A stretch of 64,000 nucleotides of DNA from an uncultured Burkholderiales bacterium (GTDB lineage Bacteria; Pseudomonadota; Gammaproteobacteria; Burkholderiales; Burkholderiaceae_C): contig CAIWAO010000067.1 in the NCBI GenBank assembly GCA_903910745.1, positions 1 to 64,000 on the forward strand. Reading direction: 5' to 3'. The position numbers were made by a program, and so were the translations under genes. Positions within the stretch are counted from its first letter, which is position 1. Each line of letters starts with the position of its first letter. A model generated the notes under the pieces. The model ran no database searches. It saw nothing but the letters and a program-made list of their open reading frames with translations, and was not told where the DNA came from. Below, piece by piece: positions 1-64,000 of this stretch.

Positions 1-176
1 GTAATCTGAAGACAGTGAGTTCCAGATACATCAGGAAAGAATTTGCCCAGCACTTGAGCAAGTATTTCTGGAAAGTTCGCTTTTGGAACAGCGCCTATGG
101 AGTTGTTAGTGCTGGTGGCCATGCGAGCATCGAGCAGCTCATTGCGTATATCCAGGATCAAGAATCGCCTCCGTAG
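1..176 (+). CDS. tnpA: IS200/IS605-family transposase TnpA, C-terminal end only (cut by window edge)
   Basis: The frame starting at base 3 is open to a TAG at 174-176 and is too short for the ORF track. It encodes NLKTVSSRYIRKEFAQ..., then FWNSAYGVVSAGG, then AYIQDQESPP. This order (S-R-RKEF block, W-x-x-x-Y-x-V-x-x-x-GG, then Y-I-x-x-Q) is the C-terminal third of the Y1 HUH transposases of IS200/IS605 elements. The Tyr in AYIQDQ (codon 147-149) aligns with the catalytic tyrosine that cuts and covalently holds single-stranded DNA. RAYT-type relatives usually read Y-I-H-x-N-P here, so IS200-like is preferred. The HUH motif lies outside the window, so activity cannot be judged. Confidence 0.85.
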   Translation, partial: NLKTVSSRYIRKEFAQHLSKYFWKVRFWNSAYGVVSAGGHASIEQLIAYIQDQESPP

Positions 177-245
177 GTGACACATGTCGCCTTCGGCTCC
201 TTTCGCTTGACCCGCGACTAAGCTTCGCTGTAGTCGGGGGATGCG
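177..245 (+). mobile_element. Right end of the IS200/IS605-type element, with palindrome
   Basis: Directly after the transposase stop comes a short non-coding tail with an imperfect palindrome at about 211-240. CGACTA-AGC-TTC-GCT-G-TAGTCG can fold as a 9-bp stem with one bulged G, flanked by CCG and GGG. IS200/IS605 elements lack inverted terminal repeats and use subterminal hairpins that TnpA recognises as single-stranded DNA, so a hairpin just after tnpA is the expected right end. The exact cleavage site is not visible, and the outer limit near 245 is an estimate. No second copy was noticed in the window. Confidence 0.6.
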
Positions 246-583
246 CGAAAATTTTGCTCAAGTCCAGTTATCCAGTCTGCATCATAAGCTTTCTTTAAAG
301 CTCGAATTTCTTCTTTTGAAACTCCCTGGGGAGATTTGAACTCAACGCCACTTTGATTCTTATAATCTCCGCCTTCAAAATCTTCACACCAATCAAAATT
401 ATAAAGATTAAAAGGGGATAAGTTTTTCAAATCTATTTCGGGTGGGGTGTCATCTTTTGTCTGTATCTTCACCTCTCCCCAAGAATAGATCTCGTGCACA
501 TAAAGAGTTCTTCCCTCTTTTTTCATTTCAACAACGAGAAGTGCTAGATCAATTTCTTGGTTATAAAGAGTCCACCACGCCAT
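218..583 (-). CDS. Unknown small acidic protein, 3' end probably replaced by the IS end
   Basis: A 121-residue protein with no family I can name. The N-terminus MAWWTLYNQEIDLALL is followed by LYVHEIYSWGEV and an acidic, aromatic stretch (NFDWCEDFEGGDY). There is no signal peptide or membrane segment, so it is probably cytoplasmic. The last residues, about FRASPDYSEA and the stop, are encoded by the reverse strand of the palindromic IS end: the stop at 218-220 and codons for DYSEA fall in the hairpin arms. The natural C-terminus was therefore probably lost when the element inserted, and the protein may be a truncated or chimeric remnant. The start at 583 is the only ATG that keeps the MAWW block. 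Confidence 0.6.
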   Translation of the reverse strand: MAWWTLYNQEIDLALLVVEMKKEGRTLYVHEIYSWGEVKIQTKDDTPPEIDLKNLSPFNLYNFDWCEDFEGGDYKNQSGVEFKSPQGVSKEEIRALKKAYDADWITGLEQNFRASPDYSEA

Positions 584-694
584 TCATTTTTTCCTATTTT
601 TTCACTTCATCTGAATCATGATGAAAATAATTGCTATTTAAAGTCCGTTAATTGTCGATTTCGAGCTAAAGAAATTTAAACCTTGAGGCAATGT

Positions 695-1258
695 TTAGCG
701 GCAGTTAGCCGGTCTAAGTTCATCAACCAAGTCAGGGGTCTGTAATTGTGAGGATAGAGCCCCGAGCATTAGGTCTTGGCTGGGGATCTCTGAGTTTTTA
801 ATGGCACAGATCCAAAACAGGCCAGCATTGGCTTTTATCGAGAAATCTTTTTTATCTATATCACTTTGAGGTTGAACTTGAGCAACAGGTTCTGCACTTT
901 TTTGTTTAGTGGGTATCAATAAAAAAGTTGATGTCTTAGCGTCTACCAAAACACTGGCTATAACTGCTCCGCTAATTGAGTCAATTTTTACGTTCCAAGT
1001 TAAGTCTTTTGCATATTTCTCAGTGTACCCAGCTGCAAAATCGATTGGGGCATCGGTTTTTTTATACAGGTATGCCTCATAGTTTTGATTCACCACTTTG
1101 GTTGCGATTTGCGCTTGTTCAAATGCTTCATTAATTTGGAAAGCGTTTTGATGCTTGAGGTATCCAGATGTGGAGGCGGCCAATATGACGCCTAAGACAC
1201 CAAGTGTGGCCATGACTTGTATGAGTGTCATTCCACGCTGAAGAAACGAGGTTCGCAC
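695..1258 (-). CDS. Type IV pilin-like protein with Gln at mature position 5
   Basis: A 187-residue prepilin. The leader MRTSFLQRG ends in Gly9, the prepilin peptidase site. The mature N-terminus MTLIQVMATLGVLGVILA is the hydrophobic helix of type IV pilins. Two cysteines, C151 (LFWICAIKN) and C186 (LRPANCR), are placed like the C-terminal disulfide loop of PilA-type pilins. Mature residue 1 is Met rather than Phe, and residue 5 is Gln rather than the near-invariant Glu used for N-methylation and subunit docking. A proline- and glutamine-rich stretch (about 120-135) enlarges the globular domain. A pilin gene downstream of sucCD is known in Comamonadaceae-like genomes. It could be a divergent PilA or a pseudopilin; no other pilus gene is nearby. 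Confidence 0.8.
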   Translation of the reverse strand: MRTSFLQRGMTLIQVMATLGVLGVILAASTSGYLKHQNAFQINEAFEQAQIATKVVNQNYEAYLYKKTDAPIDFAAGYTEKYAKDLTWNVKIDSISGAVIASVLVDAKTSTFLLIPTKQKSAEPVAQVQPQSDIDKKDFSIKANAGLFWICAIKNSEIPSQDLMLGALSSQLQTPDLVDELRPANCR

Positions 1259-1335
1259 AGAATTATTTTTTGGTTAATTTGGTTGCCTTAATCATTCATC
1301 CTCAAGATAAAGAAGTTAAGGCTTTCACTAGAGAT

Positions 1336-1367
1336 ACCACGCTATTACGACCTGCGTAAAGCGTGGT
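1336..1367 (-). terminator. Strong hairpin downstream of sucCD
   Basis: ACCACGCT (1336-1343) pairs with AGCGTGGT (1360-1367), and inner TTACG/CGTAA extends the stem across one bulged A. It lies 20 bases beyond the sucD stop on the reverse strand. No clear U-tract follows, so it may be a factor-assisted terminator or a 3' mRNA stabiliser. Confidence 0.5.
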
Positions 1368-1386
1368 GGCTAAGGACGATAGCGAA

Positions 1387-2280
1387 TTAAAGCATTGCCT
1401 TTAAGAGTTTGCCCATCTCTGAGGGATTGCGTGTGATTTTAAAACCGCACTCCTCCATGATGCTCAATTTTGCATCAGCAGTGTCTTCGCCACCAGAGAT
1501 TAAAGCTCCAGCATGTCCCATTCGTTTGCCTGCCGGGGCGGTAACTCCTGCGATAAAACCAACAATAGGCTTTTTCATATTAGCTTTGCACCAACGAGCC
1601 GCTTCAGCTTCATCAGGTCCACCAATTTCACCGATCATTATCACCGCATCCGTCTCAGGATCATCGTTAAAGGCTTTCATCACATCAATGTGCTTAAGGC
1701 CATTGATTGGATCTCCACCAATGCCAACAGCACTAGACTGTCCTAGACCAATTTCAGTAAGTTGTGCTACGGCTTCATATGTCAGCGTGCCGGAGCGAGA
1801 CACCACACCAATTCGGCCTTTTCTATGGATGTGACCTGGCATGATTCCAATCTTTATTTCATCTGGTGTGATCAGGCCTGGGCAGTTAGGGCCAAGAAGG
1901 ATAGTCCTCTTGCCGCCCGCGGCCTCTTTTGCTTTCATTTTGTTTCTCACTTCAAGCATATCCCTAACTGGGATTCCCTCTGTGATACAAATTGTGAAAT
2001 CTAAGTCCGCCTCTACAGCCTCCCAAATCGCTGCAGCCGCCCCGGCAGGGGGCACATAGATTACAGAAACTGTTGCACCAGTTTGTTGAGCGGCTTCTTT
2101 AACGGTTGCATAAATTGGAATGTTAAATATTGATTCGCCTGCTTTTTTAGGGTTAACGCCGGCAACAAAACAATTTTTCCCATTTGCGTATTCTTGGCAC
2201 TTTTCTGTATGAAATTGACCTGTTTTACCCGTAATACCCTGCGTGATGACTTTTGTGTTTTTATCGATATAAATTGACAT
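1387..2280 (-). CDS. sucD: Succinyl-CoA synthetase (ADP-forming), alpha subunit
   Basis: This subunit binds CoA and carries the phosphohistidine in the TCA-cycle step that converts succinyl-CoA to succinate with ATP formation. The 297 residues include the N-terminal CoA-binding Rossmann block (TQGITGKTGQFHTEKC), the GPNCPGLITP loop (about 130-139) and the active-site histidine H256 in KRMGHAGALISGG. A short AAGGK stretch near 120-124 lengthens a loop relative to the E. coli protein. The gene follows sucC by 17 bases on the same strand, so the two subunits are almost certainly co-transcribed and co-translated. The ATG at 2280 gives the family's usual N-terminus. Confidence 0.97.
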   Translation of the reverse strand: MSIYIDKNTKVITQGITGKTGQFHTEKCQEYANGKNCFVAGVNPKKAGESIFNIPIYATVKEAAQQTGATVSVIYVPPAGAAAAIWEAVEADLDFTICITEGIPVRDMLEVRNKMKAKEAAGGKRTILLGPNCPGLITPDEIKIGIMPGHIHRKGRIGVVSRSGTLTYEAVAQLTEIGLGQSSAVGIGGDPINGLKHIDVMKAFNDDPETDAVIMIGEIGGPDEAEAARWCKANMKKPIVGFIAGVTAPAGKRMGHAGALISGGEDTADAKLSIMEECGFKITRNPSEMGKLLKAML

Positions 2281-2297
2281 GCTAATTTTCCTTAGGG

Positions 2298-3458
2298 TCA
2301 GTTCAAAGCTGCAACTACTTGTTGAGCTGCTTGCGCCATCGTGTCGGCGCTAATGATGGGGAGGCCCGAGTCAGCGAGCATTTTCTTGCCCAAGTCTTCA
2401 TTAGTTCCCTTCATTCGGACAACCAAAGGCACACTTAAATTAACTGCCTTGCAGGCAGTGATGACGCCATTGGCAATGGTGTCGCATTTCATAATTCCAC
2501 CAAAGATGTTCACTAAAATTGCTTTGACTTTTGGGTTTTTCAACATGATTTTGAAAGCCTCAGTCACTTTCTCGGGCGTCGCACCTCCGCCTACGTCTAG
2601 AAAGTTTGCGGGTTCAGCTCCAAACAACTTGATGGTATCCATGGTTGCCATGGCAAGTCCTGCGCCATTAACTAGGCATCCAATATTTCCATCTAAACTT
2701 ATGTAGGCCAAATCAAATTTAGAGGCCTCGATCTCTGCGGGATCTTCTTCATCTAAATCTCTGTAGGCAACGATTTCTGGATGCCTAAAGAGTGCATTTG
2801 GATCAAAATTAAATTTGGCATCAAGTGCTTTGATTCCCCCATTACCTTCCAGGATAAGCGGATTAATTTCGGCCAATGAGGAGTCGGTTGCTTGATAACA
2901 TTCGTATAACTTTTTAAATACATCAATTGCTTGCTCAGTTGATGCGGCAGGGACGCCTATACTTTGAGCCACTGATAGTGCTTGCTCATTTGTCAAGCCA
3001 ATGAGTGGATCGATAAAGACCTTAACGATCTTCTCAGGAGTGCTGTGAGCTACCTCTTCGATGTCCATACCGCCTTCAGAGGATGCCATCATTGCAACCT
3101 TTTGGGATGCCCTATCAGTTACGATAGAGACGTAATACTCTTTTTTAATATCTGCGCCGTCTTCAATCAATAATCGGCGAACCTTTTGACCCATGGGTCC
3201 TGTTTGATGAGTGATCAACTGCATACCAAGTATTTCGCTGGCAAGTTTTTTAACTTCATCTACGGATCTGGCAAGCTTTACGCCACCTCCTTTGCCTCTG
3301 CCTCCGGCATGAATTTGGGCCTTTACAACCCAAACTGGTCCACCAAGTTTTTGAGCCGCTTCTACGGCTTCTTGGACAGTGAAAGCAGGAATTCCGCGGG
3401 GAACTGGAACGCCAAAATTACGCAAGATTTCCTTGCCTTGGTACTCGTGTATCTTCAT
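2298..3458 (-). CDS. sucC: Succinyl-CoA synthetase, beta subunit
   Basis: The 386-residue beta subunit supplies nucleotide specificity and succinate binding and pairs with SucD. It starts [20 protein letters not shown], the standard ATP-grasp N-terminus. [16 protein letters not shown] forms the nucleotide loop, AEINPLIL and LDAKFNFD carry metal ligands, and [13 protein letters not shown] begins the C-terminal CoA-ligase domain. Length matches the family. It is the first gene of the sucC-sucD unit; the 190-base gap up to argC (divergent) must hold both promoters, but I could not assign boxes with confidence. Confidence 0.97.
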
Positions 3459-3648
3459 AATCTTTTTAAATCAATGTTAATGACAGGTTTGCTTTGCGAT
3501 AATAACCTGATCTGGAGACTTTACCGTGTTGAAATGTATCATGGTGCGGTGCACAATTGTCTGATTTAGCTCAGTTTTTATGCTTTTTTGTTACTAAAGT
3601 TCCTGTTAGGCTCTTTTAAAAGTTTTAATTTAGAAAGTTTCAACTCTT

Positions 3649-4575
3649 ATGTCAAAAATCTTCATCGACGGCGAAGCAGGTACTACTGGATTGCAAATTC
3701 GTGAGCGTTTGCAGTCAATGCCAGAAATTGAAATTATTTCTATTGCACCTGAGCATCGCAAGGACGTTCGAGTTAAACAAGAAATTATGCAGGGTGTTGA
3801 TTTGGTTATTCTGTGCCTTCATGACGATGCCGCTCTAGAGTCTGTGCAGCTTATCCACGGACTTTCGGGTCACAAGCCTAAGATTCTTGATGCATCTACT
3901 GCCCATAGGACTGATCCTGATTGGGTTTATGGTTTTGCTGAGCTAAGCACTGATCAAGCTCTGCTCATCAAATCCGCCTCTATGGTTTCCAATCCAGGGT
4001 GTTACGCAACGGGTGCTATTGCGCTCATTAGTCCACTAATTAAGCAAGGCCTGATCAGCCCACAGACGCCGCTATGCCTGCCAAGCGTAAGTGGCTACTC
4101 TGGTGGTGGGAGATCTATGATTGAAGAATTTGAGGCCTCCGCTAACCCGCGTTTTGAAGCCTATGCCCTGGGCCTAACCCACAAGCATTTGCCAGAAATT
4201 ATGAAATACACGGGTCTTGCCACAACACCAATTTTTGTTCCTAGCGTAGCAAGTTTCCGCCAAGGTATGCTTGTACAGTTGCCACTTCATCTGAGCCAGC
4301 TCAACTCTGGTTACACTTCAAAAGATATATTCCAAGCTTTAAAAGAGCATTACGAATCTGTTTGCGCTCCCTCTCATCCCATCGTTAGTGTTCATCGCGG
4401 CGATCCAGCTGCGAAATTAAGCGCAACCACATTAGCAGGAACAGATGTGATGGCATTACATGTTTTCTCTAACGACGTTACCCAACAAACTGTACTTTTC
4501 GCACAATTTGATAACCTAGGGAAAGGTGCAAGCGGAGCTGCAACACAAAACTTAAAACTGATGTTAGGCCTTTAA
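3649..4575 (+). CDS. argC: N-acetyl-gamma-glutamyl-phosphate reductase (short, type 2)
   Basis: It reduces N-acetylglutamyl phosphate to the semialdehyde with NADPH, the third step of arginine synthesis. The 308-residue form starts [17 protein letters not shown], the nucleotide-binding loop of the short ArgC class. The catalytic cysteine C118 lies in SNPGCYATG, and the [13 protein letters not shown] and THKHLPEI blocks follow. The ATG at 3649 puts the GEAGTTG loop where the family has it. It stands alone, divergent from sucC and convergent with recX; no other arg gene is in the window. Confidence 0.95.
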
Positions 4576-4649
4576 CCTTGCAGTGTAATTTCAAATTTGT
4601 AAGAAATCAGACAGGATTAACTTAGGAAGTGAATAGCATCTCATAGTTC

Positions 4650-5189
4650 CTATAAATCATCTGTGTTATCGATGTCATCTTTGTCTATGGTCAATTCGTA
4701 ATTTTCCAAGTGTTCGTCCTGAGTTTTGCCCGCAGAATTAACAACTTGACTGACCACAGAGGGAGCAAATCCTCTTGAAAGCAAAAACCTCATTTGTTTT
4801 GCTCTCTCGGAGGACGTAAGTGCTTTACTTTTAAACTTTTTGAACCAAACATCGCTTGCCCTTTGACGCTCTGAACTCTTAAGTTCATTGACTGCATTTG
4901 CAATAGCCTCGCTGTCCAACCCCTTTTCTTGTAATTCACGGGCGACTCTTGCGTAACCTAATTTTGTTGCTCTTCTGTAAATAACCGACTCAAGAACACG
5001 TTTCTCATTGATAAATCCCTTTGCTAGTAGCCAATCCATGACTTGGGACAACTCTTCAGGAGTTTGCGCGTGGACTTTAAGTTTTTTTATAAGTTCTAGT
5101 TTAGAGTGCTCACGATTTGATAACAAACGAAGGGCCCGTCCTTTTAACGACGGGCCTGGTTGGTTTGATAACTTCTGGTTTATTATCAC
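4650..5189 (-). CDS. recX: Regulatory protein RecX
   Basis: RecX binds RecA filaments and limits their growth. The 179-residue protein has the family's three-helix repeats: RALRLLSNREHSKLELIKKL at the N-terminus, LLAKGFINEKRV, RRATKLGYARVARELQEKG and RFLLSRGFAPSVVSQVV. The C-terminal 30 residues are acidic and specific to this protein (KDDIDNTDDL). The start lies 8 bases after the recA stop, so recX is expressed as a readthrough partner of recA and is under the same SOS control. It is slightly longer than E. coli RecX because of the acidic tail. Confidence 0.93.
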   Translation of the reverse strand: MIINQKLSNQPGPSLKGRALRLLSNREHSKLELIKKLKVHAQTPEELSQVMDWLLAKGFINEKRVLESVIYRRATKLGYARVARELQEKGLDSEAIANAVNELKSSERQRASDVWFKKFKSKALTSSERAKQMRFLLSRGFAPSVVSQVVNSAGKTQDEHLENYELTIDKDDIDNTDDL

Positions 5190-5197
5190 AAACTAAA

Positions 5198-6394
5198 TTA
5201 CGCTTTAGTCTCTTCTGTTTCCAAGGCACTCGCCTCGGCTAGGACTTCTGCAGCTTCCTTTGCCGCCTTGGCTTTTGCTGCGCGACCCTTTGGCTCTTTC
5301 AATTCTTTGGCGTGTGGAGTGGCCACATCCTCTGAGTCATCTTGCCCTTCAAAACCAATCACTGGCTCAAGCAATAAGGGGACACCAAGGGATTCACGTA
5401 CTTTGTTCTCGATCTCAAAGGCAAGCTCTGGGTTTTCTCTTAAAAACTCTCGTGCGTTATCCCTACCTTGTCCAATTTTCTCTCCGTTGTAAGCATACCA
5501 AGCGCCCGATTTTTCGATGATTTTTGCGTTAACTCCCAGATCGATAATTTCACCCTGCCTGCTGATTCCTTCTCCAAACAAAATATCAAACTCAGCGGTT
5601 TTAAAGGGCGGTGCGACTTTATTTTTAACCACTTTGACCTTAGTCTCGTTACCCACCGCATCCTCTCCCCTTTTAATCGTGCCGGTTCTGCGAATATCTA
5701 AACGAACAGACGCATAAAATTTAAGTGCATTTCCGCCTGTTGTTGTCTCAGGACTACCGAACATCACACCAATCTTCATCCGAATTTGATTAATAAAGAT
5801 AACGGTGCAATTGGTTTTTTTAATACTGGCAGTTAATTTTCTCAAAGCTTGACTCATCAAGCGCGCTTGAAGTCCAGGCAAAGAGTCTCCCATCTCGCCT
5901 TCAATCTCAGCCCGAGGCGTCAATGCAGCCACGGAATCAACAACCACCAAATCTACCGCACCTGAGCGGACCAAGCTATCCACTATCTCAAGCGCTTGCT
6001 CGCCGGTATCAGGTTGACTTATCAAAAGCTCTTGCAAATTAACGCCAAGTTTTTGGGCATATTGCACATCCAATGCATGTTCGGCGTCTACAAACGCGCA
6101 GGTCCCAGCTTGGCGCTGCATTTCTGCAATCACTTGCAATGTCAGCGTTGTCTTACCAGACGATTCAGGTCCATAAATCTCAATGACACGCCCTCTTGGG
6201 AGACCACCGACTCCAAGAGCCACATCAAGTCCCAGGGAACCCGTTGAGACGACTTGGATATCTTCAATTACCTCACCCTCACCCAAGCGCATGATCGTGC
6301 CCTTACCGAATTGTTTTTCGATTTGAGCCAATGCGGCTTGTAATGCTTTTCCCTTTTCGCTTGTTGCTGGGGCGCCTTTTGTTGCTGATTCCAT
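5198..6394 (-). CDS. recA: Recombinase RecA
   Basis: RecA forms filaments on single-stranded DNA, drives strand exchange and triggers LexA self-cleavage. The Walker A loop GPESSGKTT starts at residue 75. [11 protein letters not shown] is Walker B, the MSQALRKLT and [25 protein letters not shown] blocks are DNA-binding loops, and [12 protein letters not shown] follows. At 398 residues it is longer than the usual 345-355. The extra length is a C-terminal tail rich in Ala, Lys and Glu ([19 protein letters not shown]...). Acidic RecA tails tune DNA binding in other bacteria; this one is mixed-charge. It is the first gene of recA-recX, with a LexA-like box 44 bases upstream. Confidence 0.98.
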
Positions 6395-6437
6395 GGTTTT
6401 TTCCTTTGAGTTGAATGATGATCCGAAAACTATTTAT

Positions 6438-6453
6438 CTGTATATTTAACCAG
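6438..6453 (-). promoter_or_regulatory. LexA (SOS) box upstream of recA
   Basis: Read on the recA strand the site is CTGGTTAAATATACAG. It matches the CTGT-N8-ACAG consensus used by proteobacterial LexA at all but one position (CTGG for CTGT), with an A/T-rich centre. Its position ahead of recA is where SOS control is expected. It also lies upstream of the divergent marR gene. Confidence 0.75.
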
Positions 6454-6536
6454 ACTGGATGCCTAGGCAGTACTTTATCTCAATTTATATATTGAAATCA
6501 ATGTATTTTTAGTCAATTTACTTTACTATATAGCAA

Positions 6537-7046
6537 ATGAGCATTCAACCTAACAAACATCAAGATTGGCGCCAAACTCATTTGGGTCGTTTACTGGGCG
6601 AGGCAATGCGACGCTTTGATGAAAGAGTTTTGTATTTAATGTCAAATGACCCAGAGGTGCCATTAGCGCTTTCAAATTTAGCCGCACGTGAACAAGTCAG
6701 TGCAGCACATATTCACATCACTCGGCACCTCGCACTTGAGGGCTCTCGATTGACGGATCTTGCACAAAGTGCAGGAGTAACAAAACAAGGTATGGGTGAG
6801 TTAGTAAACCAATGCGCCGCCTGGGGATTGATTCAAAGAGATGATGACCCAAGAGATGCGCGTGCGAAGATAATTCGTTTCACCCCAACAGGCCTAAGTT
6901 GGCTATCTGGGTTCGAGCGAGCTGTAAGGGTTGCTGAGCAAGAGTTTCATAGCGAAGTTGGGCATGAAGTCGCAACAGTAACGGAACTTGCTTTAGAAGT
7001 TTATACCCAAGAGAACGTCACCCAAAGAGAACAAAGACAGGGTTAA
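6537..7046 (+). CDS. MarR-family transcriptional regulator
   Basis: A 169-residue winged-helix protein. The middle holds the DNA-binding helices (LALEGSRLTDLAQSAGVTKQGMGELVNQC), and the wing is RDDDPRDARAKIIRFTPTG, the D-x-R-D-x-R signature of MarR proteins. The N-terminal HLGRLLGEAMRRFDERV and the C-terminal helix form the dimer interface. It is transcribed away from recA, and the 142-base shared gap contains A/T-rich imperfect repeats that could be its own operator. Its ligand and targets cannot be read from the sequence; the convergent glutathione S-transferase gene is a neighbour, not a proven target. Confidence 0.85.
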   Translation: MSIQPNKHQDWRQTHLGRLLGEAMRRFDERVLYLMSNDPEVPLALSNLAAREQVSAAHIHITRHLALEGSRLTDLAQSAGVTKQGMGELVNQCAAWGLIQRDDDPRDARAKIIRFTPTGLSWLSGFERAVRVAEQEFHSEVGHEVATVTELALEVYTQENVTQREQRQG

Positions 7047-7056
7047 GAAATGCTTG

Positions 7057-7716
7057 CTAAGCCTTGTAAAGATTTAGCTGCAACCTCTCTCGCTCAATCG
7101 CTCGTTTAACGCCTGGAACCTCACTGACACGTTGAACAAAGTCCCATAAAACTGGGAATTCTGTAGGCGCTATTTGTGCCATAGTCCCCCATCTCATCAA
7201 TGTCACTGCATACACATCTAGGGGTCCGATGTTTGCACCTGTCAGCCATGCATAGCCAAGTTGTTGACTAGTCTGGACTTGCCTTTGAATCTCAACTAAA
7301 TGGGAGCGGTATTGTTCTTTGGCAAAATTCTTAATTTCCGATTGAGCCGCTTCATTATTGGTGAATTTATTAGGCATAAAGATATGTGTGAATGTGGGAT
7401 GAACCGTATTGTTCATCCAGGCAAATAACTCAATCGCTTTAGCTCTCTCTTTTGGCTCCTTGGGGAAAAAATTAGCCTCAGAAAATCTAGTATCGAGGTA
7501 GAGCACAATGGCTAATATTTGAGTGATCACTGTATCGCCGTCCACTAACACAGGCACTTGAGAGCGTGGATTGATTTGAATAAATGGTTGTTCATATTGC
7601 TCTCCTTTATGAAGCTTAACCATTTGAGGCTCAAACTCTACTTGAGCAATCTCTAATAATGAGTGGGGTACAAATGAACAAGCTCCTGGACCAAAATAAA
7701 GTTTAAGTTTCATCAT
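7057..7716 (-). CDS. Glutathione S-transferase family protein
   Basis: A cytosolic thioredoxin-fold transferase of 219 residues. The N-terminus MMKLKLYFGPGACSFVPHSLLEIA is typical of bacterial beta-class GSTs, with the active-site Cys-Ser in GACS. NPRSQVPVLVDGDTVITQILAIVLYLD carries the cis-proline and the glutathione-binding residues; the usual E-S pair before the helix is replaced by T-Q. The C-terminal domain is helical (AYAVTLMRWG region). It probably conjugates glutathione to electrophiles or reduces peroxides; the substrate is unknown. It is convergent with marR (10 bases apart) and downstream of the birA operon by 19 bases. Confidence 0.88.
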   Translation of the reverse strand: MMKLKLYFGPGACSFVPHSLLEIAQVEFEPQMVKLHKGEQYEQPFIQINPRSQVPVLVDGDTVITQILAIVLYLDTRFSEANFFPKEPKERAKAIELFAWMNNTVHPTFTHIFMPNKFTNNEAAQSEIKNFAKEQYRSHLVEIQRQVQTSQQLGYAWLTGANIGPLDVYAVTLMRWGTMAQIAPTEFPVLWDFVQRVSEVPGVKRAIERERLQLNLYKA

Positions 7717-7735
7717 GATTTTTGGGGGTTAGTGG

Positions 7736-8011
7736 CTAGTGGTTTTTAAAAATAACTTCGCTGGATACAGACTCCGTAGGGGCTAATCGCTTTTCAAGTC
7801 CATTTGAATCAACCGTTTTTAGCAGTGTAGCCGCCTCTGGATTAAGCTCTTCCAGAACTCTAATGGGTTGCTCTGTTGTTGTTTGATTGAAAATGTCTCT
7901 AAAAAAAATTTGAGATGCCGGCGTTGAAGCAACAAAAATCAAAATGTTGATGGAAATCCAAAACAACAAAAATGGATATTTAATTAATTTTCTCACTTTA
8001 TTCTCCAACAA
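7736..8011 (-). CDS. Small single-span membrane protein of unknown function
   Basis: 91 residues with a basic N-terminus (ENKVRKLIKYP), one hydrophobic segment (FLLFWISINILIFVA, about 14-28), then a soluble tail of about 60 residues with acidic and Thr-rich stretches (NQTTTEQPIRVLEELNPEAA). This predicts an inner-membrane anchor with a periplasmic domain. I do not recognise the family. It starts 16 bases after birA and shares its strand, so it is probably the third gene of SET-birA-orf. In many betaproteobacteria coaX follows birA; it is absent here. No repeats or cysteines are present. Confidence 0.65.
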   Translation of the reverse strand: MLENKVRKLIKYPFLLFWISINILIFVASTPASQIFFRDIFNQTTTEQPIRVLEELNPEAATLLKTVDSNGLEKRLAPTESVSSEVIFKNH

Positions 8012-8027
8012 GCTCTCGTTAATAGCT

Positions 8028-8840
8028 CTAATCTCTTTGATGCAGAAAACTCAATAAGCTCACCTCATCGCTGGAAATAGTAACCAAACCCTCTTTTGTT
8101 TGGATCAACAATTCACCCAATGCGTTAACGCCCCTAGCCAGTCCCTGAACTCCATTGGACATTGAAACAGCCTCTCCATTAAGAATATCAAGAGCATTGA
8201 ATTCTGTAACAAACCCTGTAAATCCTTTGCTACAAAATTGCTTTACATATTTAACCACTTCTGGCACAACCCTGAGCAGTGCCGTTTGCGGGGTCAGCCC
8301 TGGGTCTAAATCTTCTAACCCGATAGCAGGCATTTTTAAACTTACATCTTTTGGGGCATTAATGTTGATTCCAATACCAATCACACAATATCTGCTCTGG
8401 TCTTGTTTGTTTGTAAAATTTGGGGATCCAATGACATTGGATTCCATCAATATACCGCCCAATTTACGTGCGCCAGTTGCAGGACCAACCCAAAGATCGT
8501 TAGGCCACTTAAGACCGATCGACATTTTTCTAAAGGGGTCCAATCCCCTCAAAATTCCCAAACCGACGACCAACGACAAGCCGGACCAAATCATGGGATT
8601 CAAATTTAAACCCAAAGAAAACGTAAGAGATTGACCTGGAACTGAATGCCAAACCCTACCCCTTCGGCCCTTGCCAGCAGTCTGTTCGTTAGCTAACAAT
8701 AGGATTGGATCTGTATTTCCCTTCTTTGCCCTTCGCATCAATTCGTCGTTAGTTGAATCGACCTGGGCAAGAACCTCCACGCTAAAACCTGGGAGATCGG
8801 GCTCGACCTCCAACCACAAATCCTCAACAGGCCAGTTCAA
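8028..8840 (-). CDS. birA: Biotin-[acetyl-CoA-carboxylase] ligase, catalytic form without repressor domain
   Basis: It activates biotin to biotinyl-AMP and transfers it to the carboxyl carrier protein. The 270-residue enzyme shows DSTNDEL (biotin pocket), AGKGRRGRVW at about 55-64 (the GRGRRG adenylate loop with Lys for the first Arg), the catalytic lysine block LKWPNDLWV, GGILMES and GIGININ. There is no N-terminal helix-turn-helix, so it is a class I ligase that cannot repress biotin genes in the way the E. coli protein does. It begins 6 bases after the SET gene stop and is probably translationally coupled to it. Confidence 0.93.
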   Translation of the reverse strand: MNWPVEDLWLEVEPDLPGFSVEVLAQVDSTNDELMRRAKKGNTDPILLLANEQTAGKGRRGRVWHSVPGQSLTFSLGLNLNPMIWSGLSLVVGLGILRGLDPFRKMSIGLKWPNDLWVGPATGARKLGGILMESNVIGSPNFTNKQDQSRYCVIGIGININAPKDVSLKMPAIGLEDLDPGLTPQTALLRVVPEVVKYVKQFCSKGFTGFVTEFNALDILNGEAVSMSNGVQGLARGVNALGELLIQTKEGLVTISSDEVSLLSFLHQRD

Positions 8841-8846
8841 TCTAAC

Positions 8847-9323
8847 TCACCTTTTAGTTTTAGGTGCCAAAAGTGTGCCTCTACAAGTCTTAGCACCACA
8901 CCAACATGGAAATTCAGACTTTAGTTTTTTTGTATAAGGCTCATCTATTGTTAAACCGTAGTCGTATGTCAACTCATCTCCAGATTTAATTTTCTTTATT
9001 GCCTTAATGTAAACCTCTTCGCCAATTTCATCGGCCTCACAATTTGGGTTGCATGAGTGATTAATCCAACGAGAAGCATTGCCACCCACCCCGCCATCAA
9101 TGACATGTTTATCATTGATATGGAAATAAAAGGTGTGATTTGGCTCTTTTGGATTGTGAGGATGCCTTTTCTCGGCCGCTTTCCAGGTAATAATCTCACC
9201 CACATACTGAATGATCAATTCACCCTTGGGGATATCTTGAAGTGCGAAAACACCTTTGCCATGAACGCCTGAACGCCTGACTTGAATTCGTCGACCCAAT
9301 AATTTTTCAGTCGCTTTTTTCAT
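8847..9323 (-). CDS. SET-domain protein-lysine methyltransferase
   Basis: 158 residues that are almost entirely a SET domain, the fold that moves methyl from S-adenosylmethionine to lysine. Visible blocks are HGKGVFALQDIPKGELIIQYVGE (SET-N), RWINHSCNPNCEA at 86-97 (the NHSCxPN pseudoknot), GDELTYDYG at 115-123, and a post-SET CWCGAKTCRG (C140, C142, C147). Those three cysteines with C95 match the zinc site of eukaryotic post-SET enzymes. No targeting signal is seen, so it is cytoplasmic. Similar stand-alone SET proteins occur in some Burkholderiales and Chlamydiae; targets are mostly unknown. It leads the operon with birA. Confidence 0.92.
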   Translation of the reverse strand: MKKATEKLLGRRIQVRRSGVHGKGVFALQDIPKGELIIQYVGEIITWKAAEKRHPHNPKEPNHTFYFHINDKHVIDGGVGGNASRWINHSCNPNCEADEIGEEVYIKAIKKIKSGDELTYDYGLTIDEPYTKKLKSEFPCWCGAKTCRGTLLAPKTKR

Positions 9324-9462
9324 TACATTAAAAAGTAGTTAAGATTAGCCCTGCACAAAATTCGCAATAACAAGCAATAATCCCGCATTGTAGGTTCAAC
9401 AAAGTTCGTGCAATCTAGAAAAATAAACTAAATGAGAATTTCAATTTGAGGAACGCATTCTA

Positions 9463-12369
9463 ATGAGTAAGACTTTGGTTATTGCCGAAAAGCCATCCGT
9501 AGCTCAAGACATTGTTAAAGCACTAACGCCGCTTGCGGGTAAGTTTGAGAAGCATGATGATCACTTTGAAAACGACCAGTATTTGATCACCAGCGCGGTG
9601 GGTCATTTGCTTGAAATTCAAGCTCCAGAGGAGTTTGAGGTCAAAAGAGGCAAATGGAGTTTCGCAAATTTGCCTGTGATTCCGCCCTATTTTGAACTAA
9701 AACCTGTTGAGAGAACCAAGCCGCGATTAAATGCTGTGGTGAAGCTTGCAAAAAGAAAAGACGTAACAGACTTGGTAAATGCTTGTGATGCAGGACGAGA
9801 GGGTGAGTTGATCTTTCGTTTGATCGAGCAATTTGCGGGGGGTAAGAAGCCATTAGAAAAGCCAGTGAAGCGGCTTTGGCTTCAAAGCATGACGCCCCAG
9901 GCGATAAGAGACGGATTTGAAAAACTTCGAACAAATAAACAAATGCAAGGGCTCGCGGATGCGGCTCGCTGTCGATCTGAGGCCGATTGGTTGGTTGGTA
10001 TCAACGGTACTCGAGCCTTTACTGCTTTTAATTCTAGAGACGGAGGCTTTTTCCTAACAACGGTTGGACGGGTTCAAACACCAACACTGAGCGTTGTAGT
10101 TGAGCGCGAGGAGTTGATTCGAAAATTTATTAGTCGGGACTACTGGGAGATACATGCGAGCTTTAAGGCCCAAGCGGGGAGTTACTCGGGCAAGTGGTTT
10201 GAACCTAATCACAAAAAAAATGATGACGACTCAGAAAAGAAGGCTGACCGTGTTTGGAGTGAAAAAGAAGCTTTAGACATAGCCAATCACCTCAAAGGCA
10301 AAACCGCTATCGTCACCGAAGAAAGTTCCCCCTCAAACAAAGGGAGTCCAGGACTTTTTGATCTTACTTCTCTACAAAGAGAGGCAAATAGCAGATTTGG
10401 GTTTTCCGCAAAAACCACCCTTGCGCTTGCACAAAGTTTGTATGAGCGGCATAAAGCTTTAACTTATCCAAGAACCGACTCAAGGCATTTACCAGAGGAC
10501 TATTTACCTACAGTTCACTCTACTTTTGAGATGATTGCGAATAGCTCCATGAAGCACTTAGCTCCATTTGCAAAAATTGCAATTGATAAAAAATATATAA
10601 AACCCAGCAAGAAGGTTTTTGATAACGCGAAAGTTAGCGATCACTTTGCCATTATTCCAACAGTTGAAGCACCGAGTGGATTATCTGAAGCTGAGCAAAA
10701 GCTATACGATCTTGTTGTGCGTCGTTTTCTTGGTGTTTTCTATCCACCTGCAGAGTTTTTAATCACAACCCGCATCAGCAAAGTAGAGCACGCTGGGCTT
10801 ACGCATCATTTCAAAACCGAAGGCAAGATCTTGGTTAATCCAGGATGGCAAGCAATTTTTGGTAAGGAAGCACAAGATGAGGACGACAAGGAGGCGGGAC
10901 TTGTCGTGCTTCAAATTGGTGAAAAGCCATTGGTAGAAAGTGCTGATCCCAAGGCTCTAAAAACCAGACCCCCAGCTAGATATACTGAGGCCACACTCCT
11001 TGGGGCTATGGAGGGTGCAGGCAAACTCGTAGAGGACGAGGATCTTCGAGAGGCCATGATGGAAAAGGGTCTGGGAACACCTGCCACCCGTGCCGCGATC
11101 ATTGAAGGCTTGCTCAATGAAAAATACATCATCCGCGATCTCAGAGAGCTGATTCCTACTGCTAAGGCCTTTCAATTGATGACCTTGCTACGAGGGCTTG
11201 GAGTTGAAGAATTGTCTCATCCAGCTTTAACCGGAGAATGGGAGCATAAATTAGCGCTCATCGAGCAAGGTAAACTGTCTCGCGAAAATTTCATGAAAGA
11301 AATTGCTGAGATGACTCAGCATATGGTCAAAAAAGCAAAAGAATATGACAGAGACACCATACCGGGAGACTATTCAACCCTAAGCACGCCCTGCCCGAAT
11401 TGTGGCGGAGTTGTAAAAGAAAATTACCGCAGATACAGTTGCTGCGGAAACACCGGTGATGCTGAGGGTTGCGGTTTTTCTTTTGGAAAAACACCTGGAG
11501 GTCGTACCTTCGAACAAGACGAGGTTGAGCAATTTATTCTTAACAAGAAAATCGGACCATTAGAAGGTTTTAGATCTAAAGCAGGTTGGCCTTTTACTGC
11601 AGAAATTGCACTCAAATTCAATGAAGAGGAAAAAAACTGGAAGTTAGAGTTTGATTTTGGAGAGGATAAGAACGCAGAGACTGGCGAGATTGTTACCTTT
11701 GATGCGGCAACAACTCTTGGCGCTTGCCCTAAATGCAAGGCCCCTGTATTCGAAAGGGGCAGTAACTATGTTTGTTCAAAAAGCGTTCCCACTCTTGAGC
11801 AACCGACACCAAGTTGCGACTTTAAAACTGGCAAAATCGTTCTTCAACAACCCATCGAGATAGAGCAGATCCAAAAGCTTTTGAATACTGGCAAAACAGA
11901 TCTTCTCGATAAATTTGTTTCAATGCGCACAAGGAGGCCTTTTAAAGCCTACCTTAGCTGGGACGAAGAAGCGGGCAAAGTCAACTTTGCCTTTGAACCA
12001 AGAAATAGTAAATATCCACCACGTAAAACCGCCCCTGCAAAAACTGCTAAAGGCACCCCAACCAAAAAAACCACAATGAAAACAGCAAAAACTCCAAAAA
12101 CCTCAGCAACTCCTCGTAAACAAAGTACAACGGCACCAAGCACCAAACCAAACGAAGCATTGGCAGCTGTCATTGGACCTGAAGCTGTGGCCAGAACTCA
12201 AATCATAAAGAAATTGTGGGATTACATCAAAGAACATAATCTTCAAGATCCGACAAACAAGAGAAACATTTTGGCAGACGCCAAACTAAAAGTGGTTTTT
12301 GGTAAAGATTCTGTGACGATGTTCGAACTTGCCGGTATTGTGGGTAAAAATTTAGTACCTATTGCGTAA
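9463..12369 (+). CDS. topB: DNA topoisomerase III with zinc fingers and C-terminal SWIB domain
   Basis: A type IA topoisomerase that passes single strands through transient breaks. Of 968 residues, 1-150 are the Toprim domain (LVIAEKPSVAQDI; DAGREGELIFR at 109-119). The active tyrosine Y335 is in LTYPRTDSRHLP. Zinc-binding blocks follow (CPNCGGVV...CCGN...GCGF, and CPKCKAPV...CDFKTG). A Lys/Thr/Ala-rich linker (about 850-890) leads to a C-terminal SWIB/MDM2 domain of about 75 residues (ALAAVIGPEAVARTQIIKKL, then WDYIKEHNLQDP). SWIB domains otherwise belong to chromatin remodelling proteins. The start has a GAGG ribosome site about 10 bases upstream. It faces away from the SET-birA operon. Confidence 0.95.
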   Translation: MSKTLVIAEKPSVAQDIVKALTPLAGKFEKHDDHFENDQYLITSAVGHLLEIQAPEEFEVKRGKWSFANLPVIPPYFELKPVERTKPRLNAVVKLAKRKDVTDLVNACDAGREGELIFRLIEQFAGGKKPLEKPVKRLWLQSMTPQAIRDGFEKLRTNKQMQGLADAARCRSEADWLVGINGTRAFTAFNSRDGGFFLTTVGRVQTPTLSVVVEREELIRKFISRDYWEIHASFKAQAGSYSGKWFEPNHKKNDDDSEKKADRVWSEKEALDIANHLKGKTAIVTEESSPSNKGSPGLFDLTSLQREANSRFGFSAKTTLALAQSLYERHKALTYPRTDSRHLPEDYLPTVHSTFEMIANSSMKHLAPFAKIAIDKKYIKPSKKVFDNAKVSDHFAIIPTVEAPSGLSEAEQKLYDLVVRRFLGVFYPPAEFLITTRISKVEHAGLTHHFKTEGKILVNPGWQAIFGKEAQDEDDKEAGLVVLQIGEKPLVESADPKALKTRPPARYTEATLLGAMEGAGKLVEDEDLREAMMEKGLGTPATRAAIIEGLLNEKYIIRDLRELIPTAKAFQLMTLLRGLGVEELSHPALTGEWEHKLALIEQGKLSRENFMKEIAEMTQHMVKKAKEYDRDTIPGDYSTLSTPCPNCGGVVKENYRRYSCCGNTGDAEGCGFSFGKTPGGRTFEQDEVEQFILNKKIGPLEGFRSKAGWPFTAEIALKFNEEEKNWKLEFDFGEDKNAETGEIVTFDAATTLGACPKCKAPVFERGSNYVCSKSVPTLEQPTPSCDFKTGKIVLQQPIEIEQIQKLLNTGKTDLLDKFVSMRTRRPFKAYLSWDEEAGKVNFAFEPRNSKYPPRKTAPAKTAKGTPTKKTTMKTAKTPKTSATPRKQSTTAPSTKPNEALAAVIGPEAVARTQIIKKLWDYIKEHNLQDPTNKRNILADAKLKVVFGKDSVTMFELAGIVGKNLVPIA

Positions 12370-12428
12370 AAATTTCAGTAGTTTAAGTTTGCCATTCTGA
12401 CGCATACAATTGCAGGTTTGCTTGAAGA

Positions 12429-12470
12429 GGTGAATAGGATGCTTGAAATCTTGTTCACCCTTTTGTTTTT
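12429..12470 (+). terminator. Rho-independent terminator after topB
   Basis: GGTGAA (12429-12434) pairs with TTCACC (12454-12459), with a partly paired interior (GGAT/ATC), followed by CTTTTGTTTTT. It lies 60 bases after the topB stop and before yajC. Confidence 0.65.
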
Positions 12471-12505
12471 AAATACGGGCTCAGTTGCCCATTTAGGAGT
12501 TCGAT

Positions 12506-12841
12506 GTGTTGATTTCTTCTGCTTATGCCCAAACTGCCCCTGCTGCAACCCCAGCAGGAAATGATTTAAGCTCTTCTTTGATGAGCATGTTGCCTCTTTT
12601 ATTAATGTTTGCTGTGTTGTATTTTGTGATGATTCGTCCACAAATGAAGCGACAAAAAGAGCACAAAACCATGCTTGAGTCTCTTGCAAAGGGAGACGAA
12701 GTAGCAACATCCGGCGGTCTTTTAGGCAAAGTAACTTTACTTGGGGAACAACAAATTGGTCTAGAAATTGCCTCTGGAGTTGTGGTTCATTTACAAAGAA
12801 GCGCCGTGGTACAAGTATTACCCAAAGGCTCTTTAAAATAG
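12506..12841 (+). CDS. yajC: Sec translocon accessory protein YajC
   Basis: YajC is the small inner-membrane partner of SecD-SecF. The 111-residue protein starts with MLISSAYAQTAPAA, has one membrane segment (MSMLPLLLMFAVLYFVMIRPQMKRQKEH, the family signature ending in the IRPQ-x-K-x-x-KE motif) and a soluble domain with GDEVATSGGLLGKV. The start is GTG at 12506: the overlapping ATG two bases earlier hits a stop after two codons, and an AGGAG at 12495-12499 is well spaced for the GTG. It lies upstream of secD-secF but with a 197-base gap that contains a hairpin. queA and tgt, usual neighbours, are absent. Confidence 0.93.
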   Translation: MLISSAYAQTAPAATPAGNDLSSSLMSMLPLLLMFAVLYFVMIRPQMKRQKEHKTMLESLAKGDEVATSGGLLGKVTLLGEQQIGLEIASGVVVHLQRSAVVQVLPKGSLK

Positions 12842-12852
12842 AGATTTGAAAT

Positions 12853-12883
12853 GTCCGATTCAAAACTTGTTTTTGACTCGGAC
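12853..12883 (+). terminator. Long hairpin between yajC and secD
   Basis: GTCCGA-T-TCAAAA (12853-12865) pairs with TTTTGA-C-TCGGAC: two 6-bp helices around one mismatch with a short loop. It starts 12 bases after the yajC stop. There is no clean T-tract after it, so it may attenuate transcription into secDF or protect the yajC message rather than stop it fully. Confidence 0.5.
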
Positions 12884-13038
12884 GTTTATTGCTAAACGGA
12901 TCTGTTGATTGAATTCATTTGATCATTTCAAGCTATCTCTTAAGGTCTGGTCAGCTTTAGCCTGTTACCTGATAAATACTTCTGCTCAGTCACGCTTTAC
13001 CGAATATTTAAAAGCCCCCCATATTACAAATTAAAGAT

Positions 13039-14958
13039 ATGAACCGTTATCCCATTTGGAAATACATAGTCATTGTTGTCGCCCTTTTAGTGGGAGCTCT
13101 TTATACATTACCGAACTTTTTTGGTGAGGCCCCGGCGGTTCAAATTTCTGCAGCAAAGAGTATTTTCACCGTAGACTCCTCAGTCCAGTCAAAAGTTAAA
13201 GAGGCTCTTGAGAAAGCCTCCCTGACACCAACAAGTATGAACTTGGATGCTGGTCGTTCATTAAAAGTTGGCTTTGATAATACAGAAAACCAATTAAAGG
13301 CAAAAGAGCTCATTCAAAAAACACTAAACGCTAATGTCGACAACCCCTCTTACATTGTCGCCTTGAACCTAATCCCAAGATCTCCCACTTGGATCTCAAA
13401 TTTACATGCAGATCCAATGTATTTAGGTCTTGATTTGAGGGGTGGTGTGCACTTCATGTTGCAAGTCGATATGCAGGCCGCACTAACGAAAAGAGCAGAA
13501 TCTTTAGCTGGGGATATTCGAGGTCAATTGAGAGAGAAAAATATTAGACACAGTGGAATATCCCGCGATGGTCAAATCATTGAAATTTTATTTAAGGACA
13601 AAGCAACCGCAGATGAAGCCTCTCGTACTATTAAAGATCAATTTTTAGAATTACAAAGCACACAAGAACCATCTAACGGTGAAATCAAACTTCGAGCAAC
13701 GCTCTTACCGCAAGCCGCTAAGAAGATACAAGAGCAAGCTTTAAAACAAAACATTACAACACTTCACAACAGGATCAATGAGCTTGGTGTATCTGAGCCT
13801 GTTATTCAACAACAAGGGCTTGACCGCATTGTGGTTCAATTACCCGGCGTACAAGATACCGCAAAGGCCAAAGATATTCTTGGAAGAACAGCCACTCTTG
13901 AGGTGCGCTTAGTAGATGAAAGCGCTGAGGCAAGGAGCGCTGAAACAAATAACGGGCTGGTGCCTTTTGGTAGTGAGCGCTTTCCAGACAGAAACGGCTT
14001 GGCCGTTGTAGTAAAAAAACAAGTCATATTGACAGGTGAAAATTTAACTGATGCGCAACCAGGTTTTGATAACCAAACACAAGAAGCTGCAGTTCACCTC
14101 ACGCTAGATGCTAAGGGCGCAAGAGTCTTTAGAGACATTACCCGTGAAAACGTAGGCAAACGAATGGCTATTTTGTTATTCGAAAAAGGAAAGGGTGAAG
14201 TTGTCACAGCCCCAGTTATTCGCACAGAGATAGGCGGTGGACGAGTTCAAATAACTGGTCATATGAACACAGTAGAGGCCAACGATACCGCTCTTTTACT
14301 TAGAGCTGGCTCTCTTGCTGCACCTATGGAGATTATTGAAGAGAGAACCATTGGACCTAGCCTTGGCGCAGAAAATATTGCAAAAGGTTTTGACAGCGTA
14401 ACTTGGGGGTTTGTCGCAGTAGCCACATTTATGTGTATTTACTACCTATTATTTGGAATTTTCTCTAGTATTGCGCTCGCTGTTAACTTAATGTTGCTTG
14501 TTGCTATTTTGTCTATGCTACAGGCAACATTGACTCTTCCAGGTATGGCAGCAATGGCTTTAGTCTTGGGAATGGCTATTGATGCAAACGTTTTAATTAA
14601 TGAAAGAGTCAGAGAAGAACTTCGAAATGGGGCAGCACCACAAACGGCCATTCTTAATGGGTATGAGAGAGCTTGGTCTACGATCTTGGACTCAAACGTT
14701 ACGACTTTGATTGCGGGTTTATCACTTCTTGCATTTGGCTCTGGGCCTGTACGCGGCTTTGCCGTAGTGCACTGCTTGGGTATATTGACTAGTATGTTCT
14801 CCGCGGTCTTCTTCTCTAGAGGCTTAGTTAACCTTTGGTATGGTCAAAAACAAAGATTGCAAACCGTTTCAATTGGTACGGTATGGCGCCCGAGTGGGTC
14901 AGATACCAATGCACTAACATCAAACGAAAAATCGACCCCGTCAACAAATAAGAAATAA
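13039..14958 (+). CDS. secD: Protein translocase subunit SecD
   Basis: SecD with SecF uses the proton gradient to pull preproteins out of the SecYEG channel on the periplasmic side. The 639-residue protein has a first membrane segment at 8-28, the large periplasmic P1 domain introduced by GLDLRGGVHFMLQVD (starting at 130), and five membrane segments in the C-terminal third (from about WGFVAVATFMCIYYLLFG). The conserved GMAIDANVLINERVREE block holds the proton-relay Asp, and FGSGPVRGFA follows. It is followed by secF after 13 bases. The start has no strong ribosome site; the ATG matches the family N-terminus MNRYPIWKY. Confidence 0.96.
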   Translation: MNRYPIWKYIVIVVALLVGALYTLPNFFGEAPAVQISAAKSIFTVDSSVQSKVKEALEKASLTPTSMNLDAGRSLKVGFDNTENQLKAKELIQKTLNANVDNPSYIVALNLIPRSPTWISNLHADPMYLGLDLRGGVHFMLQVDMQAALTKRAESLAGDIRGQLREKNIRHSGISRDGQIIEILFKDKATADEASRTIKDQFLELQSTQEPSNGEIKLRATLLPQAAKKIQEQALKQNITTLHNRINELGVSEPVIQQQGLDRIVVQLPGVQDTAKAKDILGRTATLEVRLVDESAEARSAETNNGLVPFGSERFPDRNGLAVVVKKQVILTGENLTDAQPGFDNQTQEAAVHLTLDAKGARVFRDITRENVGKRMAILLFEKGKGEVVTAPVIRTEIGGGRVQITGHMNTVEANDTALLLRAGSLAAPMEIIEERTIGPSLGAENIAKGFDSVTWGFVAVATFMCIYYLLFGIFSSIALAVNLMLLVAILSMLQATLTLPGMAAMALVLGMAIDANVLINERVREELRNGAAPQTAILNGYERAWSTILDSNVTTLIAGLSLLAFGSGPVRGFAVVHCLGILTSMFSAVFFSRGLVNLWYGQKQRLQTVSIGTVWRPSGSDTNALTSNEKSTPSTNKK

Positions 14959-14971
14959 TCGAGAAAGCATC

Positions 14972-15928
14972 ATGGAATTTTTTAAGATTCGCCGAGATAT
15001 CCCCTTTATGCGGCATGCGCTTGCGTTCAACGCAGTTTCATTCATAACTTTTTTAGCCGCTATTTTCTTTCTTTTTAGCAAAGGCTTGCACCTCTCTGTT
15101 GAGTTTACAGGAGGTACTTTAGTAGAGGTTAATTTTGCGCAAAGTGTCAATTTAGATGATTTACGTAACAAAATCAACACACTTGGTTACAACGACTTAC
15201 AAATTCAAAACTTCGGCTCTACTCGCGATATTTTGATCCGTATGCCAGTTATTAAAGGTGTGGCTTCGAGTGAGCAAAGCACCAAAGTAATGGAATTACT
15301 TAAAGAAGCGGATGCGAGTGCCGTACTGAGGAGAAGTGAATTCGTCGGGCCACAAGTCGGAGATGAGCTTGCTGTGGACGGGTTAAAAGCATTAGTTTGC
15401 GTTATTGTAGGAATAATGATTTATTTGGCAATTCGCTTTGAGTGGAAATATGCTGTTGCAGGTATCATTGCGAACCTTCATGACGTGATCATTATTTTGG
15501 GCTTTTTTGCAGCATTTCAGTGGGAGTTTTCTTTGCCCGTATTAGCTGCAGTTCTTGCAGTACTTGGTTATTCAGTTAATGAGTCAGTAGTTATATTTGA
15601 TCGTATTAGAGAGAACTTTAAAAGGCTACGAAAGCTTCAAACTGTTGCGATTATCGACAACGCTATTACTTCGACTATGAGTAGAACCATCATCACTCAC
15701 GGATGTACACAGTTAATGGTTTTATCAATGTTACTTTTTGGTGGGGAGACGCTTCATTATTTTGCACTAGCGTTAACTATTGGTATTTTGTTTGGTATTT
15801 ATTCTTCTGTCTTCGTTGCTGCGGCTTTGGCGATGTGGCTAGGCATCAAAAGAGAAGATTTAATTAAAAACAATTCCTCGGGTGGTGATCTGGATCCTAA
15901 TGACCCTAACTCAGGAGCGGTAGTCTAA
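14972..15928 (+). CDS. secF: Protein translocase subunit SecF
   Basis: The partner of SecD, 318 residues. The N-terminus MEFFKIRRDIPFMRHA precedes the first membrane segment, then the periplasmic domain starts with LSVEFTGGTLVEV. The C-terminal membrane block contains RSEFVGPQVGDEL, YLAIRFEWKYAVAGIIANLHDVI and the conserved LGYSVNESVVIFDRIRENF with the proton-relay Asp. It ends in a short hydrophilic tail (SSGGDLDPNDPNSG). The gene lies 13 bases behind secD and closes the yajC-secD-secF unit. Confidence 0.96.
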   Translation: MEFFKIRRDIPFMRHALAFNAVSFITFLAAIFFLFSKGLHLSVEFTGGTLVEVNFAQSVNLDDLRNKINTLGYNDLQIQNFGSTRDILIRMPVIKGVASSEQSTKVMELLKEADASAVLRRSEFVGPQVGDELAVDGLKALVCVIVGIMIYLAIRFEWKYAVAGIIANLHDVIIILGFFAAFQWEFSLPVLAAVLAVLGYSVNESVVIFDRIRENFKRLRKLQTVAIIDNAITSTMSRTIITHGCTQLMVLSMLLFGGETLHYFALALTIGILFGIYSSVFVAAALAMWLGIKREDLIKNNSSGGDLDPNDPNSGAVV

Positions 15929-15999
15929 TCATCTAATTAAGAATTGTGATTATGGAGGTTAAACTTCCCTAACCCAATCACTAATCTGTACTAATCAGA

Positions 16000-16515
16000 T
16001 TAATGTGAAACTCTATCATCATCGTCACAGAGTTCATCCAGTATGAGGACGTCTGGCTCTATTCCGAAACTCCAGTAAACCATCAAAATAATAATCTTAA
16101 AGTCATCTAAGGCAATCTCCTCAACGGGGGATGCCATGGCTCTATCTAAAACGATTTCTCGCATTGCACAAGGCATCACGCCCGCATTCTCTAAAAACTT
16201 CAAAAACCCAACGCACTCTACGCCCAGTCGATAGAGTTCATTTTGCGAGTAAACACGAAGACTGTCTGGCGATGGATCGATTGACAGGGGTTGTGGTTGT
16301 CCAGAGAGTGATGTATTTAAATTAGATTTTGGAGCAATATCTATAAAGTCAGCGCTTTTTGATGCTGCATCTAGGCCTTCTAGCCAATGCAGTGCTTGCT
16401 CAATTTCATCGCCCTCGAATCCGGCGGCGGTTAATCGTCGCCCCAGAAGAGGTAGCTCTGGACAAGCATCAGCCTCCCAGTAATGTTCGTAGACAAAAAC
16501 AAGAACATCAAACAT
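16000..16515 (-). CDS. smg: Smg family protein (DUF494)
   Basis: 171 residues starting MFDVLVFVYEHYWEADACPE, the hallmark of the Smg/DUF494 family. It continues with LLGRRLTAAGFEGDEIEQALHWLEGL and ends in ALDDFKIIILMVYWSFGIEPDVLILDELCDDD. The molecular role is not established; it is usually encoded between dprA and topA. Here it faces away from def-fmt, and neither dprA nor topA is next to it. The middle (about 75-105) is a weakly conserved linker. The ATG at 16515 gives the canonical N-terminus. Confidence 0.92.
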   Translation of the reverse strand: MFDVLVFVYEHYWEADACPELPLLGRRLTAAGFEGDEIEQALHWLEGLDAASKSADFIDIAPKSNLNTSLSGQPQPLSIDPSPDSLRVYSQNELYRLGVECVGFLKFLENAGVMPCAMREIVLDRAMASPVEEIALDDFKIIILMVYWSFGIEPDVLILDELCDDDDRVSH

Positions 16516-16711
16516 ATGAATCCACTATACCTGGATTTTTGCTATTTTTCAACCGAACCTAAAAAAATTTAATTTAATGCTTTTTTATTTAGTTCCTATG
16601 TCCATTTTTAAATGATGAAAAATTAATCTGTTTTAGAACATTTCCTCAAAATGAATTGAACTATTCTCAAGCTCCTATGACACAATTTGTTAAATAGACG
16701 AAAATACACCT

Positions 16712-17221
16712 ATGGCTTTATTGAACATTCTTTGCTACCCAGACCCCCGTTTGTATACCATTGCTCGATCTGTTGCTGAAGTAACGCCTGAGATTATTAC
16801 TTTGATTGATGACATGATTGAGACGATGTATGACTCCAACGGCATTGGTTTGGCAGCCACTCAAGTCGATGTACATCAGCGAATCATTGTTATCGATGTC
16901 TCTGACAACAGGGAGTCCCCCATCGTTTTAATAAACCCTGAAATTGTTTGGGCACATCCTGATCGAGTAAAGGGGGATGAGGGTTGTTTGTCTGTCCCAA
17001 ATACATATGATTCAATTGAACGTGCCTTAGAGATAAAGGTCGCCGCAATGGATAAAACGGGTCAGACTAGAGAGATCCATGCGAAAGAGTTATTGGCAGT
17101 ATGCGTACAACATGAAATGGATCACTTGGAGGGAAAGGTTTTCGTAGATTATTTGTCAACATTAAAGCGCAATAGAATCAAAACGAAAATGTTAAAACTA
17201 CAACGTGAACAAAGCCGTTGA
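16712..17221 (+). CDS. def: Peptide deformylase
   Basis: It removes the formyl group from the N-terminal Met of new proteins, using a metal ion. The 169-residue protein has all three motifs: GIGLAATQ (44-51), EGCLS with the metal ligand C92, and QHEMDHL (H134, catalytic E135, H138). The start MALLNILCYPDPRL is standard. The stop overlaps the first codon of fmt, so the two N-formylation genes form one translational unit. Confidence 0.97.
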   Translation: MALLNILCYPDPRLYTIARSVAEVTPEIITLIDDMIETMYDSNGIGLAATQVDVHQRIIVIDVSDNRESPIVLINPEIVWAHPDRVKGDEGCLSVPNTYDSIERALEIKVAAMDKTGQTREIHAKELLAVCVQHEMDHLEGKVFVDYLSTLKRNRIKTKMLKLQREQSR

Positions 17222-18267
17222 GCGCCGCAATACCCCCACAATCTCTCCCCTCAGCGGATGAGTTACTTCCTTTGAGGGTAATATTTGCAGGTACGCCTGA
17301 ATTTGCTCTAAAGGCACTTGAACTTTTACACAGCTCAGAGCCTCGCCGTGCAATAGTTGTTGGCGTTCTTTCTCAGCCCGATCGTCCAGCGGGCAGAGGG
17401 ATGAAGTTACAAGCATCGGTCGTCAAACAATTCGCAATCGATAGCCAAATTCCTTGCTCTCAACCCAGGAGCCTTCGCTTAGACGGTAAATACCCAGAAG
17501 ATGCGCTTGCGGCTCAAAAATTCATAAAAGATTTACAGCCAGACGTGATCATCGTTGCGGCTTATGGTCTCATACTTCCCAATTGGGTTCTTCAAAGCGC
17601 ACCCCTAGGTTGTTTGAATATCCACGCCTCGCTTTTACCCCGTTGGCGCGGCGCAGCCCCTATTCATAGAGCTATAGAGGCAGGAGATTTAAAGACCGGT
17701 ATTTGTATTATGCAAATGGATCAGGGTTTAGATACTGGTCCCATATTAATGTCGCAAGAATTAAAAATTGAGCCATTTGAGACGACGGCTTCAATGCATG
17801 ACAAACTTGCAACAAGCGGTGCGTTGTTACTTTTAGAAACACTGGCCCATATCAGCAGCTTAAAACCAATAGCCCAATCAAGTGAAGGGATCACTTATGC
17901 ACACAAAATTGAAAAAGCTGAAACTTGGATCGATTGGTCGAAAAGCTCAAAACAAATTGAGAGAAAGTTAAGGGCTTTTACACCCACACCAGGACTTCAA
18001 TCCTCTTTGAACGGGGAAACGCTTAAGATTTGGTCTGCAATTAGTTTAAACGATCTCATAACGCAAGGCACTGAGCAAAAGTCGCGACCTGGTTCAATCG
18101 TAAAAATTTCATCAAACTCAATAGATGTTCTAACCGGAGATGGTCTTTTGCGTATTACGGAGTTGCAAAAAGCCGGCGCCAAGCGCTTAGCGGTATCTTC
18201 TTTCATCCAAGGGTCTCCGATTCCTCAAGGCTCTTATTTTGAATCTGGCCCTAGGCAATTTTCTTAA
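17218..18267 (+). CDS. fmt: Methionyl-tRNA formyltransferase
   Basis: It formylates initiator Met-tRNA with 10-formyltetrahydrofolate. The catalytic N-terminal domain shows RVIFAGTPEFALKAL, QPDRPAGRGMKLQ, VVAAYGLILP and LNIHASLLPRWRGAAPI, with the His of the Asn-His-Asp triad. MQMDQGLDTGPIL gives the Asp region. The C-terminal tRNA-binding domain begins near TWIDWSKSSKQIERKLRAF. The start is uncertain: TTG at 17218 overlaps the def stop (TTGA) and gives 349 residues with a 17-residue extension; a second TTG just before RVIFAGTP would give the shorter classical N-terminus. Confidence 0.95.
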   Translation: MSAAIPPQSLPSADELLPLRVIFAGTPEFALKALELLHSSEPRRAIVVGVLSQPDRPAGRGMKLQASVVKQFAIDSQIPCSQPRSLRLDGKYPEDALAAQKFIKDLQPDVIIVAAYGLILPNWVLQSAPLGCLNIHASLLPRWRGAAPIHRAIEAGDLKTGICIMQMDQGLDTGPILMSQELKIEPFETTASMHDKLATSGALLLLETLAHISSLKPIAQSSEGITYAHKIEKAETWIDWSKSSKQIERKLRAFTPTPGLQSSLNGETLKIWSAISLNDLITQGTEQKSRPGSIVKISSNSIDVLTGDGLLRITELQKAGAKRLAVSSFIQGSPIPQGSYFESGPRQFS

Positions 18268-18289
18268 GGCTAATGGCTCAAAGTAATCC

Positions 18290-19039
18290 ATGTTTTTCAT
18301 AAAAGAAAACTATTCTCACCCAGCATTCAAGGTGGGCATGAGAGATATCAGCAGTGCCGCTCCAGGTGTAGCGGCTTGGGGCATGATGATTGGTGTAAGT
18401 ATGATTCAATCGGGTATGAGTGTGGTTGATTCAGTTGCGATGACTCTACTTGTCTTCGCAGGAAGCTCTCAACTTGCTGCAATTCCCTTGATCGTTGTAG
18501 GTGCGCCTCTTTGGGTGATTTGGGCAACTGCCTTTTGTGTCAACTTGCGTTTTGTAGTGTTCAGCGCCCATTTGCGAGGGTATATGATGAATTGGCCCAG
18601 ATGGCAAAGACTATGCGCAGCCTACTTGACGGCAGATTTATCTTATGTCCAGTTTGTCAGACGGTTTCAAATCCCTTCCACGGAACCAGAGGGGCAACGA
18701 GTTGAGCAGGCTTATTTGGCAGGAAACTGCTTTGTCAACTGGTCAAGTTGGATGATGGCTAGCCTGTTTGGAATAGCATTAGCTCACTACATACCGATTC
18801 AATGGGGACTTGGGTTTGCAGGTGTTTTAGCTCTTATTGGAGTCACCTGCTCGTTAGCCAACTCTTTGCTCAAGGTCATCTCCTGCGTTTCAGGAGGGTG
18901 TGTTGCAATTATTTATTTTTTACTCCCCTTAAAGCTAAATATACTTTTAGCAATAATCTGTTCGGTATGTACTTGCCTTTTACTCGAGGAGATTTACAGC
19001 CGCAATAATAAATCGCGTGAGGGCGCGTCCAATGACTGA
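18290..19039 (+). CDS. azlC: AzlC-type branched-chain amino acid exporter, large subunit
   Basis: 249 residues with several hydrophobic segments and the family block FAGSSQLAAIPLI plus VNLRFVVFSAHL. The N-terminus is hydrophilic (KENYSHPAFKVGMRD), then APGVAAWGMMIGVSMIQSGMS. AzlC and AzlD form a two-part inner-membrane exporter, known for branched-chain amino acids and analogues. The true substrate is not shown by the sequence. It begins 22 bases after fmt and overlaps azlD by eight bases, so the pair is translationally coupled. Confidence 0.88.
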   Translation: MFFIKENYSHPAFKVGMRDISSAAPGVAAWGMMIGVSMIQSGMSVVDSVAMTLLVFAGSSQLAAIPLIVVGAPLWVIWATAFCVNLRFVVFSAHLRGYMMNWPRWQRLCAAYLTADLSYVQFVRRFQIPSTEPEGQRVEQAYLAGNCFVNWSSWMMASLFGIALAHYIPIQWGLGFAGVLALIGVTCSLANSLLKVISCVSGGCVAIIYFLLPLKLNILLAIICSVCTCLLLEEIYSRNNKSREGASND

Positions 19040-19376
19040 GGCTTGGAATATGCTGTGCATTTTTGGGCTTGCCTTGATAACCTTAGTCACGCGCTCATTT
19101 TTCTTCATATCAGATAAACATTGGAAATTGCCCGAGGTCGTGGTGCGAGGGCTTCAATTTGCACCCATTGCAGCGTTGTCAGCCGTGATATTTCCTGAGA
19201 TATTTATTTGGCAAGGTGAGTTTGCCTTCCCTTTAACGAATGCGAAAATCTACGGAGCCCTTGCGGGTGGTGTATTTTTTATGATTAAACGAGGCAAAGG
19301 GCAAGCGGTCTTTGGTACGATCGTAGTTGGTATGTGCGTCTACATTCCGCTTCATTTAGGTATCGGTTGGAATTAA
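19032..19376 (+). CDS. azlD: AzlD-type branched-chain amino acid exporter, small subunit
   Basis: A 114-residue membrane protein with four hydrophobic stretches: MLCIFGLALITLVTRSFFF, QFAPIAALSAVIFPEIF, a central helix around IYGALAGGVFFMI, and AVFGTIVVGMCVYIPLHLG. The TLVTRSFFF and APIAALSAVIFPE blocks are typical of AzlD. The ORF track begins at GTG 19017, but the ATG at 19032 inside ATGACTGA at the azlC stop is the better start and leaves an eight-base overlap. Confidence 0.87.
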   Translation: MTEAWNMLCIFGLALITLVTRSFFFISDKHWKLPEVVVRGLQFAPIAALSAVIFPEIFIWQGEFAFPLTNAKIYGALAGGVFFMIKRGKGQAVFGTIVVGMCVYIPLHLGIGWN

Positions 19377-19408
19377 TTCACGTAATTCGAGTAATTTTTA
19401 TTTTCAAA

Positions 19409-20119
19409 ATGATTAACAAAATTGTCAACTCAATATCCGAAGCTATTACCAGTATTCAATCTGGTGCTTCTGTCATGGTCGGTGGCTTTGGAACCGCTGG
19501 GATACCTAACGAACTCATCGAGGGTTTTATTCAGATATTGAATGACAAAGATATCCGAAACCTAACAATCATCAATAACAATGCAGGAAATGGGGATGAG
19601 GGTCTTGCGGCTTTGCTTAAAACAGAGAGAGTTCAGAAAATTATCTGTAGCTACCCTCGCTCGACCGACTCTTATGTCTTTGATGCCCTCTACAAGGCCG
19701 GCAAAATTGAGCTGGAGTTGGTACCCCAGGGTAATTTATCTGAACGCATCCGAGCTGCGGGCGCTGGGATAGGGGCATTTTTTACCCCAACTGGCTACGG
19801 AACAGAGCTAGCAAAACACAGCGATGGCACACCCAAAGAGACTCGGGAAATCAATGGTCGAATGTATGTTTTAGAGTATCCCATTCACGCAGATTTTGCG
19901 CTCATCAAAGCTTACAAAGGAGACAGATGGGGCAATCTCACTTACAGAAAATCGGCTCGCAACTTTGGACCTTCCATGGCAATGGCTGCCAAGTGCACAG
20001 TAGCTTCTGTTTATGAAATACTAGATCTGGGGGACCTTGATCCCGAGAGTATCGTTACACCAGGTATTTTTGTGAATAAAATAATTTTAGTCCCAGAACC
20101 AAGTCACAAAGTACCATAA
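19409..20119 (+). CDS. pcaI: 3-oxoacid (probably 3-oxoadipate) CoA-transferase, subunit A
   Basis: This subunit, with subunit B, moves CoA from succinyl-CoA to a 3-oxoacid. The 236-residue protein begins MINKIVNSISEAI and shows VMVGGFGTAGIPNELI (the GGFGxxGxP CoA-binding loop), NNNAGNGDEGLAALL, LVPQGNLSERIRAAGAGIGAFFTPTG and YRKSARNFGP. The last blocks fit PcaI/CatI better than acetoacetate enzymes, but the substrate is inferred. The ORF track start at 19334 adds 25 unlikely residues; the ATG at 19409 is right. It precedes subunit B by 17 bases. No other protocatechuate genes are near. Confidence 0.88.
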   Translation: MINKIVNSISEAITSIQSGASVMVGGFGTAGIPNELIEGFIQILNDKDIRNLTIINNNAGNGDEGLAALLKTERVQKIICSYPRSTDSYVFDALYKAGKIELELVPQGNLSERIRAAGAGIGAFFTPTGYGTELAKHSDGTPKETREINGRMYVLEYPIHADFALIKAYKGDRWGNLTYRKSARNFGPSMAMAAKCTVASVYEILDLGDLDPESIVTPGIFVNKIILVPEPSHKVP

Positions 20120-20136
20120 ACCAAAAGTCTAATTTC

Positions 20137-20784
20137 ATGAATTACAAAACCAGGTCTAAAGACGCCATAGCAGCACGAATCGCTCAAGACATCCCGGCTG
20201 GCGCATATGTTAATTTAGGCATTGGAATGCCTGTCATGGTTGCAAACCATATACCGGCCGAGTCTGAGGTTTGCCTTCACAGTGAAAACGGTATTTTGGG
20301 CATGGGTCCAACACCTATTAAAGGTGAAGAAGATTATGACCTCATCAATGCCGGAAAACAACCCGTAACATTATTAGCCGGTGGCTCTTATTTTCATCAC
20401 ACAGATAGCTTTGCAATGATGAGAGCAGGGCACCTTGACATCTGTGTTCTTGGCGCATTTCAAGTGTCCACCCATGGGGACCTTGCCAACTGGCACACAG
20501 GCCTACCTGAGGATATCCCTGCTGTTGGCGGCGCAATGGATTTGGCCATTGGAGCAAAGCAAACTTGGGTAATGATGGACTTATTAACCAAATCCGGTCA
20601 AAGTAAAATCGTTGCTCAGTGCACTTATCCCCTTACAGGACTGGGCTGCGTTAAACGAGTTTATACAGATCATGCAACCTTTGAATGTTCCAAAGATGGA
20701 ATCTCTGTGATCGACACTGTAGAGGGCCTGAGCATTGCAGAGCTTGAGGGCATTACTGGAATTTCGTTGAAAAGCAAAAATTAA
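20137..20784 (+). CDS. pcaJ: 3-oxoacid (probably 3-oxoadipate) CoA-transferase, subunit B
   Basis: The catalytic subunit, 215 residues. The glutamate that forms the CoA thioester is E50 in HSENGILGMGP. The N-terminal AYVNLGIGMPVMVANHIP, AGGSYFHHTDSFAMMRAGHLD and HGDLANWHTG blocks all match the family. It follows pcaI closely and is followed by pgk after 16 bases, so degradative and glycolytic genes may share a transcript. The likely product, 3-oxoadipyl-CoA, feeds the TCA cycle where sucCD acts. Confidence 0.9.
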   Translation: MNYKTRSKDAIAARIAQDIPAGAYVNLGIGMPVMVANHIPAESEVCLHSENGILGMGPTPIKGEEDYDLINAGKQPVTLLAGGSYFHHTDSFAMMRAGHLDICVLGAFQVSTHGDLANWHTGLPEDIPAVGGAMDLAIGAKQTWVMMDLLTKSGQSKIVAQCTYPLTGLGCVKRVYTDHATFECSKDGISVIDTVEGLSIAELEGITGISLKSKN

Positions 20785-20800
20785 AAGTTGGAGACTTTGA

Positions 20801-21997
20801 ATGAAAATTATTCGTTTTAAAGATTTATGTGAGAACGGACAAGTTAATGGTAAGCGTGTGTTTATAAGAGCGGACATGAACGTCCCAATTGACAAAGACG
20901 GTCAAATCACAGAGGACACTCGTATTAAAGCCTCTATACCTTGCATTCAAATGGCTCTTAAAGCAGGTGCAGCTGTAATGGTGACCTCTCATCTGGGTCG
21001 GCCAACAGAAGGGGTGCTAAATAAGGAAGACTCTTTAATAAATGTAAGTCAACGCATGAGTGAGCTACTCGGCGCTCAAGTAGAGCTACGAACAGACTGG
21101 ATTAAAGGCGTCAGTGTTAAATCGGGGCAAGTCGTTCTTTTAGAAAATTGCCGTACCAATGTGGGCGAGAAAAAAAATGATGTGGCTCTAGCAAAACAAA
21201 TGGCAGCTCTTTGCGATATTTATGTAAATGATGCTTTTGGGACTGCACACCGCGCAGAGGGAACCACCTACGGCATTGCAGAGTATGCGCCTATTGCGTG
21301 TGCGGGTCCTTTGCTATCAGCAGAAATTGATGCCATCTCCAAAGCACTAGCTAATCCAAAAAGACCACTCGTTGCTATTGTTGCTGGATCAAAGGTGTCT
21401 ACAAAACTATCTATCCTAGAATCTCTTGCTGATAAAGTAGATCAACTAATAGTGGGTGGAGGCATAGCCAACACATTTTTACTTGCCAGCGGACATTCCA
21501 TAGGAAAAAGCTTAGCGGAGCCAGGTTTAGTTGATCAGGCGCTGGCTGTTATGAAAACAATGAAGTCAAGAGGTGCTGAGGTACCACTTCCCACTGATGT
21601 TGTAGTTGCTAAAGGATTTGATGCAAATTCCCCTGCAAGTATTAAATCTATACAAAATGTTGAAGATGATGATTTGATTCTAGATATTGGACCGAACACC
21701 GCAGAGTCTTTAAGCAGACAATTACTTAAAGCTGGAACAATTGTTTGGAATGGGCCCGTAGGTGTTTTTGAATTTGCTGCTTTTGAAAACGGCACAAAAA
21801 CTATTGCTCAAGCAATAGCTGCATCTAAGGCTTTTACGCTTGCTGGTGGCGGAGACACATTGGCTGCAATTGCAAAATATGGAATTGAAAATAATGTCGA
21901 CTACATCTCTACAGGTGGAGGGGCATTTTTAGAGGTTCTTGAGGGTAAAACTTTGCCTGCGTTTGAAATCTTACTCAAGCGCGCAGAGCACAAATAA
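20801..21997 (+). CDS. pgk: Phosphoglycerate kinase
   Basis: It makes ATP from 1,3-bisphosphoglycerate in glycolysis. The 398-residue enzyme carries [15 protein letters not shown] (substrate Arg/Asp), [52 protein letters not shown] (nucleotide Lys), [15 protein letters not shown] and [10 protein letters not shown]...[17 protein letters not shown]. Length and motif order are normal. A ribosome site, GTTGGAG, lies upstream of the ATG. It begins the glycolysis-purine stretch pgk-(desaturase)-pyk-fba-purC; in related genomes pyk follows directly, so the desaturase gene is an insertion in that order. Confidence 0.97.
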
Positions 21998-22011
21998 GCC
22001 TCCACTGTAAC

Positions 22012-22052
22012 TAGGGATTGGTTTTATGAATAAAGCCAATTTCCCTATTTTC
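22012..22052 (+). terminator. Terminator between pgk and the desaturase gene
   Basis: TAGGGA-TTGG-TTTTAT pairs with ATAAAG-CCAA-TT-TCCCTA around a two-base loop, with a two-base bulge, followed by TTTTC. It lies between two convergent genes and can serve both. Confidence 0.65.
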
Positions 22053-22069
22053 AACAAAAAGCAAGTCTT

Positions 22070-23173
22070 TTAGCTTGACTCAACCGCGCTAGATGTAAGG
22101 GGATGGGGAACGCTGGTAAAGTGCCCTTTGTAATCAGTCCAACACTTGTGTGTGAAGTCGTATAACTTACAAGACTTAGCCGTTTCAAAGTACCAAGACC
22201 AAGAAAAGGGTTGAATAATAATCCGCTCGGGCAACAACTCTTCTAGTTTGGATTGGGCTGCTTTGAGCTTGTAAAGAGGGATGCTCATGTCTACGTGGTG
22301 TGCAGTGTGCTCCATGATGTGATGCATCAAGGCGCCAATTCTGAACGGAAAGGTCAAATGAACTGTGGTGGACACAAAAGGTTGAGCTTTAGACCAAGCA
22401 CTTCGGTCGTCGTGCCAAGAAACTTTGACGTGTGTGTGGTGAACATAGACTACGAAACCGATCATTGCGCACCAAAACATAAATGGCACGAATACCGTGG
22501 TGAATAAAACCCACAATACCGACTGATTGGTCAGAAACGCTGCTGTAATACTAAGCGCCAACCAAACTGCAGCAAACCCACAAACCAATAAATTGTCTTG
22601 GATAAAAATTGCTCTTTGTGTTGGCATTTGCTCCTTAGTAGGAAAAATCATTTTTTTCCACCAAATCTCGATCATGTAGTAGATTCCTGGAGCCCAACCG
22701 CTTCTGTAAAGTCGGTCACGCATACGAGACAAAAAGCCTAGTTGAGAATATTCTTCTTTGGTGAGAGGAGCCCAAACAAAATCAAAGCCTTTTAGATTGG
22801 TGTAACCGTGATGTACAACATTGTGCCCAATATCCCATAAACTAAAAGGAGTGAGAGAGGGCAAAAATGCAATCCGCCCAAGCCATTTGTTCAGTGTACG
22901 GTGGGGGGTCAGACTTTGATGACAGGCGTCATGCCCAATAATAAACAGGCGTCCAATGCAAAACCCAGCGGCAAGGGAGCATAAAAGTTGCTGCCAAGCA
23001 GCGTCAAACAATACAGCGCCCGCCATAAAGCCAGCCCAGACGATGTAGTCCACAACTAGCATTGTTAAAGCATTGAGCGTTGTTTTAGCCGACAAGGGAA
23101 GTAACCACTCGCGGATTATTTTCCTGTGCGGTATTGGCTCCCCAGGAGGAATTGGTAATTCAGGTGAATTCAT
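22070..23173 (-). CDS. Membrane fatty acid desaturase
   Basis: A 367-residue di-iron membrane desaturase. The three histidine boxes are HDACH (81-85), HNVVHH (117-122) and HTAHH (289-293), and an extra HHTH at 245-248 lies in a membrane-proximal loop. Hydrophobic segments flank them (about 34-55, 62-80, 197-245). Such enzymes introduce double bonds into acyl chains or hydroxylate related substrates; the position cannot be told. It stands on the opposite strand between pgk and pyk, with a terminator on its 3' side and a 307-base region on its 5' side. Cold-adapted lipid tuning is a possible role, not shown. Confidence 0.88.
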   Translation of the reverse strand: MNSPELPIPPGEPIPHRKIIREWLLPLSAKTTLNALTMLVVDYIVWAGFMAGAVLFDAAWQQLLCSLAAGFCIGRLFIIGHDACHQSLTPHRTLNKWLGRIAFLPSLTPFSLWDIGHNVVHHGYTNLKGFDFVWAPLTKEEYSQLGFLSRMRDRLYRSGWAPGIYYMIEIWWKKMIFPTKEQMPTQRAIFIQDNLLVCGFAAVWLALSITAAFLTNQSVLWVLFTTVFVPFMFWCAMIGFVVYVHHTHVKVSWHDDRSAWSKAQPFVSTTVHLTFPFRIGALMHHIMEHTAHHVDMSIPLYKLKAAQSKLEELLPERIIIQPFSWSWYFETAKSCKLYDFTHKCWTDYKGHFTSVPHPLTSSAVESS

Positions 23174-23480
23174 ATAGTGAGTCTCTCAAATTCTTTTTAG
23201 TTTAAACGTGGATGTGCCTTGTGCACGCAGCAGTTTAAAAATCATGCGTCTATTGTAACCATCATGCTGTATTAATGGAAGTCAGTATTTATAGCCTTTT
23301 AATTTGTAATTGCATTGCATTGATTTGAGACAAAGAACAGCACTTTATTAGCTCATCATGTTCTTGTCATCACCACAGATCATTGATTCAAATATTCAAT
23401 TAATAGGGCCGTTTACCCGAGTACTTTTTGTCATCATTTCATGTGAAAATCATTGTTTTTAATGGCTATAGGTTATAAAA
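23174..23480. other. Intergenic region between divergent desaturase and pyk genes
   Basis: This 307-base A/T-rich region contains no ORF, tRNA or terminator that I can support. It must hold two divergent promoters. The most regular element is the near-palindrome CATTTCATGTGAAAAT at 23435-23450, 31 bases before the pyk start, which could be an operator. No riboswitch fold was recognised. Confidence 0.4.
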
Positions 23481-24917
23481 ATGAAGACACGTCGCGCAAC
23501 CAAAATCGTTGCAACTCTTGGCCCAGCCTCCAACGATCCCGCCTTATTGGAAAAAATGATTCTTGCCGGGGTTAATGTAGTTCGTTTGAACTTTAGTCAT
23601 GGCAAACCGCAAGATCACATTGATATGGCCAAACGGGTAAGGGAGATATCAGCCAAAACCGGGATTGAAGTGGCAATCATGGCGGATCTGCAGGGTCCAA
23701 AAATTAGGGTCGGTAAATTTGCTGATGGCTTTGTCATGTTGAAGGGGGGCGATAGTTTTGTATTAGATGCGTCAAGGGAGCCTCCAGGTGATATCGGCGG
23801 AGTGGGGCTAGACTATAAAGAGCTGCCACAAGACGTTCGCTCAGAGGACATTTTGCTACTCAATGACGGAATGATCGTTTTAAAAGTTGAGAAAGTGATT
23901 GGCGAACAAATTCACACCAAAGTCATTACTGGAGGGAAGCTATCAAACAACAAGGGCATCAATAAACAAGGAGGCGGACTCAGCGCTGCAGCACTTACCT
24001 CTAAGGATATGGAGGACATCAAAACCGCAATGAGCTTTCAAGCTGATTACGTTGCTGTTAGTTTTCCCAAAAATGCAACAGATATGGAGATGGCTCGCCA
24101 ACTCACAACCGTTGCTGCAGCTCCGTTTAAGCACAAACCCGGGTTGATCGCAAAAATTGAACGCGCAGAAGCAATTCCTAACCTAGAAGAGATTTTGAGG
24201 GCAAGTGACGGAATTATGGTCGCCAGGGGGGACCTGGCCGTTGAAGTAGGAAATGCGACAGTTCCAGCACTTCAAAAAAGAATGATCAAACTAGCTCGAG
24301 AAGCTGATAAATTGGTGATAACTGCAACTCAAATGATGGAGAGCATGATCACCAACCCCTCCCCAACTAGGGCAGAGGTTAGCGATGTTGCAAATGCAGT
24401 TCTTGACGGCACGGACGCGGTGATGTTGAGCGCGGAGACCGCAGCGGGGAGCTTCCCCCTTGAAACGGTCGAACAGATGGCGCAAATCTGTGTCGCAGCC
24501 GAAGCGGCTGAAGTAGTCGAGCTAGATAACGACTTTCTCGGGAAAACTTTTACTCGAATAGACCAGACTATTGCCTTAGGGGCATTGTTTACTGCTCACC
24601 ACCTTGGAGCAAAAGCATTGATTGCGCTTACTGAGTCAGGATCTACGCCTTTGTGGATGAGTAGGCACAAAATTCATATCCCGATCTACGCGCTGACTCA
24701 TAAATTAAGCACCCAACGCAAAATGGCCTTGTATAGGAATGTAGATGCTTTATTGCTTGATACAAGCCTTGATAGAGACACAGCACTAGCTCAGGCGGAA
24801 AAACACCTCAAAACGCAAAATATTTTTCAAAAAGGTGATGTTTATGCCATTACTTGCGGCGAGCCTATGGGGTCTCCAGGGGGTACAAATATGCTCAAAA
24901 TTAGTGAAGTTTCTTAA
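23481..24917 (+). CDS. pyk: Pyruvate kinase
   Basis: It converts phosphoenolpyruvate and ADP to pyruvate and ATP. The 478-residue enzyme begins [17 protein letters not shown] and shows [24 protein letters not shown], the catalytic lysine block [30 protein letters not shown], and [31 protein letters not shown]. The C-terminal effector domain ends in [16 protein letters not shown]. All active-site blocks are present. It is followed by fba. Confidence 0.97.
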
Positions 24918-25015
24918 CTTTTCAGTACCAACTCTCCAACAATTATCTTAATGAGTCTTGTAGAATTAAAACAAGCAACCAAAATCCCTCAACCTACTTC
25001 ACTTCACAGACTCAT

Positions 25016-26080
25016 ATGCCACTCGTCTCTTTACGCGAACTTCTCGATCACGCCGCTGAAAATACTTATGGAATTCCAGCCTTCAATGTAAACAATCTTG
25101 AACAAGTTCAAGCCATTATGGACGCTGCGAATGAAACCGGAGCACCGGTGATCATGCAGGCGAGTGCTGGAGCTAGAAAATATGCAGGCGAAGGTTTTTT
25201 AAAACATTTAATTCAAGCAGCTGTTGAGTCCTATCCCCATATTCCCGTTGTTATGCACCAAGACCATGGGCAAAGTCCAGATATCTGTTCAGGAGCAATT
25301 GATTTAGGATTTAGCTCCGTGATGATGGACGGCTCATTAATGGCGGATGGAAAAACCATTGCCTCTTATGAATACAACACTGATGTTACAAAAAAAGTTG
25401 TTCAAATGGCGCACAAGCTAGGCGTGAGCGTTGAAGGCGAGCTAGGCTGTCTAGGCAGTCTAGAGACGATGAAGGGCGACAAAGAGGACGGACACGGCAC
25501 TGATGCCACAATGACTAGGGAGCAACTCTTAACAGACCCTGAACAAGCAGCAGATTTTGTAAAGCACACCCAAGTCGACGCTCTTGCAATTGCAATTGGG
25601 ACTAGCCACGGAGCTTACAAATTCTCTCGCAAACCGACCGGTGACATCCTAGCAATTGAACGTATCAAAGAAATTAATCGACGCATCCCAAATACTCACT
25701 TGGTAATGCACGGGTCATCGTCTGTCCCCCAAGATTTGCTGGCGAAAATTCGCGAGTTTGGTGGAAACATGAAGGAAACCTACGGGGTACCTGTAGAAGA
25801 AATTCAGCATGCAATCAAATTCGGTGTAAGAAAGATTAATATTGATACAGATATACGCTTGGCCATGACGGCTGCAGTTCGTGAGTTTTTCAATAAAAAC
25901 CCAGAGAAATTTGATCCCCGCGAGTTTTTGAAGCCCGCCCGAGAGGCTGCAAAACTTTTGTGCAAACAGCGCTACATTGAATTTGGGTGTGAAGGACAGG
26001 GACCTAAAGTCAAAGGCCAATCATTATCAGTCATTGCATCTAAATATGCGAGTGGCGCACTAGCGCCAGTGGTTCAATAA
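25016..26080 (+). CDS. fba: Fructose-bisphosphate aldolase, class II
   Basis: A zinc-dependent aldolase that interconverts fructose 1,6-bisphosphate and two triose phosphates. The 354 residues include [29 protein letters not shown] at 78-89 (zinc His and catalytic Asp83), [33 protein letters not shown] and [21 protein letters not shown]. The form resembles the Calvin-cycle (CbbA-like) class IIB type common in betaproteobacteria. It is followed by a clear terminator. The ATG at 25016 gives the standard start [10 protein letters not shown]. Confidence 0.97.
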
Positions 26081-26099
26081 AACACGTAATATTTAGTGT

Positions 26100-26130
26100 A
26101 GGCGTCACCCAAAAGTGGCGCCTATTTTTA
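26100..26130 (+). terminator. Rho-independent terminator after fba
   Basis: AGGCG-T-CAC (26100-26108) pairs with GTG-G-CGCCT (26115-26123) over a six-base loop, followed by ATTTTTATTT. It sits 20 bases behind the fba stop and before purC. Confidence 0.85.
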
Positions 26131-26159
26131 TTTAATCATTTATAAATAATTTCTCACCT

Positions 26160-27068
26160 ATGTCTGTTGCTTTGCACTCCTCAAATCTGAAATCACTGCC
26201 CCTTCTTGCCAGAGGAAAAGTAAGGGACAACTACGCAGTTGGAGAAGACAAAATACTCATGGTTGCTAGCGACCGTATCAGTGCATTTGACGTGGTAATG
26301 GGCGAGGCCATACCAGGGAAAGGGGCACTGCTAACCCAGATGGCTTTATTTTGGTTTGATAAGCTTGGACCAAAAGGTTTAAACATTTGTCCAAATCATC
26401 TCACAGGTGAAGATCCAACCCAGTTTGTCAGCCAAGAAGAGTCCGAACAAGTGCTGGGTCGATCGATGATCGTAAAGCGTTTAACCCCCCTGCCTATTGA
26501 GGCTGTTGTGAGGGGGTATCTGGCAGGAAGTGGTTGGAGTGAGTACCAAGTCGGACAAAATGTCTGTGGTGTTCCTTTGCCCGCGCATTTACAAAATGCA
26601 TCTCGGCTCAGTGATCCCATTTTCACACCTGCGGCTAAAGCTGAGGCGGGCGAACATGACGAGAACATTACTTTTAATCAAGTAGTTGATAAAGTAGGAC
26701 TAACTTTGGCCAATAAAGTCAGGGAGTACAGCATTAATTTGTATCTTGCTGCCAGTGAGATCGCGGCAAAAGCTGGGATCATAATTGCAGATACCAAATT
26801 TGAATTCGGACTTGATCAGGATGGAACTCTGGTCTTAATGGATGAGATCCTCACACCGGACTCCTCAAGGTATTGGCCTGCTGAGGATTACGAAGTTGGC
26901 TCAAACCCACCTAGTTTTGACAAGCAGTTTTTGAGGGATTGGCTAAATACCTGTACTGTTAACGGATTGCCTTGGAATAAAACTCCCCCTGCGCCGCCCC
27001 TCCCACAGGACGTAATCTTGAAAACAGCAGAGAAATACCAGGAAGCCTGGACACGACTTAATAAGTAG
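26160..27068 (+). CDS. purC: Phosphoribosylaminoimidazole-succinocarboxamide synthase
   Basis: It joins aspartate to CAIR in purine synthesis, using ATP. The 302 residues show [72 protein letters not shown] and [15 protein letters not shown]. This is the longer form (about 300 residues) usual in Burkholderiales. The purine genes purE and purK lie 1 kb downstream on the same strand, interrupted by the reverse-strand cnoX gene. Confidence 0.96.
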
Positions 27069-27087
27069 TCATGATCCGGTCCCATAT

Positions 27088-27117
27088 GCGCTTAAAACTC
27101 GCTATTTAGTTAAGCGC
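27088..27117. terminator. Hairpin between convergent purC and cnoX
   Basis: GCGCTTAA (27088-27095) pairs perfectly with TTAAGCGC (27110-27117) over a 14-base loop. The right arm overlaps the last codons of cnoX. No T-run follows on either strand, so termination strength is uncertain. Confidence 0.45.
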
Positions 27118-28062
27118 CATACTGAGTTTTCTGCGGTATTTTGAGACCAGTTCTGCTTGAGGATCTTTAGTTGCCGTGCTATTCCCAGTAAGCTCAATGC
27201 CCCCTGCAGATTTGTTATTCATCGAATCGGTAGCTTTGGGTTTTGAGGGACTGATTAATTCCAAAATTGCAACGTATGTTTTTCTTGCAATCTCTTTCTC
27301 CCAAATTTTGTCTCTCATAATGATCTCTAGTAACTCCTCCATTGCTTGAGTCATCTCCCCCGATGCGATTAAAACTCGGGCTTTTGCCAGCCGGGTGTCA
27401 AAGTCTCTTTTGTTAGCTGAAATTAAAGTGTCAAACTGCTCCATTTTCCAAGCGCCTCTTTCGTCCTTTGTAGCAAAAACCAGAGCTTCTAACCAATGAT
27501 TTAGAGCATCAAATCTAAGTTGCAAGGGAATTTGAGTCAAGGAAGGAGCTAGCGCTCTGCGAGCAGCATCTAAATCGCCAATTGAAATTAATAATTTAAC
27601 GTAGTCAACCCGGGCTTCGTCATTGGCGGGATTTATTGCCAATGCCTCTTGTAGTTTGGATAAAGCAGCGTTAGTGTCGCCTGCCTCAAGAAGCTCTTCT
27701 GCTAATTCTAGGTCCTCTTGGACGACCAAATCGGCGTCTGAAGGCAAATGTTTATCTAAAAACTCTTTGACTTTGGACTCAGGCAACGCGCCCATGAAGC
27801 CGTCTAATGGGCGGCCATCCTTCATTAAAACGCAAGTTGGAATACTTCTCACGCCAAAAGCAGCGGCAAGTTGCTGTTGATCATCAGAATTGATTTTGAC
27901 AAGTTTGAAGCGTCCACCATAATCGACCTCCAGTTTTTCTAAAACTGGGCCCAACGACTTGCAAGGTCCGCACCAAGGAGCCCAAAAGTCAACCAAAACT
28001 GGGGTTTTTGAGGATTCTTCAATTACGTCAGACTCAAAATTTTCTTCTGTTACATCTATCAT
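27106..28062 (-). CDS. cnoX: CnoX/YbbN-type thioredoxin with TPR-like C-terminal domain
   Basis: 318 residues: an N-terminal thioredoxin domain (1-105) with FWAPWCGPC (C31, C34) and SIPTCVLMKDG (cis-Pro loop), then a helical TPR-like region (about 115-290; LEAGDTNAALSKLQEALAINPANDEARVDYV). CnoX proteins act as holdase chaperones that hand clients to GroEL and DnaK. E. coli CnoX lacks the redox CxxC; this copy keeps a complete CGPC, so it can probably also reduce or form mixed disulfides. The last 40 residues are a Ser/Thr/Lys-rich linker and a basic end. It runs opposite to the pur genes. The ATG start gives the usual short N-terminus. Confidence 0.9.
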   Translation of the reverse strand: MIDVTEENFESDVIEESSKTPVLVDFWAPWCGPCKSLGPVLEKLEVDYGGRFKLVKINSDDQQQLAAAFGVRSIPTCVLMKDGRPLDGFMGALPESKVKEFLDKHLPSDADLVVQEDLELAEELLEAGDTNAALSKLQEALAINPANDEARVDYVKLLISIGDLDAARRALAPSLTQIPLQLRFDALNHWLEALVFATKDERGAWKMEQFDTLISANKRDFDTRLAKARVLIASGEMTQAMEELLEIIMRDKIWEKEIARKTYVAILELISPSKPKATDSMNNKSAGGIELTGNSTATKDPQAELVSKYRRKLSMALN

Positions 28063-28140
28063 AGGTAATACTCGATCATTGAAACCGTAAAATCAATATT
28101 TATTGCCAATTTGTTGGCAGAACAAAAATTCTCTTTTAAT

Positions 28141-28635
28141 ATGAAAACACCGATTATCGCAGTCGTCATGGGCTCCCAATCAGATTGGGAAACCATGGAA
28201 CAAGCAACGCGTATTCTGCACGAGTTTGGTATTCCTTTTGAGACACAAGTCTTATCTGCTCATAGAATGCCAGATGCTATGTTTGCATTTGCTGAAAAAG
28301 CACTAAATCGTGGTTTAAAAGCGATTATTGCTGGCGCTGGAGGGGCTGCACATCTACCAGGGATGTTAGCCGCCAAAACTACAGTTCCCGTACTAGGTGT
28401 GCCGGTATCTAGTCGTCATTTAAACGGTGTCGACTCTCTTCACAGCATAGTTCAGATGCCAAAGGGTGTTCCAGTTGCAACATTTGCAATCGGAACGGCT
28501 GGGGCGGCAAACGCTGCTTTGTTTGCTATTGCCATGTTGGCCATCAACGACTCAGCAGTTCAGGAAAAACTTTTAGCTTTTCGCCAGCGCCAAACTAAAG
28601 CGGCTACAGAATCTAAATTACCCCCTCTTAATTAA
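28141..28635 (+). CDS. purE: N5-carboxyaminoimidazole ribonucleotide mutase
   Basis: PurE moves the carboxylate of N5-CAIR to give CAIR. The 164-residue class I enzyme shows VVMGSQSDWETMEQA, VLSAHRMPD (active-site His), AIIAGAGGAAHLPGMLAAKTTVPVLGVPV and NGVDSLHSIVQMPKGVPVATFAIG. The ORF track begins at TTG 28111 and adds ten unlikely residues; the ATG at 28141 gives the usual N-terminus. purK follows with a 96-base gap that contains no obvious terminator. Confidence 0.96.
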   Translation: MKTPIIAVVMGSQSDWETMEQATRILHEFGIPFETQVLSAHRMPDAMFAFAEKALNRGLKAIIAGAGGAAHLPGMLAAKTTVPVLGVPVSSRHLNGVDSLHSIVQMPKGVPVATFAIGTAGAANAALFAIAMLAINDSAVQEKLLAFRQRQTKAATESKLPPLN

Positions 28636-28731
28636 TTTATTTCACGGTTTTGAATCAAAAGCCGCCTCGAGCTCTCAAACTGAGTGGTCAAAATAGCACC
28701 CCCATTTAGCGTCCCATTGCAAAATTTTCAA

Positions 28732-29979
28732 ATGAATCTCACACCACATACTAAACCCCTTTCACCTGGAGCCACTTTGGGGGTTTTAGGCGGTGGACAA
28801 CTGGGCAGGATGTTTGTGCACTGCGCACAAACGATGGGCTATAAAACTGCGGTTCTAGACCCTGACCCTCAAAGCCCTGCAGGTTTGGTAAGTCATTTTC
28901 ACTTAGTCAATGATTTTACGGACCAAGACGCGTTGGCAAAGCTTGCTCAGTTGTGTGACGCGGTTACCACGGAGTTTGAAAACGTTCCAGCGCAGGCCCT
29001 GGATAAACTTTCTAAACTGATTGTCGTCAATCCCAGCGGATTAGCCGTTTCAATTGCTCAAGACAGAATAAGAGAAAAGCAACATTTCATAAATTGCAAT
29101 GTCCCCGTTGCACCTCATGTCTTTATAAATTCCGAAGAAGACCTACGCACGGTCGGAGTTCCACATCTTCCAGGAATACTCAAAACAGCACGCTTAGGCT
29201 ATGACGGCAAAGGACAAATTCGCGTGAGGAACTTGGAAGAAGTTTCTGATGCTTGGTTAAAATTAAAAGGGTACTCAGGTTCACCCATGCCCTGCGTTTT
29301 AGAGAAGCTTTTGCCTTTGGAGCTTGAGTGCTCGATTATTTTAGGCAGAAAAAGCAATGGACAGATAGTTCATTTGCCGCCGCAAAGAAATATCCACAGA
29401 GATGGAATCTTGGCTTTAACTCAAGTGCACGACGGCTGTCTGTCCTCATCTCTTTCTTTGAAAATCATTGAGTATGCTAAATCCATTGCAAACGAGCTGG
29501 ATTATGTAGGGGTTTTATGTATAGAATTTTTCGTCCTAAATAACGGCAACGATTCTCAGGACCCATTCTCGCTCGTTGTTAATGAGATCGCCCCAAGGCC
29601 ACATAACAGTGGACACTACAGTGTAGAGGCCTGTGATGTGTCTCAATTTGAACTGCAGGTACGCTGTTTGACTGATATGCCTTTGATTTCGCCTCGCCAA
29701 CACAGCCCAGCTTTAATGCTCAACTTACTTGGTGACCTATGGGCTCAAGTAGACCAAATAAATGATTCACAAGATCAGTCTCTCTCATGGAGAGAACCAG
29801 ACTGGCAAGCCATCTTAAACATCAAAGGTGCACATTTAAATTTATACGGCAAAGCATCTCCTCGTCTGTCTCGCAAAATGGGGCACATTACATTTACCGG
29901 GGACAGCGTAACAGAGCTTTATCACAACTTAGCCCAAGCTACCCGCATTTTAGGCATAGCGCCTTTTGATAAGCCATGA
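28732..29979 (+). CDS. purK: N5-carboxyaminoimidazole ribonucleotide synthase
   Basis: An ATP-grasp enzyme that carboxylates AIR with bicarbonate, providing the substrate of PurE. The 415 residues include TLGVLGGGQLGRMFVHCAQ, VTTEFENVPAQAL, ILKTARLGYDGKGQ, VLEKLLPLELECSII, VNEIAPRPHNSGHYS and LNLLGDLW. The ORF track start at GTG 28684 is replaced here by the ATG at 28732, closer to the conserved domain. Its stop overlaps the start of tsaC by four bases (ATGA), so the two are translationally coupled. Confidence 0.95.
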   Translation: MNLTPHTKPLSPGATLGVLGGGQLGRMFVHCAQTMGYKTAVLDPDPQSPAGLVSHFHLVNDFTDQDALAKLAQLCDAVTTEFENVPAQALDKLSKLIVVNPSGLAVSIAQDRIREKQHFINCNVPVAPHVFINSEEDLRTVGVPHLPGILKTARLGYDGKGQIRVRNLEEVSDAWLKLKGYSGSPMPCVLEKLLPLELECSIILGRKSNGQIVHLPPQRNIHRDGILALTQVHDGCLSSSLSLKIIEYAKSIANELDYVGVLCIEFFVLNNGNDSQDPFSLVVNEIAPRPHNSGHYSVEACDVSQFELQVRCLTDMPLISPRQHSPALMLNLLGDLWAQVDQINDSQDQSLSWREPDWQAILNIKGAHLNLYGKASPRLSRKMGHITFTGDSVTELYHNLAQATRILGIAPFDKP

Positions 29980-31022
29980 TTTTTCCTGGTCAAAACTCTG
30001 AAGCTTTAAAAAAGGCGGCTCATTTAATTTGTTCTGGAGAACTCGTTGGATTACCAACAGAGACCGTATACGGCCTCTGTGCAGACGCTCTTAGCGATCA
30101 AGCAGTTTCAAAAATATATTCGCTCAAAGGTCGTCCAAGCAATCACCCGTTAATTGCTCATTTGTTTTCTAAAGAGGAAATTAAACATTTTGCAATCGAT
30201 GTTCCAGATTACGCAAATAATTTAATTGATCGACTTTGGCCTGGACCACTCACGCTGATCTTGAAAAAGATTGATGGAATTGCTATGGGTTGTACTGCAA
30301 ATGCTAAAAGCATTGCCCTTCGTTGTCCTGCTCACCCAGTTGCTCAGGCATTATTAGGGGAATGTAGGGATTTGGGGGTCTGGGGATTGGCAGCGCCTAG
30401 TGCAAATAGGTTTGGTCGTGTTAGTCCAACAACAGCGCAGCATGTACACGAGGAGTTTGGGGACTCTCTTTTCATTTTAGACGGCGGCCCCTGTGAAGTT
30501 GGTATAGAGTCTACGATCGTCGACTGCACGAGAGGCCAACCTATCGTTTTGCGTCCAGGAGTATTAACAATACAAGAGCTCTCCTTATGCGCCGGTCAAC
30601 AAGTTCTTAGTGAACAAGATTTCTCACGTCTTTTATCCCCCCTCGAGATAAAAGCCGCTCAAGCCCCTAGCGCCTCAGGTACTCTAGAATCGCACTATGC
30701 ACCTAAGGCATTGGTTAGACTGTTGAGTCGAGAAGATTTGCTACTTAGCTTTAGTTCTGCGGTGACAGTGTCAATCAAATTAGGGATTTGGAGCCAAGAA
30801 AAAGTCACAAGCAAAAGTGAAAGTGAAAGAATTTCACTTTTTTGGCGTCAAATGCCCGAGGACCCTCAGGTTTGTGCAAAAGCGTTATTTGCTCAACTTA
30901 GAGAGTTTGACACGATTGGTGTAGAAGAAATATGGGTTGAAAAACCTCAAAATACCCAAGAATGGGCTGGAATTAACGACCGTTTACAACGTGCGGCCTA
31001 TACAGGTACAGAACCCCGTTAA
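29976..31022 (+). CDS. tsaC: Threonylcarbamoyl-AMP synthase, long Sua5/YwlC type
   Basis: It makes threonylcarbamoyl-AMP from Thr, bicarbonate and ATP, the first step of the t6A modification of tRNAs that read ANN codons. The N-terminal YrdC domain shows GELVGLPTETVYGLCADAL, YSLKGRPSNHPLI (K51 and R53) and AAPSANRFGRVSPT. A PGVLT linker leads to a C-terminal Sua5 domain (about 215-348), so it is the two-domain form. The partner genes tsaB is 4 kb away in this window. It overlaps purK by four bases. A long terminator-like hairpin lies inside its 3' half. Confidence 0.94.
   Translation: MIFPGQNSEALKKAAHLICSGELVGLPTETVYGLCADALSDQAVSKIYSLKGRPSNHPLIAHLFSKEEIKHFAIDVPDYANNLIDRLWPGPLTLILKKIDGIAMGCTANAKSIALRCPAHPVAQALLGECRDLGVWGLAAPSANRFGRVSPTTAQHVHEEFGDSLFILDGGPCEVGIESTIVDCTRGQPIVLRPGVLTIQELSLCAGQQVLSEQDFSRLLSPLEIKAAQAPSASGTLESHYAPKALVRLLSREDLLLSFSSAVTVSIKLGIWSQEKVTSKSESERISLFWRQMPEDPQVCAKALFAQLREFDTIGVEEIWVEKPQNTQEWAGINDRLQRAAYTGTEPR
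30813..30843 (+). other. Terminator-like hairpin inside tsaC
   Basis: AAAAGTGAAA (30813-30822) pairs perfectly with TTTCACTTTT (30832-30841) over a ten-base or shorter loop, and two more T bases follow. It falls inside the Sua5 domain coding region. It could cut transcription of tsaC short or be a chance result of A/T-rich coding. Confidence 0.4.
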
Positions 31023-31049
31023 ACTACTAGGATTGTCTGGAGATTTGGG

Positions 31050-32591
31050 ATGCTTTTGAATTTGTTTATTAAAAAATTAATTAGATTTACTTTGTTGCTT
31101 CCCGTTGCCTTGTTCGCCTTGCTAAGCGGATGCGGCGTGGGTACTGTGTTAGATCCATTTGTACCTAATCGAATTATTGCTTTTGGGGATGCGTTCATGG
31201 ATGTTCGCACACCTCGTTTCACGGTCAACGATGAAATACCTGCAAACGTAGATCCTACTTCTAATTATCTAACTGCAGCCACCTACGCGCCAGCACAATT
31301 TCAAAACGGTACTGGCGGTCCTTTGTCGCCGACCAATTTTTACAATTACATTTTCAACTCTTATTTCTCAGTGCATGGTTTCATAACGTCATCCACGAAA
31401 ATTCCTAGTTATACGCCCCTTCTGGCTGGAATAAATGTGTTTGCACCTGCAGTATTTGATTCAACAACATCCGTCATTGATGCGCCCATTAACCCAGAAC
31501 TTACTGTGATAGAGCGTATGGCTGCTGATTACGGTTTTGGAGCGGTCGTCCCCATGAGCACAATCGCCTCCCATGCGGTGCCCTCAAACTCTGGAGTCTA
31601 CTCTTTCGCTCAAGCCAATGCCTTAGTACTATCTCCCAACCAAAGCGCAGGAAGTATAGATACGCCTCAAAGTTATACCGCCAATAACGGTACTGTGAGT
31701 TATCCAGCCGCCTCAACTCCTGCGCTCTCAATACAAGCTCAAATTGATTTATTTCTTGCAAACAACTCAATTTCTTCATCGGACATGATTGTGATTAATG
31801 CGGGTAGCGCTGATATTATTTACAACGCATTGTCCTCTGGTGGTGCATCGGGCGTGACCACAGCCGCTCAAAACTTTGTCACCCAAATCATGCGCTTACA
31901 CAATGCAGGGGCCAAGCACATTGTGGTATTTGGTCCGCCCAACATGGGAAGATCCCCATTTGCCTACAAGTACAACCTAACAAGCGTTTTAAGTAATTAC
32001 TCTAAAACTCTGTCAAGTGCTAACTGTATTGACTTTAACTGCGCAGTTGAATTTGGTTTGCAACAACAAATTGGTACGATTACTCAAAACCCAGTTCTGT
32101 TTGTTGATATTTCAAGTCAAACCAGTTTGATCACGGGGACAACCAATACAGGTAGTGCCAATACATATGCAAGTTTCGCAGATCCTTTGTATGGCGTTCC
32201 TATTGCGATTCCTGGAGACCCTGCATTTCCAGATGCGTCTGCTGCGGCCCCTGCAAATGCCACCGATGCAAATTATTATTGCAACTCGACGAATATTCCA
32301 ATGGCTACCAACACGACCTATCCAAATCCTTTTTATATAAACACACCGACTATTTCGGGCTCATATCCTAGTTTCTCAATTGGGGGCTCAGCGTGTTTTG
32401 CCAACCCAGTTTCACCAACCAGTTCTAATGCCGTACTCAATGGCTATGCAACTTTGGGGGCAAACTCTACCCCATATGTCTATAACTACTTAAGTTATGC
32501 ATACGCGGATCCCATTAATTACACACCTTCGGTTCACCGAATGCTTGCAGATTTTATTTTAAGCAAACTCAGTCTTGCAAGTTGGAGATAA
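31050..32591 (+). CDS. SGNH/GDSL-like lipoprotein with Ala in place of the nucleophilic Ser
   Basis: 513 residues. The signal peptide (basic IKKLIRF, then LLLPVALFALLSGC) ends in a lipobox with C28, so it is a lipoprotein exported to the envelope. Block I, RIIAFGDAFMD at 41-51, matches the GDSL start except that Ser is Ala48. Block III reads VINAGSADI instead of GxND. The C-terminal SVHRMLADFILSKL keeps the block V histidine (about H496). The large middle is rich in Ser, Thr, Asn, Ala and Pro, as in surface proteins. If the alignment is right, esterase activity is lost or altered; a binding role is possible. An SD-like GGAG lies 8 bases before the ATG. Confidence 0.75.
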   Translation: MLLNLFIKKLIRFTLLLPVALFALLSGCGVGTVLDPFVPNRIIAFGDAFMDVRTPRFTVNDEIPANVDPTSNYLTAATYAPAQFQNGTGGPLSPTNFYNYIFNSYFSVHGFITSSTKIPSYTPLLAGINVFAPAVFDSTTSVIDAPINPELTVIERMAADYGFGAVVPMSTIASHAVPSNSGVYSFAQANALVLSPNQSAGSIDTPQSYTANNGTVSYPAASTPALSIQAQIDLFLANNSISSSDMIVINAGSADIIYNALSSGGASGVTTAAQNFVTQIMRLHNAGAKHIVVFGPPNMGRSPFAYKYNLTSVLSNYSKTLSSANCIDFNCAVEFGLQQQIGTITQNPVLFVDISSQTSLITGTTNTGSANTYASFADPLYGVPIAIPGDPAFPDASAAAPANATDANYYCNSTNIPMATNTTYPNPFYINTPTISGSYPSFSIGGSACFANPVSPTSSNAVLNGYATLGANSTPYVYNYLSYAYADPINYTPSVHRMLADFILSKLSLASWR

Positions 32592-32645
32592 GTTGGGGAT
32601 GAGCAAGAGTTAATTTAAAAAAAGATGCCTTCTTTGATGGCTTCC

Positions 32646-34031
32646 TTAATGGTTACCGACCCAATCTATAAGCACATCCAAAACTGGCTTTGCAGATTGA
32701 GCTTGAGGGTGGTTGATGATTGCGACAATTATTAGTTGTTGTTCTGTTTTGTTTTGTAAATAGCCTGCAATAGCCAAAACATCTTTGAGACTTCCTGTTT
32801 TAAGATGTCCATGCGTTTTGGCTTTGCTTTGTTTTAATGTGCCGTCTACCCCAACCAGAGGCAAAGATGAGGCCAGCTCGGGATAGGTGGGTTGTGCTAA
32901 ATCCCAAACTAATAGTTTTGCCAAATCATCTGCACTCATTCGCGTGTCTCGGCTTAGACCAGAGCCATTTATAAAGGTTGGCAGGGGCCCAAGTAGTTTT
33001 TCTGTCCACCATTTATTAAGAACTCCCAAAGAGGCCTCAGGAGATCCAGAGTTTTTAAACGTCATACCTAGTGTCAAAAAGAGTTGCTGAGCCATCACGT
33101 TGTTGCTAAATTTATTGATTTCCCGGATTACTTCCGCCAATTGAGGGGACTCTAAGCTGAAGATTGGTTTTTGATTTCTAGGGGTTTCGCCAAATCTTAC
33201 CCTGCCCGACAAACTCCCGCCGACCTGTCCCCACATCCCAGCAATTGCTTTATCTGCAAAGCTGGCAGGATCTACGTAAGCAATGGGCCAAAGGCGCTCA
33301 CCACAGCTTTGCGGGTATCCGCCCTTAAACGCAATAACGCTTGGGTCTTGAAAACTTGCTCGCAATCCAGCTCTGTAATCTAAACACTCTCCACTAATAA
33401 GGGGCGCGGTTTCTTGAGCATTTAACCCTTGAAGGGGGGGCTCCAAATGGATTCTTACCAATTTCGCTTGTAAGTCTGGAACAAAACTAATAAGTAAAGA
33501 TTTGAAATTAATCAACAAAGCATCTGGACTTGCGTTGTAGGGCCTTAAGGGTTCTCCGTCAAAATCTCCAGGGTCTTGTAGGATTGGTTCAAAGGATTTG
33601 TGGTCCATTACGATATCGCCCGAAATTGATTTAATACCTAAACCTTTTACTCTTCGCATCAAAAGCCATAACCTCTCTACACCAAAGTGAGGATCCCCTT
33701 GTCCCTTGATGTATAAATTGCCCTTCAAAATACCCTCTTCAATGGGACCATCAATATAAACTTGTGTGGTCCAGGTGAACGCAGGTCCTAAAAGATCCAT
33801 TGCTGCACTAGTTGTAACCAATTTCATAAGTGAGGCAGGGTTACGAGGTGTACTTGGGTTTACGCTCATCAATGTCTTTAAACCCTCCTTCTTAAGAACT
33901 AAAACACTCAAAGACTCCATGGGTATTTTTAAACGCCCCATCTCTGCTCGAACAGCTTCGGGTAAGGTGTCTACGGCCAATGTGACCTGAAAAGAAAGGA
34001 GGCCAAAACAAGCTACAAGTATTTGAATCAA
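32646..34031 (-). CDS. dacB: D-alanyl-D-alanine carboxypeptidase/endopeptidase, PBP4 type
   Basis: A periplasmic peptidase that trims peptidoglycan peptides and cuts cross-links. The three penicillin-binding motifs are present: SLMK (S-x-x-K, in NPASLMKLVTT), NGSGLSRDTRMS (the S-x-N-like motif region) and HLKTGSLKDV (KTG). The PBP4 insertion domain lies between the first two (GNLYIKGQGDPHFG, ITGDIVMD-like block). The ORF track extends to 34367, but that part overlaps the divergent EamA gene and is not conserved. The first in-frame start outside most of it is TTG at 34031, giving a hydrophobic export segment (LVACFGLLSFQVTLA). This start is uncertain. Confidence 0.88.
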   Translation of the reverse strand: MIQILVACFGLLSFQVTLAVDTLPEAVRAEMGRLKIPMESLSVLVLKKEGLKTLMSVNPSTPRNPASLMKLVTTSAAMDLLGPAFTWTTQVYIDGPIEEGILKGNLYIKGQGDPHFGVERLWLLMRRVKGLGIKSISGDIVMDHKSFEPILQDPGDFDGEPLRPYNASPDALLINFKSLLISFVPDLQAKLVRIHLEPPLQGLNAQETAPLISGECLDYRAGLRASFQDPSVIAFKGGYPQSCGERLWPIAYVDPASFADKAIAGMWGQVGGSLSGRVRFGETPRNQKPIFSLESPQLAEVIREINKFSNNVMAQQLFLTLGMTFKNSGSPEASLGVLNKWWTEKLLGPLPTFINGSGLSRDTRMSADDLAKLLVWDLAQPTYPELASSLPLVGVDGTLKQSKAKTHGHLKTGSLKDVLAIAGYLQNKTEQQLIIVAIINHPQAQSAKPVLDVLIDWVGNH

Positions 34032-34053
34032 ATTTAAATACGATAATGTCTGT

Positions 34054-35073
34054 ATGAATAACCCAAACAATGTACCTATTGAGCGTTTGCAGCCAGACTT
34101 AACCCTAACCCCGAACTTAGTACGCGGAGTTTTTTTTGCATTGGTGACAATTGTTATTTGGGTTGGATTTATTATCATTGCAAAGGCCTCCTCACACGGA
34201 TCGTTAACTGGACTCGACATTGCTGCACTTCGTATTTTAGGAGCTTCAATTATTTTGTTACCTTTAGGATTTTGGATCAACAAAAACAAAAATCCGATCC
34301 CCCATAAGGATAGTGTAAGTAAAGACTCATCTTTTGCTGGATTATCACCACTAAGCTTTAAACTCACAGCTACATTGGGACTAAGCGGAGGGTTGCTCTA
34401 TGCCGTATTAGCATATAGTGGATTTTTCTTCGCTCCAGCCTCGCACGCTGCTGTTTTACTCCCAGGTAGTCTGCCTCTTTGGACGAGTTTGATAGCATTT
34501 TTCATATTAAATGAACGTATTGCAAAATACCGCCTCTTTGGACTTGCACTTATTTTAGGAGGGGATTTAACCGTCGGTGGACCCAGCCTAGTGAACGCAG
34601 TCGGCGAACAAAGTATTTGGCGCGGTGATCTTCTTTTTATTTTAGCTAGCATCGCCTGGTCTTATTACGCAGTGATGGTCCGTTCACGCCAAGTCAAACC
34701 TGTGTACGCAACGACTGCTATAACTGTTTTTGTTTTCTTTACTTACCTGCCAAGTTATATTTTTCTTTGCATGACTGGAGTATTGAAAACCAACATTTGG
34801 GAAACTTCATTAGACACTTTATTATTTCAAATGTTTTTTCAGGGCGTTTTATCAGTCGTTGTTTCGGGAATCACTTTTAACCAAATGGTTCGATATTTTG
34901 GCCCTGTTCGCACCACGATGATGACTGCCGTGGTGCCCGCTTTAGCGGCATTGGGGGCAAGCATTTATTTAGATGAGCATTTAAGCAGTAATGTGATTAT
35001 GGGTTTGATATTGGTCACATTAGGCATTTTTTTTGGTATAGGATCAAGATCAGTCAAAGCTCGCACCACATAA
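34054..35073 (+). CDS. EamA/DMT-family transporter
   Basis: 339 residues with about ten membrane segments in two EamA repeats (first about 25-165, second about 190-330). Typical blocks are GLDIAALRILGASIILLPLGFW, FFAPASHAAVLLPGSLPLWTSLIAFFILNERI and VVPALAALGASIYLDEHLSSNVIMGLILVTLGI. A loop of about 25 hydrophilic residues (NKNKNPIPHKDSVSKDSS) separates helices 2 and 3. Members export amino acids, nucleosides or other metabolites; the substrate is unknown. It starts 22 bases from the proposed dacB start on the other strand, so their promoters overlap. Confidence 0.88.
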   Translation: MNNPNNVPIERLQPDLTLTPNLVRGVFFALVTIVIWVGFIIIAKASSHGSLTGLDIAALRILGASIILLPLGFWINKNKNPIPHKDSVSKDSSFAGLSPLSFKLTATLGLSGGLLYAVLAYSGFFFAPASHAAVLLPGSLPLWTSLIAFFILNERIAKYRLFGLALILGGDLTVGGPSLVNAVGEQSIWRGDLLFILASIAWSYYAVMVRSRQVKPVYATTAITVFVFFTYLPSYIFLCMTGVLKTNIWETSLDTLLFQMFFQGVLSVVVSGITFNQMVRYFGPVRTTMMTAVVPALAALGASIYLDEHLSSNVIMGLILVTLGIFFGIGSRSVKARTT

Positions 35074-35112
35074 AAATCAAGTTTTACAAACACCCTTGTC
35101 TATCGTATTTTC

Positions 35113-35871
35113 ATGAAAATTCTTGCTCTTGAAGCCAGTGCCAATAATGTATCTATAGCTATTCAACATGGTCTAAATAGAGTTCATGATGAAATGCCAT
35201 CCAATTCAAAGAGCTCATCTTGGTTGATACCTAGGATCATGCAACTTTTAAGGGATTCGAATCTTCACTTAGAGGAGTTAGATAGCATTGCATTTGGGCG
35301 AGGCCCAGGCGCCTTTACCGGACTTAGAACCGTTTGTTCGGTGGTGCAAGGGCTCACCTTGGGTTTGGGATTGGAATTACAGCCCTCGGTTTTGGGTTTA
35401 GACACTTTAATGGAGTTGGCGCAGGACGCCTTTAACAAAACACAATTTACTAGCAAAGGTGAGAGTAAAGCTCAGCGTTTTTTAAGTGTATTAGATGCAC
35501 GGATGGATCAATGGTATGTAGGAGCGTACGAGCGCAGTGACGAAAAGTGGTCAACAATACGACGGCCCGTGGTCTGTAGTCCATTTCAATTAGAGATCCC
35601 TGAGAGTTGGGAAGGTTTAGATTTTTTCGTAGCTGGAAATATTAATACTAGTCTTCTCGCTGAGGTATTTAAGATAAAAAATATTACCTCTCTAGCCTCT
35701 TTTTTAGTTTCATCCCCCCACGCTTGTCTTTGTCTTGATTTAGCGATGATGCATTCAAACATAATAGATTTACAGATCGAGCGTTTAGCGACCCCTTTAT
35801 ATATTAGAGACCGAGTGGCTTTAACGACAGTTGAGCGAGAAACCCTCAAATCAAGCACATCCAGTTCATAA
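35113..35871 (+). CDS. tsaB: tRNA threonylcarbamoyladenosine biosynthesis protein TsaB
   Basis: TsaB is the non-catalytic partner of TsaD in transferring threonylcarbamoyl to tRNA A37. The 252-residue protein begins MKILALEASANNVSIAI and has the diagnostic DSIAFGRGPGAFTGLRTVCSVVQGL block, followed by LDARMDQWYVGAYE. The C-terminal part (PLYIRDRVALT) is typical. It heads the tsaB-rimI-UDG unit, with 16 bases to rimI. Together with tsaC it covers two of the four t6A proteins. Confidence 0.94.
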   Translation: MKILALEASANNVSIAIQHGLNRVHDEMPSNSKSSSWLIPRIMQLLRDSNLHLEELDSIAFGRGPGAFTGLRTVCSVVQGLTLGLGLELQPSVLGLDTLMELAQDAFNKTQFTSKGESKAQRFLSVLDARMDQWYVGAYERSDEKWSTIRRPVVCSPFQLEIPESWEGLDFFVAGNINTSLLAEVFKIKNITSLASFLVSSPHACLCLDLAMMHSNIIDLQIERLATPLYIRDRVALTTVERETLKSSTSSS

Positions 35872-35887
35872 GTAGTAACTACTCTTC

Positions 35888-36400
35888 ATGGATTACAAAT
35901 TAGCCTCATTACATTTCGATACGAAAAGTCATCTTGAACTACGCAATTTAACGTTGCAAGATTTTGACTCTTTGATCATGGTTGAATCAGTTTCTTACTC
36001 ACACCCATGGACTCGTATTAATTTCTTAGACTCCCTTGAGGCTGGTTATTTAATGCAAGGGATTTTTAAAGTTGATCCCAGAAATAAGGTCACCTCCTTG
36101 ATAGGCTATTTTGTTGCGATGAAAGGGGTTGATGAATATCATCTGTTAAACATTACTGTTGCCCCCTTATTTCAGCGCAGAGGCTTTGCTAAGCATATGC
36201 TTGACGTGCTCAAGCAATCAAGCGTGGAGTTATCTCTTCATTGGATTTGGCTTGAAGTAAGAGCCAGTAACGCAGGGGCAATTGCCCTTTATACTGCTTA
36301 TGGTTTTAATAAAACGGGCGAACGTAAAAACTATTATCCTTATGGCAAACTGGGCTCAAGTCAGCGCGAAAATGCGGTGCTCATGAGTTTTAAAATTTAA
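35888..36400 (+). CDS. rimI: Ribosomal-protein-alanine N-acetyltransferase RimI
   Basis: A GNAT acetyltransferase, 170 residues, that acetylates the N-terminal Ala of ribosomal protein S18 in E. coli. The acetyl-CoA loop is VAPLFQRRGFAKHML (Q/R-x-x-G-x-A), with EVRASNAGAIALYTAYGFNKTGERKNYYP at the C-terminus, the RimI signature. A 17-residue N-terminal extension (MDYKLASLHFDTKSHLE) precedes the core. It lies between tsaB and the UDG gene (spacing 16 and 2 bases), an order conserved in betaproteobacteria. Confidence 0.92.
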   Translation: MDYKLASLHFDTKSHLELRNLTLQDFDSLIMVESVSYSHPWTRINFLDSLEAGYLMQGIFKVDPRNKVTSLIGYFVAMKGVDEYHLLNITVAPLFQRRGFAKHMLDVLKQSSVELSLHWIWLEVRASNAGAIALYTAYGFNKTGERKNYYPYGKLGSSQRENAVLMSFKI

Positions 36401-36402
36401 AT

Positions 36403-37428
36403 ATGCAACTGGACTCTCGTCAAATCAAAATTCTTCAAGAGATGGGCCTACCCACCTCCTTGTATGCTATCCGCAGCAATGGCAATACGCACATTGCCCT
36501 TGATGTCGCTGAACCATCTAATGTGCCTTCTAAAATTAATTCTCCCGCGTCAAACCCTTTGTCACCTTCAAAGGTTCAGAATGTAGAGATGGGTCTTCGC
36601 ACTAGCTTAGGTATGGTTAAAACGCCTAATCAAGCTCCAATGACCAACCAATTGAGTAACCAACACATCTCTTTAGCACCTCGACAAGTATCAGCGCCTG
36701 CGCCCACAATCGCCCAAAATTACGATCCACTGCAGGTTGCCGACCTCAACTGGGGGGAGTTAAAAGCCAAAGCCGCTGGTTGTCTTTCCTGTGAAATCTC
36801 AAAAACTCGCAAATATGTGTCTTTTGGTTCGCAGATTGATATTCGTAGCAATAAAACACTGCCCCCCCAACCCGCTGATTGTGTCGAGCACTTAGATTGG
36901 TTGATTATAGATTTCATGCCATCTGATGTTGAGGATCAAACCAAGAATCCACTAGCAAGTGATTCTGGTCAATTACTCAGCAGTATGTTAAAGGCCCTCT
37001 TGCAAATCGATAAGCCGAAGACTGGTGGCGATACAGATGGGCCTAAGAATTTAAAATCTATGGTTTTAATTAATGCAGTGAAATGTCACGCCCCTGGGGG
37101 TCGAAGTGCACATCCTTTTGAGGTGCAACAATGCAGTTCATATTTGCAAAGACAGATTGAACTCTTAAAACCTAAAGCTTTGCTGATTTTAGGAATGCAT
37201 GCATACAAAGCTGTTTTCATCAATAAAAGCAATGATGAGAGTTCTAATTCAACTCAACAAATTCCATTTGCTCAACTGAGGGGTGAAATACATCATTACG
37301 ATCAAATACCTGCATTTGTAACTTATCACCCAAGTTATTTGCTTACCCACCCCGAAGATAAATCAAAAGCATGGCTAGACCTATGCAGGGCTAATCAAGA
37401 GATTTTCACTTTAAAATTGGATGCTTAG
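36403..37428 (+). CDS. Uracil-DNA glycosylase superfamily protein (family 4-like), altered motif 1
   Basis: 341 residues. The first 110 are a low-complexity Asn/Ser/Pro/Gln-rich region. The UDG domain starts at about 115 and keeps the four cysteines of the 4Fe-4S cluster: C127 and C130 (GCLSC), C228 (NAVKCHAPGG) and C244 (VQQC). Motif 2 is YHPSYLLTHP near the end. Motif 1, usually G-E-x-P-G-x-x-E-D, reads IDFMPSDVED at 169-178, so Gly, Glu and the second Gly are lost while P and ED remain. It may have reduced or different base-excision activity. It begins 2 bases after rimI. Confidence 0.85.
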   Translation: MQLDSRQIKILQEMGLPTSLYAIRSNGNTHIALDVAEPSNVPSKINSPASNPLSPSKVQNVEMGLRTSLGMVKTPNQAPMTNQLSNQHISLAPRQVSAPAPTIAQNYDPLQVADLNWGELKAKAAGCLSCEISKTRKYVSFGSQIDIRSNKTLPPQPADCVEHLDWLIIDFMPSDVEDQTKNPLASDSGQLLSSMLKALLQIDKPKTGGDTDGPKNLKSMVLINAVKCHAPGGRSAHPFEVQQCSSYLQRQIELLKPKALLILGMHAYKAVFINKSNDESSNSTQQIPFAQLRGEIHHYDQIPAFVTYHPSYLLTHPEDKSKAWLDLCRANQEIFTLKLDA

Positions 37429-37494
37429 TTCTATTTTATTTGCCTAAATTTTTTATTCACAAGCCTAACTCCAATTACTTTTAAATTAAGAAAT

Positions 37495-38331
37495 ATGCTA
37501 TTTACCGAGATGCTTGAGGATTCATTTATAAAAAATGATTCTATGTTATGCGTAGGGCTTGATCCAGATCCAAAGAGGTTTCCTGCAGTTTTTCAAAATA
37601 AAAAAGATTCAATTTTTGATTTCTGCGCAAGCATCGTAGATGCGACGTTTGACAATGTCATTGCCTACAAACCTCAGATCGCATACTTTAGTGCCAACCG
37701 TGCAGAGGATCAACTTGAGCGTTTAATTAATCACATAAAAAAAGTTGCGCCAACAGTTCCCGTTATCTTGGATGCAAAAAGAGGAGACATTGGGGCGACG
37801 TCTGAACAATATGCGTTAGAAGCCTTTGAAAGGTACGGTGCTGACGCTGTCACTCTTTCCCCGTTTATGGGCTTTGACTCCGTTGAGCCATATTTAAGAT
37901 ACCCCGGCAAAGGAGTGTTCTTATTATGTCGAACCTCTAATCCTGGTGGTGATGATTTTCAAAACCAACGGCTTAGCCAGCTCCCTGGTTCTCCATATTT
38001 GTATGAGCATATTGCCGAACTTGCTCAAAACAAATGGAATACCAATGGACAACTGGGCTTGGTGGTTGGGGCGACATATCCAAGAGAAATTGAAAATGTC
38101 AGACGAGTTGCGCCCGGACTTCCCCTATTAATTCCTGGCATTGGTGCACAGGGCGGAGACGCAATCGCAACGGTTCGGGCAGCGCGCACCCCTAGAAAGG
38201 GGGCGCACGCTGTGATTAATTCTTCACGTGCAATTTTGTATGCAAGCTCGGACAAAGACTTCGACATTGCCGCTCGAGACAAAGCGATAGAGACAAAAAA
38301 CCTACTCAACTCAGCTTTAAATGTGACTTAG
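37495..38331 (+). CDS. pyrF: Orotidine 5'-phosphate decarboxylase (type 2)
   Basis: The last step of UMP synthesis. The 278 residues are the longer type 2 form seen in actinobacteria and betaproteobacteria. Motifs are SMLCVGLDPDPKRFP, FCASIVDATFDNVIAYKPQIAYF, the catalytic VILDAKRGDIGATSEQYA, VFLLCRTSNPGG and PGIGAQGGD. The ATG at 37495 gives MLFTEMLEDSF, a normal start. It runs towards uvrA, with 26 bases between the stops and no clear terminator there. Confidence 0.96.
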   Translation: MLFTEMLEDSFIKNDSMLCVGLDPDPKRFPAVFQNKKDSIFDFCASIVDATFDNVIAYKPQIAYFSANRAEDQLERLINHIKKVAPTVPVILDAKRGDIGATSEQYALEAFERYGADAVTLSPFMGFDSVEPYLRYPGKGVFLLCRTSNPGGDDFQNQRLSQLPGSPYLYEHIAELAQNKWNTNGQLGLVVGATYPREIENVRRVAPGLPLLIPGIGAQGGDAIATVRAARTPRKGAHAVINSSRAILYASSDKDFDIAARDKAIETKNLLNSALNVT

Positions 38332-38357
38332 TTTACTCAGGAATTGAAGGGCGGGGG

Positions 38358-41300
38358 TTATGCGCGATGATTCATTACTTTTTTCAAATAAGCCCCAGTA
38401 AATCCAACTTTTTGTTCAGCCACATGCTCCGGCGTACCGGCTGCAACAACCCGCCCTCCGCCGTCGCCGCCCTCGGGGCCCATATCGATAATCCAATCAG
38501 CAGTTTTTATGACATCCAAATTGTGCTCAATCACAACAACTGTATTTCCTGCATCAACCAATTGATGCAAAACTTTGAGTAACAAGTCGATATCTGCAAA
38601 ATGAAGTCCAGTTGTAGGCTCATCCAAAATGTAGAGGGTGCGACCAGTATCTCTTCTTGATAACTCAAGTGCCAATTTCACCCGTTGCGCCTCTCCACCT
38701 GAAAGAGTGGTTGCAGACTGCCCAAGTTTTAAATAACTTAGGCCAACGTCGACTAAGGTTTGAAGCTTTCTAGCAAGGGTTGGTACTGCTTTAAAAAATG
38801 CAAAAGCATCCTCGACTGTTAGGTCTAATATTTGAGCTACATTTTTCCCTTTGTACTGAACCTCTAAAGTTTCACGGTTGTAGCGCTTGCCTTTGCACAG
38901 ATCACAGGGAACGTAAACGTCAGGTAAAAAGTGCATTTCTACTTTAACTACTCCGTCTCCTTGACACGCCTCACACCGACCCCCAGCCACATTGAATGAA
39001 AAACGCCCAGCTTCATAACCCCGCTCTCTTGCTATCGGAACCTCTGCCATCAACTCTCGGATTGGGGTAAAGAGTCCCGTATATGTGGCTGGATTGCTTC
39101 TGGGAGTTCTGCCAATGGGGCTTTGGTCCACATTAATAACTTTGTCGAAATGCTCAAGGCCAACAATTTCTGTATGAGAGGCAGGCTCTGCATGTGCGTG
39201 ATGGATTTGAGCGGCCGCGGCGGTATAAAGCGTATCGTTCACAAGTGTCGACTTACCAGAGCCAGAAACTCCTGTAACGCACGTAAAGAGACCAACGGGG
39301 AATTCCACATCTATATTTTTTAGATTATTCCCCTTTGCTCCGATGATCTTAAATGACTGTAGATCCAGTGAGGACTGCTTTGAGTTGGAGGTGAGTTTTG
39401 CAAAAGGATTAACAAGATTAAGTGGTTTATTAATTTGTGCTTTTGCGCTTGTTTTCAGCCCAGTCTCTTGTTTCACATGTGGCAGCCAACTTCTCCGTCT
39501 TTTAGGCACTGATATTTCCAGTGTTCCTGACAAATAGCGCCCAGTCAAAGAGTTTTCATTGGCTTTAATTTGAACGGGTGTCCCCTGTGCCATAACTCGT
39601 CCACCATGCACCCCAGCCCCTGGCCCCATGTCTATGCAGTAGTCTGCGGCAAGAATCATATCCTCATCATGTTCAACAACTATAACGCTATTACCAATAT
39701 CTCTTAAATGCGCAAGAGTACCAATCAGCCTATCGTTGTCTCTTTGGTGTAGACCAATGCTTGGCTCATCAAGTACATACATGACACCGGTGAGTCCTGA
39801 GCCAATTTGTGAAGCTAACCTTATCCTTTGAGCTTCTCCACCAGATAGTGTCTCCGCACTTCTTGCAAGACTTAAATAATTAAGCCCAACATCGTTTAAA
39901 AATTTAAGTCTTGAAACTATCTCTTTAACGACCTTGTCTGCAATTTCAGCCTTCGAGCCTGTGAGCTGAAGGGCTTGAAAATATTGCCACGAATTCCCTA
40001 GGGTCATGTGGTTGATTTCATGAATCGTTCGCATTTGATCCGACTCACCCAGTCTAACAAAACGCGCCTCTTTGCGAAGTCTGGTTCCAGCACAGCCTTC
40101 GCAGGGTCTGAGCCCACGAAATCGTGACAACTCCTCTTTTACAACAGAAGACTCGCTTTCCTTGTAACGACGCTCCATATTGGGAATAACACCTTCAAAA
40201 GGATGCCGCTTACTGGTTTTTCTTCCCTGTGGAGTTGCGCTTGAATTTGTCGCTGTTTGAGTTGAGTAATTAAATTTAATTTCCTCATCTCCTGAGCCAA
40301 ATAAGATGATCTTTTGAACTGCCTCAGTCAACTCCTCAAATGGTGTGTCAACATTAAAGTTGTAATGAGCAGCTAAGCTTTGTAACATGGAAAAAAAGGA
40401 CTGATTTCTTCTATCCCAACCTTTGATCGCACCGCTGGCCAAGCTGATGGAGGGAAACGCAACCACCCTGGAAACTTCAAATGTTTCCTCTATCCCCAAT
40501 CCCTCGCAGTCAGGGCATGCACCCTGTGGAGAATTGAAGGAGAACAACCGCGGCTCCAGCTCGGCTAGGGAGAAATTACAGACTGGGCATGCAAACTTAG
40601 CATTAAAGGTCAGCTGCTGCTCGGTGTCCATTTCTTTAACAGTAACTCGTCCATCAGCAAGTCTTAGGGCCGTTTCAATACTCTCTGCAAGTCGTTGTTT
40701 AATATCCTCGCGAACTTTCAGCCTATCTATAACGACGTCTAAATCGTGTTTTTCATTTTTCTTGAGAGCCTGCAACTCAGAGATCTCAAGAATTTGTCCA
40801 TCCACTCGAAAGCGCACAAATCCTTGTGCCTGCATGTCTTTGAAGACCTCCTCAAACTCGCCCTTTCTGCCACGAACTATGGGGGCAAGAATCATGATCT
40901 TGGTATCATCCGGCATATCAAGCACAGCGTCCACCATTTGTGCCACACTAAATGCGCGAAGCGCGATGCCGTGCTCTGGGCAGTGAGGGGTACCTGCTCT
41001 TGCAAATAGCAATCGTAAATAGTCATGGATTTCTGTAACGGTGCCAACCGTAGATCTTGGGTTGTGGCTCGCGGCTTTTTGCTCAATGGCAATCGCCGGA
41101 GAGAGTCCTTCGATAACATCCACATCGGGCTTGTCCATGCGTTGTAAAAACTGTCTTGCGTACGCGGAGAGACTCTCCACATAGCGTCTTTGTCCCTCTG
41201 CATATAAGGTGTCAAAAGCAAGACTTGATTTACCTGAACCCGATAAACCAGTAATAACTACCAATTGATTTCGAGGAATATCAAGATCAATATTTTTTAA

Positions 41301-41378
41301 GTTGTGTGTTCGCACACCTCTTAAGCTGATTGTTCCTAAATGTTGGGCCAAATATGCGCCGTCTTTGGGTGCGTTCAC
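38358..41378 (-). CDS. uvrA: UvrABC excinuclease subunit A
   Basis: UvrA finds DNA damage as a dimer and loads UvrB. The 1006-residue protein has two ABC ATPase halves: Walker [16 protein letters not shown] and [14 protein letters not shown], and the signature [14 protein letters not shown] and [14 protein letters not shown]. Zinc motifs are [16 protein letters not shown] and [16 protein letters not shown]. It is about 65 residues longer than E. coli UvrA. Most of the extra length is a basic, low-complexity linker before the second ATPase ([11 protein letters not shown], later [12 protein letters not shown]) and a Ser/Thr insert near 375-390. No LexA box is seen upstream. Confidence 0.97.
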
Positions 41379-41625
41379 TTCTTAAATTTTCTCTATTAAT
41401 TCAAACTAAAAATACCCAATCTGGGCAACCTTCAATCATACTTAAGCAATGCACAATTTGATAGACATCGCCCCTACTTAATGAACATTAATTCAAGATT
41501 CTCTTAATTTTTCATGCTTTAGTATGATTTTTAAGTGAATTTGAGTCACGGTTGTTGCTCAGTTTTAAAAATTCGGCTTATCTAAGCCTTATGATTTATG
41601 ATGTCATTGCACAAATATTACTAAA

Positions 41626-42651
41626 GTGAAAAAATTAAAAATCTGTATTGTTGGGTGTGGAGCAATTGGGACTTGGTTAGGTGCTCACCTAGCAAACTCT
41701 CCCCAAGTCGAACTGTCTTGCATAGTTCGTTCTCACACCATAAGTGATATCAAACAGTCAGGACTTAGAGTTGACTTTGAGTTGACCCAAGCAACATCCG
41801 TTATTGGACATCCCGTGTTTGTAACAAATGACCCCCAGGATCTTGGCCCGCAAGATTGGATTATTGTTGCAATTAAGGCAACAGGCCTAACTTCACTAAT
41901 ATCTGAATTACGACCTCTCATCGGTGAGCATACTAGCATTTGGACTGCCATGAATGGCCTTCCCTGGTGGTTTACCAAAGGATTGACTGGCGCAGTATCT
42001 GATCATTCTTTTAAAACAATTGATCCGAGGGGTTTAATAGAAAATTCAATCCCAATCAAACACTGGGTAGGTGGAGTAGTCCACGCAAGTTGCTCGCTGA
42101 AAGGGCCGGGACATGCATTGCATCATTTTGGCAAGGTTTTAATTGTTGGAGAGCCTGTAAGTAAAGTTGAAAATAGAGAAAAAGTCGAATTTTTAAGCTC
42201 TAGATCACAAGAGTTTACAAACTTACTTTGTAGTGTTGGATTTGAAGCGAAAGCAAGTAGCCACATTCAAAAAGACATTTGGTACAAACTTTGGGGAAAC
42301 ATGACCATGAACCCCATCAGTGCATTAACTGGGGCAACCACTGACAAAATTTTAGACGACCCACTTGTCAATACTTTCATAACTCAAATCATGCTTGAAG
42401 CAAAAAGCATTGGTCAAGTAATTGGCCTGCCGATTGAACAATCCCCAGAGGACAGACATGCAATGACTCGCAAGCTTGGGGCCTTTAAAACCTCAATGCT
42501 TCAAGACCTAGAAAACCATCGTCCTGTTGAATTGGATGTTTTGTTAAACGCGGTTTTAGAGCTTGCTGCATGCGTAAATGTACCAACTCCTTTTACGAAT
42601 GCATTAATGGGGTTGGCAAGAGTACAAATGCAAAAACTGGGGCTTTATTGA
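41626..42651 (+). CDS. Ketopantoate reductase family protein (PanE/ApbA)
   Basis: 341 residues. The N-terminal Rossmann loop is IVGCGAIGTWLGAHLA, the central VAIKATGL is typical, and the C-terminal domain shows WYKLWGNMTMNPISALTG with the catalytic Lys and Asn. PanE reduces 2-dehydropantoate to pantoate with NADPH for coenzyme A. Bacteria often carry several paralogues with other 2-oxoacid or unknown substrates, so the pathway role is not certain. The start is GTG at 41626 with no good alternative upstream. It is divergent from uvrA and convergent with alr. Confidence 0.87.
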   Translation: MKKLKICIVGCGAIGTWLGAHLANSPQVELSCIVRSHTISDIKQSGLRVDFELTQATSVIGHPVFVTNDPQDLGPQDWIIVAIKATGLTSLISELRPLIGEHTSIWTAMNGLPWWFTKGLTGAVSDHSFKTIDPRGLIENSIPIKHWVGGVVHASCSLKGPGHALHHFGKVLIVGEPVSKVENREKVEFLSSRSQEFTNLLCSVGFEAKASSHIQKDIWYKLWGNMTMNPISALTGATTDKILDDPLVNTFITQIMLEAKSIGQVIGLPIEQSPEDRHAMTRKLGAFKTSMLQDLENHRPVELDVLLNAVLELAACVNVPTPFTNALMGLARVQMQKLGLY

Positions 42652-42659
42652 ATTACTTT

Positions 42660-43790
42660 TTAACCGATATCGACATCACTTTGAACTCTCACGCGCTGCG
42701 CCACTGCACACATTAGCTCATAACCAATAGTCCCGGCGTGAGCGGCAACTTCATCAATTGAAAGCTCCATCCCTTCACTGCTTTTACCCCATAGGGTCAC
42801 TTCAGCACCGACATCCACTGGCACGCCCTGCGCCAAACAAGGGGTCAAGTCAACAGTTAACATATCCATGCTGACGCGTCCAAAAATAGGACATCTTATT
42901 CGTCCCTGAATCAATACTTGCGCAGCTGAGCCGACAACTCTTGGAAATCCGTCGGCGTATCCACAGGCAACAACCCCAATCACCATATCTTTAGTTACCA
43001 CGTGCTCTGCGCCGTACCCAACTCTATCCCCAGCTTGGACTTGTTGAATTGCAATTAATTGGGATCTAAGGCTTTGCGCGGGCAATAATCCCCAATCTTT
43101 TGCGCTTTTATGTTGCGCATCTGGACTCGCGCCGTACAAAGCAACACCCGGTCTAACCCAGTCATCGGGAAAACCCTCGACAGCCAACAAATCGGAATGG
43201 CCCAATACAACACCACTGTTACTCAGGGATCTCTCGCCTGGCAAATCTTGGGTTGCATGTTTAAATACACTTAGTGTTTGCAATACATCACTTGTTGACT
43301 CTGATCTTGCAAAGTGAGTTAACAATGAGATCTCTTCAACTTGGTGCATTGCGTTCAATCTCGTCCATATAGACTTGTATCTTATAGGGTCAAAACCCAG
43401 GCGATTCATTCCTGAATTAAGTTTTAAAAATACTCGGTGCCCCTGCTGAGTTTTGTGGGTGGCTAACATCTGGACTTGCGCCTCGTTGTGCACGGTATGC
43501 CACAAGCCGAGTCGAGAACACAACTCCAAATCCCTAGGATCGAAGACGCCTTCTAAAAGCAAAATAGGACCCCTCCATCCTAAATCCCTTAATTTTTCGG
43601 CTTCCGCAATGTCTAACAATGCAAATCCATCAGCGCCTCGTAATGCATCGAACACATGCTCGATACAATGTCCATAGGCATTTGCTTTTACAACAGCCCA
43701 AACCCTAGAGCTTGGGGCTTTGGAATTAACTAATTTCAAATTATGTTGCAAGGCAGCATAATGTATGACGGCGTGGATGGGTCTGGACAT
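42660..43790 (-). CDS. alr: Alanine racemase
   Basis: A PLP enzyme that makes D-alanine for peptidoglycan. The 376-residue protein has the PLP lysine K35 in AVVKANAYGH. Substrate and domain blocks include FLKLNSGMNRLGF, PGVALYGASP, GDRVGYGAEHVV with the second-base Tyr, GYADGFPRVVG and SMDMLTVDLT. It ends 8 bases from the PanE-like gene and starts divergent from lplT, an arrangement common in Burkholderiales. Confidence 0.96.
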   Translation of the reverse strand: MSRPIHAVIHYAALQHNLKLVNSKAPSSRVWAVVKANAYGHCIEHVFDALRGADGFALLDIAEAEKLRDLGWRGPILLLEGVFDPRDLELCSRLGLWHTVHNEAQVQMLATHKTQQGHRVFLKLNSGMNRLGFDPIRYKSIWTRLNAMHQVEEISLLTHFARSESTSDVLQTLSVFKHATQDLPGERSLSNSGVVLGHSDLLAVEGFPDDWVRPGVALYGASPDAQHKSAKDWGLLPAQSLRSQLIAIQQVQAGDRVGYGAEHVVTKDMVIGVVACGYADGFPRVVGSAAQVLIQGRIRCPIFGRVSMDMLTVDLTPCLAQGVPVDVGAEVTLWGKSSEGMELSIDEVAAHAGTIGYELMCAVAQRVRVQSDVDIG

Positions 43791-43923
43791 GTGAAAATAT
43801 TGTGTAGGTCGTGTTATAACCTGATCTATTGAAATTTTAAAATCTTTATTTGTTAAAAGTTGTTTACCTTGCGAAATAATTCCTATTCAATGCTTTTTTT
43901 GATTTATACCGCTTTTTAAACAA

Positions 43924-45222
43924 ATGAAACGCGGTTTTTATATCATTATGCTGGCGCAGTTTTTCAGCTCACTTGCTGACAATGCTCTTTTCGTGGCCGC
44001 AGTGGAACTTCTTAAAGCTGACAACGGCCCTGAATGGACGCGTGCAGCTTTGGTCCCCATGTTTGCTCTTTTTTACGTGATCTTGGCTCCCTTTGTAGGC
44101 GCACTAGCAGACTCAAAACCCAAAGGCCAGATCATGTTTGTTAGCAATGGCGTAAAAGTCATCGGATGCTTAATGATGCTTTTTGGAGCGTATCCCCTTG
44201 CCGCTTATGCGATCGTAGGTCTTGGTGCTGCGGCTTATTCACCCGCTAAATATGGACTTCTAACAGAGTTGCTGCCTACCTCGCAACTTGTTAAGGCAAA
44301 TGGTTGGATAGAGGGCCTCACGATTGCATCTATTATTTTGGGTGTTGTACTGGGCGGTCAATTGCTCGGAGGTCCTGTTTCAACCTATTTATTATCTTTT
44401 GATATCCCATTAATGGACACCGGGATCGATACGCCTGCAGAGGCTGCGATTCTGATTTTGATTTTTGTTTATGGATTAGCGGCTTGGTTTAATCGTCGCA
44501 TCCCGCTGACCCTTGCCGTGATGAGGCCTTTCAAACAAAATCCAAACCATTCTCATTTCACTAACCTTATTGCTTTAATCCAAGATTTTTGGGATTGCAA
44601 TTCAAGATTGTGGACTGATAAATTAGGTCAAATTTCTCTATCTACCACCACACTTTTTTGGGGTGTTAGTGGAAATCTACGATATATGGTTTTAGCCTGG
44701 AGCGCGGTAGCGTTGAGTTACTCCACAGTGCAGTCCGCCTCATTGGTCGGAGTGGTCGCTATTGGAACGGCAGTAGGTGCGCTGATCGCATCTTTAAAAG
44801 TCAGATTAGATCATGCCACACAAGTTATTCCTTTGGGTATTGCAATGGGGTTGTTGGTGTTGGGTATGAACTTTATCACCAACGTTTGGATAGCGATTCC
44901 GTTTCTTATTTTCTTGGGAGGTTTGGGCGGCTATATGGTTGTGCCTATGAATGCATTGCTCCAACACAGAGGACACCATTTAATGGGAGCGGGTAGGTCA
45001 ATTGCTGTTCAAAACTTCAATGAGCAAGTCTGCATATTGACACTAGGTGGTTTGTACGCCTTCTCAACCAGTATGGGTATGACAGCATTTGGCGCGATCA
45101 GTTGTTTTGGTATTTTAGTAACTATTATGATGTGGCTTATCTATAGATGGCACCTTTACAACCACAAGCATCATCGACACGAGTTGGCCACGTTACTGGT
45201 TAGTACAAGACATGATGACTAA
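43924..45222 (+). CDS. lplT: Lysophospholipid transporter LplT
   Basis: A major-facilitator-fold flippase that returns lysophospholipids across the inner membrane for reacylation. The 432 residues begin MKRGFYIIMLAQFFSSLADNAL, the LplT signature, and contain about twelve hydrophobic segments, FVGALADSKPKGQIM (the loop between helices 2 and 3) and AAYSPAKYGLLTELLP. In enterobacteria it pairs with aas, which is absent here. The stop overlaps the stop of glcF by three bases. Confidence 0.93.
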   Translation: MKRGFYIIMLAQFFSSLADNALFVAAVELLKADNGPEWTRAALVPMFALFYVILAPFVGALADSKPKGQIMFVSNGVKVIGCLMMLFGAYPLAAYAIVGLGAAAYSPAKYGLLTELLPTSQLVKANGWIEGLTIASIILGVVLGGQLLGGPVSTYLLSFDIPLMDTGIDTPAEAAILILIFVYGLAAWFNRRIPLTLAVMRPFKQNPNHSHFTNLIALIQDFWDCNSRLWTDKLGQISLSTTTLFWGVSGNLRYMVLAWSAVALSYSTVQSASLVGVVAIGTAVGALIASLKVRLDHATQVIPLGIAMGLLVLGMNFITNVWIAIPFLIFLGGLGGYMVVPMNALLQHRGHHLMGAGRSIAVQNFNEQVCILTLGGLYAFSTSMGMTAFGAISCFGILVTIMMWLIYRWHLYNHKHHRHELATLLVSTRHDD

Positions 45223-46520
45223 CCTAAACAATGATCGATTAATTCTATCCAATGGTTAACCGGAAGTTCTGTTCCACTTTGTAGGTGGGTAATACAACCT
45301 ATATTGGCACTCAATATTGCTTTTGGCTTTAGACTCTCCAAATGTCCTAATTTCCTAGACTTCAGGTTATTTGCAATTTCAGGATTTAAAACAGAATAAG
45401 TCCCTGCTGATCCGCAACATAAGTGAGCCTCTTGGTTGGATATCTTCAAATCAAATCCCAAATAAACCAAGACATTTTGAACATTGTCTTTTAGTTTTTG
45501 GCCGTGTTGTAAAGTGCACGGCGGATGATAGGCTTGTAGCCCTTGCAGTTTAATTTTTGTTGCGTCCAGCTTTTGCTTTAAAGCTTCAAGTTGCTTCGAT
45601 TTAGACTCCATCCACTCAGACAAGTCTAGGGTTGAAGCAGAAACCTTTGAAGCCTTAAGTGAATATTTCGCGTCATGAGCCAGGAGATGTCCATATTCTT
45701 TTACGCTCACACCGCATCCCGAAGCTGTCATCACCAAAGCCTCTACCCCCCCCACCAAAAGGGGCCACCATGCATCAATATTTCTACGCATTTGATCTAA
45801 GGCCTCCTCCTGAGCATTTAGGTGATGTGAGAGTGCGCCACAACAGCCTGCACCTTGTGCATAAAGCACTTCAACGCCCATGGCGCCTAATACCCTAGCA
45901 GTTGCCAAATTTATATTGGGCGCCATTGAGGGTTGAACACAACCTGCCAACAACAACACACGACTTTCCTTTTGATTAAACGAGGACGAGAAACTCTTCA
46001 TCGACTCAAGTTGACTCAAATCACTCACCAATGGGATTTTTGTATTGTGATGAGTTGTCTTGCGGTTTGGAATTTTTGCTTTTATAAATTGGGGTAACAC
46101 TGGGCGAACAGACTGTCCTAACCGCATGGCCACACCAAACAAAGGTGAGGTCAATGCGAGACGAAGAGAGTGTCTTATTATTTTTTGGTGCCAAGGTCTA
46201 TTAACTTTGCGCTCAACGATCTCTCTTCCTATGTCCAACAAGCGGCCATACTGAACCCCACTTGGACAAGTTGTTTCACAATTTCTACAAGTAAGACAAC
46301 GATCCAAATGCAATTGAGTCTTCTCTGTGGGCTGTGCGCCCTCCAGTGTTTGTTTGATCAAATAAATTCTTCCCCTTGGTCCATCTAGCTCGTCCCCCAA
46401 TATTTGGTATGTTGGACAGGTCGCGGTGCAAAAGCCACAATGAACGCATTTGCGCAATATGCTTTCAGCCTCTTCGCCTCGAGGGGTGTTCAAAAACTCT
46501 GGAGCTAAGTTGGTCTGCAT
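45219..46520 (-). CDS. glcF: Glycolate oxidase iron-sulfur subunit GlcF
   Basis: This subunit passes electrons from glycolate oxidation towards the respiratory chain. The 433 residues have two 4Fe-4S motifs (CVHCGFCTATCPTYQ and CLTCRNCETTCPSGV) and two CCG domains (GCVQPSMAP...GCCGALSHH; CTLQHGQKL...CCGSAGTYSVLNPEIA). Start MQTNLAPEFLNTPRGEEAESIL is standard. It follows glcE by 28 bases. The GlcD-type flavoprotein that would complete the enzyme is not adjacent; a related gene lies 15 kb away at 61.2 kb. Confidence 0.94.
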   Translation of the reverse strand: MQTNLAPEFLNTPRGEEAESILRKCVHCGFCTATCPTYQILGDELDGPRGRIYLIKQTLEGAQPTEKTQLHLDRCLTCRNCETTCPSGVQYGRLLDIGREIVERKVNRPWHQKIIRHSLRLALTSPLFGVAMRLGQSVRPVLPQFIKAKIPNRKTTHHNTKIPLVSDLSQLESMKSFSSSFNQKESRVLLLAGCVQPSMAPNINLATARVLGAMGVEVLYAQGAGCCGALSHHLNAQEEALDQMRRNIDAWWPLLVGGVEALVMTASGCGVSVKEYGHLLAHDAKYSLKASKVSASTLDLSEWMESKSKQLEALKQKLDATKIKLQGLQAYHPPCTLQHGQKLKDNVQNVLVYLGFDLKISNQEAHLCCGSAGTYSVLNPEIANNLKSRKLGHLESLKPKAILSANIGCITHLQSGTELPVNHWIELIDHCLG

Positions 46521-46548
46521 AAATATTTATTTTTTATAAAACGCTCAT

Positions 46549-47754
46549 TCAACCCAGGCGTTGTGTATTAAATAATCCCCAAGGATCAAACTCTTTTTGC
46601 ATTGCCTTTTGTATACGCTGTTGCGGCGGCGTAAGCTTAGGAAATACGCCAGCATGTTTTTGGTCAGCGCCCTCGTTTTGACTTGTTCGCCACAATACGG
46701 CGGATCCCCCCAGCCCAGCGGCGACAGATTGAATTTTGTCTCTTAGCTCGACTGGAGCCCAAAACCAGCGCTGCGCAGCGCTCCATTCAAAGGCTTGAGA
46801 TTTTATTGAAGTTATTCCTGGAATCTTTATTTCTAGTGTAGTGGAAGGAACCGATAATCTCCATAAACAATCCTCTTGGTTTGGTGGATCAACAAAAAAT
46901 TGAGCTGTTTGGTTTTTAAATCCATACCAAAATTTCTGCGCTTGATGAGCATCGACGTCAGTTGCATGTAAATTCTCTAATGCACATTGTTTTGCAATCC
47001 ATTGTCCTCCGGCTTGAACTGCAGCGATAGCACCCCGCAACCGAACATTCAAACTTGGGACCCCTGACTCCATTGCCCGCGACTCCCAAGCACTTGCATT
47101 TATTGGCACAGCAGTTTGGCCCCATTTTGAGAGAAGTTGAATGGCTTTTTCTTGCTCAACCTCTATTTCAATCGTTCGTTCAGCAAGTGCTTTAGGGAGC
47201 ACCTTTAATGAAACCTCTGTGATTAAACCCAAGGTTCCCCAAGACCCACATAAAAGTCGAGAAACATCATAGCCAGCGACGTTTTTCATGACTTGGCCAC
47301 CAAATACCAACTCTTGCGCGCGACCATTGATCATCTTTAAGCCAAGTACGTAATCTCTTACCGCTCCCACGCTCGCTCTCGCTGGACCACTAATGCCTGC
47401 GGCAACAACGCCGCCGATGGTGCTGGCGCCGTTAAAATTTGGAGATTCAAATGGTAAATATTGGCCACTTTCCTCTAGTACGGCCTCAATCTCCTTAAGA
47501 GGGGTTCCGCTCAGAGCCGTGATATACAGCTCACTAGGCTCATAGCTAAGAATTCCTTGATAGGCGCTGGTGGGAAGCGGAACACCTTTTAAGACTTCAC
47601 CATAAAAATCTTTGCTACCACCCCCAACTACTCTAAACGGGGGATATGAAAAATCATTTTTCCTAGTCTCTGAAGAATTAAGTAGTGAAGCCTTATGAGC
47701 TGCATCTTTGATTATTTCTACAGTTTCGGTGCGTTTAAGGCTATCACTGCTCAT
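46549..47754 (-). CDS. glcE: Glycolate oxidase FAD-binding subunit GlcE
   Basis: 401 residues of the PCMH-type FAD fold. Key blocks are VVGGGSKDFYG, LSYEPSELYITALSGTPLKEIEAVL, FNGASTIGGVVAAGISGPARASVGAVRDYVLGLKMI, VMKNVAGYDVSRLLCGSWGTLGLITEVSLKVLP and DPWGLFN at the C-terminus. The ORF track start at 47865 adds 37 residues that include part of an upstream palindrome; ATG 47754 is preferred. It precedes glcF on the same strand. The palindrome 100 bases upstream may be its operator. Confidence 0.92.
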   Translation of the reverse strand: MSSDSLKRTETVEIIKDAAHKASLLNSSETRKNDFSYPPFRVVGGGSKDFYGEVLKGVPLPTSAYQGILSYEPSELYITALSGTPLKEIEAVLEESGQYLPFESPNFNGASTIGGVVAAGISGPARASVGAVRDYVLGLKMINGRAQELVFGGQVMKNVAGYDVSRLLCGSWGTLGLITEVSLKVLPKALAERTIEIEVEQEKAIQLLSKWGQTAVPINASAWESRAMESGVPSLNVRLRGAIAAVQAGGQWIAKQCALENLHATDVDAHQAQKFWYGFKNQTAQFFVDPPNQEDCLWRLSVPSTTLEIKIPGITSIKSQAFEWSAAQRWFWAPVELRDKIQSVAAGLGGSAVLWRTSQNEGADQKHAGVFPKLTPPQQRIQKAMQKEFDPWGLFNTQRLG

Positions 47755-47855
47755 ATAGTTTTTTAGTAATAAATAGCAATTAAGGCCATGCAATACTTCA
47801 GAATTTATGCAACATTCAGGGAGGAAACACCGCGAAACTGAAATTTCTTTAGTGC

Positions 47856-47881
47856 CCTGATCCAATACATATTGGATCAGG
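47856..47881. promoter_or_regulatory. Perfect 12-bp inverted repeat between gapA and glcE
   Basis: CCTGATCCAATA (47856-47867) and TATTGGATCAGG (47870-47881) are exact inverse copies with a two-base centre. It lies 20 bases after the gapA stop and about 100 bases before the glcE start. No T-run follows on either strand, which weakens a terminator reading and leaves an operator for a dimeric regulator as a good alternative. Confidence 0.6.
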
Positions 47882-47900
47882 TGGATAAAAGATTAGATAT

Positions 47901-48923
<1,023 letters not shown>

Positions 48924-49079
48924 TTACTAAGTTCTAAATTCAAGAGTCAAACCTTTGCTGATTGACTTTTCATTTTTTTAAATAGTTATTGAAGTTTTCA
49001 CACAATTTTCACATGACTATAAGCCTATTTTAGCCCTGGTTAATTTACACTGGGAAATTGATTAAATTTTTTCATTAAT

Positions 49080-49853
49080 TTGTTGGATATCTCTTTGCAA
49101 CTTTCTAAGATTATTTTGTTAGCCGCCGGACGCGGAGAACGCATGCGTCCACTAACTGATACAACTCCCAAACCGCTCTTAACTGTAAATGGGGTTCCTT
49201 TGCTGTCGTACCACCTTCGTGCTCTGGCGCGCTCTGGGTACACCAATGGCATTATCAACACCGCCTGGCTAGAAGATCAAATAGTTTCTTACTACTCCTT
49301 GTCCTCCCTAAACTCAAATTCCGAGGTCGCTGAGATTTTGAATGGTTTCGAAATTTCTTTCTCAAAAGAGGGTTCAGATTTCGGTTATGCGCTAGAAACT
49401 GCAGGTGGAATCATCAGGGCACTAACAAGACTTGAAAGTTGTTTTTGGGCGATAGCAGGGGATATTTATGTTCCTGGATTTGATTTTCACCCCTCTCATA
49501 TCGCCAAATTTGAGAGCTCTCCCTACCTTGCGCATTTGTTTTTAGTTCCAAATCCGGCCCATAATCCCAGGGGAGACTTTGGAATAAGTGCCAATGGCGC
49601 AGCATTGAACTTGAACAAAGACTCCGGAGAACAATTGTTCACTTATTCTTCAATAGGTCTATACAAAAAAGCATTCTTCGAGCCGCCAATCAATACAATA
49701 GCGGTTGGTAACGCTGAAGGGGTTAAGGTAGCTTTAGCTCCACTTTTAAGAACGGCAATGGATCTCGGCCTAGTTAGTGCAGAGTTATTGATTAGTCCTT
49801 GGACCGATGTCGGTACCCCTTCAAGATTACATCAGTTAAATGCACTCACTTAA
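49080..49853 (+). CDS. murU: Nucleotidyltransferase, MurU/HddC-like
   Basis: 257 residues of the sugar-1-phosphate nucleotidyltransferase fold. LAAGRGERMRPLTDTTPKPLL is the NTP-binding loop, AIAGDIYVPGFD the metal-binding aspartate block, and WTDVGTPSRLHQLN the C-terminal signature. MurU makes UDP-MurNAc from recycled MurNAc-1-phosphate, and murU next to pepP is a known betaproteobacterial order. The kinase partner amgK, normally upstream, is missing; gapA lies there in the other direction. The only starts available are TTG codons (49080 or the next), without a clear ribosome site. Confidence 0.82.
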   Translation: MLDISLQLSKIILLAAGRGERMRPLTDTTPKPLLTVNGVPLLSYHLRALARSGYTNGIINTAWLEDQIVSYYSLSSLNSNSEVAEILNGFEISFSKEGSDFGYALETAGGIIRALTRLESCFWAIAGDIYVPGFDFHPSHIAKFESSPYLAHLFLVPNPAHNPRGDFGISANGAALNLNKDSGEQLFTYSSIGLYKKAFFEPPINTIAVGNAEGVKVALAPLLRTAMDLGLVSAELLISPWTDVGTPSRLHQLNALT

Positions 49854-49919
49854 AAAGTGTTAATTAAATATCTGTCATTCAATCCTCCACTCCTCCAAAC
49901 AAGACTTTAGTTTCCGACT

Positions 49920-51278
49920 ATGACTTCCAAATTTGACCATACTGTTTACACTCTTCGCCGCGCTCGTCTTGCAAGCCAATTAGGCGCGCAAGGCGTTGCG
50001 ATAATTCCAACCGCGCCAGAACAACAGCGCAATAGGGACAGCAATTTTTTATATAGACACGATAGTTATTTTTATTATTTAACTGGTTTTACTGAACCTA
50101 ATGCAACTTTAATTATTTTTGCTGATGGGCGTACAGTTCTTTTTTGCCAGCCTAAAGATGTGGAGCGTGAAATATGGGATGGATACCGTCTCGGACCAGA
50201 AAGTGCAGTTCAAGTCCTTGGCGTGACTAATGCATATTCCAACGTTTTAATCGATACAGAGATGCCTAAGTTTTTAGAGAATATTCCCACTCTTTGGTAT
50301 CCTTTTTCCATTCACAAAGGGCTAAGTGTACAAATAGATAACTGGTTAACCGTTGTTCAATCAAAGGTTAGATCCGGTGTTTCTGCCCCTCATCGTCTAA
50401 ACGATGTGTGTTCTTTAATCGATGAAATGCGACTAATCAAAGATTCACACGAAATTGAATTAATGAGAACAGCAGGTCGTATTAGTGCTAATGCTCATAT
50501 AAGAGCAATGCAGTTTTGTTCTACGAATATTAGAAACAAAAATCAAATCTTCGAATATCATTTGGATGCTGAACTTCTTTATGAGTTTAGACGTTGTGGA
50601 TCAGAGTTCCCAGCTTATTCCTCTATCGTCGCATCTGGCTCCAATGCCTGTGTGTTGCACTACCGCGCAGATAAAGCGTCGATAAACGACGGCGAACTTG
50701 TTTTAATTGACGCGGGCTGTGAGTACTCAAGTTATGCCGGTGATATTACTCGAACTTTTCCAGCTAACGGGAGGTTTTCGCGCGCTCAAAGGGCGCTTTA
50801 TGATGTCGTTTTAGAGAGCCAGTATGCGGCTGTTTCCTCCACTCGTTCAGGCGCTCTTTTTACAGACCCTCACAATGCAGCGCTACGAGTGCTTTGTAAG
50901 GGACTCCTTGATCTTGGAATCTTAAAAGCAGACAAATGCGGGTCCGTAGATGATGTTATCGCCAATAAAGATTATTTCCCCTTTTACATGCACCGAACCA
51001 GTCATTGGCTTGGAATGGATGTGCACGATTGCGGCGCATATTCTGAGCCCAACTCTTTAGCCCAGAACAGTGCTCCTTCACCACGAGTGCTTCGCACTGG
51101 AATGGTTCTAACTATAGAGCCAGGTTTGTATATAAGACCAAGCGCCGATGTTCCGGTTGAGTATCACAACATGGGCATAAGAATTGAAGATGATGCTTTA
51201 GTTGGTGATTCTGCTTGTGAGTTACTCACAAGAGATGTGCCGGTTGACCCAATCGAGATTGAAAATTTAATGAATTAA
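49920..51278 (+). CDS. pepP: Xaa-Pro aminopeptidase (aminopeptidase P)
   Basis: It removes N-terminal residues ahead of proline, using two metal ions. The 452-residue protein has the N-terminal creatinase-like domain (SNFLYRHDSYFYYLTGFTEPNA) and the pita-bread catalytic domain with LIDAGCEYSSYAGDITRTFP (two Asp ligands), HRTSHWLGMDVHD (His ligand), MVLTIEPGLYI (Glu ligand) and GIRIEDDALV (Glu ligand). It starts 66 bases after murU. ubiH, often next in related genomes, is replaced by rubredoxin, 14 bases downstream. Confidence 0.95.
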   Translation: MTSKFDHTVYTLRRARLASQLGAQGVAIIPTAPEQQRNRDSNFLYRHDSYFYYLTGFTEPNATLIIFADGRTVLFCQPKDVEREIWDGYRLGPESAVQVLGVTNAYSNVLIDTEMPKFLENIPTLWYPFSIHKGLSVQIDNWLTVVQSKVRSGVSAPHRLNDVCSLIDEMRLIKDSHEIELMRTAGRISANAHIRAMQFCSTNIRNKNQIFEYHLDAELLYEFRRCGSEFPAYSSIVASGSNACVLHYRADKASINDGELVLIDAGCEYSSYAGDITRTFPANGRFSRAQRALYDVVLESQYAAVSSTRSGALFTDPHNAALRVLCKGLLDLGILKADKCGSVDDVIANKDYFPFYMHRTSHWLGMDVHDCGAYSEPNSLAQNSAPSPRVLRTGMVLTIEPGLYIRPSADVPVEYHNMGIRIEDDALVGDSACELLTRDVPVDPIEIENLMN

Positions 51279-51292
51279 CAGGTAATTAGAAA

Positions 51293-51469
51293 ATGACTAC
51301 CAATTTTAAAACCTACGTCTGTATCGTTTGTGGATTTATGTACGATGAACAAACCGGCCGTCCAAAGGACGGCATTTCTGCAGGTACGATTTGGAGTGAT
51401 GTGCCAGAGACTTGGGCCTGCCCTGAGTGTGGTGTTTCCAAGTCAGATTTTGAAATGGTTGAGTTCTAA
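51293..51469 (+). CDS. Rubredoxin
   Basis: A 58-residue one-iron electron carrier, below the ORF track cutoff. ATG at 51293, TAA at 51467-51469. Four cysteines bind iron: C10 and C13 (YVCIVCGFMYD) and C43 and C46 (WACPECGVSK). The middle DGISAGTIWSDVPETW is the rubredoxin core. It follows pepP by 14 bases and is likely co-transcribed. Redox partners are not in the window; rubredoxins serve alkane hydroxylases, oxygen or peroxide reduction, or other enzymes, so the role is open. Confidence 0.95.
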   Translation: MTTNFKTYVCIVCGFMYDEQTGRPKDGISAGTIWSDVPETWACPECGVSKSDFEMVEF

Positions 51470-51643
51470 TCAAGCTTAAATTAATTACTTGAATGCGCGT
51501 TTTTTTTTGCACCTCCCCCCTGACTTAGGCTTATTTAGAACTACCACTAGTCAAAGTGTATCCAATTTCAAATCCGGCACTTTTGTACGCCTACAATGAA
51601 TGCTTGGTATTATTAATTGCCAACCCATTGGCAAGGAGAGATC

Positions 51644-53992
51644 ATGGCAACGGATAACAAATCAACTTCTATCACTCAAAGACCAAATTCAATGACTAAT
51701 GACCCCCACGAAGCCGCAAAACAAGAATTACGAAGAGCAGCACTTGAGTACCATGAATTTCCTACTCCAGGAAAAATCTCTGTTCAAGCCAGTAAACAGC
51801 TTGTTAATCAGCACGATTTGGCACTAGCTTATACACCTGGCGTCGCAGCGCCTTGCGAAGAAATAGTAAAAGACCCCAATGCTGCTTATCGTTATACAAG
51901 TCGAGGCAACTTAGTAGCCGTTATCACCAACGGAACTGCGGTCTTGGGTCTTGGAGATATTGGCCCATTAGCCTCAAAACCTGTCATGGAGGGTAAGGGG
52001 GTTTTATTTAAGAAGTTTGCTGGCATCGATGTTTTTGATATTGAAATCAACGAAAAAAATCTTGATAAATTAGTTGATACGATTGCGTCGCTTGAGCCCA
52101 CCTTTGGAGGCATTAATCTTGAAGACATCAAAGCTCCAGATTGCTTTTATGTTGAGCGCAAACTTCGTGAGAGAATGAAAATACCAGTCTTTCATGATGA
52201 CCAACACGGTACAGCGATCGTTGTTGGAGCCGCAATTATTAGTGGCCTTAGAGTTGTAGGTAAAGATATCAAAAAGGTTAAATTCGTGACTTCTGGAGCT
52301 GGCGCCGCTGCGCTAGCTTGTCTGAATCTACTTTTAAAGTTAGGGCTAGCTCGAGAGAATATTTTTGTTACCGATTTAGCTGGTGTGGTTTACAAGGGCA
52401 GAACAGAGCTCATGGATGAGGACAAAATTCAGTTTGCACAGGAAACAGATTCGCGCTCACTATCAGATGTGATTGAGGGCGCTGATGTTTTCTTGGGCCT
52501 ATCTGCTGGAGGTGTTCTAAAGCCTGAAATGGTCGCAAAGATGGCAGGAAAGCCTCTTATTCTTGCGCTTGCAAATCCTACCCCAGAGATTTTGCCTGAC
52601 GAGGTTGCTGCAGTGCGCTCAGATGCAGTCATGGCAACAGGCCGCTCTGATTACCCCAATCAGGTTAATAATGTTCTTTGTTTTCCCTATATCTTTAGAG
52701 GTGCGTTAGATGCAGGCGCATCTACTATTACAACGGAGATGGAAATAGCTGCTGTTTATGCCATTGCTGAATTAGCTCAAGCTGAGCAAAGTGAGGTGGT
52801 TGCCGCGGCCTACTCTGGGGAAGTTTTGGCGTTTGGTCCAGACTACTTAATCCCAAAACCTTTTGATCCTCGTTTAATGATCAAAATTGCACCTGCAGTA
52901 GCTAAAGCAGCACATGACAGCGGTGTTGCACAGCGACCCATTCAGGATTTTGAAGCTTACAAAGAAAAGTTACAAAGTTTTGTCTATGCTTCAGGCTCTG
53001 CAATGAAGCCTATTTACGAGGCTGCCAAAAAAGGATCAAAAAAGCGAGTAGCTTTTGCAGAGGGCGAGGATGAAAGGGTACTTCGTGCAGCTCAAATTGT
53101 TTTTGATGAAGGTCTTGCAACTCCGACGTTAATTGGACGCCCAGCCATAATTGCACAACGCATAGAACGATTTGGCTTGCGATTAAAAGAAGGAGTTAAC
53201 TACCAGGTGGTTAACGTTGAGCAAGATCCTAGGTACAAAGATTTTTGGCAAACCTACCTAAGTTTGACTGAGAGAAAAGGCGTCAATATCCAACTAGCCA
53301 AAATTGAGATGCGTAGGAGACTATCTCTTATCGGTGCAATGCTTTTACATAAAAACGAGGTTGACGGCTTAATCTGCGGAACTTGGAATACACCGACCGT
53401 TCATCTTAACTATATCGATGAAGTGATAGGACATAAACCAGGGGTGAGTACCTATGCCTGTATGAACCTTTTATTACTCCCAGAACGACAAGTTTTTCTA
53501 GTAGACACACACATCAATGTGAACCCAACAGCTGAGCAACTTTGTGAAATAACCATTATGGCGGCGCAAGAGATGCTGCGTTTTGGAATACAACCAAGAG
53601 CAGCACTTCTATCACATTCCAATTTTGGCTCAAGCAATGATGAGTCTGCACTGAAAATGCGTCAAACTCTTGGCTTATTAAAAGAGAGTGCGCCTTGGTT
53701 GGAGGTCGATGGTGAAATGCACGGCGACATGGCACTCGATACACATGCCAGAAAATCTTATATGCCTAGTTCGACACTCCACTCTGATGCAAATTTACTA
53801 GTGATGCCAAATCTTGACTCTGCAAATATTTCATACAACCTGTTAAAAGTAGCTGCAGGAGGTAATATTGCAGTAGGTCCAATTCTTCTCGGAGCCGCAA
53901 AACCTGTTCATATTCTGACTGCAAGCGCAACCGTAAGACGCATAGTCAATATGACAGCTCTAACGGTTGCAGATGCCAGCGCAGTAAGATAG
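51644..53992 (+). CDS. maeB: NADP-dependent malic enzyme with C-terminal phosphotransacetylase-like domain
   Basis: It decarboxylates malate to pyruvate with NADP reduction. The 782-residue protein has a malic domain ([59 protein letters not shown]), a Rossmann domain ([22 protein letters not shown]) up to about 430, and a C-terminal phosphotransacetylase-like domain ([20 protein letters not shown] to the end). In E. coli MaeB that domain is regulatory. The ORF track start TTG 51617 is replaced by ATG 51644, which has AAGGAG at 51633-51638. A hairpin follows the stop. Confidence 0.96.
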
Positions 53993-54023
53993 CCAAAAAA
54001 TGTAATTATTTTGGTTTCTTTTT
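53993..54023 (+). terminator. Rho-independent terminator at the maeB stop
   Basis: CCAAAA-AAT-GTA-ATT-A-TTTTGG begins right after the maeB stop codon and is followed by TTTCTTTTT. One unpaired A interrupts the stem. Confidence 0.65.
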
Positions 54024-54117
54024 AAGCCATAAGACCCCACTCATTACATATCTACTTGCCTTTTTACATGATTTCAGTCACACTACGCATTCGCTAGGTT
54101 CGCTTGGCTAGGTTGTT

Positions 54118-54149
54118 AACACAAATGTCTCACATTTGTGTTAGTTTTT
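54118..54149 (+). terminator. Second terminator or leader hairpin before the barstar-like gene
   Basis: AACACAAATGT (54118-54128) pairs perfectly with ACATTTGTGTT (54132-54142) over the loop CTC, followed by AGTTTTTA. The 11-bp stem is the most perfect in the window for its loop size. It lies 125 bases after maeB and 56 bases before the next gene's start, so it could stop readthrough or shape the leader of that gene. Confidence 0.7.
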
Positions 54150-54205
54150 AATTCACTTTTTTCGGTACTTTGTGCTATTTTTTAGGAAGTAGAACGGAGA
54201 TGGAA

Positions 54206-54775
54206 ATGCCACTTCGTAATGTAAAAACCAATATCGTCCAGTCCATCCGCGCTTTTAGAGTCGCAGATTTGCAAAACGCAGCGCAACAAATGGGTCACCA
54301 TTTTTTGTATGCGAATATTGCTGCCGCTCAAAGTAAGCAAGATGTTCTCGACATGATCGCCCATCAGTTCACTTTTCCCATGCATACCAGCAAGAGTTTT
54401 GACTCCTTGTACGATTGCATGACAGATCCACTTTATAAATCTGGCCCCCAACCAGGCTTTGTAGTTGTGCTTGAGCATATTCCTGCCCACTCAAAATTTG
54501 ATAAAGAGGCAAGAGAGCAATTGATTGATATTTTCCGAGAGGCCGCAGATTATTGGTCAGATCGTAAAATTTCTTTTCGATGCTTTTACTCTTTCTCCGT
54601 TGCAATTGCGCCCGTTATGGCCGGTGATAGACTCACAAATACACCAGATCCTGAAGGCATTAGCCTTCCAGAAGAGGGCGAAAAGATGCCTACCGATAAA
54701 TTAGTGGATGTATCACCTCTAGCTTTGAGAATGAGTAGCCCATTCAATGCAGGCTATTGGTTATCAGTAGCTTAA
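54206..54775 (+). CDS. Barstar-family (ribonuclease inhibitor-like) protein
   Basis: 189 residues. Residues about 32-130 fit the barstar fold: FLYANIAAAQSKQDVLDMIAH, then FPMHTSKSFDSLYDCMTD, then PGFVVVLEHI and the helix LIDIFREAADYWSD. Barstar D35 and D39, which contact the barnase active site, align with D66 and D70, and W38 with Y69. A C-terminal tail of about 60 residues (ending in PLALRMSSPFNAGYWLSVA) is not part of the fold. No ribonuclease gene is adjacent. Barstar-like proteins inhibit secreted or intracellular RNases or have unknown targets. The ATG at 54206 is chosen because GGAG lies six bases upstream; 54200 and TTG 54170 are less likely. Confidence 0.82.
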   Translation: MPLRNVKTNIVQSIRAFRVADLQNAAQQMGHHFLYANIAAAQSKQDVLDMIAHQFTFPMHTSKSFDSLYDCMTDPLYKSGPQPGFVVVLEHIPAHSKFDKEAREQLIDIFREAADYWSDRKISFRCFYSFSVAIAPVMAGDRLTNTPDPEGISLPEEGEKMPTDKLVDVSPLALRMSSPFNAGYWLSVA

Positions 54776-54804
54776 TCTTTATAGCTAAATCATTCTCTCC
54801 ATTG

Positions 54805-54832
54805 AAAAAGCCCGCTATGTGCGGGCTTTTTT
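54805..54832. terminator. Bidirectional rho-independent terminator
   Basis: AAAAAGCCCGC (54805-54815) pairs with GCGGGCTTTTTT over TATGT. The stem is GC-rich with A and T tracts on both sides, so it can end both the barstar-like gene and the convergent membrane-protein gene. Confidence 0.95.
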
Positions 54833-54848
54833 GTGCAATCGAAAGGCT

Positions 54849-55262
54849 TTATGCTTGAGACGAAGCGCGCTGTATCTCAGCCATAACTCTAGGATCTTGA
54901 AGGGCTACTTCCCACATTTTTTGATCATTCAAGCGCTCACGTCTATCCAACTTCCATTGTGTAAAGGCCGGTCCGAACGCTGCAACTGACTTTCTAATCG
55001 GTGTCGCTAATAAAGCAATTGCTGAAAAGGCAACAATCCACATTAAAATCCATGCTGCTAACATGTGACCATCTGTGTAAGTATCTATAACCTGATTTAC
55101 GATTACCAACAAGGTCGATACGATCGCAGATAGTAAAACGATTGCTAAATTACGAGCCCCATCAAAATTGTATGCAACGTTCTTTGCACTTGCGAGGACA
55201 CGTGAAATACGTGCAACGCCAGGGTGGACACTGGGGTATGATGTGTGAACAAATGCAGTCAT
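54849..55262 (-). CDS. Small two-span membrane protein of unknown function
   Basis: 137 residues with two hydrophobic helices (about 38-59, LAIVLLSAIVSTLLVIVNQVI; about 67-89, MLAAWILMWIVAFSAIALLATPI), joined by a short loop DTYTDGH. The C-terminal 45 residues are charged (TQWKLDRRERLNDQKMW) and end in DPRVMAEIQRASSQA, probably a cytoplasmic amphipathic tail. The N-terminus (SVHPGVARISRVLASAK) is basic. I recall similar unnamed proteins in Burkholderiales but cannot give a function. It is convergent with the barstar-like gene and divergent from a LysR regulator, which could control it. Confidence 0.8.
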   Translation of the reverse strand: MTAFVHTSYPSVHPGVARISRVLASAKNVAYNFDGARNLAIVLLSAIVSTLLVIVNQVIDTYTDGHMLAAWILMWIVAFSAIALLATPIRKSVAAFGPAFTQWKLDRRERLNDQKMWEVALQDPRVMAEIQRASSQA

Positions 55263-55312
55263 TTGGTTTTCCTTACGTTGTGATTTGAATTCGATGTTTG
55301 AATTATAGGGTT

Positions 55313-55324
55313 AACACTAGTGTT
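55313..55324. promoter_or_regulatory. Palindrome between the membrane-protein gene and lysR
   Basis: AACACTAGTGTT is a perfect 12-base palindrome midway between two divergent genes (100-base gap). A possible lysR promoter, TTGTTC-16-TAAGAT, overlaps its right edge. LysR-type proteins often repress their own gene and control the divergent one from such a site. The direct repeat TTTGAATT (two copies) lies just upstream. Confidence 0.5.
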
Positions 55325-55362
55325 GTTCAACTTTATATTGATGATAAGATACATTCACAAAA

Positions 55363-56364
55363 ATGATACCCGATCAGATCTCAAAAAAAATCAACTTCAG
55401 AACTCTTGACTTGAACCTTCTTCGGGTTTTCGACGAGGTCATGGTTGAGCGCAGTCTGACTCGTGCAGCACAAAAACTCTCGCTTACACAACCTGCTATC
55501 AGCAATGCCATGCGAAGGCTAAGGGAGGCCATAGGGGATGACTTACTAAAAAGAAATGGTCAAGCTCTTGAGCCAACTGCTAGAGCTCAGTCCTTATGGC
55601 CTGTTGTAAGGGAGTCATTAAAACAACTTCAAGACTCATTAGATCCGGATGAGTTCAATCCATTAAGTGCTGTTACTACTTTTATTATTGCCATGGCAGA
55701 TGCCACCGCGGCGGAAGTCGTTCCCGCACTACTGGAGATTTTGGAGCAAGAGTCTCCTGGAGTTTCTTTAAGAATCGTCCCTTTAACGACTAGAGATCCA
55801 AGAGAGCTATTAAGACAGGAGCTAGCAGATTTAGCTGTTGGTTATTTTCCCGCTGCGATTGCCGATCTCACAAGCCGTGCGCAGTCTGGGGATATTGTTA
55901 GTTTTGAGCACTCCCGACTCTTTGATGGTGAGTATGTGTGTGTCATGAGAAAAGACCATCCGCTCTCCCAAGTCGAGATGACTCTTGATTTGTTTTGTTC
56001 ATGCCGCCACTTATTAGTGAGTTTCTCAGGAAGACCGTTTGGTTTTATAGATGAGTCGCTAGCGGCACTGGGGAAAAAACGAAGAGTCGTTGGAACCGTT
56101 AATCAGTTCGCAACAGCTGGGCGAGTTGTGTTGCAAACCAATTTATTGACAGTCTTACCAAGACACTTCGTAAGCGTAGCGGGTATTGAGAGTCAACTTG
56201 TTTTAAAAAAGCTCCCCTTTGAGTCTCCGATTGTTCACGTTGATATGCTATGGCATCATCATTCGTTCACACCAAAGGCCCAGCGCTGGCTAAGATCAAG
56301 TGTTGAACGAGCTGCAGCTTTGTCTATGAAATCGCATTTAAGTCCAATCGAGAACTTGAATTGA
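55363..56364 (+). CDS. LysR-family transcriptional regulator
   Basis: 333 residues. The N-terminal winged helix starts at about 13 (LDLNLLRVFDEVMVERSLTRAAQKLSLTQPAISNAMRRLREAIGDDL, the LysR helix-turn-helix), followed by the linker helix and a periplasmic-binding-like effector domain (about 95-300; FIIAMADATAAEVVPALLEIL, LRIVPLTTRDPRELL). The pattern of the effector domain (SGRPFGFIDESLAALGKKRRV, MLWHHHSFTPKAQRWLR) fits the NodD/NahR-like subgroup, whose ligands are often aromatic compounds. The ligand here is unknown. It is divergent from the small membrane protein. Confidence 0.92.
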   Translation: MIPDQISKKINFRTLDLNLLRVFDEVMVERSLTRAAQKLSLTQPAISNAMRRLREAIGDDLLKRNGQALEPTARAQSLWPVVRESLKQLQDSLDPDEFNPLSAVTTFIIAMADATAAEVVPALLEILEQESPGVSLRIVPLTTRDPRELLRQELADLAVGYFPAAIADLTSRAQSGDIVSFEHSRLFDGEYVCVMRKDHPLSQVEMTLDLFCSCRHLLVSFSGRPFGFIDESLAALGKKRRVVGTVNQFATAGRVVLQTNLLTVLPRHFVSVAGIESQLVLKKLPFESPIVHVDMLWHHHSFTPKAQRWLRSSVERAAALSMKSHLSPIENLN

Positions 56365-56394
56365 TCTCAGATTTAACTTGTCTGCTCATCTCAC

Positions 56395-58032
56395 TCATTT
56401 AACAGCCGATACAGGTACAACACCTGCTTTACCTGAGTCTACAAAGTAGTGCCCCTGTTTCCTAAATGACCCATCTACTTTAGCTGGGTGAGTCGTTGTT
56501 CTAAATTCACAGTTCAGATCCTGCGGCGTGACACTGATCAGTGCATAACCCCGCTCCTGTGCTTGTAAATGTAATATATCTGAATTATTTGCTTTTATTA
56601 AGCCAGTTGCACCCTTTCCCAAGCCGGCAGAGGTAACAGAGGTTGTTACGAATTCACTCGCAACGATTGGGGAGCTCTTGTCGTTGGGTTGAACCCTTAA
56701 ATTAGCGGCCACATTCATGTGAACATCTCCCCCCAGCGTGACAACGTTGGTTATCCTATTCTGATGAACGTCCTCTAAAAATCTTTTGCGTGCCTGAGGA
56801 TATCCATCCCATGCATCTGTATAGGTAAGTGTCCCCACAGGAGTTGAAATTGTTGTCGAGCTCATTTGTGTCGCCTGAGCAATCAATTTCCAAGTCTTTT
56901 GAGAAGCCTTTAACCCGCGCGAAAGCCATTGCTCTTGATCCAATCCAAACATTGTTCGAGTCTTATCCTCTAGCTCGTCGCACTTCATAAGCACTCTTCC
57001 ACCACCATTTTTAGGAGCGGAACATGCGTGATAGCTCCTAAATTGTCGGCAATCTAGAGTCCAAAGTTCAGCAAGCTGCCCCCAAGAGTAAGAGTCATTC
57101 AAAATCATCGTTGCCTCAAATGAGCTTTTAATCTGAGGACCTATCTCAATTGGCTGATGTTCAAAATAGGCTCGATATGCGGCGGCGCGGCGTCTTAAAA
57201 ACTCTTGTGGATCTGTATATGCTGGATCTAAATCATTTGCGTAATCATTAGCAACCTCATGGTCATCCCACATCAATATCCATGGATACCTAGCATGCGC
57301 GGCCTGCAAAAGAGGATCTTCCTTATACTGTGCATAGCGATCTCGGTATTGCTCGAGCGTTTTGGGCTCTACACCTCTGTGCATTCTTAATGACTTTGAT
57401 TCGGCTATATTTGTTTCATAAATATAGTCACCCACAAACAAAACAAAATCTAAGTCTTGCTCCAGCATATCTTTATAAGCAGCATACTCACCGGCTTGAA
57501 AGTTCTGACATGATGCCAAAGCAAATCGCATTGCTTGCACCATTTCCCTTTGCTCCGGCGCTGTTTTGGTCCTTCCCACGTCACTAACTGCGTCACCAAC
57601 AATAAACCGATACCAGTATGTTGTGCCTGCCGTTAACCCCTCTACCTTCACTCTGACAGAGTGTCCTCTAGACTGATCCGTTAACTCCTCGCCCGATCTA
57701 ATGGGTGTTTGGAGATTTTCATCGCCATATACTTCCCATCGCAATATGATTGGTTCACCCGTTTCAACTGAACATTGATAATCACTTGGATCAACTATTA
57801 AACGCGTCCACAACAATACTGAATTAGATCGTGGTACTCCACTAGCTACACCAAGTTTAAAGGGCTGTACTTTCCAAGTTCGAACACCGAAACTTGAAAA
57901 AGAAGGTGTATGTGCAAAAACTTTTTTTACACCAACCGGCATCAATGCCAAACTTATCGCTGCATTCTTGATTGTCGAATTGAATTTTCTGCGCAACTCA
58001 AATTTTGACCTATGAAGATCTTTTGGTGACAT
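56395..58032 (-). CDS. phoD: PhoD-like alkaline phosphatase/phosphodiesterase
   Basis: 545 residues. An N-terminal Fn3-like domain (KLGVASGVPRSNSVLLWTRL, GLTAGTTYWYRF) precedes the metallophosphatase domain with MRFALASCQN, FVGDYIYE, MWDDHEVANDY and VTLGGDVHMNV, the PhoD metal ligands. PhoD enzymes use calcium and iron to release phosphate from phosphate esters outside the cytoplasm. The N-terminus has RRKF followed by a weakly hydrophobic stretch (NAAISLALMPVG), a degenerate Tat signal. It starts 14 bases after mnmA on the same strand. No Pho box was identified. Confidence 0.9.
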   Translation of the reverse strand: MSPKDLHRSKFELRRKFNSTIKNAAISLALMPVGVKKVFAHTPSFSSFGVRTWKVQPFKLGVASGVPRSNSVLLWTRLIVDPSDYQCSVETGEPIILRWEVYGDENLQTPIRSGEELTDQSRGHSVRVKVEGLTAGTTYWYRFIVGDAVSDVGRTKTAPEQREMVQAMRFALASCQNFQAGEYAAYKDMLEQDLDFVLFVGDYIYETNIAESKSLRMHRGVEPKTLEQYRDRYAQYKEDPLLQAAHARYPWILMWDDHEVANDYANDLDPAYTDPQEFLRRRAAAYRAYFEHQPIEIGPQIKSSFEATMILNDSYSWGQLAELWTLDCRQFRSYHACSAPKNGGGRVLMKCDELEDKTRTMFGLDQEQWLSRGLKASQKTWKLIAQATQMSSTTISTPVGTLTYTDAWDGYPQARKRFLEDVHQNRITNVVTLGGDVHMNVAANLRVQPNDKSSPIVASEFVTTSVTSAGLGKGATGLIKANNSDILHLQAQERGYALISVTPQDLNCEFRTTTHPAKVDGSFRKQGHYFVDSGKAGVVPVSAVK

Positions 58033-58046
58033 ATGTATTAAACGAT

Positions 58047-59171
58047 CTATTCGACTTCGGTACGCTCAATAACGGCCCCACCTAAACAGACCTCTCCATC
58101 ATACAGAACGACGGACTGTCCGGGCGTAACTGCCCACTGAGGTTGCTCAAAATGTATTTTCACCTCCCCGGGAGTTGGGTTAGCTTTTAATTTACAGTTT
58201 GCATCTTCTTGCCTATAACGAGTTTTAGCTGCTACGGCTGAGCCCTCAAAGGCCGCCATCCCAACAGGGTTTACCCAGCTGGCGTCAAGAGCATAAAGAG
58301 TTTGAGAAAGCAACCAAGGATGATCGTGCCCACGAACAACATATAGCGTTTGTGTGTGGGTATCTTTTTTAGCTACAAACCAAGGCTCATGGGTCCCCCC
58401 ACCCCTTTGTGCGCCGGGCTCTTTTAGGCCACCGATTTTCAACCCTTGCCGTTGCCCTAATGTATAAAAGCTAAGCCCCATGTGTTCACCAATCACTCGG
58501 CCGTTATCGTCTTTTATGAGTCCTGGACGTGAATCAATGTATTTATTTAAAAACTCACGAAATGGTCGTTCTCCGATAAAACATATCCCTGTTGAGTCTT
58601 TCTTTTTTGCGTTAGGAAGACCTATTTCTAATGCCATTTTCCTAATCTCTGACTTGTGAATTTCTCCGATGGGAAAAATTGTTTTAAGGAGCTGCTCTTG
58701 AGTCAATCGATGTAAAAAATAGCTTTGGTCTTTAGAAGGGTCGACGCCCTTTAATAACTGGACCCCTTTGTCTTGAAGTCTGGTGCGAGCATAGTGCCCA
58801 GTAGCAATTTTCTCAGCCCCCAAGCGAATCGCATGGTCTAAGAAAGCTTTAAATTTAATTTCGGCATTGCATAGCACGTCTGGATTGGGTGTACGACCGG
58901 CTTTATATTCGCGTAGGAATTCAGAAAAAACTCTATCTTTATAGTCTTTTGCAAAATTCACATGTTCGATCTCTATTCCAATGACATCTGCAACAGCAGC
59001 GGCATCAATGAAGTCTTGGTTGGATGAGCAATATTCATCATTGTCATCATCCTCCCAATTTTTCATAAAAATACCAACGACCTCATGACCCTGTTTCTTT
59101 AGCAGCCATGCACTGACTGCCGAGTCAACTCCTCCGCTCAGCCCAACCACTATTCTTTGTTTTGAGCTCAA
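58047..59171 (-). CDS. mnmA: tRNA-specific 2-thiouridylase MnmA
   Basis: It adds sulfur to U34 of tRNAs for Lys, Glu and Gln. The 374 residues show the PP-loop [16 protein letters not shown] (7-22), [30 protein letters not shown] with the first catalytic Cys, [15 protein letters not shown], and [16 protein letters not shown] with the second catalytic Cys. Active residues are all present. It is 27 bases after gcdH and 14 bases before phoD, in a run of four reverse-strand genes. Confidence 0.96.
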
Positions 59172-59198
59172 TATGAAGTCTTTATGGGTTGAAAAATA

Positions 59199-60395
59199 TC
59201 AGTTTGCAAACGCCGCTATTCCCGTCTGTGCCCTACCTAAAATCAACGCATGAATATCGTGAGTGCCTTCATAGGTATTTACAACTTCTAGATTTACCAA
59301 ATGTCTTGCAACACCGTATTCATCACTGATTCCGTTACCACCCATCATATCTCTAGCCATGCGTGCGATATCCAAAGCTTTACCGCAAGAGTTTCTTTTT
59401 AATATTGAGGTAATCTCAACGCTGTCGATACCTTCCTCTTTCATTCTGCCCAATCGCAAACAGCCCTGAAGACCTAAAGTAATTTCAGTTTGCATATCCA
59501 CCAACTTCTTTTGAATGAGTTGATTTGCTGCCAATGGTCTACCAAATTGCTTTCGCTCCATGGTGTACTCGTGGGCCCTAAACCAACAGTCCTCCGCTGC
59601 GCCAAGAGTTCCCCATGCGATTCCGTATCTTGCACTGTTTAAACACGTAAATGGGCCTTTCAGTCCTCTCACCTCAGGTAGCGCATTTTCCTCAGGAACA
59701 AACACCGCGTCCATTACTATCTCTCCCGTAATAGAGGCTCGCAAACCAACTTTCCCGTGAATTGCTGGAGCGCTTAAGCCCTTCATTCCTTTTTCGAGAA
59801 TAAAGCCGCGAATAGGGCCCACCTCTCCTGAAGGGCTAACCTCTTTGGCCCAAACAACAAATACATCTGCAATCGGACTGTTTGAGATCCACATTTTGGA
59901 GCCTGTTAAGCTATATCCTCCGTCTACCACTTTTGCTCGGGTTATCATCCCCGCCGGATCAGATCCGTGGTCTGGCTCTGTTAAGCCAAAGCATCCAATC
60001 CACTCACCGCTTGCAAGCTTGGGTAAATACTTTTCTCTTTGTGCCTCTGTACCGAACTCGTAAATTGGTACCATCACCAAGGAGGACTGTACGCTCATCA
60101 TAGAACGATATCCTGAGTCAACTCGTTCAACCTCGCGCGCGATCAATCCATATGAAACATAGTCTAAACCTGGCCCACCGTACTGCGTTGGGATGGTTGG
60201 GCCAAGCATTCCGAGAGAACCCATCTCTTTAAAAATAGCGGGGTCTGTTTTCTCATTTCGAAAAGAATCCAAAACTCGACTTTTTAAGCTTTGTTGACAA
60301 TAATCTCTCACCGCCTCACAGACCATGCGCTCATCATCTGTTAATTGGCGTTCAAGTAAAAATGGATCTTTCCACTGAAAACTTACCTTCGTCAT
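59199..60395 (-). CDS. gcdH: Glutaryl-CoA dehydrogenase
   Basis: An FAD acyl-CoA dehydrogenase that oxidises and decarboxylates glutaryl-CoA to crotonyl-CoA in lysine and tryptophan breakdown. The 398-residue protein begins [18 protein letters not shown], a GCDH signature. It shows [52 protein letters not shown] and the catalytic glutamate E376 in [20 protein letters not shown]. The electron acceptor (ETF) genes are not in the window. Confidence 0.94.
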
Positions 60396-60463
60396 TAAGT
60401 ACTCCGTTTAATTTTGGTATTTGCACATTATCTCAAATCTATTCTTTTCTACCGGAAATAAGC

Positions 60464-61027
60464 TTACTTTTCTGAAGCCCTAGATCGATTTGAATCCCAA
60501 TAGATATCTTGCTTATGTCCCTGTCGGTTAAATATCCGGGCTAATATGAATAAAAGATCTGAAAGCCTATTTAAATAAAGACGCGGAGCATCATTTATTT
60601 TTTCTTGTGCACCTAAAGCGACAATTGATCTCTCAGCACGCCTAGCAATTGTCCTGCACACATGCGCCAAAGCCGCAGCCCGTGAGCCTCCTGGCAAAAT
60701 AAACTCTTCCAACTTAGGCAAATCGGCATTGTATTTTTGTATGGCTATGTCGAGCTCTTCAACTGCACTTTGTTTCAATAGCTCGTATCCTGGAATCGAA
60801 ATTTCGCCGCCCAGGTTAAAAAGTTCATGTTGTACTTTTTTAAGGAAATCCAGTTCTTGTTTTTCAATAACTTCGCACATCAGCAGTCCGATGTTTGAAT
60901 TTAATTCATCAACGTCTCCCATCGTTTGTACTCTCAAGCTACTCTTTAATACACGTTCATTATTTCCCAGTCCCGTGGTGCCATCATCCCCAGTGCGGGT
61001 CACGATTTGAGTCAGTCTATTGCCCAT
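60464..61027 (-). CDS. Cob(I)alamin adenosyltransferase, PduO type
   Basis: It makes adenosylcobalamin from cob(I)alamin and ATP. The 187 residues show IVTRTGDDGTTGLGNNERV (ATP-binding loop), MGDVDELNSNIGLL, ICRTIARRAERSIVAL and LYLNRLSDLLFILARIFN. All are PduO-type signatures. No cobalamin-dependent mutase is near. It is the first of the reverse-strand run towards gcdH, and divergent from the flavoprotein gene at 61.2 kb. Confidence 0.94.
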   Translation of the reverse strand: MGNRLTQIVTRTGDDGTTGLGNNERVLKSSLRVQTMGDVDELNSNIGLLMCEVIEKQELDFLKKVQHELFNLGGEISIPGYELLKQSAVEELDIAIQKYNADLPKLEEFILPGGSRAAALAHVCRTIARRAERSIVALGAQEKINDAPRLYLNRLSDLLFILARIFNRQGHKQDIYWDSNRSRASEK

Positions 61028-61204
61028 CTACTTTTGCCTCTTTTACTTGTTAAGTTTTAGCTTAATCACATTAGACTACAAATCAAAATAACAGGGATTT
61101 TCCCTTGAAATCAACATTTCTACATCATGCCTACTTCCCCTTAACTACTCCCCCGTCGTACACTCGGGGGGTTAAATACACTAACGAGTTTTAAGGTTGT
61201 TTTA

Positions 61205-62641
61205 ATGAATGCTCCAATCCCTGCAAGCCATCTTGCACCTGAGATTAAACCACGCCACATACCTGCTGAGTTTATAGATGAACTTAAAACTCGCTTTGGT
61301 GATCAATGCTCTACTGCATTGGCGGTTAGAGAACAACACGGACGTGACGAATCTGCATTTGTAAGCATCCCCCCGCCCTCGGTCGTGGTATTTGCTAAAA
61401 ATACCCTGGACATTTCAGACGCTGTAAGGATCGCTGAACGGTTCTCGGTTCCAATCATTCCCTTCGGCGTGGGCTCCTCTTTAGAGGGGCATTTACTTGC
61501 TGTACAAGGCGGCATGAGTCTAGATGTTAGCCAAATGAATAAAATCTTGTCCATCAATGCGGAGGACCTGACTGTAACGGTTCAGCCAGGCACAACACGC
61601 ATGCAACTCAACAATGAGCTCAAGAGCACGGGATTGTTTTTTCCTATCGACCCAGGTGCCGATGCATCTATAGGCGGTATGTGTGCAACGCGAGCAAGCG
61701 GGACCAATGCCGTCAGATACGGAACGATGCGTGAAAATGTATTGGCTCTTGAGGTAGTAAATGCCAAAGGTGAGATTATCAAAACCGGGACAAGAGCAAA
61801 GAAATCAAGTGCGGGCTATGACTTAACGCGTCTTTTTGTTGGTAGCGAGGGTACCCTTGGCGTCATTAGTGAAATTACTCTCAAGATTTATCCACTGCCT
61901 GAAGCAATTTCTGCTGCCATTTGTTCTTTTCCCTCTATAGAGTCCGCAGTCTTGACAACGATTCAAATTATTCAAATGGGTATTCCAATCGCTCGCGTTG
62001 AACTCATTGACAAAAATACTGTTCGTATGGTGAATGCTCATACAAAACTAACTTTATCTGAGCAACCCCTTTTGCTTATGGAGTTTCACGGCAGCCCAGA
62101 TGGGGTTAAAGAACAGGCTCAAAGCGTTCAAGAGATTGCGCACGAACACGGGGGTGAGGATTTTGAATGGGCAAGCACTCCAGAGGAAAGAACAAGACTT
62201 TGGAGCGCAAGACACAATGCATATTTCGCGGCCATTCAATCTCGTCCCGGATGCCGAGCAATCTCTACTGACACTTGTGTGCCCATCAGTAGACTCGCTG
62301 ACTGTTTGCTTAAGTCAGTTGAAGAAACAGAAGCGTCTTCGATACCTTTCTTTTTGGTCGGTCACGTTGGAGACGGTAATTTTCACTTTGGCTATTTAAT
62401 TGATCCTAACAACCCATCAGAGAGAGAGACCGCTGAACAACTTAACGATAAGTTAGTTGCAAGAGCCCTTAGTATGGGTGGAACTTGCTCTGGGGAGCAC
62501 GGAATTGGACTTCACAAAATGGGGTTTTTAATAGACGAAGCAGGAGAGGCGGCTGTAGATATGATGCGAACAATTAAAGTCGCCCTAGACCCTAAAAATA
62601 TTATGAATCCTGGAAAGATTTTTTCGTTTACGACCAAGTAA
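61205..62641 (+). CDS. FAD-linked D-lactate dehydrogenase-like oxidoreductase (GlcD/Dld family)
   Basis: 478 residues of the PCMH-type FAD fold with a C-terminal FAD-oxidase domain. Visible blocks are VPIIPFGVGSSLEGHLLA (FAD loop), DPGADASIGGMCATRASGTNAVRYGTMRENVLALEVV, SAGYDLTRLFVGSEGTLGVISEITL, FFLVGHVGDGNFHF, GGTCSGEHGIGLHKMGFL and DPKNIMNPGKIF. The protein is closest to cytochrome-type D-lactate dehydrogenases and GlcD. It may oxidise D-lactate, glycolate or another 2-hydroxyacid, and could be the missing partner of GlcE-GlcF. It is divergent from the adenosyltransferase gene and convergent with parB. Confidence 0.88.
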   Translation: MNAPIPASHLAPEIKPRHIPAEFIDELKTRFGDQCSTALAVREQHGRDESAFVSIPPPSVVVFAKNTLDISDAVRIAERFSVPIIPFGVGSSLEGHLLAVQGGMSLDVSQMNKILSINAEDLTVTVQPGTTRMQLNNELKSTGLFFPIDPGADASIGGMCATRASGTNAVRYGTMRENVLALEVVNAKGEIIKTGTRAKKSSAGYDLTRLFVGSEGTLGVISEITLKIYPLPEAISAAICSFPSIESAVLTTIQIIQMGIPIARVELIDKNTVRMVNAHTKLTLSEQPLLLMEFHGSPDGVKEQAQSVQEIAHEHGGEDFEWASTPEERTRLWSARHNAYFAAIQSRPGCRAISTDTCVPISRLADCLLKSVEETEASSIPFFLVGHVGDGNFHFGYLIDPNNPSERETAEQLNDKLVARALSMGGTCSGEHGIGLHKMGFLIDEAGEAAVDMMRTIKVALDPKNIMNPGKIFSFTTK

Positions 62642-62645
62642 AAAC

Positions 62646-63578
62646 TTACGAAACTATCGCACGCAATTTATCAATCAATCCATTAAGCTCATCTAGTGAG
62701 CCGAATTGAATGGTCAGTTCACCCATTTCTTGAGTTTTCCCGTGCCGTTTTATTTTTTTCTTAACAGACACCTCTACGGCAGCCGTCAATAAGTCTGATA
62801 GTTCTTCCTCTATTCTAAGAATATCTCCAGATTTGACCTTGGATTTGCTGTTTTTAACCTTGTTTTCGGATGTGTTAGATTTAATTCTTTTTATAAGTTG
62901 TTCCGCATCACGAACTGACATTTTTTTTGCTGTCATTTGATGCGCCGCAGATATTTGCTCTGCCTGCTCTAGGCCCAGTAAAGCCCGAGCATGGCCCATG
63001 TCCAAATCGCCTGCCATTAACAAGTCTTGAACAGGTTTAGTAAGGTTCAAAAGTCGCAATAGGTTGGACGCCGCGCTCCTCGATCTACCAACTGCTTGCG
63101 CTGCTTGCTCATGGCTGAGACCAAACTCTTTTACCAATCGTTCTAAACCATGCGCCTCCTCAAGTGGATTCAAATCCTCGCGTTGAATATTCTCTATCAA
63201 CGCCATTGCTGCCGCTGCTTCATTAGGCACATCACGAACCAACACAGGCACCGACTGAAGACCGGCTAATTTTGCAGCTCTAAAGCGCCTTTCTCCAGCA
63301 ATAATCTCATATTTTTCTTTATTAGGTCCATCCTTTAAAAGGCGAACCAAAATAGGTTGCATGATTCCTTGTGCTTTAATACTTTCAGCTAGCTCATACA
63401 AAGCACCCTCATCCATTCGAGTGCGGGGTTGATACATACCAGCAACCATTTCTGTAAGCTTTAAAACGGTGGGCGCCCCTGATGCATCTTGATCCCCCCC
63501 GTCAGTTGTATCTTTAACGGCTGGGCCGAGCAGTGACTCTAGCCCTCGCCCTAACCCTTTAGGTTTTTTAGTTACCAT
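62646..63578 (-). CDS. parB: Chromosome partitioning protein ParB
   Basis: ParB is a CTP-dependent clamp that spreads from parS sites and helps segregate the origin region. The 310 residues begin with the basic KKPKGLGRGLESLLG. The N-terminal CTP-binding domain has QPRTRMDEGALYELAESIKAQGIMQPILVR, GERRFRAAKLAGL and NIQREDLNPLEEA. The helix-turn-helix follows (LSHEQAAQAVGRSRSAASNLLRLLNL) and the dimer domain ends in LNGLIDKLRAIV. It follows parA by 12 bases. No parS sequence was recognised in the window. Confidence 0.96.
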   Translation of the reverse strand: MVTKKPKGLGRGLESLLGPAVKDTTDGGDQDASGAPTVLKLTEMVAGMYQPRTRMDEGALYELAESIKAQGIMQPILVRLLKDGPNKEKYEIIAGERRFRAAKLAGLQSVPVLVRDVPNEAAAAMALIENIQREDLNPLEEAHGLERLVKEFGLSHEQAAQAVGRSRSAASNLLRLLNLTKPVQDLLMAGDLDMGHARALLGLEQAEQISAAHQMTAKKMSVRDAEQLIKRIKSNTSENKVKNSKSKVKSGDILRIEEELSDLLTAAVEVSVKKKIKRHGKTQEMGELTIQFGSLDELNGLIDKLRAIVS

Positions 63579-63590
63579 GTTAATACTTTC

Positions 63591-64000
63591 TTATTTGTTT
63601 TGGTCGGGATTAAGTCTGTCTACAATTTCCTGTGCAAACTCGAGGAAGGCTTGACTGCCTTTGGCCAAAGGATCAAACACCACGCCAGGCAAACCATAAC
63701 TCGGTGCCTCTGCCAAGCGCACATTTCTGGGAATCACCGCATTAAAAACTTTATCTTTAAAGTGATCTTTTAGTTGATCACTCACTTGTTGCTGCAATGT
63801 GACCCTTGGATCGAACATGACTCTTAGCAAGCCTATTATTTTCAGATCCTTATTTAAATTTGCATGAACTTGTTTGATAGTATTCACAAGATCCGTTAAA
63901 CCCTCCAGTGCAAAGTACTCACATTGCATCGGCACAACTACTCCCTGAGCAGCACACAAACCATTAAGGGTCAACATGGACAATGAGGGTGGGCAATCAA
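63591..64000 (-). CDS. parA: Chromosome partitioning ATPase ParA, 3' part (runs off the window)
   Basis: The frame is open from the window edge to the stop at 63591. The visible part begins with DCPPSLSMLTLNGLCAAQGVVVPMQCEYFALEGL, the Walker B Asp followed by the ParA/Soj signature; then RVMFDPRVTLQQQVSDQL and the C-terminal AEAPSYGLPGVVFDPLAKGSQAFLEFA. The N-terminal Walker A half lies beyond position 64000, so the ORF track start at 63983 is false. The gene precedes parB by 12 bases. ParA-ParB pairs often sit near the replication origin with gidA/gidB. Confidence 0.96.
   Translation of the reverse strand, partial: DCPPSLSMLTLNGLCAAQGVVVPMQCEYFALEGLTDLVNTIKQVHANLNKDLKIIGLLRVMFDPRVTLQQQVSDQLKDHFKDKVFNAVIPRNVRLAEAPSYGLPGVVFDPLAKGSQAFLEFAQEIVDRLNPDQNK

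Follow-up and report, generated by a model that had tools for sequence, protein, structure and literature searches.

An orphan barstar gene

The window, as we call the whole stretch of 64,000 nucleotides analysed here, comes from an uncultured Burkholderiales bacterium and carries a barstar-like gene beside which no ribonuclease is encoded. This raises the question of what an RNase inhibitor does when its RNase is missing, and where the long C-terminal tail of this protein comes from. A first-pass annotation, made from the letters alone, had noted an orphan barstar with conserved barnase-contact residues, a conserved-looking tail and a hairpin in the leader. We consider it probable that the gene is the orphan inhibitor of a barnase-barstar locus, with a tail that would be added by a predicted -1 frameshift in most relatives and is fixed in frame here. 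The features of the locus are the following.

51617..53992, + strand: upstream neighbour maeB, malic enzyme with PTA domain, syntenic with RNase-barstar
53993..54199, + strand: maeB-barstar intergenic region, the place of the RNase gene in relatives; remnant undetectable
54115..54145, + strand: 14-pair hairpin followed by a T-run, terminator-like
54200..54775, + strand: barstar-family protein with C-terminal tail, 191 aa (ORF, PF01337 match)
54299..54589, + strand: barstar domain, profile positions 2-95 of 96 (Pfam, AlphaFold2, Foldseek)
54383..54391, + strand: H62-T63-S64, part of the barnase-facing loop, H-F-G in RNase-carrying relatives (alignment)
54401..54415, + strand: D68 to D72, matching D35 and D39 of barstar, with Y71 between (alignment of relatives)
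54587..54604, + strand: Y-S-F-S-V-A junction, in-frame counterpart of the relatives' shift site
54599..54685, + strand: variable disordered linker, residues 134-162 (alignment, AlphaFold2)
54686..54772, + strand: conserved tail MPTDKLVDVSPLALRMSSPFNAGYWLSVA, consensus C-terminus W-L-x-A-A; once per genome, on barstar only

The Pfam Barstar profile (PF01337) matched residues 34-130 of the window protein with E=1.2e-22 and a score of 80.1 bits, compared to a curated cut-off of 23.4, and a whole-genome profile search found this to be the sole PF01337 gene of its genome. The open reading frame has ATG codons at 54200 and 54206 and ends with its stop codon at 54775; the aspartates first reported as D66 and D70, counted from 54206, are D68 and D72 when counted from 54200. 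They are equivalent to D35 and D39 of the barstar literature. Both residues were present in the alignment of relatives with the aromatic Y71 between them, as had been described. D68 was invariant across all groups compared, and D72 had frequencies of 1.00, 0.98 and 0.94 in the three groups. The barstar fold expected of the protein was also found in predictions: AlphaFold2 gave a pLDDT of about 90 over the domain, and Foldseek matched barnase-bound barstar 1bgs_E with a probability of 1.00 and a target TM of 0.73, E-values for barstar structures being weak (about 5e-3). The nearest named loci were from Limnohabitans and uncultured Burkholderiales. A further segment, N-I-V-Q-S-I-R-A (residues 11-18, 54230-54253), lies outside the Pfam match and is near-invariant family-wide.

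Loss of the RNase partner

When the whole genome of the window (2.87 Mb in 168 contigs, 98.8% complete) was searched for a barnase-type RNase, as the first-pass annotation had advised, no PF00545 candidate was found. The description as an orphan is thus correct for the locus and genome-wide. Control of a distant RNase, which had been offered as one possible role, finds no support, since the genome is without PF00545 and the cognate gene between maeB and barstar is gone. Among 301 genomes of the same GTDB family, presumably Burkholderiaceae in the GTDB sense, 296 had a barstar homologue and 270 had a PF00545 RNase. None of the four genomes of the window's genus, Limnohabitans, contained PF00545.

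The neighbours of homologues with the same tail, proposed earlier as worth surveying, were maeB - RNase - barstar or maeB - barstar. Among the loci read, the order with the RNase occurred at 137 loci in which the tail is either reached by a predicted shift (shift-type) or joined in frame (fused), and maeB stood straight before barstar at 40 RNase-less loci of the fused type. The RNase gene of relatives follows maeB and is usually separated from the downstream barstar by 25-175 bases, and the encoded RNases look intact, with signal-peptide-like N-termini and the motifs YREYTV and DHYASF. Two cysteines (R-I-V-C-G-G and C-Y-Y-T) are common in these barnase-type RNases, for example at loci L031 and L012, and could form a disulfide. 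A pseudogene of the RNase between maeB and barstar was considered, and no remnant was found in the 207-base intergenic region of the window. Judged from this synteny, what survives in the window is the inhibitor half of a chromosomal maeB - secreted RNase - barstar locus. By the same comparison, the RNase half is deleted in Limnohabitans and the loss is clean, maeB now abutting barstar.

The barnase-facing loop also differs where the RNase is lost. H62-F63-G64 was near-fixed in genes accompanied by an RNase and altered in the window protein and most RNase-less relatives; glycine at position 64 had a frequency of 0.95-0.98 with the RNase, compared to serine at 0.67 without it. This alteration bears on the reading, considered here unlikely, that the protein confers immunity to an RNase toxin that other bacteria deliver. 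Barstar homologues do serve as immunity proteins in general, and D68 and D72 are retained; against this stand the altered loop of the RNase-less group and the position of the gene at a chromosomal locus that keeps its synteny throughout the family and is no variable immunity island. A search for a CDI or RHS toxin as partner likewise argued against immunity, as no RHS repeats were found in the window genome. Three large TPS/type V exoproteins on other contigs (C143, C65 and C32 of genome G000; loci L295-L297) carry GLUG, MBG and YDG repeats and look like adhesins in which an RNase domain is absent, two of them running off contig ends. Spread by plasmids was rejected because close homologues were not plasmid-located and the best plasmid match had 38% identity, and PADLOC gave no match to a defence-system family.

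Could the gene simply be a leftover on its way out after the loss of the RNase? The partner is gone, as such decay would have it, but dN/dS between the window gene and its closest relatives was about 0.02 for the domain and about 0.03 for the tail, with synonymous sites near saturation, and the gene was kept in every sampled genome of the genus. We give decay next to no probability. Strong selection on domain and tail in bacteria lacking the RNase implies that the protein must serve a different function or bind a different partner.

Leader region

The hairpin with a T-run that had been noticed in the leader was located at 54115-54145. The two closest relatives have imperfect hairpins with T-runs at the same place and of different sequence, so that the hairpin may be the terminator of maeB or an attenuator. 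Upstream of the hairpin a conserved promoter-like string, TTGC[C/G]TTTT ... CA[C/T]A[A/C]T, was seen in the window (54050-54200) and at loci L111, L112, L114, L117, L118 and L124. A further short palindrome, CGGGTTNACCCG, is present in what is presumed to be the leader of the Limnohabitans relatives. The leader of barstar may be regulated.

A predicted -1 frameshift in most relatives

In most relatives the barstar frame ends C-F-Y-S-F-(L/Q/R/P)-stop, and the tail lies just downstream in the -1 frame. The shift site reads TAT TCT TTT CNG TAG CCC G, with UAG as the 0-frame stop, and reading on from TTT in the -1 frame gives F-S-V-A-R, the residues at the in-frame junction of window-type genes. 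This 19-mer, TATTCTTTTCNGTAGCCCG, occurred exactly once in each of 217 of the 301 family genomes (107 of 141 genera). The reversed 19-mer, used as a control, was found in none of these 301 genomes, and the 19-mer with at most one mismatch was absent from all 195 genomes sampled from the order's other families. That the stop arose by sequencing error was excluded because the sequence is identical in hundreds of genomes.

The tail behaves as coding sequence in the -1 frame. Complete -1 tails were stop-free in 129 of 129 cases, while the other two frames averaged 3.5 and 1.2 stops, and in the conserved tail block the entropy at -1 codon positions 1, 2 and 3 was 0.34, 0.15 and 0.98, which amounts to codon periodicity. 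The length of the linker differs among loci and the tail frame is always -1. At the shift site the codons themselves are fixed in shift-type genes (TAT 121/123, TCT 123/123, TTT 121/123, GTA 121/123), whereas fused genes use all synonyms at these codons, so the bias is confined to the shift type. One base alone varies, at the wobble position of the serine codon TCN in the -1 frame. The slip site T_TTT, found in 121 of 123 shift-type genes, permits -1 re-pairing. With a stimulator, U_UU.U belongs to the tetramers on which shifting in Escherichia coli is more frequent (PMC4066793). As UUUU is only a tetramer-class slip site, the efficiency of shifting may be low.

At shift-type loci an 11-bp stem begins at the G of the stop codon UAG. 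Pairing held in 99.1% of cells compared to 88.0 +/- 0.8 in shuffles and fell to about 43% when the stem was slid by one base. Covariation was 0.324 compared to 0.130 in shuffles, with none of 500 shuffles as high, and compensatory changes occurred at four pairs (U-A/C-G, G-C/C-G and C-G/A-U). The alignment of fused loci showed the stem to be absent there, and four shift-type loci had no match to a known RNA family in Rfam. In the window gene slip site, 0-frame stop and stem are all absent, and a single open frame reads TAC TCT TTC TCC GTT GCA. Slip codon, stop and covarying stem together appear to form the anatomy of programmed -1 frameshifting in most relatives, and from this conservation we infer that ribosomes would actually shift at U_UUU.

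Three side observations concern individual loci. At L037, L038, L044 and similar loci a pseudoknot is possible, in which loop GGGUCA would pair with UGGCCC 8-14 bases past the stem; this pairing is 6 bp (GGGUCA/UGGCCC, with GACCC variants) in one subgroup, and in the other it was not clearly above shuffles. At L035 and L201 (genera g34 and g51) barstar ends with UGA or UAA and TATTCTTTTCTGT is kept, while the downstream palindrome and the short -1 tail are different, perhaps those of a diverged cassette. At L039/L208 (genome G148) the 19-mer is present and the surrounding frames read oddly, perhaps owing to an assembly indel.

Two other explanations of the long form were weighed. The tail might be a separate small protein, with its own start or re-initiation past the barstar stop, that became fused in some lineages. 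Small overlapping ORFs are common, and in many tails there is an internal Met (MPTDK) with a purine-rich stretch encoding G-E-K ahead of it. However, several tails have no Met, the -1 relation held at every motif-bearing shift-type locus with linkers varying by threes, and the -1 frame stays open and under constraint all the way to the slip codon, at which there is no start codon. Nucleotide-level conservation extends to slip site, stop and covarying stem, and fused genes rebuild exactly F-S-V-A-R. A separate protein is therefore very unlikely. Transcriptional slippage, scarcely probable in our judgement, would produce the long form at the T run of the site, but this run has four T only, and neither the conserved adjoining hairpin nor the in-frame UAG would be expected. 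Ribosomal frameshifting is thus the reading followed below.

Evolution of shift, fused and tailless forms

Homologues from the order's other families terminate one residue past Y-S-F or have a short unrelated end. Since these are tailless, the tail looks like an innovation of the window's family. A tree of 230 domains, which has few columns and many open forks, requires at least 14 changes of form (shift, fused or none), of which 4-6 are forced by well-supported branches. Shift and fused forms occur together within three genera (g27, g28 and g122), and the tail is missing or divergent in some members of the family (g129, g51, g34 and g127). RNase-less loci comprised 36 distinct fused and 2 shift-type cases, in counts that ignore kinship, the latter two perhaps being truncated calls. 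As far as its reading frame indicates, the window's lineage is the in-frame, fixed version of the tail.

Conservation and possible function of the tail

The tail motif, MSS-x-F-(N/D)-x-x-(Y/M)-W-L-x-A-A, was found on barstar alone and once per genome in the genomes searched. That the tail looks conserved was well seen, as it is near-invariant in RNase-less relatives with a dN/dS of about 0.03: residues 175-187 were 97-100% identical in 34-36 of these, the adjacent position 174 being an exception. AlphaFold2 predicted residues 135 to 181 of the window protein as disordered and yielded no structure for the tail alone. Shift-type relatives have the hairpin-encoding A-R-S-x..Q-A-E-R-A at the linker position. 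The C-terminal A-A was present in 112 of 119 shift-type and 30 of 34 RNase-less genes and missing in 14 of 61 fused RNase-carrying genes; the window protein itself ends in V-A. Because the H-F-G loop is changed in RNase-less relatives and their tail is almost invariant, the tail seems to work without the RNase.

In most family members a UAG closes the barstar frame directly behind the barstar fold, and we propose that some ribosomes would slip by -1 on U_UUU, stimulated by the 11-bp hairpin that begins at the G of the stop. Such a slip would append a disordered tail of 50-75 residues with a conserved C-terminal motif, and as it would be partial, a short and a long inhibitor would both come from each shift-type locus. 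For the window's lineage and several more, the shift has given way to an in-frame join, leaving the long form as the sole product.

For the tail itself the leading candidate is a ClpXP-type degradation signal ending in Ala-Ala-COOH, which would set the lifetime of the long form. It is favoured because ClpXP recognition depends chiefly on a terminal Ala-Ala-COO- (PMC7652416), and we still put it somewhat below an even chance. The motif is short, with Leu at -4 where ssrA has it at -3; the fused RNase-carrying genes lacking A-A and the V-A terminus of the window protein do not favour it, and a degron would be odd in a toxin-less lineage making the long form only. About equally plausible is a tail that serves for localisation or partner binding, and a long barstar with a second, RNase-independent partner, serving which would be its sole job where the RNase is lost. 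Selection on tail and domain persists after that loss while the barnase-facing loop changes, and the conserved motif is longer than a bare Ala-Ala degron and is on no other protein in the genomes searched. On the other side, AlphaFold2 gave the isolated tail no structure and a partner did not emerge. Of the roles suggested by the first-pass annotation, a new partner fits best for the tail. More tentatively, the -1 shift may produce, in more than 100 genera, a short form that is stable and a long form that bears the tail and is perhaps protease-labile, with recoding tuning the inhibitor against the secreted RNase; fixing the tail in frame might then have given barstar an RNase-independent role and made the RNase dispensable.

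Known bacterial examples of cellular -1 frameshift genes are few. The barstar shift, if true, would be among the most conserved cellular cases, and it sits in a textbook inhibitor family. The gene looks regular in annotation because the stop codon ends the barstar fold, and many public barstar entries of this family are suggested to miss their C-terminus. In the main texts of the open-access literature searched, barstar was reported nowhere together with frameshifting or recoding and the arrangement of a tail added by a built-in frameshift was described nowhere, though large frameshift screens may list the cluster unnamed. Shift-type, in-frame and RNase-less relatives occur side by side in nature, sometimes in one genus, and offer ready-made comparisons that bear on the function of the tail, on why the shift is kept and on the role of barstar without its RNase.

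Comparison with known systems

The closest known system is barnase-barstar of Bacillus amyloliquefaciens and other PF00545/PF01337 pairs. The window protein has the barstar fold and the two aspartates in common with it, and the relatives have an adjacent barnase/RNase Sa-type gene with a signal-peptide-like N-terminus and matching catalytic motifs. The window's family differs in its N-terminal extension with invariant N-I-V-Q-S-I-R-A and in the C-terminal tail of 50-75 residues, reached via a predicted -1 frameshift or in frame, and the window's genus differs in missing the RNase.

The predicted cassette resembles the -1 cassettes of dnaX, copA and IS3-family transposases in its slip codon, nearby 0-frame stop and downstream stem-loop, and in two products with a common N-terminus, which are predicted here. 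Unlike them, it uses a single-tRNA U_UUU with UAG one codon on and a stem starting from the G of the stop, lies in an RNase-inhibitor gene, would give the longer product by shifting and is confined to one bacterial family as sampled. With the +1 frameshift of prfB it shares a conserved cellular frameshift, predicted in the case of barstar, that is replaced by an in-frame gene in some lineages; the barstar shift, however, would be -1, a conserved stem follows it, and a link like the autoregulation of the release factor is not apparent. The tail is like ssrA-type ClpXP degrons with Ala-Ala-COOH in being a disordered linker ending Ala-Ala with an aromatic at -5, and unlike them it has Leu at -4 instead of -3, is preceded by a longer conserved motif and is encoded in the gene itself.
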